NCBI GenBank assembly: GCA_028818695.1
Contig: JAPPNK010000030.1
Location: 1-64,000, forward strand
DNA length: 64,000 nucleotides
DNA from: Candidatus Poribacteria bacterium
GTDB lineage: Bacteria > Poribacteria > WGA-4E > GCA-2687025
Direction: 5' to 3'
The notes below the pieces were generated by a model that did not search any database, was not told the DNA's origin, and saw only the letters and a list, made by a program, of their open reading frames with translations. Below, one piece after another: positions 1 to 64,000 of the stretch. The position numbers and the translations under genes are program-made. How positions within the stretch are numbered: position 1 is the stretch's first letter; every line of letters begins with the position of its first letter.

Positions 1-135
1 CCTTAAGTATGCGCATACCTGAGGGGTAAAGTAATCATGTAAATGACGGTCTGGTTGGCGACGCCTTTTTCCCATAAATAGAGAGATCATTCGTTCAACT
101 GTCCCAACTTTATATATGAGGTCAGCGTCAATGGG

Positions 136-164
136 TTGACACGCCTGGCGCGTCGGTCTAAACT
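136..164 (+). promoter_or_regulatory. sigma70-type promoter of the sixA-like gene
   Basis: TTGACA (136-141), a 17-base spacer and TAAACT (159-164). Predicted start of transcription is near 171, about 30 bases before the ATG at 202, which has a GGGGGA ribosome site. The first 135 bases of the window show no gene. Confidence 0.6.
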
Positions 165-201
165 TTTCTCACCGAAACAGCATTGACAAGGGGGAATTCA
201 G

Positions 202-867
202 ATGAAAACGTTGATTGTGTGGCGCCATGCGAAAGCGTCCAGCGCAAAGGCGGGCGGCTCCGATCATGACCGCAAGCTGTCCAAACGCGGGCGAAAAGAC
301 GCCAAGCGCGTCGGCAAGCATTGGAAGGCGGAAGGCGGGGCGCCTGAATTCATCGTCGCGTCCACCGCCCCGCGCGCCTACGACACCGCCGAAACCGGGC
401 TCAAAGCCGCTTTGAAAAATCTCTCAGACGAAGAAAAGACCCGCTACGTCCTCTGCGCTGATCAGCGGCTCTACATGACAGGAACCGAAGAGCATTTGAC
501 CGTCCTGCGCGGGCTTAGCGACGTTCATCAAAAAGCGGCTTTGTGCGGACACAACCCCTCCTTAGAGGCGCTTGTTTATGCGTTGACGGGCGAAGCGGTT
601 GCCATGCCGACCGGCTCCTTCGCAACGATACATTTAAACATAGACCGATGGGGGGAGCTGTCTGAAGGCGGGCATCGGCTGGACGGTTTCATCGAAGGTG
701 CGGCGGTGTTAGAGGCGCTGGAGGCGCAGCGGAACGCGCGCGCCGTCGGCGCGGAGGCGGGTCGGCTTTTGAGCGGAAAGGCGCTGAAGCGGGTTGTGAA
801 GACGATCGGCTCGCGCAAGAAATTTCTGAAAGCGCTGGGAACGGAGCTTTCTAAAGCAAAAAAGTAG
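202..867 (+). CDS. sixA: SixA-like phosphohistidine phosphatase
   Basis: A 221-residue histidine phosphatase superfamily protein of the SixA branch. Family members remove phosphate from phosphohistidine; in E. coli the target is an HPt domain of a phosphorelay, and the target here is unknown. The catalytic RHAKAS motif is at residues 8-13 (nucleophile His9) and the second conserved histidine lies in CGHNPS (His117). It is about 60 residues longer than E. coli SixA; the extra length is a basic, Lys/Arg-rich C-terminal tail from about residue 185. No signal peptide, so cytoplasmic. The ATG at 202 follows a GGGGGA ribosome site and a clear promoter. A histidine kinase and regulator at 25185-28321 are the nearest phosphorelay proteins, but no link is shown. 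Confidence 0.85.
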   Translation: MKTLIVWRHAKASSAKAGGSDHDRKLSKRGRKDAKRVGKHWKAEGGAPEFIVASTAPRAYDTAETGLKAALKNLSDEEKTRYVLCADQRLYMTGTEEHLTVLRGLSDVHQKAALCGHNPSLEALVYALTGEAVAMPTGSFATIHLNIDRWGELSEGGHRLDGFIEGAAVLEALEAQRNARAVGAEAGRLLSGKALKRVVKTIGSRKKFLKALGTELSKAKK

Positions 868-898
868 CGCAAGGCGGCTTGAATCCGCCACATACATG

Positions 899-927
899 TT
901 GACACGGGCGAAAGTTATGGATAAACT
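899..927 (+). promoter_or_regulatory. sigma70-type promoter for the 972-2286 gene pair
   Basis: TTGACA (899-904), 17-base spacer, TAAACT (922-927). Transcription should begin near 934. This places an in-frame GTG at 933 at or before the first base of the message and so argues for translation from the TTG at 972. Confidence 0.6.
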
Positions 928-971
928 AGCGGGTGAATCGGAAACAAGGCTTAATTTCGAAAGGAGCTGCT

Positions 972-1604
972 TTGTTCAGAATTATTGCGACGGCAATCAC
1001 GGCGCTCGCCTTCACAGCGGGATTCGCGCTTCAAGCGGACGCCGGCAATTTCCTAGTGCTTGATGAAAACGTCGACGACGTTCTCGAAGCTCTCACCAGC
1101 GGAGGAGGCACCGCCTCTAAGTCGGATGACGCCTACATGGGCAGCGAATCGCTGTTCGTCCAATCGACAGGGAACGACGGACAGAAGTTCAACCAGAACA
1201 TGCCTCAATGGGCGCACAAGATCGTTGAGGATCCATCTGGCCCGGACGAGTTCCGCTACATCACCTTCGCGTGGAAAAAAGACGGCGGAAACGGAATCCA
1301 GCTGCAGATGCATGGCGCGCCCGGCGGATGGGGTCACCGGTACCACGCCGGCGCCAATGTGAAAAACTGGAACCCGTCCCTTCAGGTCGACGAAAATATC
1401 CCTGCCGTCTGGACAGAAATCACCAAAGACCTGTTTGAGGACTGGGGCGCTTTCACTATGTCAGGGATGGCGTTCACCGCCTGGGACGGCAACGGCGGCT
1501 TTTGGGATGCGGTGCATCTCCATTCCGATCCGACGCCGCCCACCTCAGTGGAACCGCAGGGCAAGCTTGCTTCCTCCTGGGCGGAACTGAAAGCGGGCCG
1601 TTAA
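972..1604 (+). CDS. Secreted protein with C-terminal WAELK-type tail (paralog 1)
   Basis: A 210-residue secreted protein of unknown function. The start is read as TTG at 972, five bases after GGAG, because the predicted transcript begins near 934; a longer frame from GTG 933 is possible. From 972 the first 25 residues form a clean signal peptide (hydrophobic IIATAITALAFTAGFAL). The mature part is closely similar to the next gene, sharing GNDGQKFNQNMP, FRYITFAWKK, GIQLQMxGxPGGWGHRYHAG and a LFEDW segment. This looks like a beta-sandwich carbohydrate-binding or LamG-like fold, which is a guess from composition. It ends in SVEPQGKLASSWAELKAGR, a tail also seen in three other secreted proteins of the window. 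No catalytic motif seen. Confidence 0.75.
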   Translation: MFRIIATAITALAFTAGFALQADAGNFLVLDENVDDVLEALTSGGGTASKSDDAYMGSESLFVQSTGNDGQKFNQNMPQWAHKIVEDPSGPDEFRYITFAWKKDGGNGIQLQMHGAPGGWGHRYHAGANVKNWNPSLQVDENIPAVWTEITKDLFEDWGAFTMSGMAFTAWDGNGGFWDAVHLHSDPTPPTSVEPQGKLASSWAELKAGR

Positions 1605-1623
1605 GGTCTGTTTGGAGGCGGAC

Positions 1624-2286
1624 ATGAAACATACATATCTTGGCTGGATCGCCGGGACTCTAGGTCTGCTCTGTTTCGTCTCATTCTCGGCATACGCCAA
1701 TGAGACGCTCATCATCGTGGACGACAAGGGCAGCGTTAATGAGCTGATACCCAAGCTGGTCAGCGGAGCCGGCAACGCTAAGCTGGAGGAAAACGACGTC
1801 TATAAGGACGACGACGACCGCAAAGCCGCCCTCCTCGTTGAAGGGATCGGCAACGATGGGCAGAAGTTCAACCAGAACATGCCCGGCTGGCAGTACAAGA
1901 TCGTTGAAAAACCGAGCAGGGCGGATGAGTTCCGCTACATCACCTTCGCCTGGAAAAAGAAGGGCGGAAGCGGAATCCAGCTGCAGATGTATGGTCAGCC
2001 CGGCGGATGGGGCCACCGCTACCACGCCGGCGTCAACGAAAAAAACTGGAACCCTTCTATCCGCGTCAGCGATCTGCCAAGAGAATGGGAGGTCCATACG
2101 CGCGACCTGTTTGAGGACTGGAATGAGTTCACGCTCACCGGCATCGCCTTCACCGCATGGAGCCTTGACCACGGCATCTGGGACCATGTCCTGTTCCATC
2201 AAGAAGAGGACGATCCGCTCGCCGATCTGTCGGTCGATCCGAGAGAGAAAGCGGCGGCTGTCTGGGCGGAGCTGAAGGCTCGATAA
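1624..2286 (+). CDS. Secreted protein with C-terminal WAELK-type tail (paralog 2)
   Basis: A 220-residue tandem paralog of the preceding gene, 19 bases downstream and probably co-transcribed. The ATG at 1624 has GGAGG five bases upstream and opens a good signal peptide (MKHTYLGWIAGTLGLL, ending at SAYA); a TTG at 1612 lies upstream of that ribosome site and is unlikely. The central domain matches paralog 1 (FNQNMPGW, FRYITFAWKKKGGSGIQLQM, GGWGHRYHAG), whereas the N-terminal 60 residues have diverged and are acidic (YKDDDDRK). The C-terminus is SVDPREKAAAVWAELKAR. Function unknown; likely exported and perhaps surface-held through the tail. Confidence 0.78.
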   Translation: MKHTYLGWIAGTLGLLCFVSFSAYANETLIIVDDKGSVNELIPKLVSGAGNAKLEENDVYKDDDDRKAALLVEGIGNDGQKFNQNMPGWQYKIVEKPSRADEFRYITFAWKKKGGSGIQLQMYGQPGGWGHRYHAGVNEKNWNPSIRVSDLPREWEVHTRDLFEDWNEFTLTGIAFTAWSLDHGIWDHVLFHQEEDDPLADLSVDPREKAAAVWAELKAR

Positions 2287-2295
2287 ATTTCAACC

Positions 2296-2328
2296 GAGAG
2301 CGGGCGGCTTTGACGGCAGCCCGCTCTC
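2296..2328 (+). terminator. Hairpin after the paralog pair
   Basis: GAGAGCGGGC (2296-2305) and GCCCGCTCTC (2319-2328) form a perfect 10-base-pair stem with a 13-base loop, 10 bases after the stop codon. No clean T-run follows, so termination strength is uncertain. Confidence 0.5.
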
Positions 2329-2341
2329 TCAACCTTCCCTA

Positions 2342-2370
2342 TTGGAATAGGCGCAAGCAGTTGATATAAA
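2342..2370 (+). promoter_or_regulatory. sigma70-type promoter of the 2404 operon
   Basis: TTGGAA (2342-2347), 17-base spacer, TATAAA (2365-2370). The first gene starts at 2404. Confidence 0.45.
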
Positions 2371-2403
2371 AAACAGGATAGGCCGTTAGAACGGAGCGTG
2401 TAA

Positions 2404-5400
2404 ATGTCATGCGTTGATCATTCGTTTTGGAAGCGCCGTTTGGGTTTCGCTCTTACCGCCGCGGCGATCTTTTCCGCCGCCGTTTTGAGCTGGGCGCAGG
2501 AGCAAGCCGTCGAGGCGCCCGATTTCAACAACGTCATTCGACCGATACTCTCCGAAAACTGCTTTGTCTGCCACGGGCCGGATGAAACGCAGCGCAAGGC
2601 GAATCTTCGCCTGGATCTCAAAACGGATGTGTTCTCCGACGCGCGCGGCTACTCGATTGTGACGCCGGGAAAGCCGGACGAAAGCCCGCTTTACACCCGC
2701 ATCGCCGAAGAAAACGAACATTACCGCATGCCGCCAATTGCCTCCGGCAAAAAGCTGGAGCCTGAGCAAATTGAAGCGATACGCCGATGGATCGAAGCGG
2801 GCGCCGAATGGAAGGAGCATTGGGCGTTCATTCCTCCGACGCGGCCTGATCCGCCCGCGGACCTCGGCGACGCGCGCCTTTACAACGCCATCGACGCTTT
2901 TATCCAAAAGCGGCTTCAAAAAGAGGGATTGAGCATGTCTCCCGAAGCGGATCGGCGCGTTCTGGCGCGGCGCGTTTCGCTTGACCTGACCGGGCTGCCG
3001 CCTTCTATAGAAGAGGTGGAAGCGTTTCTCGCCGACGAAAGCCCCGACGCTTACGACCGCTATGTGACGCGGCTCATGGCGAAGCCCGCCTACGGCGAAC
3101 ATATGGCGCGCTACTGGCTTGACGCGGCGCGCTACGCCGACACGCATGGTCTGCATCTAGACAATTACCGCGAAATGTGGCCCTACCGCGACTGGGTCAT
3201 CAACGCCTTCAACGCGAACATGCCGTTTGACCAGTTCACCATTGAGCAGCTGGCTGGCGACCTTCTGCCGGAGCCGACGCTTCAACAGCAGATTGCGACA
3301 GGCTTCAACCGCTGCAACGTGACGACCAGCGAGGGCGGCTCCATCAACGACGAGGTGTATGTGCGCTACGCTGTCGACCGCGCCGGCGCCGCCTCCACCG
3401 TCTGGATGGGTCTCACCGTCGGATGCGCGCAGTGCCATGACCATAAATACGACCCGATTTCACAAAAAGAGTTTTATCAGCTGTTCGCTTACTTCAACAA
3501 TGTCGCCGAGCCGGCGATGGACGGCAACCGAAAAGACACCCCGCCCATCGTGAAGGCGCCGACGGCGGAGCAAGACGCGCGCCTTGCCCAGCTGGCTGAC
3601 CAGATCAAAACGCTCGCGGCGCGCATCAAGGATGAGGCGGTTCCTGAAGTGGACGCCGCGCAGGCGGAATGGGAGGCGCGTCAAGCGCGGTGGACGCCGC
3701 TGCGCCCGCATGCGTTCACCTCTCAAGGCAAGGCGGCGTTGAAGCTGCTGGACGACCATTCGCTGCTGGCAAGCGGCGAGAACGCCGACAAAGAGATCTA
3801 CGAAGTCGCCGCCGAGATGCCCGCGGGGAGCTTCCACGCGATACGTTTAGAAGCGATCCCAGACTCGTCGCTGCCGAAAGGAAGCTCCGGCAGAAGCGAC
3901 AACGGCAACAGCGTTCTCACCGGATTTGAGGCGGAGATTGCGTCGGCTGAAAAGCCGGACGAATGGAGGCGCATCGCCTTTTCAGAGGCGTGGGCAGATT
4001 ATGAGCAGGCGCAAGAGTTTGCTGTAGGCAACGCTTTAGACGGCAGACCTGAAACGGGCTGGGGGCTTTCGGGTCGGCAGAACCGCAATGTCCATGCCGT
4101 CTTCCTTGCCGACAAGCCGTTCTCGGTCAAGAGTGCGGGGCGCATCCGTTTTCGGTTAAAGTATGAGTCGCCGCATGCGAAGCATCAGCATGGGCGGTTC
4201 CGCCTCTCGATCACGGACGCGCCGTTTTTGGAGCCTGTCGGGTCCTACGCCGTATTCGAGGATTGGCATCAGATCGGTCCGTTTGAGGCGGAAAATGCGA
4301 GCGCCGCGCTGCGCCGCGCCTTCGCCCCTGAGACCGAGAACGTGAACCTCGGCAAGAATTACAAGGTGAACGGCAAAGATTACAAGTGGCAAAAGAAGGC
4401 GGAGTGGAAGACGGAACTGAACGCCGCGGCGTCTGAAAAACCTGCCGTCTCCTACTTCTACCGCAACATACGCTCGGACGCGAGTCAGCGCGCTGTTGTC
4501 CAACTGGAAACGGACGGGCATTTCAAGGTTTTCCTGAACCGAGAGGAGCTGTATGAGTCGCCGTTCGGCTCTGTCTCGCCGGCTTCCATTCACCGGTTCC
4601 AGTTGCCGCTGCGTCCAGGGAACAATCAGCTGGTTGTGAAGCATCTCCATACGAACGCGGACGCGGTCGTCAACATCGAGACGGCGACCGAGGAGCCGAT
4701 CGTCCCCGCCGATATTGTGGACGCTATCGCGACGGCGCCGGCGGAACGGGACGACGCGGCCGCGCAGAAAATACAGCGCCACTACCGCGAGTTCATCACA
4801 AAAGACCCGCTCATCCGCGACTGGTTCGCGCAGAGCGCCGACCTTCAAAAACAGAAAACAGACCTAGAGAACGGCTTTGCGACGACGCTTGTCATGCGCG
4901 AATTGGAGAAACCGCGCGGCGCGTATGTGCTGGAGCGCGGAGCCTACGACAAGCGCGGCGAAGAGGTACAGCCGAGCACCCCCGCCGTACTTCCGCCGCT
5001 GCCGGACGACGCTCCGCCCAACCGCATGAGCTTGGCAAAGTGGCTTGTCGACCCTGGTCATCCGTTGACGGCGCGCGTCACGGTGAACCGCTTGTGGCAG
5101 CAGGTCTTCGGGGCGGGCATCGCGCGGACGGCCGAGGATTTCGGCAGCCAAGGCGAGCCGCCGACGCACCCCGAACTGCTCGACTGGCTCGCTATGGAGT
5201 TCATCGAGTCGGGATGGGATGTGCGGCATATGATGCGGCTGATGGTCTCGTCTGCGGCGTATCGGCAGAGTTCGCAGGCGACGCCGGAGCTGCTGGCGGC
5301 CGACCCTGAAAACAGGCTGTACGCGCGCGGTCCGCGTTTCCGGCTGGACGCCGAGACGATACGGGATCAGGCGCTGGCGTTGAGCGGTCTTCTCCATGAG

Positions 5401-5982
5401 CAGATCGGCGGACCGAGCGTCAAGCCGCCGCAGCCCGCAGGTCTCTGGAAGGCGGTCGGGTATGTCGGCTCCAACACGGACACCTTCGTCGCCGACAAGG
5501 ATCCGAACAAGATCTACAGGCGCAGTCTGTACACTTTCTGGAAACGCACCGCTCCGCCGCCGCAGATGAACCTGTTCGACGCGCCCTCGCGGGAGGAGTG
5601 CGTCGTTCGGAGGGAGCGCACCAATACGCCCATGCAGGCGCTCGCGTTGATGAACGACGCGCAGTATTTCACCGCGGCGAAGGCGTTTGCGGCGCGTATG
5701 ATGAACGGAAGCGAGTCGGACGGCGATGCCGAGCGGCTGCGGCGCGGGTTCTTGATTGCCGCCGCCCGTCCCCCGTCTGATCAGGAGGCGGCGATTCTGC
5801 TGGAGACGCTGGAGGCGCAGCGGGTCGAGTTTCAAGCGGACATCGAATCTGCCGCCAAGATTGTCGGACCTGTCCCCGAAGGCGAGGCGCAAATATCCGA
5901 CGAAGAGCAGATCGAGCTCGCCGCGTGGACAATGCTCGCAAACCTGATCATGAACCTGGACGAGATTTTAAACAAAGGATGA
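2404..5982 (+). CDS. PSCyt1-DUF1549-DUF1553 planctomycete-type cytochrome-like protein
   Basis: 1192 residues with the domain order known from Planctomycetes and Poribacteria. A signal peptide (residues 12-31) is followed by a PSCyt1 domain with a heme-binding-type CFVCH at 53-57. DUF1549 follows and carries the hallmark [11 protein letters not shown]. The middle (roughly 480-620) has a discoidin/F5-F8-like segment ([12 protein letters not shown]). The C-terminal third is DUF1553, with [29 protein letters not shown] and SAAYRQSS, ending ILNKG. Such genes are usually paired with DUF1501; here the partner lies 4.8 kb downstream, behind two inserted genes. The biochemical role of the pair is not established; a role in polysaccharide (sulfated glycan) use at the envelope is often suggested from context. 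Confidence 0.9.
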
Positions 5983-5986
5983 GAGT

Positions 5987-7936
5987 ATGAACGCGATCAA
6001 AACGCCCCGCCAACGGACGATGCGGAGCCGCTTCTTTGAGCGGTCTTCAGCGCCTCCCCGTTCGCTTCAAACCCAAAAAACTGCAAAGGGAATTTGCATG
6101 ATGTTCGCTCAGAAAAAAACTGCTTCTCCGCTTCACATGTTCGCGTTGATCGTTTGCCTCAACTTCGTTCTCCTGATGAACGCCGCCGCCCAAAACAACG
6201 CCGGCGTCAACTATATTTTTGAGTCGATCAACGTTCCGGGCGTCGATTTTTTGGTGCTGACCGCAAGCAGCGACTTTGAAGATTACGCCGGCTACACGCT
6301 CAGTCCAGACGGCGAGAAGGTCGTTGGCTTCACATTGATCGACGGCGTTTTCAAAACCTACGATTTTCCTGGCTCGCAGGGTACGTATTTCGACGCCCTC
6401 GGCAATGACGGCTCCGCTGCGGGACACTACGAGGACAGCGACGGGATTAACCATGGCGTCATCTTGGACCCAAACGGCGAGCTGAAACAGTACGATTTCC
6501 CAGGCGCCGCCGAGACGGCCATCTACGGCATTAACGATGAAACGGGAGCTTTGAGCGGCGACATCGTGGATGAAGATGGGTTTACCCATGGATTCTCAGG
6601 GGATACGGTGATTTCATTCCCTGGCGCTGTCCATACATATGCGGACTTTGTCAATGCTGACGGCGTTGTCGTCGGCAGCTTCATAGACGCTAACGGCGCG
6701 TTTCAAGGGTTCATTCGCGACCCCGACGGCAGTTTTACGACGATCGACATTCCAGGAATTCCAGATTTGTGGTACATCTTTGTGAAGGGGATCAACAATG
6801 ACGGCGTTGTGGTCTTTAGAGCTAGAGCTCCTGGCGATATTCAACGTTCCTATATCCTCCTGCCAGGCGGCGAGCCTCAAGAATTGCAGTTCCCAGGCAG
6901 CGTTACCACAACGGTACGAAATATCAATCAGGACGGGAGTATTATCGGCTATTATGCCTCTGAGGACAGGCGCCTGCACGGCTTTATCGCCAGACCCGCC
7001 TCCGCGGAATTGAGCGGTCATTACAGCAACGCCTACAGCGTCGCGTTGACGAAGGGTCTCAACACGATCTCGGTACCGTTGAAGCCGCCAACCCCCATGA
7101 ACGCAAAGGCGCTCGCAGGGCTGGCAGGATCGACAACCGTTATCAAGTTGGACGGGACAAAGCAGCGTTTCGTCGGGTGGACGCCCGGCGCCCCCGACGA
7201 CGGCTTCCCGATCGAAGGCGGCAAAGGGTATATCGTCAATGTCCCGACAGAGCGCCACTTTTCCTTCGCCGGCGCGCCATGGACAGACCCTGCCGGCACA
7301 GCGCCGGGCGCGCCTCCCCTTTCCACGGAAAGTATCCAGGGAGCATGGGCGTTCGTTGTGAGCGGGCATCTGGAAGGCAAGCGCGCGTTGGGCGGCTACA
7401 GGGTTGTCGTCCGCAACCGCAGAACACACGAAACGATATCGGCGCCTGTACAAGAAGGTTACTTCGCCGCCGCGACGGCCGATCTATCGCGCCGAAGCGT
7501 TGTTGAAGTTGGAGACGCGATGGAGCTGCGCGTCGTCGGTCCAGACGGCAATGTTGAATCGCAAACCTTCGCTTTTGAAGTGACTTCAGAGCATCTCGCA
7601 AACGCCGTTCTGCCCGTTAGGCTGTACGGGGTCGGCAAGCCCGTTCAGAATCGACTGCTGCAGAATTACCCGAATCCGTTCAATCCTGAAACATGGATTC
7701 CGTACCAGCTCGTCGAAGACAGCGACGTCTCGATTGCGGTATACGATTCGTCGGGCAGGTTGGTTCGTTCTCTCTCGCTCGGTTATCAACCCGCTGGCTT
7801 CTACAACAGCCGAGGCAGAGCCGCGTATTGGGACGGACGCAACGCTTTCGGGGAGCGCGTCGCCAGCGGCGTCTATTTTTACCAGTTGAAAACGCCGTCG
7901 TTCCGTCAGACGCGGCGGCTGTTGATCTTGAAATGA
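5987..7936 (+). CDS. Secreted repeat (HAF/propeller-like) protein with FlgD-like C-terminal sorting domain, copy 1
   Basis: 649 residues. After the signal peptide (MFALIVCLNFVLLMNAAAQ) come about five to six repeats built around YDFPG or IPG, GIND..G, HGF and VGSF/IGYY. They resemble extracellular HAF-type repeats and probably form a beta-propeller (inferred). A domain starting near NAYSVALTKGLNTISVPL then leads to a FlgD-Ig/T9SS-type tail with NYPNPFNPETWIPYQL, GRLVRSL, YWDGRN and GVYFYQLK. Start: ATG 5987 follows AAAGGATGAGAGT, but ATG 6098 (after AAAGGGAATTTGC) starts right before the signal peptide. The upstream stretch is shared with the next gene and differs by an in-frame 36-base gap, so I keep 5987. 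Ligand unknown. Confidence 0.8.
   Translation: MNAIKTPRQRTMRSRFFERSSAPPRSLQTQKTAKGICMMFAQKKTASPLHMFALIVCLNFVLLMNAAAQNNAGVNYIFESINVPGVDFLVLTASSDFEDYAGYTLSPDGEKVVGFTLIDGVFKTYDFPGSQGTYFDALGNDGSAAGHYEDSDGINHGVILDPNGELKQYDFPGAAETAIYGINDETGALSGDIVDEDGFTHGFSGDTVISFPGAVHTYADFVNADGVVVGSFIDANGAFQGFIRDPDGSFTTIDIPGIPDLWYIFVKGINNDGVVVFRARAPGDIQRSYILLPGGEPQELQFPGSVTTTVRNINQDGSIIGYYASEDRRLHGFIARPASAELSGHYSNAYSVALTKGLNTISVPLKPPTPMNAKALAGLAGSTTVIKLDGTKQRFVGWTPGAPDDGFPIEGGKGYIVNVPTERHFSFAGAPWTDPAGTAPGAPPLSTESIQGAWAFVVSGHLEGKRALGGYRVVVRNRRTHETISAPVQEGYFAAATADLSRRSVVEVGDAMELRVVGPDGNVESQTFAFEVTSEHLANAVLPVRLYGVGKPVQNRLLQNYPNPFNPETWIPYQLVEDSDVSIAVYDSSGRLVRSLSLGYQPAGFYNSRGRAAYWDGRNAFGERVASGVYFYQLKTPSFRQTRRLLILK
7367..7563 (+). 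repeat. 197-base exact direct repeat, left copy
   Basis: Identical base for base to 10144-10340 (offset 2777). Both copies lie in the same domain of tandem paralogs. Flanking coding sequence is clearly less conserved, as expected from a local gene-conversion tract. Confidence 0.85.
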
Positions 7937-7959
7937 AACAACTGCCGAAAGGCAAACGC

Positions 7960-10713
7960 ATGAGCCTGATCAAAACGCTCCGCCAATGGACGACGCGTCC
8001 GTTTCAAACCCCCAAAACCGCAAAGGGAATTTGCATGGTGTCCGCGCAGAAAAGAATCGCTTCGCCGCTTCACATGTTCGCGTTGATTGTCTGCCTCAAC
8101 TCTGTTCTCCTGATGAGCGCCGCCGCTCAAGTCGGCGATGGACCAGGCGTCGGGTCCGTCAGTGAGGACTATACCTTTGAAACGATTGATGTTCCAGGCG
8201 TGGATTTCCTATCGCTGACGGCAAGCAGCGACTTTGAAGATTACGCCGGCTACACGCTCAACGCCGACGGAAAAGAGGTCGCCTTCACGCTCATCGACGG
8301 CGTCTTCGAAACGTATGATTTTCCCGGCTCGCAGAGTACCCGTTTCTATGCGTTCGGCAACAACGGAAACGCCGCCGGCTACTACGTGGACAGCGAAGGC
8401 AGGAGCCGCGGCGTCGTCTTGGAGAACGGCGAGATGCGGACATACGACTTTCCAAACTCTGTCCAGACGGAAATATACGGCATCAGCGACGCGACGGGGG
8501 TCATGACCGGCAACTTCACAGACGCTTCCGGCGTTCGCCGCGGATTTACAGGAGGCACCGTCATTGAGTTCCCTGGGGCAACAGCGACATTCGTCGATTT
8601 TGTCAACTCTGAAGGCAATCTGTTCGCCAGCTACATCGACACAAACGGAGTATTTCAAGAATTTGCATACTCCTCTGACGGCAGGTACATCGCGTTCGAT
8701 CTCGCAAACGCAGAAAATCTCGAATTCTTTTATGTGCATGGTTATAACGATGCAAAGGTGAGGGTTGCCCGAGGCAAAGTGTTCGGCGATGTCGTGCGCA
8801 CTTACCTTGGCACATTTGTGGACGGTCTGCGTGAATTGAAGGTTCCGGACAGCGTCAGCACAGAAGGCTGGAACATCAATCAGGACGGCTCTGTTGTCGG
8901 GTACTACGACACATCCGATGGGCGCCGACACGGGTTCCACGCCAAACCCATTGAAGTTGTCGATGAACCCGTTTTCCAAGCCGCCGGCTTCAACTATACC
9001 TATGAGAATATCGATGTCCCGGGCGTCGATTATTTAGCGTTGACAGCGAGCAGCGACTTTGGGGATTACGCCGGCTACACGCGCAACGCCGACGGAAAAG
9101 AGGTCGCTTTCACGCTCATCGACGGCGTCTTCAAAACGTACGATTTTCCTGGGTCAAAGAACACATACTTTTACGCGCTCGGCAACAACGGAAACGCCGC
9201 CGGGTACTACGAGGATAGCGAGGGTCGCCACCGCGGCATCGTCTTAGAAAACGGCGCACTGCGGCAATACGATTTTCCCGGCTCCGTTGAAACGGAGATC
9301 TACGGCATCAGCGATGCAACGGGGAATCTGACGGGCAATTGGACAGACGCTTCCGGCGTACGCCGCGGGTTCACAGGGGACCTCGTCGTTGAGTTTCCGG
9401 GGGCAGTAGAAACATTCGCCGATTTCATCAATTCGTCAGGCGGTATGGTCGGCAGCTACGTAGACGAGGACGGAACCTACACGCCATACCTACGCGCTGG
9501 GGACGGCAGGTTTGTGTCTTTCAGCCTTCCAACCGAAGAAACGTACGAGTTCTTTTTTGTGCATGGTCAAACCGACACAAAGATTTCCGTTGCTCGAGGC
9601 AAAGTGGTCGGCGATGTCGTCCGAACCTATGTCGGTTCATTCCTTGGGGGGCTGCATGAATTGAAGGTTCCTGGCAGCGTTTCAACGGAAGGGTACAATA
9701 TCAATCAGGACGCTTCTGTCGTTGGGCACTATGTTTCAGCGGACGGACGCCGGCACGGCTTTATTGCTAGACTCGGTACCGAGGAAGAGAGCGACGCTTT
9801 CAGCAACGCCTACAGCGTCAGATTGACAAAGGGTCTCAACATGATCTCGGTACCGTTGAAGCCGTCAGTTCCGATGAACGCGAAGGCGCTCGCGGGGCTG
9901 GCAGGGTCCACAACCGTTATCAGGTTGGACAAGGCAAAACAGCGCTTCGTTGGATGGACGCCCGCCGCGCCGAACGACGGCTTCCCGATCGAGGGCGGCA
10001 AAGGGTATATTGTCAATGTCCCGACAGCGCGCCACTTTGCCTTCGTCGGCGCGGCATGGACAGACCCTGTCGACACAGCGCAGGGCGCGCCTCCCCTCTC
10101 CACGCAAAGTATCCAGGAAGCATGGGCGTTCGTTGTGAGCGGACATCTGGAAGGCAAGCGCGCGTTGGGCGGCTACAGGGTTGTCGTCCGCAACCGCAGA
10201 ACACACGAAACGATATCGGCGCCTGTACAAGAAGGTTACTTCGCCGCCGCGACGGCCGATCTATCGCGCCGAAGCGTTGTTGAAGTTGGAGACGCGATGG
10301 AGCTGCGCGTCGTCGGTCCAGACGGCAATGTTGAATCGCAGACCTACCGCTTTGAGGTAACTTCAGAGCATCTCGCAAATGCCGTTCTGCCCGTCAGGCT
10401 GTACGGCGTCGGCAAGCCCGTTCAGAATCGGCTGCTGCAAAATTACCCGAATCCGTTCAACCCTGAAACATGGATTCCGTACCAGCTCGCGGAAGGCAGC
10501 AACGTCTCGATTGAGATCTACGATGCGACGGGCAGGTTGATTCGTTCGCTCTCGCTCGGTTATCAATCCGCGGGCTTCTACAACAGCCGAGGCAGAGCCG
10601 CGTATTGGGACGGGCGCAACGCCATCGGAGAGCGCGTCGCCAGCGGCGTCTATTTTTACCAGTTGAAAACGCCGTCGTTCCGTCAGACGCGGCGGCTCTT
10701 GATTTTGAAATGA
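7960..10713 (+). CDS. Secreted repeat (HAF/propeller-like) protein with FlgD-like C-terminal sorting domain, copy 2
   Basis: 917 residues from the ATG at 7960 (ribosome site GAAAGGC); 7933 (ATGA overlap with copy 1) and 8035 are alternatives, and anything upstream of 7933 is only an overlap with copy 1. The signal peptide MFALIVCLNSVLLMSAAAQ matches copy 1. It carries two successive roughly 270-residue repeat domains, each opening with IDVPGVD..LTASSDF and closing with RRHGF, where copy 1 has one. The last 200 residues (SVPLKP onward to the NYPNPFNPETWIPYQL tail) nearly equal copy 1, with 197 identical bases at 7367-7563 and 10144-10340, indicating recent duplication or gene conversion. Probably exported and surface attached through the tail. 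Confidence 0.8.
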   Translation: MSLIKTLRQWTTRPFQTPKTAKGICMVSAQKRIASPLHMFALIVCLNSVLLMSAAAQVGDGPGVGSVSEDYTFETIDVPGVDFLSLTASSDFEDYAGYTLNADGKEVAFTLIDGVFETYDFPGSQSTRFYAFGNNGNAAGYYVDSEGRSRGVVLENGEMRTYDFPNSVQTEIYGISDATGVMTGNFTDASGVRRGFTGGTVIEFPGATATFVDFVNSEGNLFASYIDTNGVFQEFAYSSDGRYIAFDLANAENLEFFYVHGYNDAKVRVARGKVFGDVVRTYLGTFVDGLRELKVPDSVSTEGWNINQDGSVVGYYDTSDGRRHGFHAKPIEVVDEPVFQAAGFNYTYENIDVPGVDYLALTASSDFGDYAGYTRNADGKEVAFTLIDGVFKTYDFPGSKNTYFYALGNNGNAAGYYEDSEGRHRGIVLENGALRQYDFPGSVETEIYGISDATGNLTGNWTDASGVRRGFTGDLVVEFPGAVETFADFINSSGGMVGSYVDEDGTYTPYLRAGDGRFVSFSLPTEETYEFFFVHGQTDTKISVARGKVVGDVVRTYVGSFLGGLHELKVPGSVSTEGYNINQDASVVGHYVSADGRRHGFIARLGTEEESDAFSNAYSVRLTKGLNMISVPLKPSVPMNAKALAGLAGSTTVIRLDKAKQRFVGWTPAAPNDGFPIEGGKGYIVNVPTARHFAFVGAAWTDPVDTAQGAPPLSTQSIQEAWAFVVSGHLEGKRALGGYRVVVRNRRTHETISAPVQEGYFAAATADLSRRSVVEVGDAMELRVVGPDGNVESQTYRFEVTSEHLANAVLPVRLYGVGKPVQNRLLQNYPNPFNPETWIPYQLAEGSNVSIEIYDATGRLIRSLSLGYQSAGFYNSRGRAAYWDGRNAIGERVASGVYFYQLKTPSFRQTRRLLILK
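10144..10340 (+). repeat. 197-base exact direct repeat, right copy
   Basis: Right-hand partner of 7367-7563. Confidence 0.85.
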
Positions 10714-10728
10714 GGAACGGCGCCGGCA

Positions 10729-10770
10729 AATTTGATGTTGAACCAGAATGAGGTTTTAAACAAAGGATAA
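10729..10770 (+). pseudogene. Relic of a DUF1553 gene 3' end
   Basis: Read in frame this gives [13 protein letters not shown] and a stop, against [13 protein letters not shown] and a stop at the true end of the DUF1553 gene (5941-5982); 33 of 42 bases match by eye. It sits directly upstream of DUF1501, where the end of a DUF1553 gene would normally be. It suggests that the two propeller genes were inserted together with, or left behind, a duplicated gene tail. Confidence 0.55.
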
Positions 10771-10774
10771 GCGC

Positions 10775-12235
10775 ATGGACCCGATTCGAGAACACCGAAA
10801 ATTGATGACGCGGCGTCACTTCTTTGGGCAGACCGCCGTCAGCATCGGCGCGGCGGCTTTGTCGTCAATGCTTCCTCTTCAAGCGCAGGAGCCGACACGA
10901 AAGGGCGGGCTGCCCGGCATTCCGCACTTCGCCCCAAAGGCGAAACGAGCCATCTATCTGTTCATGGCGGGCGCCCCGGCGCAGATGGACCTTCTCGACT
11001 ACAAGCCTGAAATGGCGAAACATTACGACGAAGACCTGCCGGAATCGATACGCAAAGGACAGCGGCTCACGACGATGACCTCCGGGCAGAAGCGGTTTCC
11101 CGTCGCGCCGTCCATCTACCCGTTTCAGCAGTACGACAACGGCGGCGACGGCGCCTGGGTGAGCGATCTGCTTCCGTACACCGCCAAGATGGTCAAGGAC
11201 ATCGCCATCGTCCGTTCGATGCATACCGAAGCGATCAACCATGACCCGGCGATCACCTACATCACAACCGGGAATGAACGCCCCGGCAAGCCGAGCCTAG
11301 GGGCGTGGCTCAGCTACGGCCTCGGCAGCGAGAACGAAAATCTGCCCTCCTTCATCGTCATGACGCCTTCATGGACGGGGCGGCGGTCGGCGCAGGCGCT
11401 CTACCATCGGCTATGGGGCGCGGGCTTCCTGCCGTCTGAAATGCAGGGCGCGCTTCTCCGCAGCGAGGGCGACCCCGTTCTCTTTTTGTCCAACCCGGAA
11501 GGAGTCACCCCGACGGCGCGTAAAAAGATGCTGGACGCGCTCGTCAAACTGAACGAGCAGCATTACGAGCAGATCGGCGACCCTGAAACGCAGGCGCGCA
11601 TCGCCCAATACGAGATGGCGTTCCGAATGCAGTCGTCCGTCCCTGAGCTGATGGACATCTCCGACGAGCCTGACCATGTGTTTGAGCTGTACGGACCCGA
11701 TTCGCGCAAGCCTGGAACCTTCGCCTACAGCTGCATACTCGCGCGGCGCATGGCTGAAAAAGGCGTCCGATTCGTTCAAATGTTCCACCGCGGATGGGAC
11801 CAGCACGGCAACCTGACAGGCGACCTGCCGAAGCAGTGCAAGGACATTGATCAGCCGTCATGGGCTTTGGTCGAAGACCTGAAACAGCGCGGAATGCTGG
11901 AGGACACGCTCGTGCTGTGGGGCGGCGAATTTGGGCGCACCATTTATTGTCAAGGCGCTCTCTCGCGCGAAAACTACGGGCGCGACCACCATCCGCGCTG
12001 CTTCTCCATATGGGCGGCGGGCGGCGGAATACAGGGCGGCGTCGTGTACGGCGAAACGGACGACTACAGCTACAACGTCGTCAAAGACCCCGTCCATATA
12101 CGCGACCTGAACGCGACAATACTGAACCAGCTCGGCATTGACCATAAGCGGCTCACCTACCGATACCAAGGGCTTGACCATCGGCTCACGGGAGTGGAGG
12201 CGCCGGCGCGCGTCGTGCAAGAGATACTGGCGTAA
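10775..12235 (+). CDS. DUF1501 family protein (alkaline-phosphatase-like fold)
   Basis: 486 residues. The N-terminus carries a Tat-like signal, [18 protein letters not shown] (residues 12-29), suggesting export in folded form. The body shows DUF1501 hallmarks: [45 protein letters not shown], and [11 protein letters not shown] followed by [14 protein letters not shown]1501 belongs to the alkaline phosphatase/sulfatase superfamily and may be a hydrolase, with its substrate unknown. It is the usual partner of the DUF1549/DUF1553 protein encoded at 2404. The start ATG follows AAAGGATAAGCGC, nearly the same leader as at 5987. Thr synthase follows after eight bases, so they are co-transcribed. Confidence 0.9.
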
Positions 12236-12243
12236 AACGGGGC

Positions 12244-13410
12244 ATGCGCAGCCGCCTGTCGCATCTGGAATGCGCCGCCTGCGGGCGTACGCTCAACGCG
12301 GACGCCCTGCAGACGCTCTGCCCTGAATGCGGTCTTGTCCTGTTCGCGCGGTACGACATGGCGTCGCTGCGGCGCGCGCATCGGGACGAGCTCTCCGCGC
12401 GGAAGGGGCGCATGTGGCGCTGGTTTGAAGCGCTGCCCGTCCTTGACCCGAACTGCGTCGTTTCGCTGGGCGAAGGCGCGACGCCGCTGCTCCACGCCGA
12501 GCGGATTGGCGAACGGATTGGCGCGCCGCGGCTTTTTACTAAGGACGAATCGGGCAACCCGACCGGCAGTTTCAAGGCGCGGGGGCTGTCCGTTGCCGTG
12601 TCAAAGGCGAAGGAGCTGGGCGCCCGCTCGCTGACGATACCGACCGCGGGGAACGCAGGCGGCGCCCTTGCGGCGTATGCGGCGCGCGCGGGCATCCCCG
12701 CCGATGTGTTCATGCCGATCGACGCGCCGATCACGATGCGCCGAGAAGCCGCCTACTACGGCGCCAGGCTCCATCTTGTCGAAGGCTCCATCGCCGACGC
12801 GGGTCAGGCGGCGCGAAAAGCCGCCGGCGAAACCGGCGCCTTTGATGTCTCCACGCTCAAAGAACCGTATCGAGTCGAAGGCAAAAAAACGATGGGCATC
12901 GAACTGGCGGAGCAGTTTGGATGGGAACTGCCGGACGCGGTCGTGTACCCCACAGGCGGCGGAACGGGAATCGTCGGCATGTGGAAAGCGTTTGAAGAGA
13001 TGGAAGCGCTGGGATGGATCGGCGCAAAGCGGCCGAAGATGATTGTCGTTCAGGCGGAAGGGTGCGCGCCCATCGTTCGCGCCTATGAAGAAGGCGAGCC
13101 GCGCGCCGACGCTTGGGAGAATCCGCAGACGAACGCGCCTGGGCTGCGCGTTCCCTCCGCTGTCGGCGATTTTTTGATCTTAAACGCCGTGCGGGAAAGC
13201 GGCGGATGCGCAGTCGCCGTTTCCGAAGAGGCGATCGCCGAGGCGGAGCAGGCGATGGGGCGGTATGAGGGCGTCTGCGCGGCTCCGGAAGGCGCGGCGG
13301 CGCTTGCCGGCTATCTTCAGCTGACGGACAATGGAGTCATTGAGCGGCGCGAAAGCGTCGTTGTCTTCAACACAGGCTCTGGATTGAAAATACCCGAACG
13401 GCTCAAATAA
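12244..13410 (+). CDS. thrC: Threonine synthase
   Basis: 388 residues. It converts O-phosphohomoserine to threonine, the last step of threonine synthesis, in the cytoplasm with pyridoxal phosphate. The N-terminus has a small zinc-ribbon-like knuckle (Cys10, Cys13, Cys26, Cys29) seen in class-I-like bacterial and archaeal threonine synthases. The cofactor lysine is Lys111 in NPTGSFKARG, and the phosphate loop is PTGGGTGIVG. Length fits the short (about 350-400 residue) form. It is eight bases downstream of DUF1501, an unusual neighbour for an amino-acid gene. Another PLP fold-type II enzyme (for example cysteate or diaminopropionate related) cannot be excluded. Confidence 0.88.
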   Translation: MRSRLSHLECAACGRTLNADALQTLCPECGLVLFARYDMASLRRAHRDELSARKGRMWRWFEALPVLDPNCVVSLGEGATPLLHAERIGERIGAPRLFTKDESGNPTGSFKARGLSVAVSKAKELGARSLTIPTAGNAGGALAAYAARAGIPADVFMPIDAPITMRREAAYYGARLHLVEGSIADAGQAARKAAGETGAFDVSTLKEPYRVEGKKTMGIELAEQFGWELPDAVVYPTGGGTGIVGMWKAFEEMEALGWIGAKRPKMIVVQAEGCAPIVRAYEEGEPRADAWENPQTNAPGLRVPSAVGDFLILNAVRESGGCAVAVSEEAIAEAEQAMGRYEGVCAAPEGAAALAGYLQLTDNGVIERRESVVVFNTGSGLKIPERLK

Positions 13411-13428
13411 GCGCAGAGGAGAAGAGGC

Positions 13429-13941
13429 ATGGGAGTGTCACTTAAGATAGGAAATTTAAGAATAAGCGGAAAAAAGCGCTCGATCAAATGGTCTGGGACG
13501 CTCGGCGTCGAGAGTCGCTACTCAAAAGTGACCATCGAACGCGCCAAAAACGGTTACAGCGGCTCAGCGACATTTAGATTCAAATATGCCGACAGGATCG
13601 AGAATATCGAAATTCGCGCGCCTTATCTTTCTGCGTTCGGCGGTCCCATCCGCGGAGACGTTCACCTTGAGCGCCATGACAGCGGCGGCGTCCGCATTTC
13701 CATGAAGGGCGCCATCGAGTCTGACAACGAAGAGGACGGCAAGAGGTTTCTTGAGCAGATGGTTCCAGAAGTGGAGGTTGACGGCAATGCCGCGGCGCTT
13801 CACCATGCGTTCGCCGATCTGGACGCGCTCCCTGAGCATATCCGTTCGGCGGGCATGGAGTATGAAGTGAGCGCGCCCGAAGATGTGGCGATCATACTCT
13901 CTGAAAAGATTCAGACTAAGGCAGACAGAAGCGCGGTCTGA
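13429..13941 (+). CDS. Unrecognised family, FGGPI domain protein 1
   Basis: 170 residues, no family recognised. The body contains IRAPYLSAFGGPIRG, HLERHDSGGVRISMKGAIES, FLEQMVPEVE and LPEHIRS, all also found in the protein at 31415-31912 and, more loosely, in the C-terminal half of the next gene. Beta-rich, without signal peptide or membrane segment, so probably cytoplasmic. A strong GAGGAG ribosome site supports the ATG at 13429. It sits 18 bases after thrC and may be the sixth gene of the operon. No catalytic motif is evident. Confidence 0.75.
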   Translation: MGVSLKIGNLRISGKKRSIKWSGTLGVESRYSKVTIERAKNGYSGSATFRFKYADRIENIEIRAPYLSAFGGPIRGDVHLERHDSGGVRISMKGAIESDNEEDGKRFLEQMVPEVEVDGNAAALHHAFADLDALPEHIRSAGMEYEVSAPEDVAIILSEKIQTKADRSAV

Positions 13942-14018
13942 TTGAAAGCAGGCATAGGAAAAGACCCAAACGGAACCAGAAAATGCGTTTCCATTTCAGC
14001 ATCGAGAGCGGGGGCAAC

Positions 14019-14771
14019 ATGGCGGAGCAATTCAGAAAAAAACGGCGAGAGATACTGATGAAGGTGTCCACCGGGCATTTGACGCCGGAGCAGGCGGATG
14101 AGGCGCTGCTTCTGCTTGAAGAGGAGCAGCTGCGGTCCAACGGCGAAACGGCGTATGTCGAAATGAGGCGCGAAATGCGCAACATGGAGCGGAAGGCGGA
14201 CAGGGCGAAAGAGCGGCTTGATGAGACGATGGAGTATATGGAAAATATCGAAGAGCGCATGGCGGCGTCCGAAGAATGGGTGAATCAAGCATCGAAAAGA
14301 ATGGACGAAGCCCAAGAAGCGGTCGAAGATGCGAAGCGAAAACTGGAGACCGCCGGCGCGGAGCATTTTTCAAAAACGACATATGAAAACACTGAAAAAG
14401 GTTGCCGAGGCGCGGCAGAGTATCTGTTCTCCAAGCCCGGCGGGGGCGTTGAAAAGATCGTTCTTCTCACGCCGTTTCTGTCTGCGTTCGGCGGTCCTGT
14501 CGACGGCAATGTGGCGGTGTCCCGCAAAGAAAGCGCCGCTGTCGGCATCTCCATGTACGGATTTTTTGAAGCGAACGATAGAGCGGCAGGTCGACGTTTT
14601 CAGAAAAAAATGCTTCCGAAAATCGCTATGTCCGGCACAACGGCGGCGGTCGAACATCCGCTCGCCGATCTGGAAGCGCTCCCAGACGGCATCGAATGCG
14701 TCGGCATCAACTTCGTCATCAACGCGCCGGCGCGGGTTGAGACGGAGCTTTCCGAGCGGCGGGAACTTTAG
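14019..14771 (+). CDS. SHOCT-like N-terminus, coiled coil, FGGPI domain protein 2
   Basis: 250 residues from the ATG at 14019 (GGGGG five bases upstream); ATG 13983 gives 12 more residues but has no nearby ribosome site. Residues 8-33 (REILMKVSTGHLTPEQADEA) look like the short helical SHOCT-like segment at the N-terminus of YvlB/LiaX-type proteins. A long acidic/basic coiled coil follows (about 35-115; MRREMRNMERKADRAKERLD). The C-terminal 130 residues carry LLTPFLSAFGGPVDG, a diverged form of the domain in 13429-13941. The arrangement recalls LiaX-like envelope-stress proteins, which is inference only. Its end overlaps the convergent fdhD gene by four bases. Confidence 0.7.
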   Translation: MAEQFRKKRREILMKVSTGHLTPEQADEALLLLEEEQLRSNGETAYVEMRREMRNMERKADRAKERLDETMEYMENIEERMAASEEWVNQASKRMDEAQEAVEDAKRKLETAGAEHFSKTTYENTEKGCRGAAEYLFSKPGGGVEKIVLLTPFLSAFGGPVDGNVAVSRKESAAVGISMYGFFEANDRAAGRRFQKKMLPKIAMSGTTAAVEHPLADLEALPDGIECVGINFVINAPARVETELSERREL

Positions 14772-15598
14772 CGTATCCGATCCTCGCCTGAGTAGATGTT
14801 GAAGCGGCCGCCGCGTAAAAAGCCGACCAGCGTCATGCCGAATTCCAGCGCGGCGTCCACCGCGAGCGTCGACGGCGCGCCCACCGCGGCGAGCAGCGGC
14901 AAGCCGGCGCGGACGCTCTTCTGCGCGATCTCAAAACCGGCGCGCCCGCTTGTCAACCCGACGCAGTCGGACAGCGGCGTCTCCCCGTCCAGAAAGCGGC
15001 GTCCAACCGCCTTGTCCACCGCGTTGTGCCGTCCGACATCCTCCCGCAGCGTCCGCAGCCTTCCCAAAAGATCGAACAGCCCGAACGCATGCAGCCCGCC
15101 TGTCTGTTCAAAAACGGACTGCGCCTTCCGCAGCGCCGCCGGCAGCGCGTTCAAAACGTCGGGGGAGACCGCCCAGCGCGTCTCTATCGGTCTCATGCGC
15201 TCGCGCAGATCGTCGATGGTCTGCCGTCCGCAGACGCCGCAGGCGGAGTTGGCGCCGCGCTGAAATCCGCCGCCCGACGGAAACCGCGCCCCCTCCGACA
15301 GCTCCACAACCGCCCGATTCGGACGCCTGTCTCTCGGCAGAGTCGGATCGGACGCATGCGCAATCGCGGCGATCTCCGCCGGCGATGAGACGACGCCTTC
15401 CGCAAAAAGCAAACCCGCCGCCAGCTCGGCGTCATGCCCAGGCGTCCGCATCGTCGTCAGATAGACAGCTTCCCGTCCGCCTTGACGCAGAACAATCTCA
15501 AACGGCTCCTCCGTTGCGATCCAGTCCTCCCGCGCCGAGCGCCGCCCGTCGACCCACTTGATCAGGTCGGTCGTTTCCGAGCGGAGGTCGCGCTTCAT
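14768..15598 (-). CDS. fdhD: Formate dehydrogenase accessory sulfurtransferase FdhD
   Basis: 276 residues. FdhD moves sulfur from a cysteine desulfurase to the molybdenum cofactor, needed for active formate dehydrogenases. Motifs: PHD-like [17 protein letters not shown] near residue 52, the sulfur-carrying loop [17 protein letters not shown], and [11 protein letters not shown]. Complete length for the family. It overlaps the upstream molybdopterin enzyme gene by four bases (ATGA-type), so the two are translationally coupled, matching its role as a dedicated maturation factor. Confidence 0.93.
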
Positions 15599-17793
15599 CC
15601 GCCGGCGTCCAGCGGAACAATCTGAACGGTCGCGTTGTAGTCGGGGACGCCCGATTCAGGGTCGCCAACCTCGCGCGGCAACAGAACGTTGCATTCAGGC
15701 CAGTGCGCCTGCAGGTTGCGCGGCAGAATCGGCGCCGTCTTGACGCGGCTCCGCAGCTCCCCAAACTCGTTCTTGAGAAGGATCGGATCGCCGTCGTTCA
15801 GTCCGAGCGCGTCCGCGTCCTCCTTTGAGATCAGAACGTCATGGCGCGCCGCCCCCGTCAACGGGTCGATTTCCCGCTGCTTCATCGAGTTGAACTGCTT
15901 TCCGCGTCGCGAACTCAAAAAATAACGCCCCTCCGCCAGACTCTTCTCAGGCGTCTCCAAGACGGCGAACTGCGCCTTTCCGTTCGGCGTGTTGAACCGC
16001 TCCGCGCCAAGCCGTTCCCCGCCCCATTGAACGGCGTCCCCCTTCTTCGACAGCGTCTCAATTCCCGCATACGGCTCCACAACCCGCGCGATCTCCTCCC
16101 GTATCGCCTGCGCGCTCTCAAAATGAACAAGCCGCTTGCGTTCCGGAAAAGCGCTTTGCGCAATCAGCAGCGGTATCTCCCACTCCGACTTCGCCTCGCC
16201 GATCGTCTGCCCTGGGATATAGGGCGAAAAGTAGATGCGCCGCTCCGTGCTGGTCTCCGTTCCGCCGCCGTCCTGCTCATACCGCGTCTTGCCGGGCAGC
16301 AGGATGATTTCTTCGCTCGGCGGCGTCAGCATCTGTTTGGAAAGGACGATGTCCTGATGGATGCGCGTCGGAATTCGGGCAAGCCCCTGTTCAACATAGG
16401 CGGGGTCGGGCATCGTTTGTAAGAAATTGCCGCCGATGGAGTAGAGAAGGTCGATCTCGCCGCGCGCCGCCGCCGACAGCGTTTGAACCGCGTTCAACCC
16501 CTGCGCCAACGGCGGATCGAAGCCCCATATCTCCGCCAGCGCGCCCGCCTGCTCTTCGTTGATGGGGCGGTTCATCGCGTAGGCGTTTGGAACGGCGCCG
16601 ACTTCAGCCCCGCCCTGAACGCCGCTGTGGCCGCGTATCGGCACGAGACCGCACTTTTCGCGCCCGACAAAACCGCGGCTCAACGCAAGATTTGCAATCG
16701 CGCGCACATTGTCTGTCCCGTTGCGATGCTGCGTGATGCCCATGCTCCACACAAAGACAGCTGTCTCCGCCCTGCCGACCAGCTCTCCAAACCGCTCCAT
16801 GTCGGCGCGGGAGGCGCCGGATCCGCGCTCAAGACTCTCCCACGACTGCGACTCCACATGCGCGCGCGTCGCCTCGAACCCGTCTGTCCGCCGCGCGATG
16901 AAATCGGCGTCCTGCAGGTTTTCCGCCAAAACATACTTGAGCGCGCCCGTCAAAAAGGCGAGGTCGCCCCCCGTATGAACGCGGTAAAACGCGTCCGCCA
17001 TTTGGCTGCCCGCTAAGGCGCTTCCCGCCGACGACGGTATCCAGTAACGCTTGAACCCAGGCTCCTCATACGGGTTCACAACGACAACGCGCGTCCCTTT
17101 CTTTTTCGCCTCATGGATATATTTTAATGTGACGGGCTGATTGTTGGGCGTGTTGCTGCCGAAAAAGACGAGCAGGTCGGTTCCGATCCAGTCTCGATAG
17201 GAGCAGGTGGAGGCGGCGTATCCGAGCGCCGATTTGAGAGCGGCGGCGCTGGGCGCATGGCAGATGCGCGCCGAGGTGTCCACGTTGTTCGTACCGAGAA
17301 AGCGCGCCGCTTTCTGCGCGGCGTAGTAGGTCTCGTTCGTCAAGCCGCGCGATGTGAGATAGACCGCCAGCCGGCGCGGGTCCCGCTCAACCGCCGAGCG
17401 AACCGCCCGCCCCGCCCGCTCCAGCGCCTCTTCCCAAGAGACGCGGCGGAACCCCTGATCGCCCTTTTCCCGCACAAACGGGTACGGGATGCGCCCAAGA
17501 GCGCGCAGCTCCTTCCCGCTGAGACGCTCCAGCGCCTCCGCGTCTTTCAAAACATCCGGCTTGAAGGCGCCCTGCGTGTTCAATTTCAGCAGCTCCAGCC
17601 TCACCATGCAAAGGTGGATGCCGGGCAGAGTGAAATCGCGGACGCCGGTCGTTCCAAGGGCGCATCCGTCGCAGACGCCCTGCGTCAAAATGCGGCGGGC
17701 GTAGCCCCATCGTCCGCGGTTCTCCCACGCGACGCGCGCCATCTCGCGGAAATGTTTCGGCTTCTGTTGACCCAACCCAAAAGGAGCGCGCAT
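15595..17793 (-). CDS. FdhF/YdeP-family molybdopterin oxidoreductase
   Basis: 732 residues from the ATG at 17793, four bases after the upstream stop; an ATG at 17850 would add 19 residues but overlap the upstream gene. Soluble molybdopterin enzyme of the FdhF/YdeP group. CDGC plus a later HLC near the N-terminus could hold an iron-sulfur cluster. At the active-site position [11 protein letters not shown] has cysteine where E. coli FdhF has selenocysteine. Further motifs: [38 protein letters not shown], and a C-terminal molydopterin dinucleotide binding domain ([20 protein letters not shown]). With FdhD downstream, formate oxidation is the simplest role, but YdeP-like members can act on other substrates. 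Confidence 0.85.
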
Positions 17794-17797
17794 GCCG

Positions 17798-18730
17798 CTA
17801 AAACGCCGCGCCGGCTTCGCGCCAGCCCCGCTGGGCGGGATAACGCTCATGCGGCTTGAAACGCATCAACACATCCTCCAGCCGGTCGCCGCGTATCTCC
17901 ATCGCATCCGGATCGACAACGCCCCAGCCGCGGTTGGACGCATATTCAAAGACGCCCAGATCAAGCGGGTCAAATCCCATCGCCTTCGTGCAGAGCGCGT
18001 CGACCGACCACACATTCTCGCCCGCAAAGACGCATCGAAACGGCGCCGCGTCCGTCCCGCCAGGGCCGTTCCCCTGCAGACCCTCAATGCCGTCAATAAC
18101 AGCGATGTCGGGCGTCAGATATTCCGCCAGCCGTATCAGGTTTCGGTTCAGTATCTGCGCCTCGCGCGGTATTTCGCGCTCCGCGTGCGTCATGAACCCG
18201 TGCATTTTGACGCGGTCGTCCTTGCGTATCGTCCCCATGATCATGTTTTTCAGAGCCAGCGTCGTATAAAGAACGTCATGCGTCTTCGCGACGGCAACGC
18301 TGACGGTTGAGGGGCAGTCCAGAACCGTCTTTGGCATGCCCACTTTCCATGAGCCGCCGTCCGCCAGTTCGCATTCCGTTTCAACCCACTCCGTTTCTTG
18401 GTGCAGGTCGATGAGGCGAATCGGAACGGCGTATTCGGACAGCAGCTCCGTGTATCCGAAGTTTTGAAACGCTTCGCCGCTATGTTTTTCGTTGCCGCCC
18501 TCGGCGATCCAGATCTCGTCCGGCGCGTTCGGCAGCGTCAGCAGGAAATCGATGACGCCCCTCGCGGCGTCCGCGCGCGTTGATGCCAGCGGGTTGACGC
18601 TGGACAGAAAGTTCGGTTTCAGCAGGATGGGCGATTGAACCTTCGGGGCGATCTCTTCTCTCACCAGTTCCAAGGCTCTGCGTACAGTTTTTCGGCGGTC
18701 GTCTCCGCGCTTCAAGGCGACAGCGGACAT
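17798..18730 (-). CDS. DUF362 domain protein
   Basis: 310 residues from the ATG at 18730, chosen because AAGGAG lies seven bases upstream. DUF362 signature stretches include [48 protein letters not shown] and [15 protein letters not shown]. Function of the domain is not firmly known; members often sit with ferredoxins or redox genes. Here it leads a three-gene unit with the formate-dehydrogenase-like enzyme and FdhD. No signal peptide and no CxxC iron-sulfur ferredoxin extension, unlike many DUF362 fusions. Confidence 0.85.
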
Positions 18731-18758
18731 GTTCATTCTCCTTAAGCTTTTCTCGTCT

Positions 18759-18787
18759 TTAATACATTCAATGGGGCTGCATGTCAA
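18759..18787 (-). promoter_or_regulatory. sigma70-type promoter of the DUF362-fdh-fdhD unit
   Basis: On the minus strand, TTGACA (18787-18782), 17-base spacer, TATTAA (18764-18759); start codon at 18730. Confidence 0.65.
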
Positions 18788-18804
18788 CAGGCAGGATGCT
18801 CAGG

Positions 18805-18950
18805 CAGTCTCTACAGACGAAGATTTTGATTTTAGAGAGCTGTTTGGAATATGGAAGCTGTCTGGGAGATCTCTGGATTCCCGCTTTCGCGGGAATGACG
18901 GCCTGCCCGATTTGAACAGGATTCTCGTATACCATCGCCTGTAGAGGCTA
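18805..18950 (-). repeat. Dispersed 145-base intergenic repeat, copy A
   Basis: Inverted relative to the copies at 31172 and 55182. All three share ends reading CTCTACAGGCGA-like inverted repeats and a central palindrome ATTCCCGC(gaaa)GCGGGAAT next to CCTGTTCAAATCGGGCAG. It lies between DUF362 and a lipoprotein gene. No coding capacity. Confidence 0.8.
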
Positions 18951-19002
18951 CCCATCGGCGATAGGGGATGCAATCCCTGCCGCTATTGTGTATCATGAAC
19001 AT

Positions 19003-19611
19003 ATGAAACAGATCATCGTTCCGATATGCGCATGCGTTTGCGCCGCATTGTTTGCCGGTTGCGGGGGTCTCTACTCTGGGCATCTGTTCGGCGTTGAGGG
19101 TCCTGAAACATCTGCGACGCCCAACTCCAAGGGAGGGGTGTACTCCGTCAAGAACAGCATCGGGGTCGCCGCGGCGGCTGTAAACGAGGTGAAAGAGGCG
19201 GACGCCTTTTACATTCTCATCTTCAACGAATCGCCCATCTACATCGAATACGACAGGGACGCCGTCACGCTGCTTGACCAGGACGGCAAGGAGCATAAGC
19301 AGCTGTCGCGCTCCCGCGTACGCCAACTGCGGCGAAGATACAAGACCCTGAGACCGCCCATCGGCTTCAGGGGAGATGTCTTCTCGGAGCGCGGCCTGCG
19401 CCTTGACCGCGGCGACAGGGTTAGCCCGCTCAACCCGGCGGATGTGCTGTCGTCCAAAGTAATGCCGAAGAGCCGCTTTGAATTCTTCGTCTTTTTTCCG
19501 CGAAAAAGCGCCAAATCCGACGTTCTTCACCTCAAAATCCCTCAGGTGATCATGGGAGACAGCGGCGACGAACTTGTGTACATTTTTCGTTTTGAAAAGC
19601 AGACCGAGTAA
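19003..19611 (+). CDS. Lipoprotein of unknown function
   Basis: 202 residues from the ATG at 19003; a GTG at 18988 is also in frame but would put a charged stretch before the signal peptide. Lipoprotein signal with lipobox LFAGC (cysteine near residue 17), so envelope-anchored. The rest has no recognised domain; segments such as FYILIFNESPIYIEYD and DVLSSKVMPKSRFEFFVFFP suggest a beta-sandwich. The 3' end overlaps the start region of the next gene, another probable lipoprotein, so the two look co-expressed. No clear ribosome site was seen. Confidence 0.7.
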   Translation: MKQIIVPICACVCAALFAGCGGLYSGHLFGVEGPETSATPNSKGGVYSVKNSIGVAAAAVNEVKEADAFYILIFNESPIYIEYDRDAVTLLDQDGKEHKQLSRSRVRQLRRRYKTLRPPIGFRGDVFSERGLRLDRGDRVSPLNPADVLSSKVMPKSRFEFFVFFPRKSAKSDVLHLKIPQVIMGDSGDELVYIFRFEKQTE

Positions 19612-20548
19612 ACGGGCTTGCTGGATGGCTGCGCTCGCCGCTTTATGCGCCCAGGCTTGCGCGCCGGCGCCTTCTCCTCCTCCGCTTGAGTCGGTCCCCG
19701 TTCTGCAGGCGCGCTACCTCGGCGCGTTCGGCGAACAAGGCGATCAGGAAGGGCAATTCAACAAGCCCGCCGGCCTCTCCCTTTCAAACGACGGGACGCT
19801 CTATGTCGCCGACGCCGGCAACCACCGCGTCCAAGCGTTCAATCCGAACGGCGTCTTTATCCGCGCCTATGGACGCTTCGGGCGCGACGCGGGCGAGATG
19901 GACCAGCCGGTCGATGTGGCGGTTCGGCGTCAAGCGCGAACGCTGCTCTACATCGCCGAGCGCGGAAATGCGCGCGTTCAGGCGCTTGACACGCAGGATG
20001 AGCGGTACTGGACGCTCATTCAAGACGACGGCTCCGGCAGCTTTGAGCCGTCTGGGGTCGCGGTCGGGCGGGCGGGGGATGTGTATATTGCAAACGCGGC
20101 GTCGCTGTCGATCATGCGCGTTTCGCCGCAGGGGTATGTTCAATGGACGCGCGGAATGCCGCTGATTCCGCTGCGTATGCCGGCGCGTCTGCGCGTCGGG
20201 CCGGACGGAGCCGCCGTTGTCGCCGATCCGCTTGGGGGGCGCGTCGCGCGCGTCGATTTTGCCGGCAGCCCGATGGATTCCTGGGAAGACGCGCAGATTG
20301 GCGCGCCCGCCGCGGCCGCTGTGGACAGCGAGGGGCGCTGGTATGTGTGCGACATCCGCAAGAAGCGAATCGCCGCGCTAGACCCGCAGGGATGTCCAAC
20401 CGGTTTTTTTGGCGAAGGGACGCTGTCGGAGCCTGTCGGCGCCGCCGTCTCAAAAAATAACGTACTTTATGTCGCCGATCAGGGCGAACATAACGTTAAA
20501 CGTTTTCGACTGCTGAACCGCAACCGCGCAGAGGGCTTGCTGCCATGA
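19592..20548 (+). CDS. NHL-repeat beta-propeller lipoprotein
   Basis: 318 residues if read from the TTG at 19592, which gives a basic n-region (MKSRPSKRACW) before MAALAALCAQAC, a weak lipobox; TTG 19574 and ATG 19625 are alternatives, and no ribosome site settles it. The body is a run of NHL repeats: GLSLSNDGTLYVADAGNHRV, VDVAV..LLYIAERGNARVQ, GVAV..GDVYIANA, RLRVGPDGAAVVADP, AVDSEGRWYVCDI and VLYVADQGEHNVKRF. This points to a six-bladed propeller used for binding proteins or polymers. First gene before a run of secreted peptidases; overlaps the next small gene by four bases. Confidence 0.75.
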   Translation: MKSRPSKRACWMAALAALCAQACAPAPSPPPLESVPVLQARYLGAFGEQGDQEGQFNKPAGLSLSNDGTLYVADAGNHRVQAFNPNGVFIRAYGRFGRDAGEMDQPVDVAVRRQARTLLYIAERGNARVQALDTQDERYWTLIQDDGSGSFEPSGVAVGRAGDVYIANAASLSIMRVSPQGYVQWTRGMPLIPLRMPARLRVGPDGAAVVADPLGGRVARVDFAGSPMDSWEDAQIGAPAAAAVDSEGRWYVCDIRKKRIAALDPQGCPTGFFGEGTLSEPVGAAVSKNNVLYVADQGEHNVKRFRLLNRNRAEGLLP

Positions 20549-20748
20549 AACCGCACGAAGAGCCGACCGTCATCGTCCCGACAGACGAAGACAGGCATGT
20601 TTTGGAGAAAACGCTCCTGGACGCGGCGGAAAAACTGCTCGCGCAGCTCACCGACGACGAATGGGAGCTGCTGCGCAAGAGGCTGGACGAGATCCGCCGG
20701 CGCAAGCGCCCGTTTCAGTTTGACCAACGCATCGGATATTTTGTATAA
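20545..20748 (+). CDS. Small acidic/basic helical protein, unknown
   Basis: 67 residues, ATG overlapping the upstream stop as ATGA, and its own stop directly abutting the ATG of the M28 peptidase gene. Mostly helical, charged (DEWELLRKRLDEIRRRKR), no signal peptide or membrane segment. The tight coupling on both sides supports it being real. No family recognised. Confidence 0.6.
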   Translation: MKPHEEPTVIVPTDEDRHVLEKTLLDAAEKLLAQLTDDEWELLRKRLDEIRRRKRPFQFDQRIGYFV

Positions 20749-22122
20749 ATGAAAATGAACGTTTTGCGCCGTTTCTGGATATGCGCTCTTCTGTTGTGCG
20801 CCGGCTCTGCGCTGGCGGCGCCCTTAAACCAAGAGCAGGCGAACGCTGCCCGCCAGATCGCGAGCGGGTTCGACGCGGACCGCTGGTTTCGAATGGTGGA
20901 AGAGCTGACCGACAACCATGGACTCAAAAGCCGATTTTCCCTTCGGGTACGAGGCGCGGATATCGTCGACGGATCAGAGCCGCCGGACGATGCGGCCGAT
21001 CTCGCCGCGGACTGGATCATGGAGCAGTTAAGAACATATGGATACGAGCCGACGGAGCATCCCTTCAAGCATACGTTGTACTCTACGTTCTCATCAGAGA
21101 TCGGCAATTTTACGATGCGCAACATCGCCGCCGAGAAGAGAGGCTCTGGGCTTAACGCGCGCCGCGTCCTACTTCTGACAGCGCATTACGATTCCATCAC
21201 TTCAAGGCCGGACGGAGAGGACGCGGAATGGCGCGAAAGCCCCGCTCCAGGCGCCATCGACAACGCGACGGGCGTTGCCGCCGTTTTAGAAGCGGCGCGC
21301 CTCTTTGCGGAGGCAGAATTCGATCTCACGGTTCGGTTTGTTCTCTTCACCGGCGAAGAGCTGGGGCTGTTCGGAAGCGGCAATTACGCTCGAGACGCGC
21401 AGCGCAACGGCGACAGCATCGCCGGCGTTTTGAATGTGGATATGATCGGATTCGACGCCGAGGGACCGTTCGACCTGCATATCGTCGCCAACCGAAACAG
21501 CGAATGGCTGCTCCAAACGGCGCATGAAGCGGCGAATGACCCGCAATTCAACCTGGATCTGACGCTGCATCGCAACCATCGCTTCGGATTTAGCGACCAT
21601 CTACCGTTTTGGCTGTATGGATTCAGCGCGATCGCGTTCACTCAGGACGTCAGCGCCGGCTCTTATTCGTATTACCACACCATCGAAGACACGATCGACA
21701 AGGTACAGGTCGACTATGCGTCCGAGGCGGTCCCGGCGTATATCGCCGCGGCGGCCGCGGCCGCGAGACCGCTTCTCAACGGCAAGTCTCCGGAACCGAT
21801 GCGGGCGCAGATCGTTGAAGCCTCCGTCTATCCGAACCCGTTTCGATTGAACGGCAGGCAGCCGTTGACCGTCCACTGTCAGCTGAACGAGCCGGCGCGG
21901 CTCACACTCCGTCTCTACGACGCCGCGGGGAGGGTTCTGCATGAAACCAGCGCGGACGGGCAGATCGGACTCAACCAGCTCATTGAATGGGACGGGCGCA
22001 ACATGAACGGCGAGCCTGCCGCGCCGGGCATCTACTTTGTCGATGTGACGATGGAACCGGCAGACGGAGCCGCGTCGCGGCGAGCGGCGCGCCTGCTCGT
22101 ACTTCCCAACCAAGAGCCATGA
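20749..22122 (+). CDS. Secreted M28-family aminopeptidase-like protein with FlgD-like tail
   Basis: 457 residues. Signal peptide at residues 1-22 (FWICALLLCAGSALAA). The zinc-peptidase domain has the M28 ligands in order: TAHYDS (His), GAIDNATG (Asp), TGEELGLFG (Glu-Glu), NVDMIG (Asp) and YYHTIEDTID (His). It is thus a likely active exopeptidase outside the cytoplasm. The C-terminal 90 residues form a FlgD-Ig/T9SS-type domain (VYPNPFRLNG, RLTLRLYDAAGRVLHE, EWDGRNMNGEPAAPGIYFVD), implying sorting or surface attachment. ATGA overlap with the following M6 peptidase gene indicates a coupled pair of secreted peptidases. Confidence 0.88.
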   Translation: MKMNVLRRFWICALLLCAGSALAAPLNQEQANAARQIASGFDADRWFRMVEELTDNHGLKSRFSLRVRGADIVDGSEPPDDAADLAADWIMEQLRTYGYEPTEHPFKHTLYSTFSSEIGNFTMRNIAAEKRGSGLNARRVLLLTAHYDSITSRPDGEDAEWRESPAPGAIDNATGVAAVLEAARLFAEAEFDLTVRFVLFTGEELGLFGSGNYARDAQRNGDSIAGVLNVDMIGFDAEGPFDLHIVANRNSEWLLQTAHEAANDPQFNLDLTLHRNHRFGFSDHLPFWLYGFSAIAFTQDVSAGSYSYYHTIEDTIDKVQVDYASEAVPAYIAAAAAAARPLLNGKSPEPMRAQIVEASVYPNPFRLNGRQPLTVHCQLNEPARLTLRLYDAAGRVLHETSADGQIGLNQLIEWDGRNMNGEPAAPGIYFVDVTMEPADGAASRRAARLLVLPNQEP

Positions 22123-24113
22123 AGAAGAGGTCGAAAACGCGCGCGAGCGCAACTCGGCTGGGCGTTCTTTTGGCGCTCTTGTCGACTTCGTTTCATGCGC
22201 TTGGCGCGTTGCCTTCAGCCGTAAAACAGGCCGCGCCCTCCGTCCACTTAGGTCCGCGCCTGAACGTCCAGCTCCAAGAGGACGGCATCGAGACGCTGCT
22301 TGTCCTTCGCGTCGATTTTGCTGATCAGCCAGGACAACGCCCGCGGCATGAGATCGATGACAGGTTCTTTGACAAAAACATCGTTTCGCTCGCCTCCTAT
22401 ATGGAGGAGGTCTCCTACGGGCAGACGTCCATTCAGCCCGGGCCGGACGGCGGCAGCTACCCGTTGAACGACGCATGGTACCGCGTTCCAAAAAACATGA
22501 GCTATTACGGGCAAGGGGAAATTAATACGCTCCGATACAAAGAGCTGATAGAAGACGCGCTGGACGCCGCGCTCCCCGATCTGCGCCTGTCCGACTTTGA
22601 CAGGGACGGCGACGGCGTTCTAGATCATCTCGTCATTCTCCACGCGGGCAACAATGACGCCGTTACAGACGGAGAGAGCGACATCTGGCCGGCGCTGCTG
22701 ACGAGGCTGGGCATTGAGCGGCAGGGGATATGGATTGAGGCGGCGGTCATCGTCCCAGAAGACCCTGCCAGGGAACATCCGAACGTCGGCATCTGGTGCC
22801 ACGAGTTTATGCATAGCCTGGGCGCGCCCGACATGTACAGCTACGGCGGCTTCGTCACGCCGAACGACAACCAGTTTAGCCTCATGGGCAGAAGAGGCGC
22901 CTATCAAGGAGATGGTCTTCAACCCGCCCACGTCAGCGGCTACCTGAAATGGGACATCGACGGCAACCCTGAAAACGGGCGCAACGGATGGATTGAGCCT
23001 ATCGATATCCGCAGCGGCGGGGGGCTGTTTGAGATTGGCGCGCTCTCCAGCCCGAACGAGAAGCCTGTCCTGTATAAGATCGATGTTCCGAACACAGGCG
23101 GGCGCGAGTTTTTTCTCATCGAAAACAGGTCGAAAGGCGGGCTGTACGACTCCGCCCTGCCGGACGAGGGGCTGCTCATCTGGCACATTGACGAAAAGAT
23201 ACCTATCGATCTCGACAAGGAGCCGACTATCGCGCGGCGCATCTGGGTTGAAGACCCCGCCGATCCAGCGCATGAGCGGCTTTTAGATGAGAAGAAAAAC
23301 CCTCTTTACACCCAAGGCGCCGCCTACGCCGCGGAAGACCTCCAGACCGCCTTCACGCCATGGACGACTCCGAACTCAAGCGGAAACCGCGGCGAGGCGA
23401 CCGGCATTTCCATCGTCGGCGCGTCCGAATCGGGGCGGATCATGACATTCTATGCGTTTATTGGGAGAACCTTTGAGCCGAACGACGCGCCCGGCGAGGC
23501 GTATCCCGTTCCGTTGAACCGCACGATTCATTCCGAGATGCTGGACGGCGATGTCGATCATTTCAGGTTGAACGCGCCGGCGGGGACGCGGCTCTTGGCG
23601 TCTGCGGCGATTCCGCTAAGGGCGTCGATTTCGATGTCGCTGCTGAACGCGGCGGGGCGGACGGTCTCATCGGCAGTGCGCGTCGCCGGCGGCGAGAGCG
23701 ATCAACTCCAGCTGCATTACTTTAGTCGAAGCGCGGAAACGCTGACGCTGCGCATCGCGCCGACAGGTCCGTTGACGGAAACGGCTCCGTATCAGTTAAG
23801 GGCGCAGGCGGAATCAGCGTCGGACCGTCCGCTTGAATTCGTTTCGCTGCGCATCTATCCGAACCCCGCGCCGACGGGCGCCCCGATACGCGCCCATGCC
23901 TCGCTCTCGCAAGCGCCCATCGACAGGGCGGAGGCGTCCGTTTTTGACGCGCAAGGGTCAAGGGCGATGCGGATGGAGCTGATCAATCTCTCGTCAGGAG
24001 ACGCGCTTTTTCAGTTCAACAACGCGCTCGCCCCCGGCGTCTATTTTATGGTCATATCGGTTGAGCAGAATGAGCAAAAACTACAGCGCGTCGGCAAATT
24101 CGCCGTCAAATAA
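22119..24113 (+). CDS. Secreted M6-family (immune-inhibitor-A-like) metallopeptidase
   Basis: 664 residues from the ATG at 22119, overlapping the upstream stop. Signal peptide in LGVLLALLSTSFHALGAL. The catalytic motif is HEFMHSLGAPDMYSYGG (HExxH plus downstream Asp), preceded by the M6-type VLRVDFADQPGQ and DFDRDGDGVLDHLVILHAG. A jelly-roll type PPC-like domain (EPNDAPGEAYPVPLNR) follows from about residue 455. The end resembles a T9SS/FlgD-type tail (IYPNPAPTGAPIRAHASL, PGVYFMVISV). It probably digests protein outside the cell together with the M28 enzyme. Confidence 0.87.
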   Translation: MKKRSKTRASATRLGVLLALLSTSFHALGALPSAVKQAAPSVHLGPRLNVQLQEDGIETLLVLRVDFADQPGQRPRHEIDDRFFDKNIVSLASYMEEVSYGQTSIQPGPDGGSYPLNDAWYRVPKNMSYYGQGEINTLRYKELIEDALDAALPDLRLSDFDRDGDGVLDHLVILHAGNNDAVTDGESDIWPALLTRLGIERQGIWIEAAVIVPEDPAREHPNVGIWCHEFMHSLGAPDMYSYGGFVTPNDNQFSLMGRRGAYQGDGLQPAHVSGYLKWDIDGNPENGRNGWIEPIDIRSGGGLFEIGALSSPNEKPVLYKIDVPNTGGREFFLIENRSKGGLYDSALPDEGLLIWHIDEKIPIDLDKEPTIARRIWVEDPADPAHERLLDEKKNPLYTQGAAYAAEDLQTAFTPWTTPNSSGNRGEATGISIVGASESGRIMTFYAFIGRTFEPNDAPGEAYPVPLNRTIHSEMLDGDVDHFRLNAPAGTRLLASAAIPLRASISMSLLNAAGRTVSSAVRVAGGESDQLQLHYFSRSAETLTLRIAPTGPLTETAPYQLRAQAESASDRPLEFVSLRIYPNPAPTGAPIRAHASLSQAPIDRAEASVFDAQGSRAMRMELINLSSGDALFQFNNALAPGVYFMVISVEQNEQKLQRVGKFAVK

Positions 24114-24183
24114 ACCGCCTCTCTCATCCATCGCCATTCCCGCGCAGCATGTCCACGCAGGCGCCGCCTTCAAACCGCAAAGG

Positions 24184-24212
24184 TTGACACGCTCATCAAC
24201 TCAGCATATAAT
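24184..24212 (+). promoter_or_regulatory. Consensus sigma70 promoter before the IPT/LysM lipoprotein
   Basis: TTGACA (24184-24189), exactly 17 bases, TATAAT (24207-24212): a full consensus match. The gene starts at 24288, leaving an untranslated leader of about 70 bases. Confidence 0.8.
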
Positions 24213-24287
24213 TACGATGAGCGAGTATGATGTGAGCCGCCCGTGCGGCAGATGAAGAGACGACCGAAATAATACAAGGAGCTCCCG

Positions 24288-25151
24288 ATGCTGAAACGAC
24301 ACAGCGTATTCACCGCCGCGCTAGCTGTCTTTACCGCCGCGGCGCTGTTGAGCGGCTGCAACCCGACGCCTGAGGTGACCGGCATTTCGCCCGCAAGCGG
24401 ACCTGAGAAAGGCGGACAAACCGTCACGATCAGCGGCGAAAAATTCAAAGAGGGGCTGACCGTCACCTTCGGCGGCAAAAATGTAACGCCGACCAGCGTA
24501 ACAAAAACCGCCGTTACCCTCACAACGCCCGCAGGCAATGTCGGCGATGTGAAGGTTGAGGTTACGAACCCGAAAGAGAAGAAGGCTGAAAATATCCTCA
24601 CCTACACCTACAAAGACACGACGGCTCCGACGCTGACGACTTTAACCCCCGCCGACGGACACGCCTACGCGCAGGAAACCGACTATGAGGACGCCATCAA
24701 GACAGGCATTCGACAGATCTCCGCTGTCTTCAGCGAGCCGATCTCAACCGGCAGCGTCTCTGTTACCTTTGAATCGCATGAGAACGCTATCATGTCCGGG
24801 CATACGGGAACGGTCGAAGGCGAAACGGTCGTTCAAGGCAGCGAGGTAACCTTCACCGCGGCCGGCGACCTGCTCTCCTCCCGCAAGTATATGGTGTCGG
24901 TCAAAGCGGCCGACGCGGCGGGAAATGAATCGGCTGAAACGAGCGCAACCTTTGCCATCGAACCGCCTAAGCGCGTCCACCGCTATGTTGTCCAAGAAGG
25001 CGACACGCTCCAATCGATTGCGGCGCGCCCCGACACCTACGACGACATTGAGCAGTGGAAAAAGATCGCCATCGTGAATGCGGACTACCACGAGCTGAAT
25101 GTGCAGAAGCCGCAGCCGGGGCTGCAGCTCTATCTTCACTGGAACGAATAG
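24288..25151 (+). CDS. Lipoprotein with IPT/TIG, Ig-like and LysM domains
   Basis: 287 residues. Lipoprotein signal with lipobox LLSGC (residues 18-22). An IPT/TIG domain follows (VTGISPASGPEKGGQTVTIS, about 28-105), then an SbsA-type Ig-like domain (VFSEPISTGSVSVTF, about 118-218). The C-terminus has a LysM-like peptidoglycan-binding module (YVVQEGDTLQSIA, about 228-285). It is thus likely anchored to the outer membrane by lipid and to peptidoglycan by LysM. Strong promoter upstream and ribosome site AAGGAG. The downstream histidine kinase gene may share its transcript. Confidence 0.85.
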   Translation: MLKRHSVFTAALAVFTAAALLSGCNPTPEVTGISPASGPEKGGQTVTISGEKFKEGLTVTFGGKNVTPTSVTKTAVTLTTPAGNVGDVKVEVTNPKEKKAENILTYTYKDTTAPTLTTLTPADGHAYAQETDYEDAIKTGIRQISAVFSEPISTGSVSVTFESHENAIMSGHTGTVEGETVVQGSEVTFTAAGDLLSSRKYMVSVKAADAAGNESAETSATFAIEPPKRVHRYVVQEGDTLQSIAARPDTYDDIEQWKKIAIVNADYHELNVQKPQPGLQLYLHWNE

Positions 25152-25184
25152 ACGCTCCCATCGGAAAGGATCAACGGACTGGAG

Positions 25185-26870
25185 ATGGAGGACCCGCTCA
25201 GCGATCAACAACGGGAACAGATTGACGCTCTCGCCGCGCAGATCGGATACGAGTTTGATCCCGATCTAATGTACGCTCTGGCATTGGAAGCCGCGATGGA
25301 GTTGACGAACGCTCCGGCAGGTTCGCTATGCATTGTGGATGAGGAGCGCGGAATCCTTGAGATACCGATCACACGAGGATTCAACTATCAGTTTGTATCG
25401 AATCTCAACCTGCAGATTGGGCAGGGGCTGATCGGATGGGCGGTGAAACATGCGCAGTCGGTGAATGTGCCGGACACGCGCAAGGAGAGCCGATTCATCC
25501 CCGGCGACATCCAGACGCTCTCGGAGCTGGCGGCGCCGATCGCCCTGGACGGGCGCGTCATCGGCGCGATTGACGTCGCCGCCCCGTATCTGAACGCGTT
25601 TAGCCGAGAGGATGAAGCGGCGCTGCAGCGTCTCGCAGACCGTCTCGCCCCCAGCGTTGAGCATGCGCGGCGGTACGACGCGGCGCGTCAGCGGGCGGCG
25701 GCGCTCCATTCGCTTTTTAAGATCGGGAACTACATCTCGCAGACGCTCAATCTTGAGGAGCTGCTCAAAAGCATTGTGGAGCATGCGGCGGATCTGATGC
25801 AGGCGCGCATCGCGGCGCTGAGCCTTCTGGACGAAACCGGCGAAATGCTTGTCACGAAAGCAGTGAAAGAGGAAACGAGCGGCGAATACTCCTCAAAGCC
25901 TCCGCTTGCGGTCAATAAGAGCCTCATCGGCGGGGCGATCCTTTCCAAAAAGCCGCTTTCGGTCGAGGATGTTCAAAAGGATCCGCGCTACCAGTTCAAG
26001 GACCTCGCCCAAAAAGCGGACCTGCGCGGAATGCTTGCCGTACCGCTCACCATTGACGAGGAGCCGCTGGGAGCGTTGAGCGTCTATAAAACGCATCGGC
26101 ATATCTTCAAGGCGGATGAGATCGCGCTCACGAAGGGGCTGGCTGATCAGGCGGCGATCGCCATTCGCAACGCGCACCTCTATAAAGAGATGTCGATGCT
26201 GGGCGATCAGGTTCGCCAGGCTGAAAAAATCGGAATGATGGGTCAAATGGCGGCAGAGTTTGCCCATGAACTTCGCAACCCGCTGACGATACTTGTCATG
26301 CTGCTGGACATAGAGGAGCCGGGGGAGGATGTGCGCCAAAAGATACAGGAGCAGGTGACGCGCATGTCGGGCATCGCGCAGAAGTTTCTTGACTTTGCGA
26401 AGCCGAGCGGGGGCGAATTCAGCGCTGTGAATGTGAAAAAGGTTGTTCGGAATGTGTTGAACATGGTCAAGCACCGGGCAACGCAGCAAAATGTGCGCGT
26501 CCGCGAAGAGTTCCCGCGCGAGAGCGTCCTTGTGAGCGCCGACCAGAACCAGCTGGAGCAGGTGTTTTTGAACCTGTTTTTGAACGCTCTGGACGCGATG
26601 CCGGTCGGCGGGCGTTTGAGCGTCAAGGCGGAGAAGAGCGAAAACCACGCCCGAATCGCCGTCTCCGACACGGGCGGCGGCGTGCCTGAAAATGTGAAAG
26701 CGGAGCTGTTCAAACCGTTCAACACCTCCAAGCCGTCCGGAACGGGGCTTGGGCTGTCCACCGTCAAGCGAATCGTCCTTGACCATCAGGGAGATATACG
26801 GCATGAAAACGCGGCCGAGGGGGCGCGCTTCATTTTGTCGCTCCCGCTGCTGAACGAGAGCGCAGAATGA
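25185..26870 (+). CDS. Soluble GAF-GAF sensor histidine kinase
   Basis: 561 residues without membrane segments. Two GAF domains (about 20-165 and 185-345) sense an unknown cytoplasmic signal. The HisKA dimerisation domain has AEFAHELRNPLT with phospho-acceptor His361. The ATPase domain shows NQLEQVFLNLFLNALDAM (N box), VSDTGGGVPE (G1) and GTGLGLSTVKRI (G2). Its stop overlaps the ATG of the NtrC-type regulator, so the two form a two-component pair. This GAF-kinase/NtrC layout resembles the AtoS/NtrB type of nitrogen or stress sensing, but the signal cannot be told. Confidence 0.9.
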   Translation: MEDPLSDQQREQIDALAAQIGYEFDPDLMYALALEAAMELTNAPAGSLCIVDEERGILEIPITRGFNYQFVSNLNLQIGQGLIGWAVKHAQSVNVPDTRKESRFIPGDIQTLSELAAPIALDGRVIGAIDVAAPYLNAFSREDEAALQRLADRLAPSVEHARRYDAARQRAAALHSLFKIGNYISQTLNLEELLKSIVEHAADLMQARIAALSLLDETGEMLVTKAVKEETSGEYSSKPPLAVNKSLIGGAILSKKPLSVEDVQKDPRYQFKDLAQKADLRGMLAVPLTIDEEPLGALSVYKTHRHIFKADEIALTKGLADQAAIAIRNAHLYKEMSMLGDQVRQAEKIGMMGQMAAEFAHELRNPLTILVMLLDIEEPGEDVRQKIQEQVTRMSGIAQKFLDFAKPSGGEFSAVNVKKVVRNVLNMVKHRATQQNVRVREEFPRESVLVSADQNQLEQVFLNLFLNALDAMPVGGRLSVKAEKSENHARIAVSDTGGGVPENVKAELFKPFNTSKPSGTGLGLSTVKRIVLDHQGDIRHENAAEGARFILSLPLLNESAE

Positions 26871-28321
26871 ACAAACCGAAAATACTTGTGATCGACGACG
26901 AAGAAGACATCCATTTTGCGCTCAACAGGTCGCTTGGGTGCGATTACGATCTGCTGAAGGCGCTGGACGCCGAGACGGGGCTTGAGATCGCCGCGGCGGC
27001 AACGCCGGACCTTGTCATCACCGACATTCAGCTGCCGGGCATTAGCGGAATTGAGGCGCTGAATACGTTCAAAAGCGAATATCCGAATTTGAGCGTCATC
27101 GTCATGACGGCGCATTCAACCACCTCGCGCACGATTGAGTCGACGAAGCTGGGCGCGTATGAGTACTTTATCAAGCCGCCGGACACGCACGAGCTGCGCA
27201 GCGCCATCAACAGGGCGTTGAAAGACGCCGAGCATCAAAAAAAAACAACGAACGTCCAGATGGACAGATCCGATGCGCTGGTCGGCTCGTCGCAGGCGAT
27301 GCAGAATATCCGCAAGCTGATTGGAAAAACGGCGGGGCGCATGTCGATGCCGATCGAAGCGTTCGACGCGAACGGGATGAAGTACGAAAAGTATCCGATC
27401 ATACTCATCACAGGCGAGACAGGCGTCGGCAAAGAGCTGGTGGCGCGGCTGCTGCATCAGCACAGCAACCGAAGCAAGATCATTGTGGTGAATGTGGCGG
27501 CGGTGCCGGCGAACATCTTTGAAAGCGAGCTGTTTGGACATGAGCGCGGAGCCTTCACAGGGGCGGAAAAAGTGCGCATCGGGCGGTTTGAAGAAGCGCA
27601 GAACGGGACGCTTTTTCTGGATGAGATCGGCGAGATACAGAACGAACTTCAAACCAAAATGCTGCGTGTCTTGGACGACTGGGAATTCAGCCGCGTCGGC
27701 GGGAACGAGCTGATACGCATCAACACGCAGGTGATCGCCGCGACAAACAAGGATCTGTCCAAAGAGGTGAGCGAAGGGCGCTTCCGCAACGATCTGTACT
27801 ATCGGCTCAAAAACTTGACGATCCATGTTCCGCCGCTGCGGGAGCGGAAGGAGGACATTGAGGAGCTGACCAACTATTTTCTAGACAACCTGCGCAAAGC
27901 GACCGGGAAATCCAGCCTGCGAGTCAACCGGCGGACGATGCAGACGCTGAAAAAATACCTGTGGCCGGGCAATGTGCGGGAGCTCAAAAATGTGCTGGAG
28001 GGAGCGGCGGCTCAAACGGACGGAGAGATCGCGCCCGAAGACCTGGCTCTGGAAGAGGACCCAGCGGTGTCGAGTGCGGCGAGCGTGGACGAGAGCCTGA
28101 ACAACGGCATCAACCTGCTGTTAGACAATCCGCCGACTGAAGGCGCGCACCAGTATATCGACCGCATTTTGACCTTGAACGCGCTGGAAAAAGCGAACGG
28201 AAATCAGCAGGAGGCGGCGCGGCTCTTGGGCGTCTCGCGCAACACGATCGCCTCCAAACTGAAAAAATACGGACTCTCAAAAGAGATCACCATCGCCTCC
28301 GCAAAACGCGGCGGCGCATAA
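26867..28321 (+). CDS. NtrC-family sigma54-dependent response regulator
   Basis: 484 residues in three parts. The receiver domain (1-120) has the phospho-acceptor Asp53 in VITDIQLPG and the conserved Lys in FIKPP. The AAA+ domain has Walker A GETGVGKE from residue 183, the sigma54-contacting loop GAFTGA (228-233), and Walker [11 protein letters not shown]. The C-terminal Fis-type helix-turn-helix is [21 protein letters not shown] short insertion (about 20 residues, [16 protein letters not shown]) precedes Walker A. It should activate promoters read by sigma54. I did not find a convincing GG-N10-GC promoter in the window, so targets are probably elsewhere. Confidence 0.93.
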
Positions 28322-28420
28322 GAATTCTGTAAACCCGTCTTTCGGCGCCCATGCTGTTCCTTTCCGCGCCCATCTCAACATTCCTGCGCAAGCGGGAATC
28401 TTAAGAGCAAGCGTTCGAAG

Positions 28421-28448
28421 CTTTTTCAGAAAAACTGCTAAAAAACAG
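28421..28448 (+). promoter_or_regulatory. Shared motif upstream of sigma gene 1
   Basis: CTTTTTCAG then AAAAACTGCTAAAAA; the TAAAAA (28439-28444) ends 40 bases before the ATG at 28485. The same element at 40-41 bases precedes all four sigma paralogs, which suggests a common promoter, perhaps read by the sigma factors themselves. Confidence 0.5.
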
Positions 28449-28484
28449 CGCGCTCGTTCATCATGGGGGTAGAAAGGCAGACGC

Positions 28485-29666
28485 ATGAAAACGACCGACC
28501 CGTTCAACTTTGACGAAGCCGCTGTCTTGCAGATGGAGAACATCCGCCGCATCGGTCTGCGCCGTCTGCGCAACCGCGGCGAGATCGACGATTTCGTACA
28601 GGAAACGATCCTGCGCGCCTACGCCAAACGCGGACAACTGCGCGACGAAGCGAAGTTTGATCGGTGGGTCGCCGTCATCGCGCGGAACCTCGCCGCCGAA
28701 TGGAATCGTAAAAGGCGCGAACAGCCGATCGATGAAATTCCCGAAACGCCCGACATGAGAACGCCGCACGACACCCTAGAGGAAGCGGAAGAGCGGCAGC
28801 GGCTCCACAGAGCGATGGGGCGTCTCAACGAAGACGACAGGGAGATGCTGCGCGCCCGTTATTTTGACGAAGCCTCGTATGAGGAGCTTCAAGAGCGGCA
28901 TGGCTTGTCCTATTCGGCGGTCGGCTTTCGCCTTCATCGGGCGAAAGCGCGTCTTCGCAAGCTGCTTACATCAACCGCCGCCGCGTTCGCCGCCGCCTTT
29001 GCCGGTTTTGGACGCGCGGCATGGGGAGGAATACTGCTCATGACCAAAACAACAAAAATCGCCGTCGGAGCCGCCGCAGTCGCCGCGGGCGTCTTGATTG
29101 GCGGATACATCTGGATCAACAACGCCGATGATAAAATCGACGCGCCGAACGACAACCCCTTGACAATTGAAGAGCAAAGCCCGCGCATTGCGCCGCTTTC
29201 CAGTCAGAAGTCGACCGACAGCCAGAGTGCGACCGAACGCGCGAATCGTCCGTCTGAAGCGGCTGAAGTCCGCGGCGACTCCACCGCGCCGGCGCCGACC
29301 TCCGATGTCGAATCTCAAACGGCGGACTCCATCGGCGAAACCGAGCCTTCCGACGCGCCGGCGCCAGACGGCGAAGCGATCAACGACGAAACAAAGAGCG
29401 GCGCGGAAGCTTATGAGCCGCCGATGCGCTATCGATACGACGGCATGGATATTGTCGCCGATGTGGAGATTCCGTATGAACTTGCCCTGAATGGAGGCAA
29501 AGTGCATTACAAACATCCCGACGGCAGCATGTCATGGACGGTCGAACTCCCCGCCGGGTCGCTTTTAAAGCATCCCAAACAATTTCTCACGGAGGAGGGC
29601 TTGGGACTCACCGACGGGGACAAAACAGGCGACTTCATCATCAGCATTACGGTCGCCGGCAAATGA
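28485..29666 (+). CDS. Membrane-tethered ECF-type sigma factor 1, with DnaJ-C-like C-terminal domain
   Basis: 393 residues. Sigma region 2 (about 15-78, DDFVQETILRAY, KFDRWVAVIARN) and region 4 (about 103-161, LSYSAVGFRLHRAKARLRKL) are those of an ECF sigma factor. A hydrophobic stretch (163-186) and a transmembrane segment (KIAVGAAAVAAGVLIGGYIW, 191-210) follow. After an acidic, low-complexity linker, residues 322-391 (ADVEIPYELALNGGKVHYKH, VELPAGSLLKHPKQF, GDFIISITV) resemble the C-terminal substrate-binding domain of DnaJ, unlike the other three copies. An internal ATG at 29040, ten bases after GGAGG, could give the membrane part alone. No separate anti-sigma gene is adjacent, so the fused part may itself control release; this is inference. 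Confidence 0.82.
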   Translation: MKTTDPFNFDEAAVLQMENIRRIGLRRLRNRGEIDDFVQETILRAYAKRGQLRDEAKFDRWVAVIARNLAAEWNRKRREQPIDEIPETPDMRTPHDTLEEAEERQRLHRAMGRLNEDDREMLRARYFDEASYEELQERHGLSYSAVGFRLHRAKARLRKLLTSTAAAFAAAFAGFGRAAWGGILLMTKTTKIAVGAAAVAAGVLIGGYIWINNADDKIDAPNDNPLTIEEQSPRIAPLSSQKSTDSQSATERANRPSEAAEVRGDSTAPAPTSDVESQTADSIGETEPSDAPAPDGEAINDETKSGAEAYEPPMRYRYDGMDIVADVEIPYELALNGGKVHYKHPDGSMSWTVELPAGSLLKHPKQFLTEEGLGLTDGDKTGDFIISITVAGK

Positions 29667-29683
29667 GTTCCGGACTCCGCTGC

Positions 29684-29710
29684 CTTTTTCTCCAAAAGCG
29701 CTAAAATACG
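29684..29710 (+). promoter_or_regulatory. Shared motif upstream of sigma gene 2
   Basis: CTTTTTC (29684-29690), then CCAAAAGCGCTAAAAT; TAAAAT (29702-29707) ends 41 bases before the ATG at 29749. Confidence 0.5.
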
Positions 29711-29748
29711 GCGCGTCGGTTCGTCATATAGTGTAGAAAGGCAGGCGT

Positions 29749-31068
29749 ATGAAAGCGCAACGACCGTTCAACTTTGACGAAGCCGCCCTCTCGCAGATGG
29801 AGAGTATCCGCCGCATCGGTCTGCGCCGCCTGCGCAACCGCAGCGAGATCGACGATTTCGTACAAGAAACGATCCTGCGCGCCTACGCTAAACGCGACCA
29901 GCTGCGCGACGAGACGAAGTTTGACCGATGGATCGCCGTTATCGCGAACAACTTGGCGCGCGATTGGAACAGCGCATTTTACCGCAGAGGGCGGGAAGAG
30001 CCGATCGACGAGCTGCCCGACATACCCGACGAGCGAACGCCGCACGACGCCTTAGAGGAAGAGGAAGAGCGGGAGCGACTCCATAAAGCGATGGGTCGTC
30101 TCAACGAAGACGACAGGGAGATGCTGCGCGCCCGTTATTTTGACGAAGCCTCGTATGAGGAGCTTCAAGAGCGGCATGGGCTGTCCTATTCAGCGGTTGG
30201 TTTTCGTCTTCATCGCGCGAAGGCGCGCCTGCGCAAGCTGCTCACATCAACCGCCGCCGCGTTCATTGCCGCCTTCGCAGGTATGAAACGCGCGGCATGG
30301 GGAGGAATACTGCTCATGACCAAAACAACAAAAATCGTCGTCGGCGCGGCTGTCGCCGCCGCAGGAATTCTGATTGGCGGGTATCTCTGGCTCAACAACG
30401 CAGACGCTGAGCGCGAACCTATCGAGGGCGCGTTGACGCTCGAAGAGCAAAGTCCGCGCATGACGCCGCTCTCCGCGGTGAAATCGACCGGCGGCGAGAG
30501 CGCGTCCGGCAGCGCAAGCGTTCAATCCGAAACCGGCCAAATCGACAGCGAAGCGTCCGTGGCGCCGCAGGCCTCCAACGCCGACCATGAAACGACAGCG
30601 GCGGCTCCCGTTGAAGCGGAAACGGAAGAAGACGCCGAGGAGGCGGATAAGCAAGCGGCGATCGCTGTCTTCAAAGCGTTTGAGGCTGCGATGTTGACGT
30701 TAGATATAGAAAAAGCGCAAAGCATGGCGCGCGGCCAGGCGCATGCTGTCCTAGGCTCGCTTGCGCAAACACTTGCTGATAAGGGCGACTCAAATGTCAC
30801 GTCCCGACCGCCGGAGCAGCAGCTGGACTACAAGTTTGTCTATGCGGACGGTGAGATGCGCGTCACATCCAACGGCGATCACGGAGATGTCCCTCTCATC
30901 CTGCGCAAAACGGACGGCAAATGGTATGTGGAATCGATACCAGCCTTCGTTTCCGCATCCAAAACGATCAGGGATGAACAGGGAAACGTTCTGGAACATA
31001 TCGACAGCGGGGATCTTCCCTTGACTCCTGAAAACGTTGAGTTGACCGAGAAAATCTTGGAACATTGA
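29749..31068 (+). CDS. Membrane-tethered ECF-type sigma factor 2
   Basis: 439 residues. Sigma regions 2 and 4 are nearly the same as in copy 1 (DDFVQETILRAYAKR, EDDREMLRARYFDEASYEEL, LSYSAVGFRLHRAKARLRKL). A transmembrane segment (VVGAAVAAAGILIGGYLWL) begins near residue 197. An acidic Ser/Glu-rich linker is followed by a globular domain from about residue 302 (KQAAIAVFKAFEAAMLTLDI, FVYADGEMRV, LILRKTDGKWYVESIP), which looks like an NTF2/DUF4878-like fold and is probably outside the membrane. An internal ATG at 30316 has GGAGGA ahead of it. The ribosome site is AAAGGCAGGCGT. A strong hairpin follows at 31093. Confidence 0.82.
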   Translation: MKAQRPFNFDEAALSQMESIRRIGLRRLRNRSEIDDFVQETILRAYAKRDQLRDETKFDRWIAVIANNLARDWNSAFYRRGREEPIDELPDIPDERTPHDALEEEEERERLHKAMGRLNEDDREMLRARYFDEASYEELQERHGLSYSAVGFRLHRAKARLRKLLTSTAAAFIAAFAGMKRAAWGGILLMTKTTKIVVGAAVAAAGILIGGYLWLNNADAEREPIEGALTLEEQSPRMTPLSAVKSTGGESASGSASVQSETGQIDSEASVAPQASNADHETTAAAPVEAETEEDAEEADKQAAIAVFKAFEAAMLTLDIEKAQSMARGQAHAVLGSLAQTLADKGDSNVTSRPPEQQLDYKFVYADGEMRVTSNGDHGDVPLILRKTDGKWYVESIPAFVSASKTIRDEQGNVLEHIDSGDLPLTPENVELTEKILEH

Positions 31069-31092
31069 TCGGCGCCGTCCTGAGGAATTGAA

Positions 31093-31127
31093 ATATAGGC
31101 GGTCGGACGAGCGCCGACTGCCTATAT
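31093..31127 (+). terminator. 14-base-pair hairpin after sigma gene 2
   Basis: ATATAGGCGGTCGG (31093-31106) pairs throughout with CCGACTGCCTATAT (31114-31127), counting one G-U pair; seven-base loop. It separates sigma gene 2 from the intergenic repeat. From 31128 to 31171 I see nothing. Confidence 0.6.
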
Positions 31128-31171
31128 CGAGCTTCCGATCAGAAAATGCGGGATAAGCGGCGCGGGAAGCC

Positions 31172-31313
31172 CCTACAGGCGATGATGTACGAAAATCCTG
31201 TTCAAATCGGGCAGATCGTCATTCCCGCGAAAGCGGGAATCCAGAGTTCTTCCAGACAGCCTTCGCATTCTAAAACAGCTCTTTAAAATCAAAATCGTCG
31301 CCTATAGAGACTG
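31172..31313 (+). repeat. Dispersed 145-base intergenic repeat, copy B
   Basis: Opens CCTACAGGCGATGATG, centre ATTCCCGCGAAAGCGGGAAT, closes CGCCTATAGAGACTG. More than 85 percent like copy C by eye and inverted relative to copy A. Confidence 0.8.
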
Positions 31314-31414
31314 TCGCGGCGCGATGAATGATGCGCCGCCCGCTTCACAGCGCTATCATAATAGAGACGATGAAGCGCAGCCTCGGCAACGAGCGGAAAG
31401 GGAGAGAGACGGCG

Positions 31415-31912
31415 ATGGCAAACTGGAAAAAGCGGTTCACACGCGGCAGGAAAAAATCGGGACCCTCGGGACCCAACTGGAAATTGGAGCGGAGCAGCGA
31501 ACATATCTCAGAAACGATCGCCGAAAGCTCCACAGACGGCTCCTTCAAAGGCTCCGCAACATTTGAATTTAAAAATTTTGTCGGGGTCGAAAAGATCGAA
31601 ATGCGCACTCCCTATCTTTCCGAGTTCGGCGGTCCCATTCGCGGCGCTGTTCGTATTGAGCGCCATGACAGCAGCGACATCCGCATCTCCATGAAGGGAG
31701 CCTTGGAAAGCGGCAACGAGAACGAGGAGGGGAAAAAGTTCTTTAAACAGATGACCCCAAAAGTCAAGGCAGACGGCAAAACGGCGGCGCTTCGTCATGC
31801 GTTCGCCGAGCTGACAGAGCTTCCTGAGCATATCCGATCCGTCAGCATGGATTTTGAAGTGAGAGCGCCTGAAAATGTGGAGATCGTACTTTCTGAAAAG
31901 GCGTCAGACTAA
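31415..31912 (+). CDS. Unrecognised family, FGGPI domain protein 3
   Basis: 165 residues from the ATG at 31415 (GGGAG ten bases upstream); the frame extends to 31328 but without a ribosome site. Close paralog of the protein at 13429-13941: MRTPYLSEFGGPIRGAV, IERHDSSDIRISMKGALES, FFKQMTPKVKADGK, LPEHIRSVSMDFEVRAPE. The N-terminal 45 residues are basic and not conserved. Cytoplasmic by absence of signals. It lies inside the sigma array, between copies 2 and 3, so it may belong to that regulon; function unknown. Confidence 0.72.
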   Translation: MANWKKRFTRGRKKSGPSGPNWKLERSSEHISETIAESSTDGSFKGSATFEFKNFVGVEKIEMRTPYLSEFGGPIRGAVRIERHDSSDIRISMKGALESGNENEEGKKFFKQMTPKVKADGKTAALRHAFAELTELPEHIRSVSMDFEVRAPENVEIVLSEKASD

Positions 31913-31935
31913 GACGGCAAACGCGCGCCGCGTCC

Positions 31936-31972
31936 GATTCCCCCTTGAAAAGGGGGGCTAGGGGGGTTTAAA
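31936..31972. repeat. CCCCCTT...AAGGGGGG intergenic repeat
   Basis: GATTCCCCCTTGAAAAGGGG followed by GGCTAGGGGGGTTTAAA. A short hairpin sequence of a kind often dispersed in environmental bacterial genomes. Only one copy is in the window. Confidence 0.5.
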
Positions 31973-32000
31973 GGACGGGCGCGGCGGCTGCAAGGCATTA

Positions 32001-32082
32001 AGATTCCCGCTTACGCGGGAATGACGCTTTGGATCTGCGGCAGTCGCGCAAAAATGAATTTCATCGCCTGTAGAGACTGTCC
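32001..32082 (-). repeat. Partial, diverged copy D of the dispersed repeat
   Basis: Keeps the palindrome ATTCCCGCTTACGCGGGAAT and one end CATCGCCTGTAGAGACTG in the orientation of copy A, but the middle and the other end are lost. Confidence 0.6.
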
Positions 32083-32110
32083 TCAACCAGCCTAGAATCC
32101 AAAAAATCGC

Positions 32111-32125
32111 AAAATGCGCTAAAAT
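32111..32125 (+). promoter_or_regulatory. Shared motif upstream of sigma gene 3
   Basis: AAAATGCGCTAAAAT; TAAAAT (32120-32125) ends 41 bases before the ATG at 32167. The leader ACGCAACAAATAACGTAGAG is the same as that of sigma gene 4. Confidence 0.5.
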
Positions 32126-32166
32126 GACCATCCCCTACGCAACAAATAACGTAGAGGAGATGAACC

Positions 32167-33498
32167 ATGAACGCATCCGACAAGTTCGACTTTGACGAAG
32201 CCGTCCTTTCGCAGATGGAGAATATCCGGCGGGTTGCCCGCCGCTTTCTGCGCAACCGCAATGAGATTGACGACCTCGTCCAAGAAACTGTTCTGAAAGC
32301 GTATGCGAGCAGGCATCGCCTCCGCGACGCGGCAAAATTCGACCGCTGGATCGCCGGCATTGCCCGCAACACAGCGCGCGAATGGAACCGCCGCGCGTTT
32401 TACCGAAATGAGCGCGAAGAGCCGATGGACGAAATCCCCGAAACGCCCGACTTTAGAACGCCCCATGACGCCCTAGAAGAAGAGGAGGAGCGGAAACAGC
32501 TCCACAGGGCGATGGGGCGTCTCAACAACGACGATCGGGAGATGCTGCGCGCCCGTTATTTTGACGAAGCCTCGTATGGGGAACTTCAACAGAAATACGG
32601 GCTGTCCTATTCGGCGGTTGGCTTTCGTCTTCATCGGGCGAAGGCGCGTCTTCGCAAGTTGCTCACATCAACCGCCGCCGCGTTCGTTGCCGGTTTTGCC
32701 GGCTTTAGACGCGCGGCATGGGGAGGAACACTGCTGATGTCACAAACTACGAAAATCGCCGTCGGCGCTGCCGTTGCCGCCGCAGGAATTCTGATTGGCG
32801 GGTATCTCTGGCTCAACAACGCCGGCGCCGAGCGCGAATCTACCGAGAGCGCGTTGACGCTCGAAAAGCAAAGCCCGCGCATGACGCCGCTCTCCGCGGT
32901 GAAGTCGACCGGCGGCAAGAGCGCGTCCGACAGCCCGACCATTCAATCCGAAGCTGTCCAAGTTGACAGCGAAGCGTCCGCGGCGGCGCTGGTCTCCAAC
33001 GCCAACCATGAGACGACGATGGCGGCTACCGCTGAAGCGGAAACGGAAGAAGACGCCGCCGAAGAGGCGGAAAAGCAAGCGGCAATCGATACCTTCAATG
33101 CGTTCAGCGAAGCGCTGACAACGTTCGATTTCGAAACGGCGCAAAGCATGGCGCGCGGCGAAGCGTATGAGACCCTAGGTCTGTTTGCGCAACTATTTGA
33201 TCAAGCAGAAAATTTAGAGATTCATCCGCCGGAGAAACCGCCGGTCAACAAGTTTGTTTATGCGGACGGCGAGCTGCGCGTCACAACCGACGGCGGTCTC
33301 CCGACGATCCTGCGCAAAACGGGCGACAAATGGTACGTGGAATCGATGCCTGCCGGCATTTCCTCATCCCAAACGATCAAGGACGAACATGGGAACGTTC
33401 TGGACCATATCGAAACTGGAACTCTTCCTTTGACTGTTGAAAGCCTTGAGTTGATCGAGGACATCACTGTTGAAAGCGTTGAATCGACCTCGAAATAA
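32167..33498 (+). CDS. Membrane-tethered ECF-type sigma factor 3
   Basis: 443 residues with the same plan as copy 2: ECF regions 2 (DDLVQETVLKAYASR) and 4 (LSYSAVGFRLHRAKARLRKL), a transmembrane segment (IAVGAAVAAAGILIGGYLWL from about residue 197), an acidic linker and a probable extracytoplasmic NTF2/DUF4878-like domain (KQAAIDTFNAFSEALTTFDF, FVYADGELRVTTDGG, TILRKTGDKWYVESMP). Copies 3 and 4 share their leader and GAGGAGATGAAC ribosome site, so they are the most recent duplicates. An internal ATG at 32737 follows GGGGAGGAACACTGCTG. Trailer sequence GGGGCTGCAATAAGCCGACT recurs after the next two paralogs. Confidence 0.82.
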   Translation: MNASDKFDFDEAVLSQMENIRRVARRFLRNRNEIDDLVQETVLKAYASRHRLRDAAKFDRWIAGIARNTAREWNRRAFYRNEREEPMDEIPETPDFRTPHDALEEEEERKQLHRAMGRLNNDDREMLRARYFDEASYGELQQKYGLSYSAVGFRLHRAKARLRKLLTSTAAAFVAGFAGFRRAAWGGTLLMSQTTKIAVGAAVAAAGILIGGYLWLNNAGAERESTESALTLEKQSPRMTPLSAVKSTGGKSASDSPTIQSEAVQVDSEASAAALVSNANHETTMAATAEAETEEDAAEEAEKQAAIDTFNAFSEALTTFDFETAQSMARGEAYETLGLFAQLFDQAENLEIHPPEKPPVNKFVYADGELRVTTDGGLPTILRKTGDKWYVESMPAGISSSQTIKDEHGNVLDHIETGTLPLTVESLELIEDITVESVESTSK

Positions 33499-33622
33499 GG
33501 CGCATCGGGGCGCGGCGGGGCTGCAATAAGCCGACTCCGCTTGCGCCCCTGCGCAAGATGGGGCAGTCTTAACTTTTAGACGGGCGGCATGGAAAGGAAT
33601 ACTATGGAAAGGAATACTGCTG

Positions 33623-34054
33623 ATGCCCCAAACAAAGAAAATTATCGCCGCGGCGGCTGTCGCCGTCGGAATCCTGATTGGCGGGTATCTCTGGATCAAC
33701 AACGCCCAGAAGGCGGATAAACAAGCGGCGATCGATACTTTCAACGCGTTCAGCGAAGCGATGCTGGAGCTTGACATACCAAAAGCGCAAAGCATGGCGC
33801 GCGGCGAGGCGCATGCCTCCCTACTCCTGCTTGCGCAATTACTGGACAAGAGCGTGAACATAAAGGTCGAACCGTCGGAGAAACCGCCGGTCCATGAGTT
33901 TATCTATGCGGACGGCGAGCTGCGCGTCCTCTCCGACGGCGGAGAGAATCTGACCGTCCTGCGCAAAACGGACGGCAAATGGTATGTGGAGGATCTGCCC
34001 TCCACCATTTCCAAAACGATGATTCCTGAAATCCTTGAGTTGATCTCGAAATGA
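33623..34054 (+). CDS. Free-standing membrane/sensor domain of the sigma family (sigma part missing)
   Basis: 143 residues. It starts exactly where the internal ATG lies in the full-length paralogs and keeps their AAAGGAATACTGCTG leader. One N-terminal transmembrane segment (AAAVAVGILIGGYLWI) is followed directly by the NTF2/DUF4878-like domain (KQAAIDTFNAFSEAMLELDI, FIYADGELRVLSDGG, TVLRKTDGKWYVEDLP); the long linker is absent. Upstream, ATGGAAAGGAATACT is tandemly doubled (15 bases). The reading frame is intact, so this may be a working membrane protein produced by loss of the sigma half and not just a decayed copy. Confidence 0.68.
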   Translation: MPQTKKIIAAAAVAVGILIGGYLWINNAQKADKQAAIDTFNAFSEAMLELDIPKAQSMARGEAHASLLLLAQLLDKSVNIKVEPSEKPPVHEFIYADGELRVLSDGGENLTVLRKTDGKWYVEDLPSTISKTMIPEILELISK

Positions 34055-34153
34055 GGCGGATCGCGGCGCGGGCGGGGTTGTAAATAAGCCGACTCCGCTT
34101 GCGCCCTTTAGTCCGTCTGAGATATGAAGAACTTATCGCATAAACGATATAAC

Positions 34154-34181
34154 TTGACATAGAAACTTGACCGAATAAAAT
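34154..34181 (+). promoter_or_regulatory. Promoter of a compact transcription unit
   Basis: TTGACA (34154-34159), 16 bases, TAAAAT (34176-34181). A 12-base palindrome GCGTATATACGC (34202-34213) lies just downstream and could be an operator; TATACT follows at 34214. Confidence 0.55.
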
Positions 34182-34291
34182 GCCAAATCGCTCCTCTGTC
34201 CGCGTATATACGCTATACTCTTACGGACACAGCAACTGGAGCAGAAATATACAACGCACCCGACAGCCCAAAAAAGATTCAAAGGAGAACG

Positions 34292-34375
34292 ATGCATGAC
34301 GATACGACGCGTCCGACCACCTCTCCCCGCCACCTCTCCCCGCCACCTCCCATCTCGCCCATAAGGCTAGTCTGA
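34292..34375 (+). CDS. Possible 27-residue Pro/Thr-rich peptide
   Basis: ATG at 34292 with a strong AAAGGAG six bases upstream; the product reads MHDDTTRPTTSPRHLSPPPP and then ISPIRLV. It lies between a promoter (34154) and a T-tailed hairpin (34374-34399). Composition is low complexity because of a tandem CACCTCTCCCCGC repeat, so the unit could instead be a small RNA or what is left of a lost gene. The stretch 34400-34483 shows nothing else. Confidence 0.35.
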   Translation: MHDDTTRPTTSPRHLSPPPPISPIRLV

Positions 34376-34399
34376 AACGCCGGGCGTTTCAAGTTTTTT
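34374..34399 (+). terminator. Intrinsic terminator of the compact unit
   Basis: GAAACGC (34374-34380), loop CGG, GCGTTTC (34384-34390), then AAG and TTTTTT. The stem begins inside the stop codon of the 27-codon frame. Confidence 0.75.
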
Positions 34400-34483
34400 C
34401 AGCCTCCGCTTGCGCCTTTGCGCGCTCCGAAGACGCCCGTTATTGGGTACTGTCGACCTTCGCTTTTTCAAAACTTAAAATTC

Positions 34484-34499
34484 AAAATGCGCTAAAAAT
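34484..34499 (+). promoter_or_regulatory. Shared motif upstream of sigma gene 4
   Basis: AAAATGCGCTAAAAAT; TAAAAA (34493-34498) ends 41 bases before the ATG at 34540; CTTTTTC also occurs at 34463. Confidence 0.5.
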
Positions 34500-34539
34500 G
34501 CTCTCCTTTACGCAACAAATAACGTAGAGGAGATGAACA

Positions 34540-35889
34540 ATGAGTGCATCCGACAATTTCGACTTTGACGCAGCCGTCCTTTCGCAGATGGAGAATATCC
34601 GGCGGGTCGCCCGCCGCTGTCTGCGCAATCCCGATGAGATTGACGACCTCGTCCAAGAAACCGTTCTGAAAGCGTATGCGAGCAGGGACCGCCTCCGCGA
34701 CACTGCAAAATTCAACCGCTGGATCGCCGGCATCGCCCGCAACACAGCGCTCGACTGGAATCGCCGCGCGCTTTACCGAAATGAGCGTGAAGCCCCAATG
34801 GACCAGCTCATCGAACTGCCCGACTTTAGAGCGCTCCGCTTTAAAGCGCTCCACGACGCCCTAGAAGAAGCGGAGGAGCGGGAACAGCTCCACAGGGCGA
34901 TGGGGCGTCTCAACAGAGAAGATCGGGAGATGCTGCGCACCCGTTATTTTGACGAAGCCTCATACGGGGAACTTCAACAGAAATACGGGCTGTCCTATTC
35001 GGCGGTCGGCTTTCGTCTTCATCGGGCGAAGGCGCGTCTTCGCAAGCTGCTCGCATCGACCGCCGCCGCGTTCATTGCCGTCTTCGCAGGCATGAAACGC
35101 GCGGCATGGGGTGGCATACTGCTCATGGCTAAAACAACGAAAATCGTCGTCGGCGCTGCCGTTGCCGCCGCAGGAATTCTGATTGGCGGGTATCTCTGGC
35201 TCAACAACGCTGGCGCCGAGCCTGAATCTGCCATCAGCGCGTTGACGCTCGAAGAGCAAAGCCCGCGCGTGACGCCGCTCTCCGCGGTGAAGACAACCGG
35301 CGGCGAGAGCGCGTTCGACAGCCCGGCCATTCAATCCGAAGCTGTCCAAGTCGACGGCGAAGCGTCCGCGGCGGCGCTGGTCTCCAACGCCGACCATGAA
35401 ACGACGATGGCGGCTCCCGTTGAAACGGAAGCGGAAGAAGACGCCGTTGAGGAGGCGGATAAGCAAGCGGCGATCGCTGCCTTCAAAGCGTTTCAGAACG
35501 CAATGCGCGCGCTCGATTTAGAAAAAGCGCAGAGCATGGCGCGCGGCGAAGCGTATGATTCCCTAGGTCTATTTGCGCAGCTGCTTGATCAAGCAGACAA
35601 TTTAGAGGTACATCCGCCGGAGAATCCGCCGGTCGACGAGTTTGTCTATGCGGATGGCGAGCTGCGCGTCTCCGTCGATGGCGGTCTCCCGACCGTCCTG
35701 CGCAAAACGGACGGCGAATGGTATGTGGAATCGATGCCTGCCGCCATTTCCTCCTCCAAAACGGTCAAGGACGAACATGGAAACGTTCTGGAACATATCG
35801 AAACGGGGAACCTTCCCTTGACTCCTGAAAGCCTTGAGTTGATCTCGGAAATCGCGGAAGTTTCGGAAGTTGCATCGGTTTCGAAATAA
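34540..35889 (+). CDS. Membrane-tethered ECF-type sigma factor 4
   Basis: 449 residues, closest to copy 3: regions 2 (DDLVQETVLKAYASRDRL) and 4 (LSYSAVGFRLHRAKARLRKL), transmembrane segment (VVGAAVAAAGILIGGYLWL), acidic linker, and NTF2/DUF4878-like domain (KQAAIAAFKAFQNAMRALDL, FVYADGELRVSVDGG, TVLRKTDGEWYVESMP). Between regions 2 and 4 it has a small in-frame duplication (DFRALRFKALHD) that copy 3 lacks. The internal ATG at 35125 is present but its ribosome site is weakened to GGTGG. It converges on the sialidase-like gene. Confidence 0.82.
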   Translation: MSASDNFDFDAAVLSQMENIRRVARRCLRNPDEIDDLVQETVLKAYASRDRLRDTAKFNRWIAGIARNTALDWNRRALYRNEREAPMDQLIELPDFRALRFKALHDALEEAEEREQLHRAMGRLNREDREMLRTRYFDEASYGELQQKYGLSYSAVGFRLHRAKARLRKLLASTAAAFIAVFAGMKRAAWGGILLMAKTTKIVVGAAVAAAGILIGGYLWLNNAGAEPESAISALTLEEQSPRVTPLSAVKTTGGESAFDSPAIQSEAVQVDGEASAAALVSNADHETTMAAPVETEAEEDAVEEADKQAAIAAFKAFQNAMRALDLEKAQSMARGEAYDSLGLFAQLLDQADNLEVHPPENPPVDEFVYADGELRVSVDGGLPTVLRKTDGEWYVESMPAAISSSKTVKDEHGNVLEHIETGNLPLTPESLELISEIAEVSEVASVSK

Positions 35890-35943
35890 GGGCGTCGGGG
35901 GCGGGCGGAGCTGCATAAGCCGACTCCGTTTGCGCCCGGGCGC

Positions 35944-37155
35944 TCACCCCGCCTCAATCCGCGCCCATTTGATCGCATTCGCCCGCGGGTCGCCCTGATG
36001 CGAGCTGTACACAACATTCAAAACACCGTCCCGCGCTTGAATGATGGACGGGTAGGAGCTGCGCGCCCCGTCGTCACGCTCTAGATGCAGCGTTCGCGCC
36101 CAAGACGCCCCCTCATCCTCCGAGAACGAGACGGCGAGGCTGTGCCGCCCCCGCTCCGTGTCGTTATACGCCAAAGCCCACCGCCCGTCCGACAGCGTTA
36201 CAATGTCGGCGCCCGACCCTGGATTCGGCAGCTCCGAGTCGATCACATCGCTCCATGTCATGCCGTTGTCGGTCGACTCGGCGTAGTGCAGCCGTTTTGG
36301 GGGAGGTCCGTTGTCGCGCATATAGGCGGCGAGCGTTCCATCCGCTTTGACGGCGACGCTCGGCTGAATGCTTCCTGCGCCGACCAGCGGCTCGCTGAAC
36401 TGCCATGTTTCGCCGCTGTCGTCCGACAATGCCATGAGCGAAAAGCTGAACCCGTCCGAATAGAGCGGCAGGATGAGGCGTCCGCCGTTCACAATGATCG
36501 CCTTATTTTTGGTTTGCCATCCCATGCGCCGAAAATACGGGTAGCCGATGTCGGTCGGCGTTTCGGTTCCGTCCTCGTTTTTTAAAATGCCGCGGCGCGT
36601 CATCGGCTCGCCGGCGGCGTTGGCGATCATCCGCGCGCTCCATTCATTCCAGCGCGCCTGCAGCTCAGGGTCTCCGCCAAGCCGCTTTCCGTACGATTCC
36701 GCCTGGCGCTTCACAGACGCCAGAAAGCGGTCGTCTGGCTGAACGCCTTTCTGCGCCGGGCTGCCGGGCTTCACAAAGATGGTCTTCTGCCAGTCCCATT
36801 TCGGCGCGCCTTCTCCCTCAAACCGCTCGCTCATGCGCGCCTGCAGCAGCGACGTGTCCCACTGATGCGCGATCACCGTATACCAGACGAGCCAGAGCCG
36901 ACCGCGCGGATCCCAAAACAGGATCGGGTTCACATCTGGAAAGCCTGGAACGTCCGCCATCAAAAACGGGGCGCTCCACTCGCGAGAGCCGCTTTTCAAC
37001 CGCGCGCCCATGATGCGCACATCGTCCGCATTGCGTTCGCCCGACCCCTGAAACCAAGCCGCCAGCAAATCTCCGCCCGGCGTCTCTACGACGGTTGAGC
37101 CGTGCGTATGTTCCCTGACGCGCGGAAAAATCTCCCGCTTCTCTATCAAGTTCAT
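35944..37155 (-). CDS. Sialidase-like (BNR/Asp-box) protein
   Basis: 403 residues, no signal peptide. Three Asp boxes are visible (SDDSGETW, STDNGMTW, SEDEGASW), typical of six-bladed sialidase-fold propellers. Other stretches: GSTVVETPGGDLLAAWFQGS near the N-terminus and VDIVTLSDGRWALAYND-like blades further on. Members of this exo-alpha-sialidase superfamily include true sialidases and many carbohydrate-binding relatives, so the substrate is open. The ATG overlaps the stop of the M20 gene by four bases. It is the last gene of the long minus-strand run. Confidence 0.8.
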   Translation of the reverse strand: MNLIEKREIFPRVREHTHGSTVVETPGGDLLAAWFQGSGERNADDVRIMGARLKSGSREWSAPFLMADVPGFPDVNPILFWDPRGRLWLVWYTVIAHQWDTSLLQARMSERFEGEGAPKWDWQKTIFVKPGSPAQKGVQPDDRFLASVKRQAESYGKRLGGDPELQARWNEWSARMIANAAGEPMTRRGILKNEDGTETPTDIGYPYFRRMGWQTKNKAIIVNGGRLILPLYSDGFSFSLMALSDDSGETWQFSEPLVGAGSIQPSVAVKADGTLAAYMRDNGPPPKRLHYAESTDNGMTWSDVIDSELPNPGSGADIVTLSDGRWALAYNDTERGRHSLAVSFSEDEGASWARTLHLERDDGARSSYPSIIQARDGVLNVVYSSHQGDPRANAIKWARIEAG

Positions 37156-38318
37156 CTGAACCTCATCGCTGTTGTTTTGTAGATATTCACCGCCGCCTCA
37201 ACCTGCGCGCAGTCGACCCATTCGACCGCCGCGTGCGCTTGGTCAATGCTGCCGGGTCCTAGCACAACCGCCGGGATTCCCGCCGCCGCATATTTGCTGG
37301 CGTCTGTGCCGAAGGGAACCCCCGCCGTCTCGGCGCGTCCGAGCGTCTCTTCCCGCGCCGACTGCGCCGCTTGAACAATTTGCGACTCTTCCGCCGTTTC
37401 AAACGGCTCCATCATCATGAACGGCGGCTCCAGATCGGCGCGCAGGTCGGGGTCAAGGCGCGCCGCCTCTTTAACGAGCGCGCGCAGGGGAGCCTCCGCC
37501 TCCTCGGCGTTTTCGCCGGGTATGAGCCGCCGGTCGATCTCAACAACGCACTCATGCGGGACGATGTTCACCTGCGTTCCGCCGCGGATGACGCCGATAT
37601 TGAGCGCGGCTCCGCCTGTCAGCGGATGCGTTTTTGAAAAAACGGACGGCGCCATCTCCGTCTCTATGCGCTGAATCAGCCCCGCCGCCTTCACAATCGC
37701 GTTCACCCCCAGCTGCGGCTTGGAGCTGTGCGCCGAGACGCCCTCCACGCGCAGCGTCAAACGGCACACCCCGTTGTGCGCCCTCACAACGCGCAGGTCG
37801 GTCGGCTCCGACACCACAACCGCGTTCGCGCGCGTCGCGGAAGCCAATCGAGAGGCGCCCGCAAGCCCCTTCTCCTCGTCCGCGACGCCGGCAAACTGAA
37901 TGTCGCATGGCGGAACGCAGCCCTCTTCTTTCAGTTCGCGCAGAGCCAGCATCATCGCCGCGCCGCCCGCCTTTGTGTCGCATGCCCCGCGCCCGTACAG
38001 CTTGCCGTCTCGGACATGCGGCTCAAACGGCGGAATCGTCATCATCTCGGCAGACGCGGTGTCCATGTGCGATTCAAACAGCAAAGCTCGGCTGCGGTCG
38101 CGCCCGGGAAGCGTCGCAACAATGTTGCATCGCCCGGGCAGAACCTCGTCCGTCTCGGTATCGATTCCGCATTCGGAGAAGAACCGCTGAATGAAGGCGA
38201 CCATTCCCTCCTCGCCGCGCGAGCCGCCCGGCAAGCCTGGGTTGACGCTTTCAATGGACACCGCCTCCTGCAGCAGCGCGATGACAGGGCGCGAATCGAA
38301 CGTCCATGGGTCGTTCAA
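37152..38318 (-). CDS. M20-family deacylase/peptidase (ArgE/DapE type)
   Basis: 388 residues. Two-zinc M20 amidohydrolase: metal ligands in FESHMDT (His), GRGACDTKAG (Asp), GVADEEKG (Glu-Glu) and VVSEPTD (Glu/Asp). The dimerisation domain lies in the middle (SAHSSKPQLGVNAIVKA). The family removes acyl groups from amino acids or cleaves dipeptides; the exact substrate (N-acetylornithine, succinyl-diaminopimelate or other) cannot be told. It follows pspA by 16 bases. Confidence 0.86.
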   Translation of the reverse strand: MNDPWTFDSRPVIALLQEAVSIESVNPGLPGGSRGEEGMVAFIQRFFSECGIDTETDEVLPGRCNIVATLPGRDRSRALLFESHMDTASAEMMTIPPFEPHVRDGKLYGRGACDTKAGGAAMMLALRELKEEGCVPPCDIQFAGVADEEKGLAGASRLASATRANAVVVSEPTDLRVVRAHNGVCRLTLRVEGVSAHSSKPQLGVNAIVKAAGLIQRIETEMAPSVFSKTHPLTGGAALNIGVIRGGTQVNIVPHECVVEIDRRLIPGENAEEAEAPLRALVKEAARLDPDLRADLEPPFMMMEPFETAEESQIVQAAQSAREETLGRAETAGVPFGTDASKYAAAGIPAVVLGPGSIDQAHAAVEWVDCAQVEAAVNIYKTTAMRFR

Positions 38319-38334
38319 ACGTCGCTCCGTTCTG

Positions 38335-39033
38335 TTAGGAGCTCAGCGGTTTCTTTTTTGCCGACTCCATCAGGCGCGCCACCTCGTCGTCCACCGCTGT
38401 GCTTCCGGCGGAGCCGTATTTCGACTCCAACGACTGCTGCGACTGCTCCGTCGCGTCCACAGACAGCTCCTCCCACGCCTCCGCTTCCGTTTCAACCGTG
38501 TTCACCTCTTTTTCTAGGTTGTCCAGAGCGGCAAGCGGGCTGTCGCCGCCTGCGAAGGAGGAGGACGCTTTCGCCAGCTCTTGACGCACCTTCGCGCCCT
38601 CAAGCCGCGCGTTCAGGCGCACCAGGTTGCTCTCCGCCCCTGCCACCTTCGCCCGCGCCCTGTTCACCTGCGACCGCAGCTGGGCGACCAGCTGGTTGTT
38701 GCGTTCAATTTCGGCAATGAGCGTCGAACGGCGTTCATCCGCCATCGCGCGCTGCGACAACGCCTCGCGCACATCATCTTCAGAACCTGCCGCCGCGGCG
38801 CGCTCGGCGTAACTTTGAAACTTGTCCGCGTCCGCTTCCGCCTGCGCATGCTCCCGCTGCAGCTGCTTGTTCGAAGCGATCAGCTGCGCAATCTTGGAGG
38901 TGAACTCCGCAATCTGCTTCTTGCTGTCCTCAATCGCAAAACGGCTGTCGCGCACAGGGTCGGCCATCGCTTTTGCCGCCGCTTCATCCTTTGCGCGAAA
39001 CCAGTTCTTCAACGCCCCAAACACTTTCGCCAT
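38335..39033 (-). CDS. pspA: PspA/IM30 family protein
   Basis: 232 residues, almost entirely coiled coil, as in PspA/Vipp1 (ESCRT-III-like membrane-remodelling proteins acting on the inner face of the cytoplasmic membrane). Recognisable stretches: MAKVFGALKNWFRAKDEAAA, MADPVRDSRFAIEDSKKQIA, RMADERRSTL-like helix 3 region and LNARLEGAKVRQEL. The surrounding genes (DUF2170-like, DUF350) parallel the E. coli yjfIJKL cluster, in which YjfJ is the PspA member, so this is closer to YjfJ than to the stress-induced PspA of pspABC. Confidence 0.86.
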   Translation of the reverse strand: MAKVFGALKNWFRAKDEAAAKAMADPVRDSRFAIEDSKKQIAEFTSKIAQLIASNKQLQREHAQAEADADKFQSYAERAAAAGSEDDVREALSQRAMADERRSTLIAEIERNNQLVAQLRSQVNRARAKVAGAESNLVRLNARLEGAKVRQELAKASSSFAGGDSPLAALDNLEKEVNTVETEAEAWEELSVDATEQSQQSLESKYGSAGSTAVDDEVARLMESAKKKPLSS

Positions 39034-39057
39034 CGGTTCGCTCCTTTCCTTTTCGCT

Positions 39058-39507
39058 TTATTCGTTTTCATCCATGCCTGTATGCAGCACATCCCAGCTC
39101 GCCGCCAGAGCCGACCAGAGGCTGTCCATCGACGAAATCAGCTCCGTCGGCGACAGATCGCCCAGCGGAAGGCTGTCGGTCAACACAACCGGCCACTCGT
39201 CCGGATCGTCCAGATCTGGGTTGTCCGACGCGGTGATGACCGCAAACGCATACGGGCGAACCCGCGTGTTCGCGTCCAGACAGGCGACCGTGAACTCCAG
39301 CTCCCGATCGTCCAGCACATCGCCCAGAACCGCCAGCTGGCATGTGATGGACAGCTCCTGCCGCGCCTCGTTGATCGTCAGCGTCGCCGCAAAAGGCGCC
39401 TCCTGTCCGCCGACGCCGATGGACACCGACCCCTCTGACACGACAGGCTCATAGCCGTTTTCTTCCAAAACCTCCGCAACCTGCTCAAGCGTTTCAATAT
39501 CGGACAT
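39058..39507 (-). CDS. YjfI/DUF2170-like protein
   Basis: 149 residues, acidic, cytoplasmic. The layout (N-terminal IETLEQVAEVLEENGYEP helix, beta core, and LPLGDLSPTELISSMDSLW near the end) resembles DUF2170 (E. coli YjfI), which also precedes a pspA-type gene. The assignment rests on pattern and neighbourhood, so YbjN-like or other secretion-chaperone-like folds remain possible. 24 bases before pspA. Confidence 0.6.
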   Translation of the reverse strand: MSDIETLEQVAEVLEENGYEPVVSEGSVSIGVGGQEAPFAATLTINEARQELSITCQLAVLGDVLDDRELEFTVACLDANTRVRPYAFAVITASDNPDLDDPDEWPVVLTDSLPLGDLSPTELISSMDSLWSALAASWDVLHTGMDENE

Positions 39508-39540
39508 GAACGATCCTCCAGACCGAAATAGCCTTGACCT

Positions 39541-41136
39541 CTAATAGTATGCCCAGCGCGGGTCGTCATAATAGTGTATCAGAATTGGCTTCATTAAGGT
39601 ATTCGGATTCGCGTCAATTTCGGCGACATCCTTGCCGAACGCAAACATCGCCGACAGCGACGCCTCCGTCAAATACAGCGTCGGAACCGAAAGCTGTATC
39701 TCGTCGGGAGAGGCGGGCTGCGCCGCGCCGAGATTGAAGCCCCAGTTGCCCATCGACGGCACTTCCAGATGGTACGCCAGCGTCGAAGCGTAGCCGGCGG
39801 CTTCCATTGAGCGGTGAATGCACCAGAACGCGGCGCGCGAAAAAAATGGAGACGCGCTCTGCGTTGCGACTGTACCGCCGTCTGTCAGGCGCGAACGCAG
39901 GATGCGGTAAAACTCGACGCTGTATAGCTTCGCCAGCGACTCATGATTCGGGTCAGGCAGGTCAATGATTGCGGCGTCAAACTGCTCCGCCGTTTTTTCA
40001 ACAAACTTGAACGCGTCCTCATAAACAATGCGCAGCTTCGGATGATCTAAAGAGCGCTCATTCAATGCGGCGATCTCAGGGTTGTTTCGGCACATCTCCA
40101 CGATCGTCGAGTCGATATCGACCAGCGTTATCTGTTCAACATCGGGGTATTTTAAAACCTCGCGGACCGCCAGCCCGTCTCCTCCGCCCAGTATCAGGAC
40201 GCGCGCGCGCCGTTTTGCCAGACTCATCGCCGGATGAACGAGCGCCTCATGGTAACGGTATTCGTCGACAGAGCTGAACTGGATTTGACCATCGATGAAG
40301 AGGCGGAGATCGTCGCCGCGCTTCGCTGTTGCGGCATAGGGCGGCGGCTCGCTTTTATCAGGGGATAGGCGCGGTCCTGCCTCCCGCGTGACAACCGCCC
40401 GCTGATACGGCGACCGTACCGAAGCGGCGATGCGCGACGCATACAACCGCCCCTCCAGGCTCGCATACACCGCGTCCGCTTTAACCGTTAAAAAACCGAG
40501 CGCGGCGGCAGAACCCGCCAAACATACGGCTAACAAACGGCGCGTCTCCGCCTCTTTCCAGCGCTGCGCCAAAACGGCTCCCCCAATGACGACATTGAAC
40601 AGACCCACGACGAACCCCGATTGAATGAGGCCGAGCGACTTCAACAGAAGATACGGAAAAGCGACCGCGCCGGCCAACGCGCCGATGTAATCGAACGCGA
40701 GCGCCTTCGCAAGGGCGTCCTGAAGCGACGCGCGCTCCCGCATCAAGCGCGTCAAAAGCGGTATCTCAAGACCGACCAAAGCCCCGATGACGAGTATGAG
40801 CGCATACATCGCCGCCGCATACGCCGTCTCCGACTCTAAATACACATACGCCGCAAACAGAAGCGACGACGAAACGCCCCCGATGAGACCGAGCGCCGCC
40901 TCCACCAGTATGAACCGATCCAGAATTCGGCTCTCGATATACTTCGACAGAAAAGAACCCACTCCCATCGAGAACATGAAGAGGCCGATGGTGATCGAGA
41001 ACTGGTGAACCGTGTTGCCGAGAAGATAGGAGGAGACCGCCGCGATGATCAGCTCATACACGATAGCGCAGGCGGCGGCCGCCATGACCGCAAACAGCAG
41101 CAGACGCCCCCGATCTGCGCCCGGCTCCGCTTTCAT
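39541..41136 (-). CDS. Membrane-fused spermidine-synthase-like aminopropyltransferase
   Basis: 531 residues. The N-terminal 215 residues contain about seven membrane segments (FAVMAAAACAIVYELIIAAV, FSITIGLFMFSMGVGSF, ALILVIGALVGLEIPLL and others). The C-terminal half is a polyamine-synthase-like fold with VLILGGGDGLAVREVLKY, LVDIDSTIVEMC, VYEDAFKFVE and AAIIDLPDPN, so the nucleotide-binding loop and the Asp of the active site are kept. Such membrane-fused forms occur with DUF350 and DUF4178 genes. The donor would be decarboxylated S-adenosylmethionine; no speD is in the window. Overlaps the upstream DUF2617-like gene by four bases. Confidence 0.88.
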   Translation of the reverse strand: MKAEPGADRGRLLLFAVMAAAACAIVYELIIAAVSSYLLGNTVHQFSITIGLFMFSMGVGSFLSKYIESRILDRFILVEAALGLIGGVSSSLLFAAYVYLESETAYAAAMYALILVIGALVGLEIPLLTRLMRERASLQDALAKALAFDYIGALAGAVAFPYLLLKSLGLIQSGFVVGLFNVVIGGAVLAQRWKEAETRRLLAVCLAGSAAALGFLTVKADAVYASLEGRLYASRIAASVRSPYQRAVVTREAGPRLSPDKSEPPPYAATAKRGDDLRLFIDGQIQFSSVDEYRYHEALVHPAMSLAKRRARVLILGGGDGLAVREVLKYPDVEQITLVDIDSTIVEMCRNNPEIAALNERSLDHPKLRIVYEDAFKFVEKTAEQFDAAIIDLPDPNHESLAKLYSVEFYRILRSRLTDGGTVATQSASPFFSRAAFWCIHRSMEAAGYASTLAYHLEVPSMGNWGFNLGAAQPASPDEIQLSVPTLYLTEASLSAMFAFGKDVAEIDANPNTLMKPILIHYYDDPRWAYY

Positions 41137-41672
41137 GGCGCGTCCACCGCGATGAGCGTCCGCGTTTTGACATGCGCCCGCTCTTTCGGGTAGGAATGGT
41201 AGGAGACCATCTCAAACAGGGACGGCTCCACGCGCGCCGCTTGAATGCGCGTCACCGCCTGCGCTTCCGAGGCGCAGCCCGACGGGTACGCATACTCCAA
41301 CAGCGGCTCCGCGGACGGTTCCAACCGCAGCGGCGAACGCTCCGCGGCGATCTCGATGCGGTAAAGCATTGTGCCGATTCGCTTTTCAACCGAAACGCAG
41401 GAGAGATCGGACGCCTCGGCGACAGGATCCGCCTCTGCGCCTAGAACGGCTGTGCAGGTCAAGGTTTCGGTCAAGGCGGCGCCGCCCGCCCTGAAACGGC
41501 ACACATGGCTGCTGCCGACGATCCACATCTCCGCCGAATAACGCTCCGACTCCGTCTTGGACTCTGCAAAGACGCGGAACAGGTCTTTTGGCAAGGCGGA
41601 CGGAAACAGCGCAAAACGCAGATCGCCCATGCGCTGGTCCACATACGCGGCGCCGTCATAACGCGGAGACAT
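41133..41672 (-). CDS. DUF2617-like protein
   Basis: 179 residues, cytoplasmic, beta-rich. Placement directly ahead of the spermidine-synthase-like gene, and stretches such as DLRFALFPSALPKDLFRVF and VVGSSH-like IVGSSHVCRF, suggest DUF2617, a family found in DUF350/DUF4178 clusters. The match is by memory and context. It overlaps the flavin oxidase gene by 17 bases. Confidence 0.6.
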   Translation of the reverse strand: MSPRYDGAAYVDQRMGDLRFALFPSALPKDLFRVFAESKTESERYSAEMWIVGSSHVCRFRAGGAALTETLTCTAVLGAEADPVAEASDLSCVSVEKRIGTMLYRIEIAAERSPLRLEPSAEPLLEYAYPSGCASEAQAVTRIQAARVEPSLFEMVSYHSYPKERAHVKTRTLIAVDAP

Positions 41673-43326
41673 ACGACCTGCCTAAACCAGAAAGCGCCGC
41701 TTCCGCCGCCTCAACGCCTGTGCGCGCCGCCTGCTCAAAGACGGGCGCGCCGCCGATATCCGCCCCCGCAAAATGAATCTGCCCGAAGGGGCGGCGCATC
41801 GCCTCGCGGTCGGAACCCCATACGGAACCGGGCTTCGCCGCCGCCATCGCATGCCCCCATTTGCGTATGTCGATGCGCTCAATTTGCTGGCGGATGTTCG
41901 GATGCATGCGCTCCATCTCTTCAAGAACGACGCGCGCCCAGAACTCCCAGCCCTCCTTCAACAGCAGGCTCCGCTGCTCATGAATATCGGGCGTCAGGGC
42001 GGCGTAAAAGGTGAGCGTCCGCGCCGCGCCGAACGGGCGGTTCGCGTCCAGATGCCCGTTGTCGATGTAGCCCAGCCCCCAGCCTTCAAACGCCAGCGTC
42101 TCCCAGCTGGGAGGAACCGCCGCGTCGATCTCGCCGCTGGACAGATGAACCGCCGCCGTCAGCCATGGGACATACTCCAGCCGTGCAAATTCGGTCCGCC
42201 CCGCCGTTTTCAGTTCTGGAATCACATGCGGAGCCGTATGCTTTGGAGCGGCGAACACCGCCTGCCGCGCCTTCACATGAGAAAACGCTCCGCTCTTCAC
42301 ATCCAGCAGCGTCGCCTGAACGCCCTCCGCTGTCCGCTCGATCCGCACCGCGATGGTTCCGAGCGCCAGCTGATCGGAGCGCAAACGGCGCGTCATTCCG
42401 TTCACCAAAAAGCTGTTTCCCTCTTGCCACGAAAGCGTCTGCGGGGCGCGCTCCAGAGGCTCTTCAAAATCGATGAGCGACGAATTCGACTGCGCCCAGA
42501 ACTGAACGCCTGCCCAGGCGGAGACCTGATCAAGCGTTAAGCCGTATTCGTCCATCATGCGGTTGTTCACAAGCCATTTGACAAGTTTTGACCGAACGCC
42601 GATCTTGTCAAGATACTCCAGCATCGTCATTTCGTCCAGCCGGCGAGGCTCCTCCGCCGCGCTCAACGCCTCAAGCGGACGGCCAAACGCGGGGCGGCTC
42701 TCCTCATCGCGCCACTTTGACCAGCGGTAAAGGTCTTGTCGAAACCGCTCATACTCGGACACATCCGCCGACGACGCCAGCGCATACGGAAACAGCCCCT
42801 CCGCCCATTCGTTTCCCGCCAGCAGCTTCGCTTCCAGCTCCGGCACGACATACTGCGGATCAATGATCGGCCAGCCGTCGTCTAGACCCGTTATGACGCC
42901 GAGGTCTTTGTAAATGTCGATAAGGTAGCGGGCGTCCGGCGGCGGAGCCTCCACATAGTGGGCGCCCCATGCGAAGGGGCCGTTCGGTCCCCGCCCCGCC
43001 ATAGAGGTTCCGCCCAGCTCCGTCTCTTTTTCAATCAGCAGTATTTTGTGGACGCCTGCCCGTTCAAGCCGCCAAGCCGCCGCAGCCCCCGCCGCTCCTC
43101 CGCCGACGATGAGAACGTCCAGCAGGGGCGTCTCGGCGGGCGGCTTTGGAAGCGTCAACGCCCCGTCGCGCAGCGAATGGCACCAGGTCGGGTCTTCGCC
43201 AGCCAGCTCGCCGTCAAACGGCAAGGGACCGCCGTCGCTCCTGCATCCATACAGCAGCGGAAAGGCGGCGCCGACTGCGGTCGCTTTTGTCAACCAGGCA
43301 AGGAAATCTCGCCGCGTGGATCTCAC
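41656..43326 (-). CDS. Exported FAD-dependent amine-oxidase-like protein
   Basis: 556 residues. The N-terminus is a Tat-type signal (STRRDFLAWLTKATAVGAAF) ending in a possible lipobox LLYGC. The FAD-binding Rossmann motif is VLIVGGGAAGAAAAWRLERA, followed by LLIEKETELGG. The C-terminal flavin motif has FAGADIGGAPVFEQAARTG. It is an NAD(P)/FAD oxidoreductase of the amine oxidase type, so with the neighbouring aminopropyltransferase a polyamine-like substrate is conceivable but unproven. One base shared with the upstream DUF350 gene. Confidence 0.8.
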   Translation of the reverse strand: MRSTRRDFLAWLTKATAVGAAFPLLYGCRSDGGPLPFDGELAGEDPTWCHSLRDGALTLPKPPAETPLLDVLIVGGGAAGAAAAWRLERAGVHKILLIEKETELGGTSMAGRGPNGPFAWGAHYVEAPPPDARYLIDIYKDLGVITGLDDGWPIIDPQYVVPELEAKLLAGNEWAEGLFPYALASSADVSEYERFRQDLYRWSKWRDEESRPAFGRPLEALSAAEEPRRLDEMTMLEYLDKIGVRSKLVKWLVNNRMMDEYGLTLDQVSAWAGVQFWAQSNSSLIDFEEPLERAPQTLSWQEGNSFLVNGMTRRLRSDQLALGTIAVRIERTAEGVQATLLDVKSGAFSHVKARQAVFAAPKHTAPHVIPELKTAGRTEFARLEYVPWLTAAVHLSSGEIDAAVPPSWETLAFEGWGLGYIDNGHLDANRPFGAARTLTFYAALTPDIHEQRSLLLKEGWEFWARVVLEEMERMHPNIRQQIERIDIRKWGHAMAAAKPGSVWGSDREAMRRPFGQIHFAGADIGGAPVFEQAARTGVEAAEAALSGLGRSYVSAL

Positions 43327-43664
43327 TAAAACGCGATAGCCGCCGCCACAATCAGCCCAAGACCGATCATAATCCCAGCGACAGCGACGCCGGCGGCCGT
43401 GTTGTCGTCTTCAGCAATCTCTTTGTTGAGATCGAACGGCGTGATCATGTCGAACACCTTGAAACTGACCATCAGAACAACAAGCCCTAGAAGGCTGTAG
43501 ATGACGGAATGAACCAGTCCTTTCCACAGATCAGGTCCAAACATCCCCATACCGGAGCCGTCCATGTCCATGGCGATCGCTCCGTCGCCTGTCGCATACG
43601 CCGCCGCGGCGGCCACGATGAAAATAGAAAGCGCCATTGCGCGCCGAACAAATCTCTTTGCCAT
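43326..43664 (-). CDS. DUF350 membrane protein
   Basis: 112 residues. Signal-like first segment (ALSIFIVAAAAAYA) and then membrane segments in the DUF350 pattern: SVIYSLLGLVVLMVSFKVFD, then FDLNKEIAEDDNTAAGVAVA with GIMIGLGLIVAAAIAF at the end. The NKEI..DNTA.G stretch is the family hallmark. E. coli YjfL is a DUF350 protein next to a pspA gene, as here. Confidence 0.85.
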   Translation of the reverse strand: MAKRFVRRAMALSIFIVAAAAAYATGDGAIAMDMDGSGMGMFGPDLWKGLVHSVIYSLLGLVVLMVSFKVFDMITPFDLNKEIAEDDNTAAGVAVAGIMIGLGLIVAAAIAF

Positions 43665-43688
43665 CTCACTCGCCTTTCCCCGTCCTCG

Positions 43689-44300
43689 TCAGACGGAATC
43701 TTCATTCTCTCCCGCGCCCGGACGCAGCACTTCAACCTGCCGCGCCGAGACATATTCGCCCGCAAACGCATTGTAAGCGCGCGATTCCCATAATATGATG
43801 CCGAGAGTCTTGCCCGAATCGTCGCTGAAATCCCAGTAGTACAATGTTCGACCCGACGAATTCTTCGTCTCATGAAAAGTCGCCTCGCTCGCCTCTGACA
43901 GGCGGTAGAGAGCCCCTTCATACTCCGTCTCGCCGACGCCCTCGTCCGCAAACTGCTCCAAGAGATGCGGAGTCGTTCCCGTGTCGTTGAAATCGATCTC
44001 GATCGTCAACGACACCTCCTCGTCGTCGTCCGATTCCCACGTCATCCAGCGCACCTCGTTCTCGTCGCCGAGCAGTTTTGCCTCAAACCATTCCGCATTT
44101 CCGGACACATAGAGGCAGATCTGGTCGACCATATAATCGATGCCCAGGATCGTCAAAACGCCGCCTTTTTCTAGGTCGGAAAGTCCCCATTCTCGAAAAG
44201 CGGGCGCCTCTTCGCGCTTCGCTTCCTTCTTCCGCGCCGATGAAAAATACAACGTCAAAATGATGATGAGCGCAATCGCCGCAAGAATGATATACCTCAT
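43689..44300 (-). CDS. DUF4178 protein with N-terminal membrane anchor
   Basis: 203 residues. One N-terminal membrane helix (YIILAAIALIIILTLYF), then a DUF4178-type domain: GGVLTILGIDYMVDQICLYV, WFEAKLLGDENEVRWMTWES, and LYYWDFSDDSGKTLGIILWE with a conserved YEGALYRLSE. DUF4178 is typical of DUF350 and polyamine-synthase clusters; its activity is not known. Overlaps the upstream gene by four bases. Confidence 0.8.
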   Translation of the reverse strand: MRYIILAAIALIIILTLYFSSARKKEAKREEAPAFREWGLSDLEKGGVLTILGIDYMVDQICLYVSGNAEWFEAKLLGDENEVRWMTWESDDDEEVSLTIEIDFNDTGTTPHLLEQFADEGVGETEYEGALYRLSEASEATFHETKNSSGRTLYYWDFSDDSGKTLGIILWESRAYNAFAGEYVSARQVEVLRPGAGENEDSV

Positions 44301-45400
44301 TTGCCGAAGCTAAAGCCTCCTCCCCGATAACTGCTCCCGCTTGAACGGAACGTCGAGCTGGAGCGCGATGAACTGGAGCGCGACGATGTGGACGGGCGGT
44401 AGGTGGAGCGCGTCGATGTGGAACTTGGGCGCGTCGTTGTAGAGCGCGTGGAGGAGCTTCCGACCCTTGACGCCGAGCTGGACTGCCGGCGCACAAAGCT
44501 GGGCGGAGTCGTCCGTCTGGACGCCGAGCTGGACGCCGCATTCCCTTTGGAGGTTCGCATCGCGGACGACTGACGCCCCGCCGTCCGATACTTCGTCTGA
44601 GTCCGCGTTATATTGCGCCGCACCGTGACGTTCCGATTGACGCCCCCGTAATACCCGCCGTACCAGCCCCCGTACCATCCAGGTCCGTACCAGCCGTAGC
44701 GCGGACCGAACAGCACATCGCTAAAGAGCCGATACGCAAAGTAGGTCTCCATCCAGCTGTGTCTGCTGGCGGGGTAGGTCTCCCGATAATGCGTCGACGA
44801 ACCGGAGCCTGTGTAGAGATGCTGATTCGGCGCCGCGTCCACCGTGATCGACTTCGCCTGCTCGTCAAATGTCGCAGAGACGGCGCACAGCTCCACGCCC
44901 TCTTCGGCAATCTTCGACCAGTCGGTCGTCTGGTCGGTCGGGCTCGGGTCTTTCGGATGCTTCTCAGGGTCGGGTACCCGTATCGAATAGACCGCCGCCT
45001 CGTCGTCCACCGCTTCAGGAACGACGAGGACAGGATCGACGTTGTCGTCCTCGTTCAGATCAACCTGATAGTTCACATCAGGGTCCTCCATGATGCGCTG
45101 GCTGAGCGTCTGAACGACCTTTTGTTGAAACGCTGTCGTCTCCGGCTTCTCCGTCGGGGCAATCTCTTCAAGAATGGAGCGCAGCAGGTCCGGCAGGATC
45201 GCAGGGTTCAGATTGTCGGTCAGGTCGATCTTCGCCGTCACGCCTGAGCTGCCGACGCCGACGACGCCCTGATAGCGGGAGCTGGAAGGGGAGCGGGTAA
45301 CGGTCCGCTTCTTTCCCGCGTTCTCCAGCGCGCTGAAGATCCAAAGAATGACAACAAAGCCGATGCAAGCCGCCAAAATCCATTTCCAACGAATGTTCAT
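44297..45400 (-). CDS. Membrane protein with Ser/Thr/Arg-rich tail, DUF4178-cluster associated
   Basis: 367 residues. One N-terminal membrane helix (WILAACIGFVVILWIF, residues 7-22). The middle domain (about 45-220) is acidic and unrecognised, followed by a Gly/Tyr-rich patch (YGWYGPGWYGGWYGGYYGG). The last 90 residues are Ser/Thr/Arg low complexity ending SSYRGGGFSFGK. The first gene of the DUF4178-DUF350 run. The tail may bind polyanions or polymers (guess). Confidence 0.7.
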   Translation of the reverse strand: MNIRWKWILAACIGFVVILWIFSALENAGKKRTVTRSPSSSRYQGVVGVGSSGVTAKIDLTDNLNPAILPDLLRSILEEIAPTEKPETTAFQQKVVQTLSQRIMEDPDVNYQVDLNEDDNVDPVLVVPEAVDDEAAVYSIRVPDPEKHPKDPSPTDQTTDWSKIAEEGVELCAVSATFDEQAKSITVDAAPNQHLYTGSGSSTHYRETYPASRHSWMETYFAYRLFSDVLFGPRYGWYGPGWYGGWYGGYYGGVNRNVTVRRNITRTQTKYRTAGRQSSAMRTSKGNAASSSASRRTTPPSFVRRQSSSASRVGSSSTRSTTTRPSSTSTRSTYRPSTSSRSSSSRSSSTFRSSGSSYRGGGFSFGK

Positions 45401-45443
45401 CGTCTGCGCTCCCTGTTTTGTTTAAAACGTTCCCGCCCCTTTT

Positions 45444-46673
45444 CTAACGCCGTTTCAGTTCGCCCCAAGCGGTCGCCTGCTTCCCCGCGGGATCAACAGA
45501 AAGATATTGCTTCGTATTGTATTCTAGCCGCTGCGTCGCCGCAATGCCGAAGAAGAGCGTCCATCCCCCCGTCCGTTCGCTGCATTTCACCAGCACAGGG
45601 TTGGAGCCTCTGCGAAGCTCAATCGGAAAGTTCCGCGCATAGTCGCCTACGCCCTGATTGCCGGCATGCCGCTCAACCTGTTTGCCGTTCACCCATACCT
45701 TCGATGAATCGTCCGTTCCGATATATCCGCGCGCTTTCTGGGCGACCGGCGAAACGACATTGATATAGCCGTATGCCGTGTGGTCGTCCACATCTCCATT
45801 CGTGAGTCCAATTTCGGTCAACATGTTGTTCAGGTTGCCGCCCCCTGTCGGGGCGATCTTGCCTTCCGTCCATCTGTAGTCGCCGACCAGGCTCCCTTCG
45901 AGCGGACCCCACATGGCGATCTCTTTCTCCGTCACCCTTCCGCCAGACGCTTCATCCAGCGAGTCGACATCGGTGGAGTTCGCTCCGCCTTGGCCGGCAG
46001 CTGTCGGCGCGATCATCCAGAGATACGGACCTTCCAATTTAGGGGGAGGCGTCACATCCACCTCATCGGCGTAGTTGTCCAAGTTCGCCGTGTATTCTGC
46101 TTCGATTCCTACAGACAACGTCCAGCCGCCGCTGCGCTCGCTGCATTTTACCAGCAGCAGATTTTCACCCGCCTTCAAGTCCACCTTGAAATTGTCTAAG
46201 TAATTTTCGCCGCCCCCTCGGTTGACAGCGTTTCGATGCTTCTCGTCGCCGTTGAGCCAGACCTTGATCGAGTCGTCGCTGCCGACGCGCATCGTTACAT
46301 CGTTCTGCGCTCTCGGCGACTCGATTGCAATGAACCCGTACGCCGTGTGATCGTTCACATCCCCGTTTAACAAGCCGATCTGCGTCAGCATCGCATTGAC
46401 CTGCCCGTTAACCAACTCGCCTATCGTCCATCTCACACCGCCGACGTCTTCGTCTTGCATCGCGCCGTTCTGCGCGACATCCAGCTCCGTCACATCGCCG
46501 TTGGTTGCCGCGTCAAATGAATCGACATCGGTGGACGCTTGTCCTCCTTGATTCGCCGCAGTCGGATACACGACCCAGAGCCAGGGTCCAACTATTTTTT
46601 CCTGCGCCTGCGCGCCCATGGTCATCAGAAAACCGCATAGGGCAACGCCGCCCAGCGCCGTTCGCGCTCGCAT
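45444..46673 (-). CDS. Secreted two-repeat protein with WGELK tail
   Basis: 409 residues. Signal peptide (ALGGVALCGFLMTMGAQAQ). Two copies (about 27-205 and 214-398) of a domain opening with GPWLWVVYPTA/GPYLWMIAPTA and containing VGSDDSIKVWLNG or GTDDSSKVWVNG, LLLVKCSERSGGWTLSVGI or PVLVKCSERTGGWTLFFGI. It resembles a galactose-binding-like beta sandwich. The end SVDPAGKQATAWGELKRR is the tail shared with three other proteins. Same family as the gene at 46762. It lies 43 bases ahead of the DUF4178-cluster operon and could be read into it. Confidence 0.78.
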   Translation of the reverse strand: MRARTALGGVALCGFLMTMGAQAQEKIVGPWLWVVYPTAANQGGQASTDVDSFDAATNGDVTELDVAQNGAMQDEDVGGVRWTIGELVNGQVNAMLTQIGLLNGDVNDHTAYGFIAIESPRAQNDVTMRVGSDDSIKVWLNGDEKHRNAVNRGGGENYLDNFKVDLKAGENLLLVKCSERSGGWTLSVGIEAEYTANLDNYADEVDVTPPPKLEGPYLWMIAPTAAGQGGANSTDVDSLDEASGGRVTEKEIAMWGPLEGSLVGDYRWTEGKIAPTGGGNLNNMLTEIGLTNGDVDDHTAYGYINVVSPVAQKARGYIGTDDSSKVWVNGKQVERHAGNQGVGDYARNFPIELRRGSNPVLVKCSERTGGWTLFFGIAATQRLEYNTKQYLSVDPAGKQATAWGELKRR

Positions 46674-46704
46674 CGTTTCCTCATCTCTAAACGCTTAAAG
46701 AAGA

Positions 46705-46735
46705 GGGTAACGGAGAGAGGATCCCTCCGTTACCC
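46705..46735 (-). terminator. Terminator after the 46762-48012 gene
   Basis: GGGTAACGGAG (minus strand from 46735) pairs perfectly with CTCCGTTACCC (down to 46705), 11 base pairs, nine-base loop, followed on the minus strand by TCTTCTTT. It lies only 32 bases ahead of the next start codon, so it may act as a partial terminator. Confidence 0.65.
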
Positions 46736-46761
46736 GATTCGTTTTCAGAAACGCGAGCGGT

Positions 46762-48012
46762 TTACCGCTGCGCCTTGAGCGCCCCCCAGCTGGTCGTGGC
46801 TTTGCCTGCCGGGTCAACGCTTGTCGATGTCTGGAACTCAACCATCTCGTCCATCGCGGCGTAGAAGCTCCAGCCGCCGCCGCCTTCCGTCACCTTCATC
46901 AAGACGCGGTTGTAGCCCGCCTGAAGCGTGACAGGGAACGCGTCTATAACATCGCTGGCGCCCCGCCCAACAGCGTGCGTCCAGACGACTTCGCCGTTCA
47001 GCCAGACCTTCACCGAGTCGTCGCTGCCGACATGCATGACCGTTTCCATGCGCTGTCCGACATCGAAGACGATATAGCCGTAGAGGCCGACGTTGTTGAG
47101 GTCCGCGTTCTCCGTGAATCCGAGATCAACCGCCAGGGCGTTCGCGTTGCCATTGGGATTGTCAGCAGTGTTCGTGTATTCGGTGGCGATTTCGCCCGCC
47201 GTCCATTCCAGGTCGCCCACTTTGGCGCCTTCTCGCGCGCCGCGGTTGGCGATGTCTTCTTCCGTCACCGCGCCGCCGCTCGCTTCAGCAAGCAGGTCGA
47301 TATCAATCGCTTGCGGGCCGTTCAGTCCGCCTGACAGGGCAATCATCCAGAGCCAGGGGCCGGCGATGTTTTCGCCTGGGACGGAATCGAGGACAGGGTC
47401 GCGCATATATTCGACGCCGCCTGCCGTGAAGTCAGCGTTGATGCCGAAGTGCATGCCCCATCCGCCGACTCCCTCGCTCACCTTCACCAGCACACGGTTC
47501 ATCCCAGCTTTCAGGCTGACGCGGACACTTTCCTGATAGCGCGCGCGTCCGCGGTTCGCCGCGACCTCCTGGACAACCTCGCCGTTGAGCCAGACCTTGA
47601 TCGCGTCGTCGCTTCCGGTGGAGAGGAGGACGTTCTCCTGCGCGGACGGCGAATCAAGATCAATCAGCGCGTAGGAGCTGACGCGATCCAAGCCGGCGTT
47701 GTCCGTAACGCCGGCTTCAACGAGCATCGCGTTGATGTCGCCGTTGTCGGGCAGCGCGATCGATGTCCATGCGTAGTCGCCGACCTGGTCGCCCTCATTG
47801 GCGCCGTTTACGGCGACGCCGTCTTCGGTGACGGCGCCGTCGGTCGCGATGGAGAGCTGATCAATGACGATCGCTTCCGATCCGTTCATGCCGTCTTCCG
47901 TCGGGGCGATGACCCACAGGTACGGACCCGACAGCTGCGTCTGGGCATGCGCAAGTCCCCCCGCCAGCGCCAGTCCGAGCGCCAGCGCAAAATATCGCTT
48001 GAATGCTTTCAT
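46762..48012 (-). CDS. Secreted two-repeat protein with WGALK tail
   Basis: 416 residues from the ATG at 48012 (GAAGGAAC upstream), giving a clean signal peptide (YFALALGLALAGGLAHAQ). Two copies of the same domain as in the 45444 gene (GPYLWVIAPTE, GSDDAIKVWLNGEV, VLVKVSEGVGGWGMHFGI; GPWLWMIALSG, GSDDSVKVWLNGEV, VLMKVTEGGGGWSFYAAM). Tail SVDPAGKATTSWGALKAQR. Function unknown; exported. It has its own strong promoter and a leader of about 135 bases. Confidence 0.8.
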   Translation of the reverse strand: MKAFKRYFALALGLALAGGLAHAQTQLSGPYLWVIAPTEDGMNGSEAIVIDQLSIATDGAVTEDGVAVNGANEGDQVGDYAWTSIALPDNGDINAMLVEAGVTDNAGLDRVSSYALIDLDSPSAQENVLLSTGSDDAIKVWLNGEVVQEVAANRGRARYQESVRVSLKAGMNRVLVKVSEGVGGWGMHFGINADFTAGGVEYMRDPVLDSVPGENIAGPWLWMIALSGGLNGPQAIDIDLLAEASGGAVTEEDIANRGAREGAKVGDLEWTAGEIATEYTNTADNPNGNANALAVDLGFTENADLNNVGLYGYIVFDVGQRMETVMHVGSDDSVKVWLNGEVVWTHAVGRGASDVIDAFPVTLQAGYNRVLMKVTEGGGGWSFYAAMDEMVEFQTSTSVDPAGKATTSWGALKAQR

Positions 48013-48083
48013 GACATTGTTCCTTCGCTTGAAGTGATATAACCAAAACGAAACCAGCGCATACCGCGCCGATTTTTTCACTC

Positions 48084-48111
48084 GCTCAAACCTTATCACA
48101 ACGATTTGAGC
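48084..48111. promoter_or_regulatory. Inverted repeat in the leader of the 46762-48012 gene
   Basis: GCTCAAA (48084-48090), 14 bases, TTTGAGC (48105-48111). It lies between the minus-strand promoter and the start codon, so it could be an operator or an RNA hairpin. Confidence 0.35.
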
Positions 48112-48155
48112 CGTGCAACCGCTATTATCGCCTTTTCAGGCAAAAATGCAACCCT

Positions 48156-48183
48156 ATTATACACGGATTCTGAAAAACGTCAA
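48156..48183 (-). promoter_or_regulatory. sigma70-type promoter of the 46762-48012 gene
   Basis: Minus strand TTGACG (48183-48178), 16-base spacer, TATAAT (48161-48156). Confidence 0.65.
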
Positions 48184-48301
48184 GAATACGAGTCAAACGG
48201 CGCCCTAACCTTCCCGGTGGAGCTCGGATTTGTAACGGAGAAACCGTCCACATTCGCGTTCCGATTGGTCCCAACTTAAGCCTTGAGGTCAGCCCTTCCG
48301 T

Positions 48302-48330
48302 TTGACCTGAGCGAGAATCCCGTGTAACAT
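48302..48330 (+). promoter_or_regulatory. sigma70-type promoter of pfk-recD2
   Basis: TTGACC (48302-48307), 17-base spacer, TAACAT (48325-48330); transcription start expected near 48337, gene start 48376. Confidence 0.55.
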
Positions 48331-48375
48331 ACTCCATGCTTTCTTGGCGACCCATGCAGTCTGGAGATGCGGCAT

Positions 48376-49563
48376 ATGGCGAAGGGACGGATCGGCGTGA
48401 TGACCGGCGGAGGCGACACCACCGCTCTCAACGCGACCTTGAAAGGCGTTGCTCTTGAAGTCGAAAAAGCGGGATGCGAAACGATCGGGATTCAGTGGGG
48501 ATGGGCGGGAATGCTCAGCGGCGGAACCGCCGTCAAACTTCCCGCGGACGCCATCGACGAAAACAGAGGCGGAACGATCATCCGAAGCTCCCGAACAAAC
48601 CTGCGCAAAGTGGAAAACGGAATGGAGCAGGCGGTTCAGCGCATCGCCGACCTGAAACTGGACGGATTTGTCGCTATCGGCGGAGACGACACGCTCACCG
48701 TTGGAACCGCCCTCGGCGAAGCAGCCCATTCAACTCCCGTCAACTGCGTCACCAAAACCATCGACAACGATGTCGGAGCCAACGCCCCCGCCGACCAGCC
48801 GCTCAACTTTGAACAGATTAAAAATTACTACTGCCCAGGCTTCATCACCGCCGCTCAATGGCTCGGAGTACAGACCGCCGCCCTGCGCACCACCGCATAC
48901 TCTCACGGACGGATCATGGCGCTGGAAACGATGGGCAGAACGGCGGGCTGGCTCGCGCTCTCAACCGCCTACGGATGCCCGGACGCCATCGTACTGCCGG
49001 AGGTGAAAACGGACATCAGCAAGCTGGCGGAGATCGCCGCGGAGGCGTATGAACGGCAGAAGCATGCCGTCATCGTCATCGCAGAAGGCGCCGAATTTGA
49101 AGGCGCCGAGCAGCGCGGCGATGGAGAGGTGGACGCCTTTGGACATAAAAAGCTGGAAGGCAGCTCCGCATGGGCGGCGGAGCAGGTCAAAGAGAGCCTG
49201 GGCGGCGTTGTCGTCAACCACGTTATTCCCGCCTACCTGCAGCGGTGCGGCTCCCCCCGCCCGCTCGACAGGGACATGGCGATACAGCTGGGGCGCGAAG
49301 CCGCAAAAGCGACGCTCGAAGGACGGCGCAACGCGGTCGCCTGCCCAATGCGCTACGGCGATTCGCTCCGCGCGCAAATGCTTCCCATAAACGAGGCGCT
49401 GGTGCGCCGCGTCGACGGCGCCATCGTTCCGCGCGTTGTGGACGAACGGCTCTACGACGCCGAACGCCTGCGCATCAACGACGCCGGCTGGGAATACTTC
49501 CGCCCGCTGCTGGGCGAGCCGGACGCGCCGTACGAGAGCGCCGCTTTAGAACCCGTTTCATGA
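48376..49563 (+). CDS. pfp: 6-phosphofructokinase, probably pyrophosphate-dependent
   Basis: 395 residues from the ATG at 48376, nine bases after GGAG; ATG 48367 is too close to that site. Glycolytic phosphofructokinase of the PfkA superfamily, with IGVMTGGGDTTALNA at the N-terminus. At the phosphoryl-donor site it has GGDD (residues 102-105), not the GGDG of ATP enzymes, and TKTIDND, whose Lys replaces the Gly of ATP enzymes. Both changes are the known marks of PPi-dependent enzymes. Other motifs: ETMGRTAGWLAL and a long IVIAEGAEF strand. RecD2 follows by 35 bases. Confidence 0.86.
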   Translation: MAKGRIGVMTGGGDTTALNATLKGVALEVEKAGCETIGIQWGWAGMLSGGTAVKLPADAIDENRGGTIIRSSRTNLRKVENGMEQAVQRIADLKLDGFVAIGGDDTLTVGTALGEAAHSTPVNCVTKTIDNDVGANAPADQPLNFEQIKNYYCPGFITAAQWLGVQTAALRTTAYSHGRIMALETMGRTAGWLALSTAYGCPDAIVLPEVKTDISKLAEIAAEAYERQKHAVIVIAEGAEFEGAEQRGDGEVDAFGHKKLEGSSAWAAEQVKESLGGVVVNHVIPAYLQRCGSPRPLDRDMAIQLGREAAKATLEGRRNAVACPMRYGDSLRAQMLPINEALVRRVDGAIVPRVVDERLYDAERLRINDAGWEYFRPLLGEPDAPYESAALEPVS

Positions 49564-49598
49564 CGTCTGACCGCGAGTGAAGACGGACGGCGAACGCT

Positions 49599-51785
49599 AT
49601 GGAAACCCTTGAAGCCACCATCGAAGACATCACCTATCACAACCCCGAAAACGGGTATTTCGTTGGTCGGCTTTCGGCGAGGGGTCAGCCGAGGTTCACC
49701 GCCGTTGGAACGCTCATGAACGCGCAGCAGGGCGCTCGGCTTTCCATCGAGGGCGGCTGGATGGAGCATCCGACCTACGGGCGTCAGTTCAAGTTTGAAA
49801 AGGCGCGCCTGATTGAACAGACGCCGCTGGACGCCTTGCGCTCCTATCTTGCGTCGGGCGCTGTGCCGGGCGTCGGTCCCGTCATTGCCGAGGCGATACT
49901 GAACCGCTTTGGCGATCAGACGCAGGAGATCCTCTCAAACGACCCGAGGCGGCTCATAGAGGTGCCCGGCGTCGGCCCCGCTTCAGCCAAAAAAATCGCC
50001 GCCGCTTGGAAAGAGAATCAGAGCTGGCTGGGCGCGGCGCTGTTGATGCATACGATACGGCTAAGCGAGCGGGTCAGCGCCGCCGTGCATAAAAAATACG
50101 GGGACGACGCGGAGGCGGTCATCCGCGACAACCCGTATCGGCTTGTGGAGGACAATCTAGGCGTTTCCTTCTCCGCCGCCGACTCGATCGCTCAACAGCT
50201 CGGTTTTGGGCTGGATTCGCTGCAGCGTTTCGCCGCCGGGGTGGAACACGCGCTGACCGACATCGCGCGGGACGGGCATGTCTATGCGGAGCGGGAGGAG
50301 ACGCAAAAGCGCGCCTCCAAACTTCTCGGCGCCGAGCTGGAGAGCCTTGACGAGCCGCTGAAAGACCTTGAACAGCGAAAGCGCGTCGTCGTAGAGGAAG
50401 AAGAGGGCGGGCGAATCTATCTGCGCTTTTTATACGACGCCGAGAGTCGGGTCGCGCGTCAAATGCGCGCGCTGACAAAGGCGTCCAAAACGCCCGCGCA
50501 GAAAAGAGCGGTACAAAAAGCGCTCGCAAAGATCGAAAAACAGCTCGGCATTCAATTTTCGGAGAAGCAGCGCGAGGCTGTCCATGCCGCCGCCGTTCAT
50601 CCGATACTCATTTTAACAGGCGGACCCGGCACCGGGAAAACAACCGCCGTCCGCGCCGTCTTGAGCCTGTACCAAGCGCTCAAAATGGAGGTTGAGCTGT
50701 GCGCCCCGACGGGACGCGCCGCCAAACGGCTCTCCGAAGTGACCGGCGCGCCCGCAAGTACCATCCACCGCCTCCTGCGATACTCGCCCGCCGACGGCGA
50801 CTTCTACTTCCACGCCGGCAACCCGCTCAAACTGGACGCGCTCATCGTGGACGAAACCTCCATGATCGACATCCTGCTCATGAAAGACCTGCTGGACGCC
50901 GTCCCCGCCGGCGCGAGGCTCGTCTTTGTGGGCGATGTCGACCAGCTGCCTTCCGTCGGGCCGGGGAATGTACTAAAGGACGTCATACGATCTGAAGCGG
51001 CGCATGTTGTGGAGCTTGACCAGATCTTCCGCCAGGCGCAGGGGAGCCTCATCGTCACAAACGCGCACCGCGTCAACCGAGGCGACGAGCCTGAATTCGG
51101 CGGCAATGAGAACCGCGACTGCTTCTTTGTACAGGCGGACGACCTGGACGAGGCAGAATCGCTCATCGTTGAATTTTGCCAAACGCGCCTGCCGGACAGA
51201 TTCGGCTTCGACCCCGCCGCCGACATCCAAGCGATCGCGCCGATGCGCAGGGGGAAGCTCAGTACCGAAACGCTGAACGAGAAGCTGCAAAAGGCGCTGA
51301 ACGGGGACGGGGCGCAGGCGCCCATCGGAGGCGGACGGTTCCATATCGGCGACAAGGTGATGCAGATACGCAACAACTACAACAAGGAGGTGTTCAACGG
51401 CGACATCGGCTTCATCAACCGGTTCAACCGGCAGAAGCGGACGCTTGCCGTGCGCTACCCCGATCGGCTTGTGGAATACCGCGCCTCGGAGTTGGCGGAG
51501 TTGACGCATGCGTACGCCGTCACGGTTCACAAGTCGCAGGGGTGTCAGTTTCCGGCGGTCGCGCTCGCGCTCCACACGCGCCACTATATGCTGCTTCAAC
51601 GCAACCTGCTTTACACGGCGATCACGCGGGCGCAGCGTCTGCTGCTGATTGTCGGGTCGGCGAAGGCGCTGCGCATCGCCGTGGAGCGCGCCGATGTGTC
51701 GCAGCGCAACACGCGCCTCGTCGAACGCATCAAGGCGGTTCCCGTCTTCGGCAAGGCGGGGGCGGCGTTCAAGATCAAGCCGTAG
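49599..51785 (+). CDS. recD2: RecD2-type DNA helicase
   Basis: 728 residues, the usual length of RecD2 (the form not in RecBCD). The N-terminal part has an OB-like region (FVGRLSARGQPRFTAVGTL) and tandem helix-hairpin-helix motifs (GVGPVIAEAIL, VPGVGPASAKKIA). The SF1B helicase motor has Walker A GGPGTGKTT (341-348), Walker B ALIVDETSMID, VFVGDVDQLPSVGPG, and the C-terminal THAYAVTVHKSQGCQFPAV and LLYTAITRAQRLLLIVG. It unwinds DNA 5' to 3' in repair or replication-stress roles. Member of the pfk transcription unit by proximity. Confidence 0.93.
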   Translation: METLEATIEDITYHNPENGYFVGRLSARGQPRFTAVGTLMNAQQGARLSIEGGWMEHPTYGRQFKFEKARLIEQTPLDALRSYLASGAVPGVGPVIAEAILNRFGDQTQEILSNDPRRLIEVPGVGPASAKKIAAAWKENQSWLGAALLMHTIRLSERVSAAVHKKYGDDAEAVIRDNPYRLVEDNLGVSFSAADSIAQQLGFGLDSLQRFAAGVEHALTDIARDGHVYAEREETQKRASKLLGAELESLDEPLKDLEQRKRVVVEEEEGGRIYLRFLYDAESRVARQMRALTKASKTPAQKRAVQKALAKIEKQLGIQFSEKQREAVHAAAVHPILILTGGPGTGKTTAVRAVLSLYQALKMEVELCAPTGRAAKRLSEVTGAPASTIHRLLRYSPADGDFYFHAGNPLKLDALIVDETSMIDILLMKDLLDAVPAGARLVFVGDVDQLPSVGPGNVLKDVIRSEAAHVVELDQIFRQAQGSLIVTNAHRVNRGDEPEFGGNENRDCFFVQADDLDEAESLIVEFCQTRLPDRFGFDPAADIQAIAPMRRGKLSTETLNEKLQKALNGDGAQAPIGGGRFHIGDKVMQIRNNYNKEVFNGDIGFINRFNRQKRTLAVRYPDRLVEYRASELAELTHAYAVTVHKSQGCQFPAVALALHTRHYMLLQRNLLYTAITRAQRLLLIVGSAKALRIAVERADVSQRNTRLVERIKAVPVFGKAGAAFKIKP

Positions 51786-51900
51786 CCCGCTCTGCCTTTA
51801 ATAACCGCCTGTCGTCATTTCCCCGTAAGCGGGAACCCAGAGTCCTTGAACAAGGGACGAATATGAATTTATCGTTTGCTAAGACGCGGTACTGCCGCAG

Positions 51901-51929
51901 TTGACGTCGGAAAAACCGTACTCTATAAT
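51901..51929 (+). promoter_or_regulatory. Consensus sigma70 promoter of the OmpA-like lipoprotein gene
   Basis: TTGACG (51901-51906), exactly 17 bases, TATAAT (51924-51929). Leader of about 50 bases to the ATG at 51985. The stretch 51812-51844 upstream holds a short relative of the CCCGC palindrome repeat. Confidence 0.8.
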
Positions 51930-51984
51930 TGCAACATGGACGTCTGTCAGTGTTTCGGTTTTTACCGGTTTAGGAAGGATACTC

Positions 51985-52848
51985 ATGAAACGAACTCTCT
52001 GGGCATTGGTTGCAGGAATCTTTGCAGTCGGAGCCATGGCCGGATGCGGCAATCTAAAAAAAGACGAATTTCTGCCAGAATACGAAGCGTATAAGGCGGA
52101 AAATGAAGACAGGTTCTCTGCGCTCTCGTCGGCGGACGCCAAGACGGCATCGGACATCAGCGCGCTCCAAAACGCCGACAAGACGCTTCAGACGGCAATT
52201 GAGGACGCGAAGAACGACGCTGTCGCCGCCTCGGAGCAGGGAGACGCCGACACGCTCGAAGCGGCTATGAAAGCCGACAAGACGCTCCGAATGGAGCTGG
52301 ACGAAGCGATTGCGGCAGGCAAAAAAGCCGCTATGGCGTCCGCAAACCGCGCCGACAAAGCCATGAAAAAAGAGGTGGACGCTGCCATAGCGGAATCTGC
52401 CAAGTCGGTCATGGCGCAGCTGAACGAATTGCAAGCCAAATCCGCCTCCAGCATGAAAGCGTTCCGAGCGGAAACCGCGGAAATGCTCCACAAAGCCATG
52501 CCGACGAAGGTCTCCACCGTCTATTTCAGCTCCGGTTCCAGCCGACTTTCAGCGAAGGCGATGAGCATGCTTGACAACGCTGTCATGGCGGTCAAAAAGC
52601 GGCCGGGCGCGACCGTCATCGTCACTGGGCATGCCGACTCGACGCCGATCTTGAGCGGCGCGTTTCTCACCAACCTGCAGCTCTCCGAGGCAAGAGCCAA
52701 CTCGGCGGCGAAATATCTCAAATCCAAAGGCGTCAGCAACAAAATCGTCGTCCGAGGACGCGGACATTTTGAAACGGCTGGGACGCAATCCACCAGCGAA
52801 GGGCGAGCCGCCAGCCGGCGCGTCGAAATCATCATGGTTGCCGAATAA
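51985..52848 (+). CDS. OmpA-family peptidoglycan-associated lipoprotein
   Basis: 287 residues from the ATG at 51985 (AGGAAGGA ahead); in-frame sequence upstream of that lies over the promoter. Signal peptide with lipobox AMAGC (residues 17-21). The central region (about 30-165) is Ala/Lys/Glu/Asp-rich and helical, in the style of a coiled-coil spacer. The C-terminal OmpA domain (about 168-287) has VYFSSGSSRLSAKAM, VTGHADSTP, NLQLSEARANSAAKYL and GRAASRRVEIIM. It should tie the outer membrane to peptidoglycan, the role of Pal/OmpA-type proteins. Strong promoter suggests high expression. Confidence 0.9.
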   Translation: MKRTLWALVAGIFAVGAMAGCGNLKKDEFLPEYEAYKAENEDRFSALSSADAKTASDISALQNADKTLQTAIEDAKNDAVAASEQGDADTLEAAMKADKTLRMELDEAIAAGKKAAMASANRADKAMKKEVDAAIAESAKSVMAQLNELQAKSASSMKAFRAETAEMLHKAMPTKVSTVYFSSGSSRLSAKAMSMLDNAVMAVKKRPGATVIVTGHADSTPILSGAFLTNLQLSEARANSAAKYLKSKGVSNKIVVRGRGHFETAGTQSTSEGRAASRRVEIIMVAE

Positions 52849-52861
52849 CAACAACGCGGTT

Positions 52862-52894
52862 GAAAGCGCGGGGACGGCTCATCTCCGCGCTTTC
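52862..52894. terminator. Bidirectional hairpin between convergent genes
   Basis: GAAAGCGCGG (52862-52871) and CCGCGCTTTC (52885-52894), a perfect 10-base-pair stem, lies between the stop codons at 52848 and 52897. Confidence 0.6.
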
Positions 52895-52896
52895 CC

Positions 52897-54084
52897 TCAC
52901 TCCGCTCCGCGCAGAATCTCAACGCACCCGCGCACCCAGTCCAGATGGGGCGCCGGCATGATGCCGTAGTTGTAAAATGCAAACGCGCGGACGCCCAGCT
53001 CCAACCCGCGCTCCAGGTTCCGCTCCAAGACGCCGCGCGACGGACTGTGCGGCGCATACGCGCTCAGACCGACAATCAGATCGTCCGCGCCGCAAAACGA
53101 ACCGCTCGCATGCGCGACCTGCTGCTCCAGCGCTTCCGGCTCCGCCGTGTAACACAGCAGCTCCAGCGCGTCCGCCGCCTCGGCGCATCTCTTTCCGTCA
53201 AAGCCGGCGATCGTTGGGTCGCCCATGCTCATCGCTATTAAAAACGTGTCGCCCGCCGCCAGCTTCACCTCTTCATGAAGCGACGAGACGACATCTTGGC
53301 GCATCTTTAAAAAAGCGGTTAGGTCGGCGTCCTCGCGTACAAGGTCGCGCGCGCTTGCAACCCCGTCAAACGGCGACGGCGCCCCTTTCTCAAAAATAGC
53401 GAGCAGCATGCGGCGCGTCCGATCCGCCAGCCCGTTTATGTCAATGCCCGCCTCCTGCGCCCGCCGCCGGCAGCTGTCGCAAAAACAGAGCGACAGCAGA
53501 AAATTCCCAAGAGCGCCCAAGCGCATCCCGATCTTCTCATGCGCATGAAAATGCGCAAACCCGCCGAACGAAAGCGACTCAGCCTCCACCGCAAAGAGCG
53601 GATAATTGCGCGACAGGTCTTGCGCCATCGTTTTAATATAGCGGCGCGCGTCCTCGTTGGAGGGACACAGATGGTGCGGGTAGACGTCTCCAAAAACGTT
53701 CCGCTGCGCCGCTTCAGGATAGGTTCGCCCAAGATGCGAGTTATGAAGGCAGACCGTCCATGCGACGGTCTTGACGCCGATCCGTTCCGCCGCCGCGCTG
53801 ATCGTTTCCAGCGGATTGTCGGAGCCGTCGAGCGGCTGCGCGTTTGGTTGAATCGGCGCGCCGCGCCAGAGATCGGCGTCCGGCTGAAAATAGACGGCGC
53901 CGTCGTTTGTTGAAAAAATGCGCCGAGAGGAGCGCGTATGCAGGCGCAGCTGCGTCACCGAATGGTAGCTTGCCGCAACGCTCACCGCGTCCAGCCCGAT
54001 CTCCTCGCGCAGGCGGGACAGCGTATCCTCAAGCCCGTCGTCCAGCAGGTCCCACGGATACGCCCACATCGAAGCGTATGTCAT
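52897..54084 (-). CDS. Glycoside-hydrolase-like TIM-barrel protein, unknown specificity
   Basis: 395 residues from the ATG at 54084, six bases after GGGAGG; longer frames lack a ribosome site. No signal peptide. Features suggest a (beta/alpha)8 barrel of the hypothetical glycoside hydrolase type: AVSVAASYHSVTQLRLH, KTVAWTVCLHNSHLG, FAVEAESLSFGGFAHFHAHE, a CFCDSCRRRAQEAGI knuckle that is common in such proteins, and VGLSAYAPHSPSRGVLE near the end. Catalytic residues cannot be assigned. It is 24 bases downstream of a sugar-type dehydrogenase gene, so a sugar-catabolic role is plausible. Confidence 0.68.
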   Translation of the reverse strand: MTYASMWAYPWDLLDDGLEDTLSRLREEIGLDAVSVAASYHSVTQLRLHTRSSRRIFSTNDGAVYFQPDADLWRGAPIQPNAQPLDGSDNPLETISAAAERIGVKTVAWTVCLHNSHLGRTYPEAAQRNVFGDVYPHHLCPSNEDARRYIKTMAQDLSRNYPLFAVEAESLSFGGFAHFHAHEKIGMRLGALGNFLLSLCFCDSCRRRAQEAGIDINGLADRTRRMLLAIFEKGAPSPFDGVASARDLVREDADLTAFLKMRQDVVSSLHEEVKLAAGDTFLIAMSMGDPTIAGFDGKRCAEAADALELLCYTAEPEALEQQVAHASGSFCGADDLIVGLSAYAPHSPSRGVLERNLERGLELGVRAFAFYNYGIMPAPHLDWVRGCVEILRGAE

Positions 54085-54107
54085 CTGCGCCCTCCCGTTT
54101 GGCGGTT

Positions 54108-55097
54108 TTATTCTACAGGATGAACCGCGACAGGCTTCCCGCTTGCCGCCGACTCCAACGCCGCGATTGTGACGGCGCATGTTTTCAACCCGTCCGTGTA
54201 GTCCGACTTCACAATCGACGGATCGCCTTGACGGATCGCCTCAATGAAGGCGCGGTCAATCGAATCTGGGAGCGGCTCCTCATATTCAGGGATCGGGCCC
54301 GCGCTTTCAGGGAGGATGCGCGAGCTGTTGCCTGAATACTGAACGCGCAGATGCCCCTCCACAATCAGCTCAACGCGGGAGCCGCCGCCGCCTCTGATGA
54401 GCGCGGATGTCGTCGTAATGTAGCCGACCGCGCCGCTGGCAAACTGAAGCGTCACAACCTCCGCGTCCGGTATGTCATGGTTCTCCTGCTCGTTGTTGAT
54501 GCGCAGGGCGTGGAGCGCGTACACTTCGGACACATCGCCGGCGCAGAAGCGGAGCATGTCCAGCTGATGCGTCGCCTGCTCGTGAAGCATTCCGCCCGAC
54601 TTGTCCATGACGCGCCACCAGTGCGCCGGCCCGCCGGCGATGCCGCCCCAGCGCTCCGTGACCGCCATGCCGATCGTCTTGTCTTTCACAAACTCGCGCA
54701 CGGCATTGAGAAAACGGTTATACCGCGTCTGGTAGCCGACGCATGAGAGCGCGCCCGACTTGTCCAGCGCCTCCTTCGTCGCCAGCCCTGTCTCCATGTC
54801 CGTGCAGACAGGCTTTTCGACGAAGATGTGAATGCCGCGCGAGGCGGCTTCCGTTTCGGCTCCCTCATGGGCAAAGGGCGGGAGCGAAAAATAGCATGCG
54901 TCCGTCTCGACGCTGTCAAGCATCCGCCGCCAGTCGACGAACGCTTTGCCGCCGTAGTTTTCGGCGGACGCCTGCGCCCGCTCCTCGATAACATCGCAGC
55001 AGGCAACAATCTCAACCCCCTCCATACTCGACAGCCGGCGCAGATGCCCCTGCGCGTTGCCCCCCGTCCCGACATACGACACTCTCAAATTTGCCAT
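54108..55097 (-). CDS. Gfo/Idh/MocA-family oxidoreductase
   Basis: 329 residues from the ATG at 55097 (CTGGAG ahead). N-terminal Rossmann fold with YVGTGGNAQGHLRRL and, at the middle of the NAD-binding domain, VEKPVCTDME, the EKP hallmark of the family. C-terminal substrate domain includes GGMLHEQATHQLDMLRF. It should oxidise or reduce a sugar, inositol or related compound; substrate unknown. Co-transcribed with the barrel protein. Confidence 0.9.
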   Translation of the reverse strand: MANLRVSYVGTGGNAQGHLRRLSSMEGVEIVACCDVIEERAQASAENYGGKAFVDWRRMLDSVETDACYFSLPPFAHEGAETEAASRGIHIFVEKPVCTDMETGLATKEALDKSGALSCVGYQTRYNRFLNAVREFVKDKTIGMAVTERWGGIAGGPAHWWRVMDKSGGMLHEQATHQLDMLRFCAGDVSEVYALHALRINNEQENHDIPDAEVVTLQFASGAVGYITTTSALIRGGGGSRVELIVEGHLRVQYSGNSSRILPESAGPIPEYEEPLPDSIDRAFIEAIRQGDPSIVKSDYTDGLKTCAVTIAALESAASGKPVAVHPVE

Positions 55098-55133
55098 CAA
55101 TCTGCTCCAGTTATGATCTGCGTTTCAGCGCGC

Positions 55134-55162
55134 ATGATACCGCAAACCGCGCGCGAGCGTAA
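55134..55162 (-). promoter_or_regulatory. Possible promoter of the Gfo/Idh/MocA operon
   Basis: Minus strand TTACGC (55162-55157), 17-base spacer, TATCAT (55139-55134). Matches the consensus only in part. Confidence 0.4.
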
Positions 55163-55181
55163 GCCCGCCTCCCCGATGGCA

Positions 55182-55325
55182 GCCTCTACAGGCGGCGATG
55201 TACGAAAATCCTGTTCAAATCGGGCAGATCGCCATTCCCGCGAAAGCGGGAATCCAGAGTTCTCCCAGACAACCTCCGCATTCTAAACGGCTCTCTAAAA
55301 TCAGCGCCATCGCCTATAGAGACAG
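55182..55325 (+). repeat. Dispersed 145-base intergenic repeat, copy C
   Basis: Begins CCTCTACAGGCGGCGATGTA, centre ATTCCCGCGAAAGCGGGAAT, ends ATCGCCTATAGAGACAG. The best-preserved copy with B. It lies between divergent genes. Confidence 0.8.
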
Positions 55326-55332
55326 CCTCCCC

Positions 55333-55381
55333 GATCCTGCGCAGCATGTCCCTGTGAAAATGGGGAACGGGAATCTTAGAG
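55333..55381. repeat. Second intergenic repeat family, copy 1
   Basis: Starts GATCCTGCGCAGCATG and ends GAACGGGAATCTTAGAG-like; matches 58704-58752 in both ends. Confidence 0.55.
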
Positions 55382-55444
55382 ATTTTGAACAAAAAACATA
55401 TATTAAGTTTATTGATTGCTAAGAATATCTTGACAGCGGCGCTG

Positions 55445-55473
55445 TTGGAGGAAATGGTCTCTGATGCTATAAT
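55445..55473 (+). promoter_or_regulatory. sigma70-type promoter of the 55538 operon
   Basis: TTGGAG (55445-55450), 17 bases, TATAAT (55468-55473). It lies inside a longer open frame, so the start at ATG 55538 (GGAGG seven bases upstream) is the likely one. Confidence 0.65.
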
Positions 55474-55537
55474 TGATAAAGCGGCGGTATTAACGGGCGC
55501 CGCAGAACGGCTCATTACTGAACGCCGGAGGTACGCC

Positions 55538-55777
55538 ATGCTTTGTTTCGTCTTGATTCTTACGCTTGTCAGCGGGGCGTATCTGGTGTACCGCTTTCTT
55601 CAGTTTCAAAAATGGAAGTCCGAAAGCGAATTGTGCGAGCAAATGCAACAGGAGATAGAGCAATTGAAAGCGATGATCTCCGACATCATGCTGGACGCTG
55701 ACAACAAACAGAACACCGTTCCAAATCAGCAAAGCTACGCGGCTCAACGCGAACGCAATCCCGAAGAAGAGGCGTGA
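55538..55777 (+). CDS. Small membrane protein with coiled coil (PspB-like layout)
   Basis: 79 residues. One N-terminal membrane helix (LCFVLILTLVSGAYLVYRFL) followed by a short coiled coil (ELCEQMQQEIEQLKAMISDI) and a polar tail. The layout and length recall PspB, but sequence similarity is not clear enough to name it. Strong ribosome site CGGAGGTACGCC. Its stop overlaps the possible GTG start of the next gene. Confidence 0.68.
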   Translation: MLCFVLILTLVSGAYLVYRFLQFQKWKSESELCEQMQQEIEQLKAMISDIMLDADNKQNTVPNQQSYAAQRERNPEEEA

Positions 55778-55779
55778 GC

Positions 55780-56274
55780 ATGATTGACGCTGTCTCAAGG
55801 GAAATACGGAACGCATTTTGGAAGCCAAAAGGCGGCTCTGACCAATTTTCCATGCATGAGCCGCCCCAGCCCAAAAGGACCCTTCTGAAACGGATCCCGT
55901 CCAGGAACAACAACAACGACAACAACAAAGGATGCGGCGGGATCGTCATCGTCATAGCCGTTGCGGTTGTTATTGTGGGCGCTATCGTAGCGGCGATTAC
56001 GGCGGCGCTTGAGTGGCTTGATGAGAACCTCGCGTTTTTCTTGGCGCTTCTTGCGTTTGTCGCGTCGCTGATTCTCATCGGCGAGGCGTTCGCTTTTCTA
56101 AGGCGGAATAGAGATCGAACGGAACCTGAAAAGGTGCGCATGCAACTTGATCAGCTGCGCAGTGAACTGAGCTTGATCCAGCGGCAAACGGGCGTTTCTG
56201 TTGATCATGCCGACGATGAAGAAACGGAGGCGGCGTCCCGTCCAGAGCCGCCTGAAGGAAACGAGACAAGTTGA
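55780..56274 (+). CDS. Membrane protein with two helices and C-terminal coiled coil, unknown
   Basis: 164 residues from the ATG at 55780 (GAAGAGG ahead); GTG 55774 is an alternative overlapping the upstream stop. A polar N-terminus with an Asn-rich run (SRNNNNDNNKGCGG) precedes two membrane helices (IVIVIAVAVVIVGAIVAAIT and FFLALLAFVASLILIGEAFA). A short coiled coil (KVRMQLDQLRSELSLIQRQ) and an acidic tail end the protein. No family recognised. Its stop overlaps the TTG start of the next gene. Confidence 0.65.
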   Translation: MIDAVSREIRNAFWKPKGGSDQFSMHEPPQPKRTLLKRIPSRNNNNDNNKGCGGIVIVIAVAVVIVGAIVAAITAALEWLDENLAFFLALLAFVASLILIGEAFAFLRRNRDRTEPEKVRMQLDQLRSELSLIQRQTGVSVDHADDEETEAASRPEPPEGNETS

Positions 56275-57158
56275 GAAAGCGCCGTTTTTGGCTTGCGGTG
56301 GGATGCGCCGCGTGCGTTGCCGTATGCGCTGCCGCGCAACAGATGCGCGTTGAGTCGGCAGTATTGCGCCCCGCCGGTCCGTACGCTGTCGGCGATCGGA
56401 TTGAATTGCGGGTTTTGATCCACACGCCGGAGGGGGTTCGCCCTGAAGCGGTTGCTCCGAGCGATTCCAGCGCGGCGTCGTACGGACCTCCCGCTGTCGC
56501 GCGTCTCGGCTCTGGCGAGTGGGAGGCGGTTGTTCCGTTTCAGATTTTTCGCGTTGGGCAGTATTCGCTGGATTCGTTCTGGATATCGGCGGACGGGCAG
56601 CGGGTTGAGATCAACCCAGGGACGGTCGAGATTCGGTCGATACGTTCCGGCGAGGACGCGGACATTTTGAAAGACCCGAAGCCGCCTGCGGAGCTTCCCC
56701 GCCCTTGGAGCCATGCAGTTTACTGGACGCTCGGTCTTCTTCTGGCGGGAAGCGCCGTTTTCTGGGCGGCGCGCCGGCGGCGGGTGAAGGAAGAGCCTGC
56801 TCCTCCGCCTCCGCCCCCTGAATCGCCGGAGGAACGGCTTGAGCGCGAGCTGTCCCATCTCGAAGCGCGGCTGAAAGAGGGAAACGATCCGCCCGGCAGC
56901 GTCTATGCGGACGCGGCGGACGCTGTGCGGGTCTATCTTGCGCAGCGGACTTCCGTCCCGGCGCCGCGCCTCGCCAGTTCATCGACTCTGGCGCAGCTGG
57001 ACGCCGTTTTAACAAAATCCGCCCGCGCCGACCTGTCAACAATGCTGCGCGAAGCGGACGAAGTCAAGTTTGCGGCAAGCTCCCCGGACGCCGAAGCGGA
57101 ACGCGCCGGCATAGAGGCGGCGCGCCGAGTGTCCGCCCGCCTCTCCCCCGACGCATGA
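56271..57158 (+). CDS. BatD/DUF4381-like membrane protein
   Basis: 295 residues, TTG start overlapping the upstream TGA. Signal peptide (FWLAVGCAACVAVCAAAQ), periplasmic beta domain (GPYAVGDRIELRVLIHTPEG), one membrane helix (HAVYWTLGLLLAGSAVFWAA, about 148-167), then a cytoplasmic part. The cytoplasmic end (YADAADAVRVYLAQRTSVPA, TLAQLDAVLTKSARADL, EADEVKFA) is characteristic of BatD and DUF4381 proteins that work with MoxR ATPases and von Willebrand domain proteins. Those partners are not in the window. A Pro run (PPPPPPPESPEER) links helix and domain. Confidence 0.78.
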   Translation: MRKRRFWLAVGCAACVAVCAAAQQMRVESAVLRPAGPYAVGDRIELRVLIHTPEGVRPEAVAPSDSSAASYGPPAVARLGSGEWEAVVPFQIFRVGQYSLDSFWISADGQRVEINPGTVEIRSIRSGEDADILKDPKPPAELPRPWSHAVYWTLGLLLAGSAVFWAARRRRVKEEPAPPPPPPESPEERLERELSHLEARLKEGNDPPGSVYADAADAVRVYLAQRTSVPAPRLASSSTLAQLDAVLTKSARADLSTMLREADEVKFAASSPDAEAERAGIEAARRVSARLSPDA

Positions 57159-57167
57159 GCGGCGCGC

Positions 57168-58529
57168 TTAGGTCGCGTCTGAGCGGTCGATCCGCCGCAG
57201 AGCTGTCATCGACTGGAGCTGGCGGTTGCGTTCCCAACGTAGGCGGCGCGACCGCTCGTAATGCATATGCGCCTCGCTCGGCCGTCTGTAAACGGCGAAG
57301 TAATCGAACCGCGTTGAAGTCGGCGGGATGTTCCCCGGACAGAGCGCATGAAGGCCGACCATGACGGTTCCGGTCATTCCGCTGATCGTTTCGCCGGTGG
57401 ACATCCATTTGACGCCGTCGTCGCTGGCGAAGCCTCGGAACCGGTTGCCGTCCCGTTCAAGCCTTAGATAGAGATGCTTTGCCCGCTGCAGCCCGGCGCC
57501 TCTGCCGACAAGGTGGAACCCACCGCTGAAGTGCCGCTCAAATCGGACGTCGCCCCTGAAAGGATGCGCGCCGGAGGTTTTTTCAAGCCGCAGAAACGCC
57601 CATGGACCTTTCCAGACCAGCAGCCCGCCATGCTCCCGCAGCTGCGAAGTGACGGGCATCCGCGTTTCGATGGTGAAGTTGCCCTGTATCGGCTGAATGA
57701 GCCGCGGCGCGTCATAGTTGGCGCCGTGCCACAGGTCGACGCCGGAGTCGACGTTCATCTGCAGGTAGCCCTGATGCTCCGTCCATTGCCCGTGTCCGCG
57801 CGGGTCTTCCCATTCCCAGGCTCCGTCCATTCCCATTTGGTCAAATTCGTCCATGAAAACGGACTGCGAGAACTCGCTGGAGCTTGTCCATCCTTCGATT
57901 CGGACGGAGGAGATTTTTTTGTCAAACTGCTCAGGCAGCAGGCGCATGTCGTTCACTTCGATGACCGAGTCGCGCGGCAGCACCTCAATCGGAAGCGAGG
58001 CGCCCCCAAAGTCGATATGCTCGTAGAAGATCACCTTGCAGCCGGTTGGGGGGAAGCTCGCGCCTTTGAGTATGCGAAACGAGCGGATGTTGTCCTGCAT
58101 TCCAACGTCGCGCGTGAAGGCAATGTCGCGCAGAATGGTGATGCGGCGTCCTCGAAAATTCGGCTGCGGATACACCTGGATGACGACAGGGACGGTTCCC
58201 CATTCAGGTCCTGTTTGGGAGAGGTCGGAGCCGAAATTGACCGACGATATGCGGTCGGAAAAGTTGAAGGCGATGTCGTGTATGTTCGGATAGAAGCCCG
58301 GGCCGAGGCTCAACTTGCGCCCGCGGAAGTCGCGGTGTTCATAGAACAAGGCTCTATAGTTGGGCGCTTCGGCGAAGGAGGGACCTTTATACACCTTGAC
58401 GGAGGAGATGTTGTCTTGGAAGCCCATGGAGCGGGTGAACCGCACAGGCTCTAAGATGGTGTTGCTTCGGCCGCCGTAGTTGACATGTTCAAACACCTCA
58501 AGGATGAGGCGGGGGACGATATAGGACAT
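57168..58529 (-). CDS. Beta/gamma-crystallin plus DUF1349/LamG-like protein
   Basis: 453 residues from the ATG at 58529 (GAAAGG eight bases ahead); no signal peptide. Residues about 6-95 and 112-205 are two beta/gamma-crystallin domains (EVFEHVNYGGRSNTILEPVR, DNISSVKVYKGPSF; FYEHRDFRGRKLSL; VIQVYPQPNFRGRRITIL, DNIRSFRILKGASF). Their Greek-key motifs often bind calcium. From about residue 225 a DUF1349/concanavalin-like domain follows (GGLLVWKGPWAFLRLEKT, LYLRLERDGNRFRGFASDDG, GLHALCPGN). The tail is basic. Convergent with the BatD-like gene nine bases away. Confidence 0.85.
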   Translation of the reverse strand: MSYIVPRLILEVFEHVNYGGRSNTILEPVRFTRSMGFQDNISSVKVYKGPSFAEAPNYRALFYEHRDFRGRKLSLGPGFYPNIHDIAFNFSDRISSVNFGSDLSQTGPEWGTVPVVIQVYPQPNFRGRRITILRDIAFTRDVGMQDNIRSFRILKGASFPPTGCKVIFYEHIDFGGASLPIEVLPRDSVIEVNDMRLLPEQFDKKISSVRIEGWTSSSEFSQSVFMDEFDQMGMDGAWEWEDPRGHGQWTEHQGYLQMNVDSGVDLWHGANYDAPRLIQPIQGNFTIETRMPVTSQLREHGGLLVWKGPWAFLRLEKTSGAHPFRGDVRFERHFSGGFHLVGRGAGLQRAKHLYLRLERDGNRFRGFASDDGVKWMSTGETISGMTGTVMVGLHALCPGNIPPTSTRFDYFAVYRRPSEAHMHYERSRRLRWERNRQLQSMTALRRIDRSDAT

Positions 58530-58563
58530 CGCATACGCCTTTCTATTCCGCGCTGTTTTGAGC

Positions 58564-58592
58564 ATCATACCCGATGAGGCTGCGCTTGTCAA
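58564..58592 (-). promoter_or_regulatory. sigma70-type promoter of the crystallin gene
   Basis: Minus strand TTGACA (58592-58587), 17-base spacer, TATGAT (58569-58564); start codon at 58529. Confidence 0.7.
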
Positions 58593-58703
58593 CATATATA
58601 AAGGCTTCGCCAACCAGATCGGCATTCTCGCTCAGACGCGGGACAGTACTGGTCAGTCTGAACTAGGATTTTCAGGATTGAAGATGATCGGATTGGCGGT
58701 CCT

Positions 58704-58752
58704 CATCCCGCGCAGCATGCCCCTGCGCAGGCGGGGATCGGGAATCTTAAAG
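58704..58752. repeat. Second intergenic repeat family, copy 2
   Basis: CATCCCGCGCAGCATG at one end and GGGAATCTTAAAG at the other, with a CCTGCGCAGG palindrome between. It directly follows the Cys/Asp-rich frame on the minus strand and might act as its terminator. Confidence 0.55.
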
Positions 58753-58755
58753 CGA

Positions 58756-58914
58756 TTATCTTCCGCCGTTGCAGCAGTCGCAGTCGCAGTCGCAGCAGTC
58801 GCGGCAATCGTCGTCGCAGCAGCCGCCGTCGTCGCAGCAGGCACAATCGCAATCGCAGTCGCAGAATGATTCGGGCATTTCATGCGTTGTATTGCGAGAA
58901 GTCTGGAAAAGCAT
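58756..58914 (-). CDS. 52-residue Cys/Asp-rich peptide (metallothionein-like composition)
   Basis: ATG at 58914, six bases after AAAGGG, with a possible promoter at 59014-58987. The frame gives MLFQTSRNTTHEMPESFC followed by DCDCDCACCDDGG, CCDDDCRDCC and DCDCDCCNGGR, then TAA. That is 15 Cys and 12 Asp in 52 residues. No signal peptide. Composition is that of a metal-binding peptide, which is inference; no known metallothionein family is recognised. The DNA is a hexamer-like GCAGTC/GCAGCA repeat, so all frames here are open; the ribosome site, the promoter and the clean stop favour this one. An overlapping Gln/Ser-rich frame on the plus strand (58769-58993) has no such support. Confidence 0.55.
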   Translation of the reverse strand: MLFQTSRNTTHEMPESFCDCDCDCACCDDGGCCDDDCRDCCDCDCDCCNGGR

Positions 58915-58986
58915 TGTTTACCCTTTCTCTTGGACAGCTTGTTTTGCGGTCGATGCCTTCCAATCTTCCAACCGCATTCTCTTCTT

Positions 58987-59014
58987 ATTGTAGCATGCAT
59001 TGTTCAGGCGCCAA
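58987..59014 (-). promoter_or_regulatory. Possible promoter of the Cys/Asp-rich peptide gene
   Basis: Minus strand TTGGCG (59014-59009), 16-base spacer, TACAAT (58992-58987); leader of about 65 bases to the ATG at 58914. Confidence 0.45.
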
Positions 59015-59090
59015 AGCCATTGCTGTAAAGATGCGCTGACCAGCGGCATAGGCTACAGCCTTGCGGATTTCCGCCTCTGCTCTTTCGCCG

Positions 59091-59393
59091 TTAATTCTGC
59101 GGTTCGCCCGGCTCGTTAGGCGGGATCGGAGGCGGCGGGGGCGGGACGGCGCGGGGTTTCCGGTCGTCCACCGCAAGCAGTATGTCCACCAGCGCCTCGC
59201 GGTCGACCTCCCGCGCGTCGCGCAGCGCCTGCACCGACTCGTTCAGCGCCGCCATCTCTTTGCGCAGCGCCTCCATCTCCTTCCGCTGCGATCCCTTAGA
59301 GAAGACATGAACGCCGCGCGAACGGTAAAGCATATAGATCGCAAACAGCCCCGTAAGCGTTCCGCCAGCCGCAAGAATCGTAAAACACTCCAT
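59091..59393 (-). CDS. Small membrane protein with coiled coil and Pro-rich tail
   Basis: 100 residues. One N-terminal membrane helix (FTILAAGGTLTGLFAIYMLY), a coiled coil (KEMEALRKEMAALNESVQAL) and a Pro-rich tail (PPPPPPIPPNEPGEP). No family recognised. It follows recX with a one-base overlap, which supports it being expressed. Confidence 0.65.
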   Translation of the reverse strand: MECFTILAAGGTLTGLFAIYMLYRSRGVHVFSKGSQRKEMEALRKEMAALNESVQALRDAREVDREALVDILLAVDDRKPRAVPPPPPPIPPNEPGEPQN

Positions 59394-60028
59394 CAGTCCG
59401 AATCGCCTCCAAAAACATCCCGCATCGCCGCCGACACATCTTCGTATCGATATCCGCGCCGCATGAGATACTGATACAACCGCCGCCGCGCCGTCTCTCT
59501 CGGCAGGTTTCGGTAAAGGCGCATCTGTTTCCGCGCTAGATTCAACGCCGCTTCCCGCTCATCCTCGTCGCTCACCGCCCGCAGCGTCCGCTCTATCGTC
59601 AGCTTGTCGATTCCCTTCTGGCGCAGCTCTCGGCGCAGCGCATACCGCCCCTTCGGCTTGGAGCGCAAACGGCTCTCCACAAACGCCTCCGCATACTCCT
59701 CATCCGAAATATACCCCAGCTCCTCAATCGCGGAGACAGCGCGCTCCACCGCCTCGGCGCTGTAACCCTTGCGCCGCAGCTTGTCGGTCAGCTCTTTTCG
59801 GCTAAAGAGGCGCGCGCGCAGCATGTCGAACCCGCTCGCCTTCGCGCGCGTCCACTCGTCCTCTTGGCGCAGCGCCTCAAGCTCCTCCTCGGTCAGGCGC
59901 GTTCCGACCGCAAGACGGCGCCGCGCGACCAGCGCCAGGTCCAGCGTGAACGCCTCGCCGTTGTCCAGCTGAATCTCGCGCCGGGACGATCTGCGCGGCA
60001 GATGGCGTATCTCCGCGATCATCCGCAT
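59393..60028 (-). CDS. recX: Regulatory protein RecX
   Basis: 211 residues. RecX binds RecA filaments and limits recombination. It has the three tandem helical repeats of the family: MLRARLFSRKELTDKLRRKG, then FVESRLRSKPKGRYALRREL and LYQYLMRRGYRYEDV; GYISDEEYAEAF is the core motif. A basic N-terminal beta part precedes (REIQLDNGEAFTLD), as in longer RecX forms. recA is not in the window. Ten-base overlap with cmk. Confidence 0.9.
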   Translation of the reverse strand: MRMIAEIRHLPRRSSRREIQLDNGEAFTLDLALVARRRLAVGTRLTEEELEALRQEDEWTRAKASGFDMLRARLFSRKELTDKLRRKGYSAEAVERAVSAIEELGYISDEEYAEAFVESRLRSKPKGRYALRRELRQKGIDKLTIERTLRAVSDEDEREAALNLARKQMRLYRNLPRETARRRLYQYLMRRGYRYEDVSAAMRDVFGGDSD

Positions 60029-60690
60029 GCCGCCAACTCCTTCACCCGCGCCACCACCGCCTCCGCCGCCTGCTCTATCGTGAGCGGAGTCGTGTCGATC
60101 ACCATCGCGTCCGGCGCGATCTGCAACGGGCTGTGCTTGCGCGTTCTGTCTTGCCTGTCCCGCTTGCGTATCTCCCGTTCAATCGCCGCCAGCGAGACCG
60201 CTTCGCCCGCCTCGGCGAGCTCCTTGTGCCGCCTCCGCGCCCGCTCTTCGATGCTCGCGTCCAGATAAAACTTCGCCTGCGCATACGGAAACACAACCGT
60301 TGTCACATCGCGCCCCTCTACGACCACATTCCCCTCCGCGGCGATTTTGCGCTGCTGCGCCGTCATCGCCCTCCGCACGGACGGATGGACAGCCGCTTCC
60401 GCCGCCGCCTCCGTCACGGCGCTCGTGTACAGCTCGCCGCTCACATCCTCGCCGTTCAACAGAACCGCCCCGCCATGTCCAAAACGCATATCGGAACTTT
60501 CAGCCAAAGCGGTCAGACTCGCTTCGTCGTCCAACGCCGCCCGCCGCCGAAGCGCCAGCAGCCCAACGCAGCGGTACAGCGCGCCGCTGTTGAGATGCGT
60601 ATAGCCCAAAAGAGACGCCGAAAGACGCGCCACCGAGCTTTTTCCCGACCCCGCCGGCCCGTCGATGGCGGCGATCATATGTTGACGCAT
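60019..60690 (-). CDS. cmk: Cytidylate kinase
   Basis: 223 residues. It phosphorylates CMP and dCMP with ATP. P-loop DGPAGSGKSSVARL (residues 9-22), LNSGALYRCVGLLALRR, VEGRDVTTVVFPYAQAKFYL (the usual GRDIGTVVFP, here with Val-Thr), and RKHSPLQIAPDAMVIDT near the lid. Complete length. aroA next to cmk is a common gene order in many phyla. Confidence 0.93.
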   Translation of the reverse strand: MRQHMIAAIDGPAGSGKSSVARLSASLLGYTHLNSGALYRCVGLLALRRRAALDDEASLTALAESSDMRFGHGGAVLLNGEDVSGELYTSAVTEAAAEAAVHPSVRRAMTAQQRKIAAEGNVVVEGRDVTTVVFPYAQAKFYLDASIEERARRRHKELAEAGEAVSLAAIEREIRKRDRQDRTRKHSPLQIAPDAMVIDTTPLTIEQAAEAVVARVKELAACG

Positions 60691-60729
60691 GCTCCGCAGC
60701 TCCTCTTCTACTTTACACGCCGCGCCGAC

Positions 60730-62013
60730 TCATGACAAACTCTCCAGAAGTTCCCAGAAGCCAGGAAAGGAGGTGTCGACGCAGCCGACATTCTGAATCG
60801 TCGTTGGGCGGCGCGCCAAGAGGCCGGCGACCGCCTCTGTCATCGCCATGCGGTGGTCGCCTTGGCTGGAGCAGACCCCGCCTTGAATCTCCTGCGGTCC
60901 TTCGATGACGAACCCGTCCGCCCGCTCCTCCGCCTGAACGCCGAGTTTTCCAAGCTCTTCAACAATCGCGGAGATTCGGTCCGACTCCTTGACGCGTAGC
61001 TCGGACGCCTCGCGCACAACCGTGCGCCCCTCCGCTTGGGACGCGCACAGCGCCAGTATCGGCATCTCATCGATCATGCGGACGACGATGTCTCCGCCGA
61101 ATTCGGCGCCGCGCAGCGCTCCAGAACGCGCGCGGATGTCCGCCGTCGGCTCAAATTCTTCCATTCGCTCGTTTTCAATTGCTATGTCGGCTCCCATCCG
61201 TTGAAGCGCTTCTAAAAATCCTGTCCGCGTCGGGTTGACGCCCACATTTACAACTGCGATCTCGGCGTCGTCCATCAGTACGCCCGCGGCGATCAAGAAG
61301 GCGGCTGAAGAGAGATCTGCGGGGATGCGCATATCCCGCGCTTGAAGGTCGGCGCCCGGACATATCGCCGCGGTCAACCCGTCCCGCTCCAGGTCGGCTC
61401 CCATGGCGGACAGCATCCGCTCCGTGTGATCGCGCGACAGATGCGGCTCCGATGTGGAGACGGGCGAGTCGGCGTACAGCCCGGCAATCAGTACGGCGCT
61501 TTTCACCTGCGCGCTCGCAACGGGGGAGATATAACGCATCCCGCGCAGCTGTCCGCCGCGTATGCGCAGGGGAGCGCGGTTGCCGTTTTCCGCCCCGTTC
61601 ACCTGCGCGCCCATCCGCCGAAGCGGCTCCACAATGCGCCCCATCGGCCGTCGGCGTATCGATTCGTCGCCTGTGAGCGTCGTTTCAAACGGCTGCCCGG
61701 CGCACAAGCCCGACAGGAGCCGTATGCCCGTCCCGGAGTTGCCGACATCGATCGAGCGGGCGGGCGGCTTGAAACCGCGCAAGCCGACGCCCCGTATCTT
61801 GACCGCTTCGCCCTCTGTTTCAATCGGAACTGCCATCGCTTGGAGCGCTTTGAGCGTGTTGAGGCAGTCGGCGCTGTTGAGAAAGCCTGTCAAGCGGGCG
61901 GAACCCTCCGCGGCGGCGTTCAAAATTGCCGCTCTGTGCGAGATCGACTTGTCGCCGGGCGCCTGAATGACAGCGCGCGTCCTTCGCAGCGGCATGACCG
62001 TTTTATTGATCAT
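60730..62013 (-). CDS. aroA: 3-phosphoshikimate 1-carboxyvinyltransferase (EPSP synthase)
   Basis: 427 residues from the ATG at 62013, which overlaps tyrA by 11 bases; the frame is open to 62085. Sixth step of the shikimate pathway. Motifs: PGDKSISHRAAILNA (substrate lysine and serines), DVGNSGTGIRLLSGL, SVASAQVKSA-like region (VASAQVKSAVLIAGLYAD), LRVKESDRISAI and GDHRMAMTEAVAGLLA. Length and motifs are those of a full enzyme. The start has a weak ribosome site, suggesting coupling with tyrA. Confidence 0.95.
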   Translation of the reverse strand: MINKTVMPLRRTRAVIQAPGDKSISHRAAILNAAAEGSARLTGFLNSADCLNTLKALQAMAVPIETEGEAVKIRGVGLRGFKPPARSIDVGNSGTGIRLLSGLCAGQPFETTLTGDESIRRRPMGRIVEPLRRMGAQVNGAENGNRAPLRIRGGQLRGMRYISPVASAQVKSAVLIAGLYADSPVSTSEPHLSRDHTERMLSAMGADLERDGLTAAICPGADLQARDMRIPADLSSAAFLIAAGVLMDDAEIAVVNVGVNPTRTGFLEALQRMGADIAIENERMEEFEPTADIRARSGALRGAEFGGDIVVRMIDEMPILALCASQAEGRTVVREASELRVKESDRISAIVEELGKLGVQAEERADGFVIEGPQEIQGGVCSSQGDHRMAMTEAVAGLLARRPTTIQNVGCVDTSFPGFWELLESLS

Positions 62014-62914
62014 GGCGCGCCCGCCGCGCTTCGTCCAGCCGCTTGTGTATTTCGCGCCCGTTTCCTTCGGCGAGAGCGTCCGCAAAGGCGGTCAGTTCCT
62101 TCGCATACCGCCGTAGGAGCTTCTCGACCGGCTTCGCGTTCATCCGCAGGATCGGCTCCCACAGGTCGGCGGAGCCTTGCGCGATGCGCGTTGTGTCTAA
62201 GTAACCGCCGCCGGCGAACGCGGTTGCGCGCAGTCCGTTTTCGGACGCCGCCCCGATCACCGACGCCAGAACCGCCGCCGCCGCATGCGGCAGATGGCTC
62301 GACGCCGCCAGCAGCGCGTCATGCGTTTCAGGGGAGATCTCAATGACGCGCATTCCAGCCAGCTCCCACATCTGCCGAACAAGCGCAACCGCTGCGGGGC
62401 GCGTTTCGGATGTCGGCGTCAGGACGCAGACGCGCCCGTCAAACAGCTCCGCTTCCGCGGCGCCGGCGCCGGTCCGGTGCGATCCCGCAATCGGATGCCC
62501 GCCGACAAAGTTTCCCCTTGAAACGGCGGACTGGCATGCGCAGACGATGGACGCCTTGACGCTTCCGACATCGGTGAACACAGCCGTTTCAGGGGCATGC
62601 TCACTGAGGCGGCGTATCGAGTCGCTGATGAGATGAACGGGCGCGCCTGAGACGACCATGTCCGCGCCGTCTAGCGCCGGCGCCGCCTCCGTTTCCAACA
62701 CATATCTGTCGATAGCCCCCTTCGCCTTGGCGATTTCCAGCGTCTCCGCCCTGCGCCCGATGCCGACCGTCTCGCCCAAAAAACCGGCGCGCCGCAGAGC
62801 CAGCCCCAGCGATCCGTTGATCAAACCGACCGCGTAGAGCGCGATCTTGCCGACCCGATCATTGAACGGCGTCTCAAACGCATCCGAGGAGGGCGCCTTA
62901 GCGGATTGACGCAT
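62003..62914 (-). CDS. tyrA: Prephenate dehydrogenase
   Basis: 303 residues from the ATG at 62914, overlapping hisC by 17 bases; TTG 62941 is also in frame. It oxidises prephenate to 4-hydroxyphenylpyruvate in tyrosine synthesis. Motifs: GGHPIAGSHRTGAGAA, SPETHDALLAASSHLPHAAA, and FAGGGYLDTTRIAQGSADLW. The NAD-binding loop reads YAVGLINGSLGLALRR, so the first Gly of the usual GLGLIGGS is Ala-Val and an Asn replaces a Gly. No C-terminal ACT domain. Confidence 0.9.
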   Translation of the reverse strand: MRQSAKAPSSDAFETPFNDRVGKIALYAVGLINGSLGLALRRAGFLGETVGIGRRAETLEIAKAKGAIDRYVLETEAAPALDGADMVVSGAPVHLISDSIRRLSEHAPETAVFTDVGSVKASIVCACQSAVSRGNFVGGHPIAGSHRTGAGAAEAELFDGRVCVLTPTSETRPAAVALVRQMWELAGMRVIEISPETHDALLAASSHLPHAAAAVLASVIGAASENGLRATAFAGGGYLDTTRIAQGSADLWEPILRMNAKPVEKLLRRYAKELTAFADALAEGNGREIHKRLDEARRARHDQ

Positions 62915-63998
62915 CAGGTTCGCTCTTTGGAAGACGCTCAAACGACCGCGCCAGCGCCGTTGCCAGCAGCTCGTTTTGAGACGGCAAGCCGATTGTCGCG
63001 CGAATCGATTGCGGAAAATGGTATTCGCTCATCGGGCGCACAATCACCCCCTGCCGCATGAGGCTCTCCGCCAGCTCCTTCGACGGACGCCCCGTGTGCG
63101 CCAGGATGAAATTCGCTGCGGACGGCTCATACTGAACGCCCAGCTCGTCGAACGCGCGCGTCAAGTAGGCGAGACCCTTGCGGTTCACGGCGCGGCTGCG
63201 CTCCACATGCTCCGCGTCTTGAAGCGCCGCCCGCGCCGCCGCCTGCGCAATAATGTTCGCGTTGAACGGCTGCCGAACGCGGTTCATCCAGTCGATGATC
63301 TGCGGCGGAGCGACCGCATAACCGACGCGCAAGCCCGCCAGCCCGTACGCCTTTGAAAACGTGCGCGTTACGACAACGTTCCGCCCCTGCCGCAGATACT
63401 CCATCCCGTCGGGATAGTCCGGCTTCGTCTGCGCATACTCAAAATACGCCTCGTCCAGAACGACGATCGGACCTTCAGGGACCGCATCGAAGAACCTGTC
63501 CATCTGCCGCTTGTTGACATAGGTTCCGGTCGGATTGTTCGGATTGGCGATGAACGCGATTTTTGTCGTCGGCTTGATGAGCTCCGCAAGCGCTTCCATG
63601 TCGTTTGCCGCGTTTTGAAGCGGGGCTGTCGCCGCTTTGGCGTTAAAAATCTTGGCTAAAATTGGATACATCACAAACGACTGATCCGAAAAAACGATCT
63701 CATCGCCCGGACTTAAAAACGTCTCCGCCAGTATCTGCAGGGCGTCGCATGAGCCGTTCCCGATCAAAAGATGATTCGGCTCTACATTCAGGCGCGCCGC
63801 CAGATCGTTTTTGAGATAGTAAGCGTTTCCGTCGGGATACATATGCGCTTCCCGCGCCGCCTCTACCATTGCCGCCTGCGCCGCCTTCGGCGGACCGAGC
63901 GGGTTCTCGTTCGATGCCAGCTTGACAATCTGTTCAATGCCGTAGCCGCGCTTCACCTCTTCAACGGGCTTGCCGCCCTCATACGCGCGTATCGACAT
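62898..63998 (-). CDS. hisC: Histidinol-phosphate/aromatic aminotransferase, possibly N-terminally partial
   Basis: 366 residues if it starts at the ATG at 63998, two bases from the window edge. The first residues (SIRAYEGGKPVEEVKRGYG) match the region 10-15 residues into typical HisC proteins, so the true start may lie beyond the window. Class-I PLP aminotransferase: KLASNENPLGPP, IANPNNPTGT, VVLDEAYFEY, and the cofactor lysine in TRTFSKAYGLAGLRVGY. With tyrA, aroA downstream it may work mainly on 4-hydroxyphenylpyruvate or phenylpyruvate. Confidence 0.9.
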   Translation of the reverse strand: MSIRAYEGGKPVEEVKRGYGIEQIVKLASNENPLGPPKAAQAAMVEAAREAHMYPDGNAYYLKNDLAARLNVEPNHLLIGNGSCDALQILAETFLSPGDEIVFSDQSFVMYPILAKIFNAKAATAPLQNAANDMEALAELIKPTTKIAFIANPNNPTGTYVNKRQMDRFFDAVPEGPIVVLDEAYFEYAQTKPDYPDGMEYLRQGRNVVVTRTFSKAYGLAGLRVGYAVAPPQIIDWMNRVRQPFNANIIAQAAARAALQDAEHVERSRAVNRKGLAYLTRAFDELGVQYEPSAANFILAHTGRPSKELAESLMRQGVIVRPMSEYHFPQSIRATIGLPSQNELLATALARSFERLPKSEPDASIR

Positions 63999-64000
63999 GA

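Follow-up and report, generated by a model that had tools for sequence, protein, structure and literature searches.

Evidence for a conserved in-frame internal start in a family of membrane-tethered ECF sigma factors from Candidatus Poribacteria

Results

Four tandem sigma factor genes with a membrane helix

The window, the whole stretch of 64,000 nucleotides that was analyzed, lies within a 3.57 Mb assembly of Candidatus Poribacteria. Four genes on its forward strand, s1 (28485..29666, 393 aa), s2 (29749..31068, 439 aa), s3 (32167..33498, 443 aa) and s4 (34540..35889, 449 aa), each encode an ECF sigma factor followed in the same open reading frame by a membrane helix, a linker and a C-terminal domain. 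This is the tandem array of four fusions that the initial annotation had described, with sigma-70 regions 2 and 4 and one hydrophobic segment in every member. The free sensor copy that it had mentioned was also found: a gene on the forward strand between s3 and s4 (33623..34054, 143 residues) encodes a membrane helix and an NTF2-like domain without the sigma half. Judged by sequence, the genes immediately upstream of s1 (25185-28321) encode a sensor kinase of the GAF type and a response regulator of the NtrC type.

A profile search of the sigma halves, one of the checks proposed with the initial annotation, placed Sigma-70 region 2 (PF04542) and region 4 (PF08281) above the Pfam cut-offs in each of s1-s4. 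The NCBIfam sigma70-ECF model (TIGR02937) also scored above its cut-off in all four (1e-23 to 1e-25). Regions 2 and 4 are present without regions 1 and 3, as in ECF sigma factors. After the sigma half, and a linker of about 20 residues that contains no Cys, each protein has a single strong hydrophobic segment between residues 193 and 220 (Kyte-Doolittle 1.92-2.05 over 19 aa). The linker beyond the helix is acidic. Topology was judged from hydropathy and the positive-inside rule. A two-helix topology with both the sigma half and the C-terminal domain inside was considered and rejected; the first hydrophobic stretch reaches merely 1.1-1.5 and has K/R in its middle, and, therefore, the one-helix topology is preferred.

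With s2 as the reference, identity over the sigma-plus-helix half is 76-83% for s1, s3 and s4. The dN/dS values agree with the claim that the sigma and membrane parts are conserved and the linker changes fast: about 0.2 in the sigma half for most pairs (0.46 for s3/s4), mostly 0.06-0.15 in the helix (0.52 for s3/s4), and 0.45-1.05 in the linker, with values near 1 in most pairs. The C-terminal domains gave 0.5-0.8, and the free sensor compared to s3 and s4 gave 0.40-0.45. No zinc-finger domain, FecR domain or separate anti-sigma gene was detected in Pfam and NCBIfam scans of six proteins, consistent with the proposed lack of a separate anti-sigma gene. Pfam found neither a zf-HC2 domain between sigma and helix in the members scanned nor a FecR-type domain beyond the helix in s1-s4 or the other members scanned. 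A search for a classical anti-sigma partner among the neighboring genes also yielded no candidate; the ORF between s2 and s3 (31328-31909, 194 aa) has no Pfam or NCBIfam match.

The C-terminal domains are of more than one kind

A C-terminal domain is present in all four proteins, as had been proposed, but the four do not belong to one family: the domain is DnaJ_C-like in s1 and NTF2-like in s2-s4. The s1 domain (29418..29654, forward strand, aa 312-390) matched Pfam DnaJ_C with an E value of 1.3e-4, which is under the gathering score, and a PDB phmmer search matched it to a DnaJ C-terminal fragment (E 1.4e-4). The s4 domain (35428..35817, forward strand, about aa 297-426) was assigned from an AF2 model of low confidence overall, with pLDDT mostly 60-84 over this domain, which aligned with the NTF2-like structures of the CaMKII hub and AtzH (2w2c_N, Z 8.9; 9eoy_B, Z 8.8; 6d63_E, Z 8.4). 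The top 50 Foldseek rows were sigma matches, and the NTF2-like matches surfaced solely upon realignment. Both full-length AF2 models that were obtained (mean pLDDT 54 and 50) are of low confidence outside the sigma and NTF2-like parts. s2-s4 and the free sensor share an alpha+beta end domain, and the s2 domain aligned with that of s4. Other paralogs carry end domains that Pfam leaves unassigned.

The family is expanded in this genome and spread through the phylum

The genome encodes 12 fusions and not only the four of the window: three more stand in tandem at locus L005 and five are single. There are three free helix-plus-sensor genes, at 33623 in the window and at 7727 and 8547 of L005. Relatives were found in 16 of the 84 genomes and 10 of the 21 genera of the phylum (E 1e-6), a count that had been suggested as a check. 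Together with patterns resembling gene conversion, these numbers bear out the idea of an expanding family. The fusion frame is open in all matches but one, which has stops. Outside Poribacteria, in a sample picked by sigma similarity and not a census, one of 77 ECF ORFs had more than 60 residues past region 4, and that one had no membrane helix.

The two halves of these genes diverge unequally. For s2/s4, dS is 0.92 in sigma and 0.2-0.3 beyond it, and L005a/L005b are 100% identical across ~300 nt of sigma with end domains 30-60% identical. Therefore, the sigma and sensor halves appear to have been exchanged as modules.

Several other loci were observed. L005 (3281-9332) carries its three tandem fusions and two free sensors together, and the identical sigma halves and diverged ends of its first two fusions resemble gene conversion. 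Two decayed, internally deleted relatives of s1 lie elsewhere in the same genome (L122, contig C26, 2211-3175). One has lost the helix and most of sigma but still has the GGAGG-ATG, a portion of region 4 and the leader of s1; in the other, the s1 leader and first residues are joined straight to the DnaJ_C-like domain. In genus g14, the helix of three free sensors adjoining a fused copy is followed by a TonB-like, proline-rich stretch, and their end domain is large (L179 7291-8499, L180 4145-5698, L187 2-553). Two other g14 members, L199 and L202, have kept GGAGG...ATG and have seemingly lost the membrane helix right after it.

A promoter-like element upstream of family genes

A putative promoter-like element, CAAAWNGCGCTAAAA, was found on the forward strand ~40 nt before family genes, at 34483..34497 (s4), 32110-32124 (s3) and, with one mismatch, 29692-29706 (s2). 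Four of its five exact sites are upstream of family members. The sole exact site elsewhere (G000 C23:23177, L224) precedes a gene whose 287-aa product is predicted to be secreted. A similar element with a plain TATAAT precedes a DsbD-like gene, and, therefore, CAAAWNGCGCTAAAA may be an ordinary -10 element. It could mark a common regulon or be an ordinary promoter. The shorter GCGCTAAAAT, considered as a regulon marker, was discarded since its 14 exact sites were matched by equally many in a reversed control and mostly had no coherent context.

A Shine-Dalgarno sequence and start codon lie in frame at the sigma/membrane junction

Just before the helix, the proteins share the motif GG-x-L-L-M-T-K. 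In nearly all 12 genes of this genome, the DNA reads GGA GGA NNN NTN NTN ATG, which encodes a Shine-Dalgarno (SD) sequence at normal spacing and an in-frame start, GGAGGA-N9-ATG, at the sigma/membrane boundary. On the forward strand of the window, these sites lie at 29025..29042 in s1 (GGAGGA 29025-29030, ATG 29040-29042), 30301..30318 in s2 (GGAGGA, ATG 30316-30318), 32722..32739 in s3 (GGAGGA, ATG 32737-32739) and 35110..35127 in s4 (ATG 35125-35127). The s4 sequence is a weaker GGTGGC, with a predicted anti-SD energy that is still -9.2. GGAGGA is present in 11 of the 12 genes, and the start codon is ATG or GTG. GGA makes up just 21-25% of Gly codons, and where Gly is conserved elsewhere, the codon is GGG, GGC or GGT.

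Free sensor genes begin exactly at this codon. The one in the window has an RBS and start (AAAGGA and ATG, 33608..33625, forward strand) homologous to the internal ones, and its start at 33623 and those at 7727 and 8547 of L005 all fall on the internal-start codon. Separately, in genus g14, the free sensors L179, L180 and L187 begin at the same codon.

Selection on the site was examined in a collection of 92 genes, from which 42 representatives less than 70% identical in the junction region were taken; the representatives are related by descent and not independent, and the identity filter lessens this dependence without abolishing it. In the Gly pair, the first residue is encoded by GGA in 25 of 37 cases against a background of 24% (p=2.5e-8), the strongest codon bias of the 79 alignment columns. 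The second Gly is free among codons (9 GGA, 8 GGT, 5 GGG, 1 GGC). This combination is expected from GGAGGN. The start column holds Met in 23 representatives and Val in five, and Val is GTG in all five, compared to GTG in 31% of Val codons. Anti-SD pairing of -8 kcal/mol or stronger was predicted in 33/42 representatives, compared to 5.9% of 289 other internal ATGs (p=7.6e-20). Folding of the mRNA is weakest centered on the internal start (-5.7 vs -8.8 kcal/mol per 40 nt, p=7e-5). By codon bias, anti-SD pairing and folding, the SD, the start codon and the local mRNA structure are under selection apart from the protein sequence.

This is a pooled signal and not one of individual genes. Synonymous recoding tests on single genes were weak and underpowered (median p 0.20; 22 of 89 at p <=0.05), and the SD is weak or absent in s4 and some relatives. 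Both the ATG and the SD are present in G059, a family member that belongs to a different class of the phylum. Poribacteria also have TM-ECF fusions of a second type, which come from a different family of the class; at their helix, neither an ATG nor a GTG accompanied by a strong SD is present, and one of the 13 has a TTG with a strong SD there.

Discussion

The initial annotation had viewed each protein as a one-piece sensor and sigma factor. The sigma-membrane-sensor architecture stands, but the proteins are probably not simply one piece, given the conserved in-frame RBS and start at the junction. The explanation we favor, and consider fairly probable, is that each gene has two protein products read in a single frame, a membrane-tethered sigma factor and its own sensor half alone. 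Translation from the first start would yield the tethered ECF sigma factor, in which sigma regions 2 and 4 lead through a short amphipathic linker into the single membrane helix, followed by a second linker and an extracytoplasmic sensing domain. From the internal RBS and its ATG or GTG, a short product is predicted, which would consist of the helix and sensor without sigma.

The junction site could instead be an unused fossil of gene fusion within a one-piece tethered sigma factor. IutY of Pseudomonas putida, which has the same domain order, works as one piece with no internal start reported (PMC5411451), and in a planctomycete relative, the sigma gene ends in a TGA that overlaps the ATG with which a separate gene for a membrane protein begins, presumably the ancestral layout. 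We consider a fossil unlikely, however, since the SD wobble bases, the exclusive use of GTG for Val and the openness of the mRNA have been kept across genera in genes less than 70% identical, while adjacent synonymous sites have been scrambled. Under the two-product explanation, the likely origin is also a fused overlapping pair of sigma and membrane-regulator genes, one that retained the start of the second gene. Ribosome pausing has been proposed for internal SD-like sequences, and a pause before the membrane helix that aids targeting would require no start at all. The position of the SD-like sequence, directly upstream of the helix throughout the family, would suit such a role, yet pausing needs neither a start codon at the proper spacing nor GTG-only Val nor unstructured mRNA. 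The free genes start at the site and the other type of TM-ECF fusion lacks it, and we regard pausing as improbable. Even harder to maintain is that a free sensor and a mostly untethered sigma factor are the functional proteins, with the fusion only an incidental product of reading through two joined genes. In favor of this, the sigma half by itself is as large as an ordinary ECF factor, and the halves appear to recombine as modules (s2/s4, L005a/L005b). However, the halves run on without an intervening stop in the fused genes that were collected, which leaves no mechanism for a free sigma half without proteolysis.

Under the two-product explanation, the tethered sigma factor would be kept silent at the membrane and freed by intramembrane proteolysis, by analogy with IutY, an ECF243 sigma/anti-sigma hybrid that is activated by Prc and RseP proteolysis (PMC5411451, PMC8999054). 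The initial suggestion of proteolytic release is plausible in light of this precedent and of the S2P/M50 protease genes (PF02163) in the genome. The sigma-free sensor would pair or compete with the tethered form and thereby set threshold and gain. The short product would have just some six residues on the inner side and could not act as a classical anti-sigma factor; thus, it would more probably pair with the sensor part of the full-length protein or compete for its signal. NTF2-like domains often oligomerize. Since the sigma halves are so alike, different sensors may converge on one regulon. On balance, we lean slightly toward a broader view in which every family gene is a two-product signaling unit of a tethered sigma factor and a sigma-free receptor, with the ratio set by the internal RBS and with interchangeable sensors feeding near-identical sigma halves.

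Both parts of this arrangement have known counterparts. Like the Poribacteria fusions, IutY holds an ECF sigma factor, a single membrane segment and a periplasmic regulatory part within one protein (PMC5411451, PMC8999054), but it has an anti-sigma domain of the cell-surface-signaling type and an adjacent TonB-dependent receptor. No FecR domain was found in the Poribacteria fusions; on the outside they carry NTF2-like, DnaJ_C-like or unassigned domains, and they have the conserved internal RBS and start. ECF48, ECF52 and ECF53 (e.g., SCO4117) also fuse an ECF sigma factor to a membrane helix and an extracytoplasmic part (PMC8999054); however, these carry a zinc-finger anti-sigma domain before the membrane, and none was found in the Poribacteria fusions. 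Without these anti-sigma domains, the Poribacteria family was not assigned to the IutY or ECF48/52/53 types. ECF41 and ECF56 with a SnoaL extension likewise have an NTF2-like fold after the sigma domains, but it is attached directly, on the cytoplasmic side, with no membrane helix, whereas the s4 domain (Z 8.4-8.9, low-confidence model) lies behind a helix and a long linker. In-frame internal starts that yield a short C-terminal product from a same-frame SD and start are known from phage endolysins (PMC9430671) and Cas11b (PMC11899642). The products of such genes can form one complex (PMC9430671, PMC11899642), and in the phage endolysins, the long product assembles with the short one from the same gene (PMC9430671). 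In the open-access literature, we found no report that combines a tethered ECF factor with an in-frame internal start and no earlier case of the latter in a sigma factor gene.

Looking for a similar arrangement in other fused regulators would be simple with the wobble-base and GTG tests. If the two-product explanation is true, the annotation of one protein per gene would be wrong for this family in all lineages that carry it. A single gene would then encode both a transmitter and a receptor-only partner, a mode of tuning a sigma factor that is undescribed in the open-access ECF literature.
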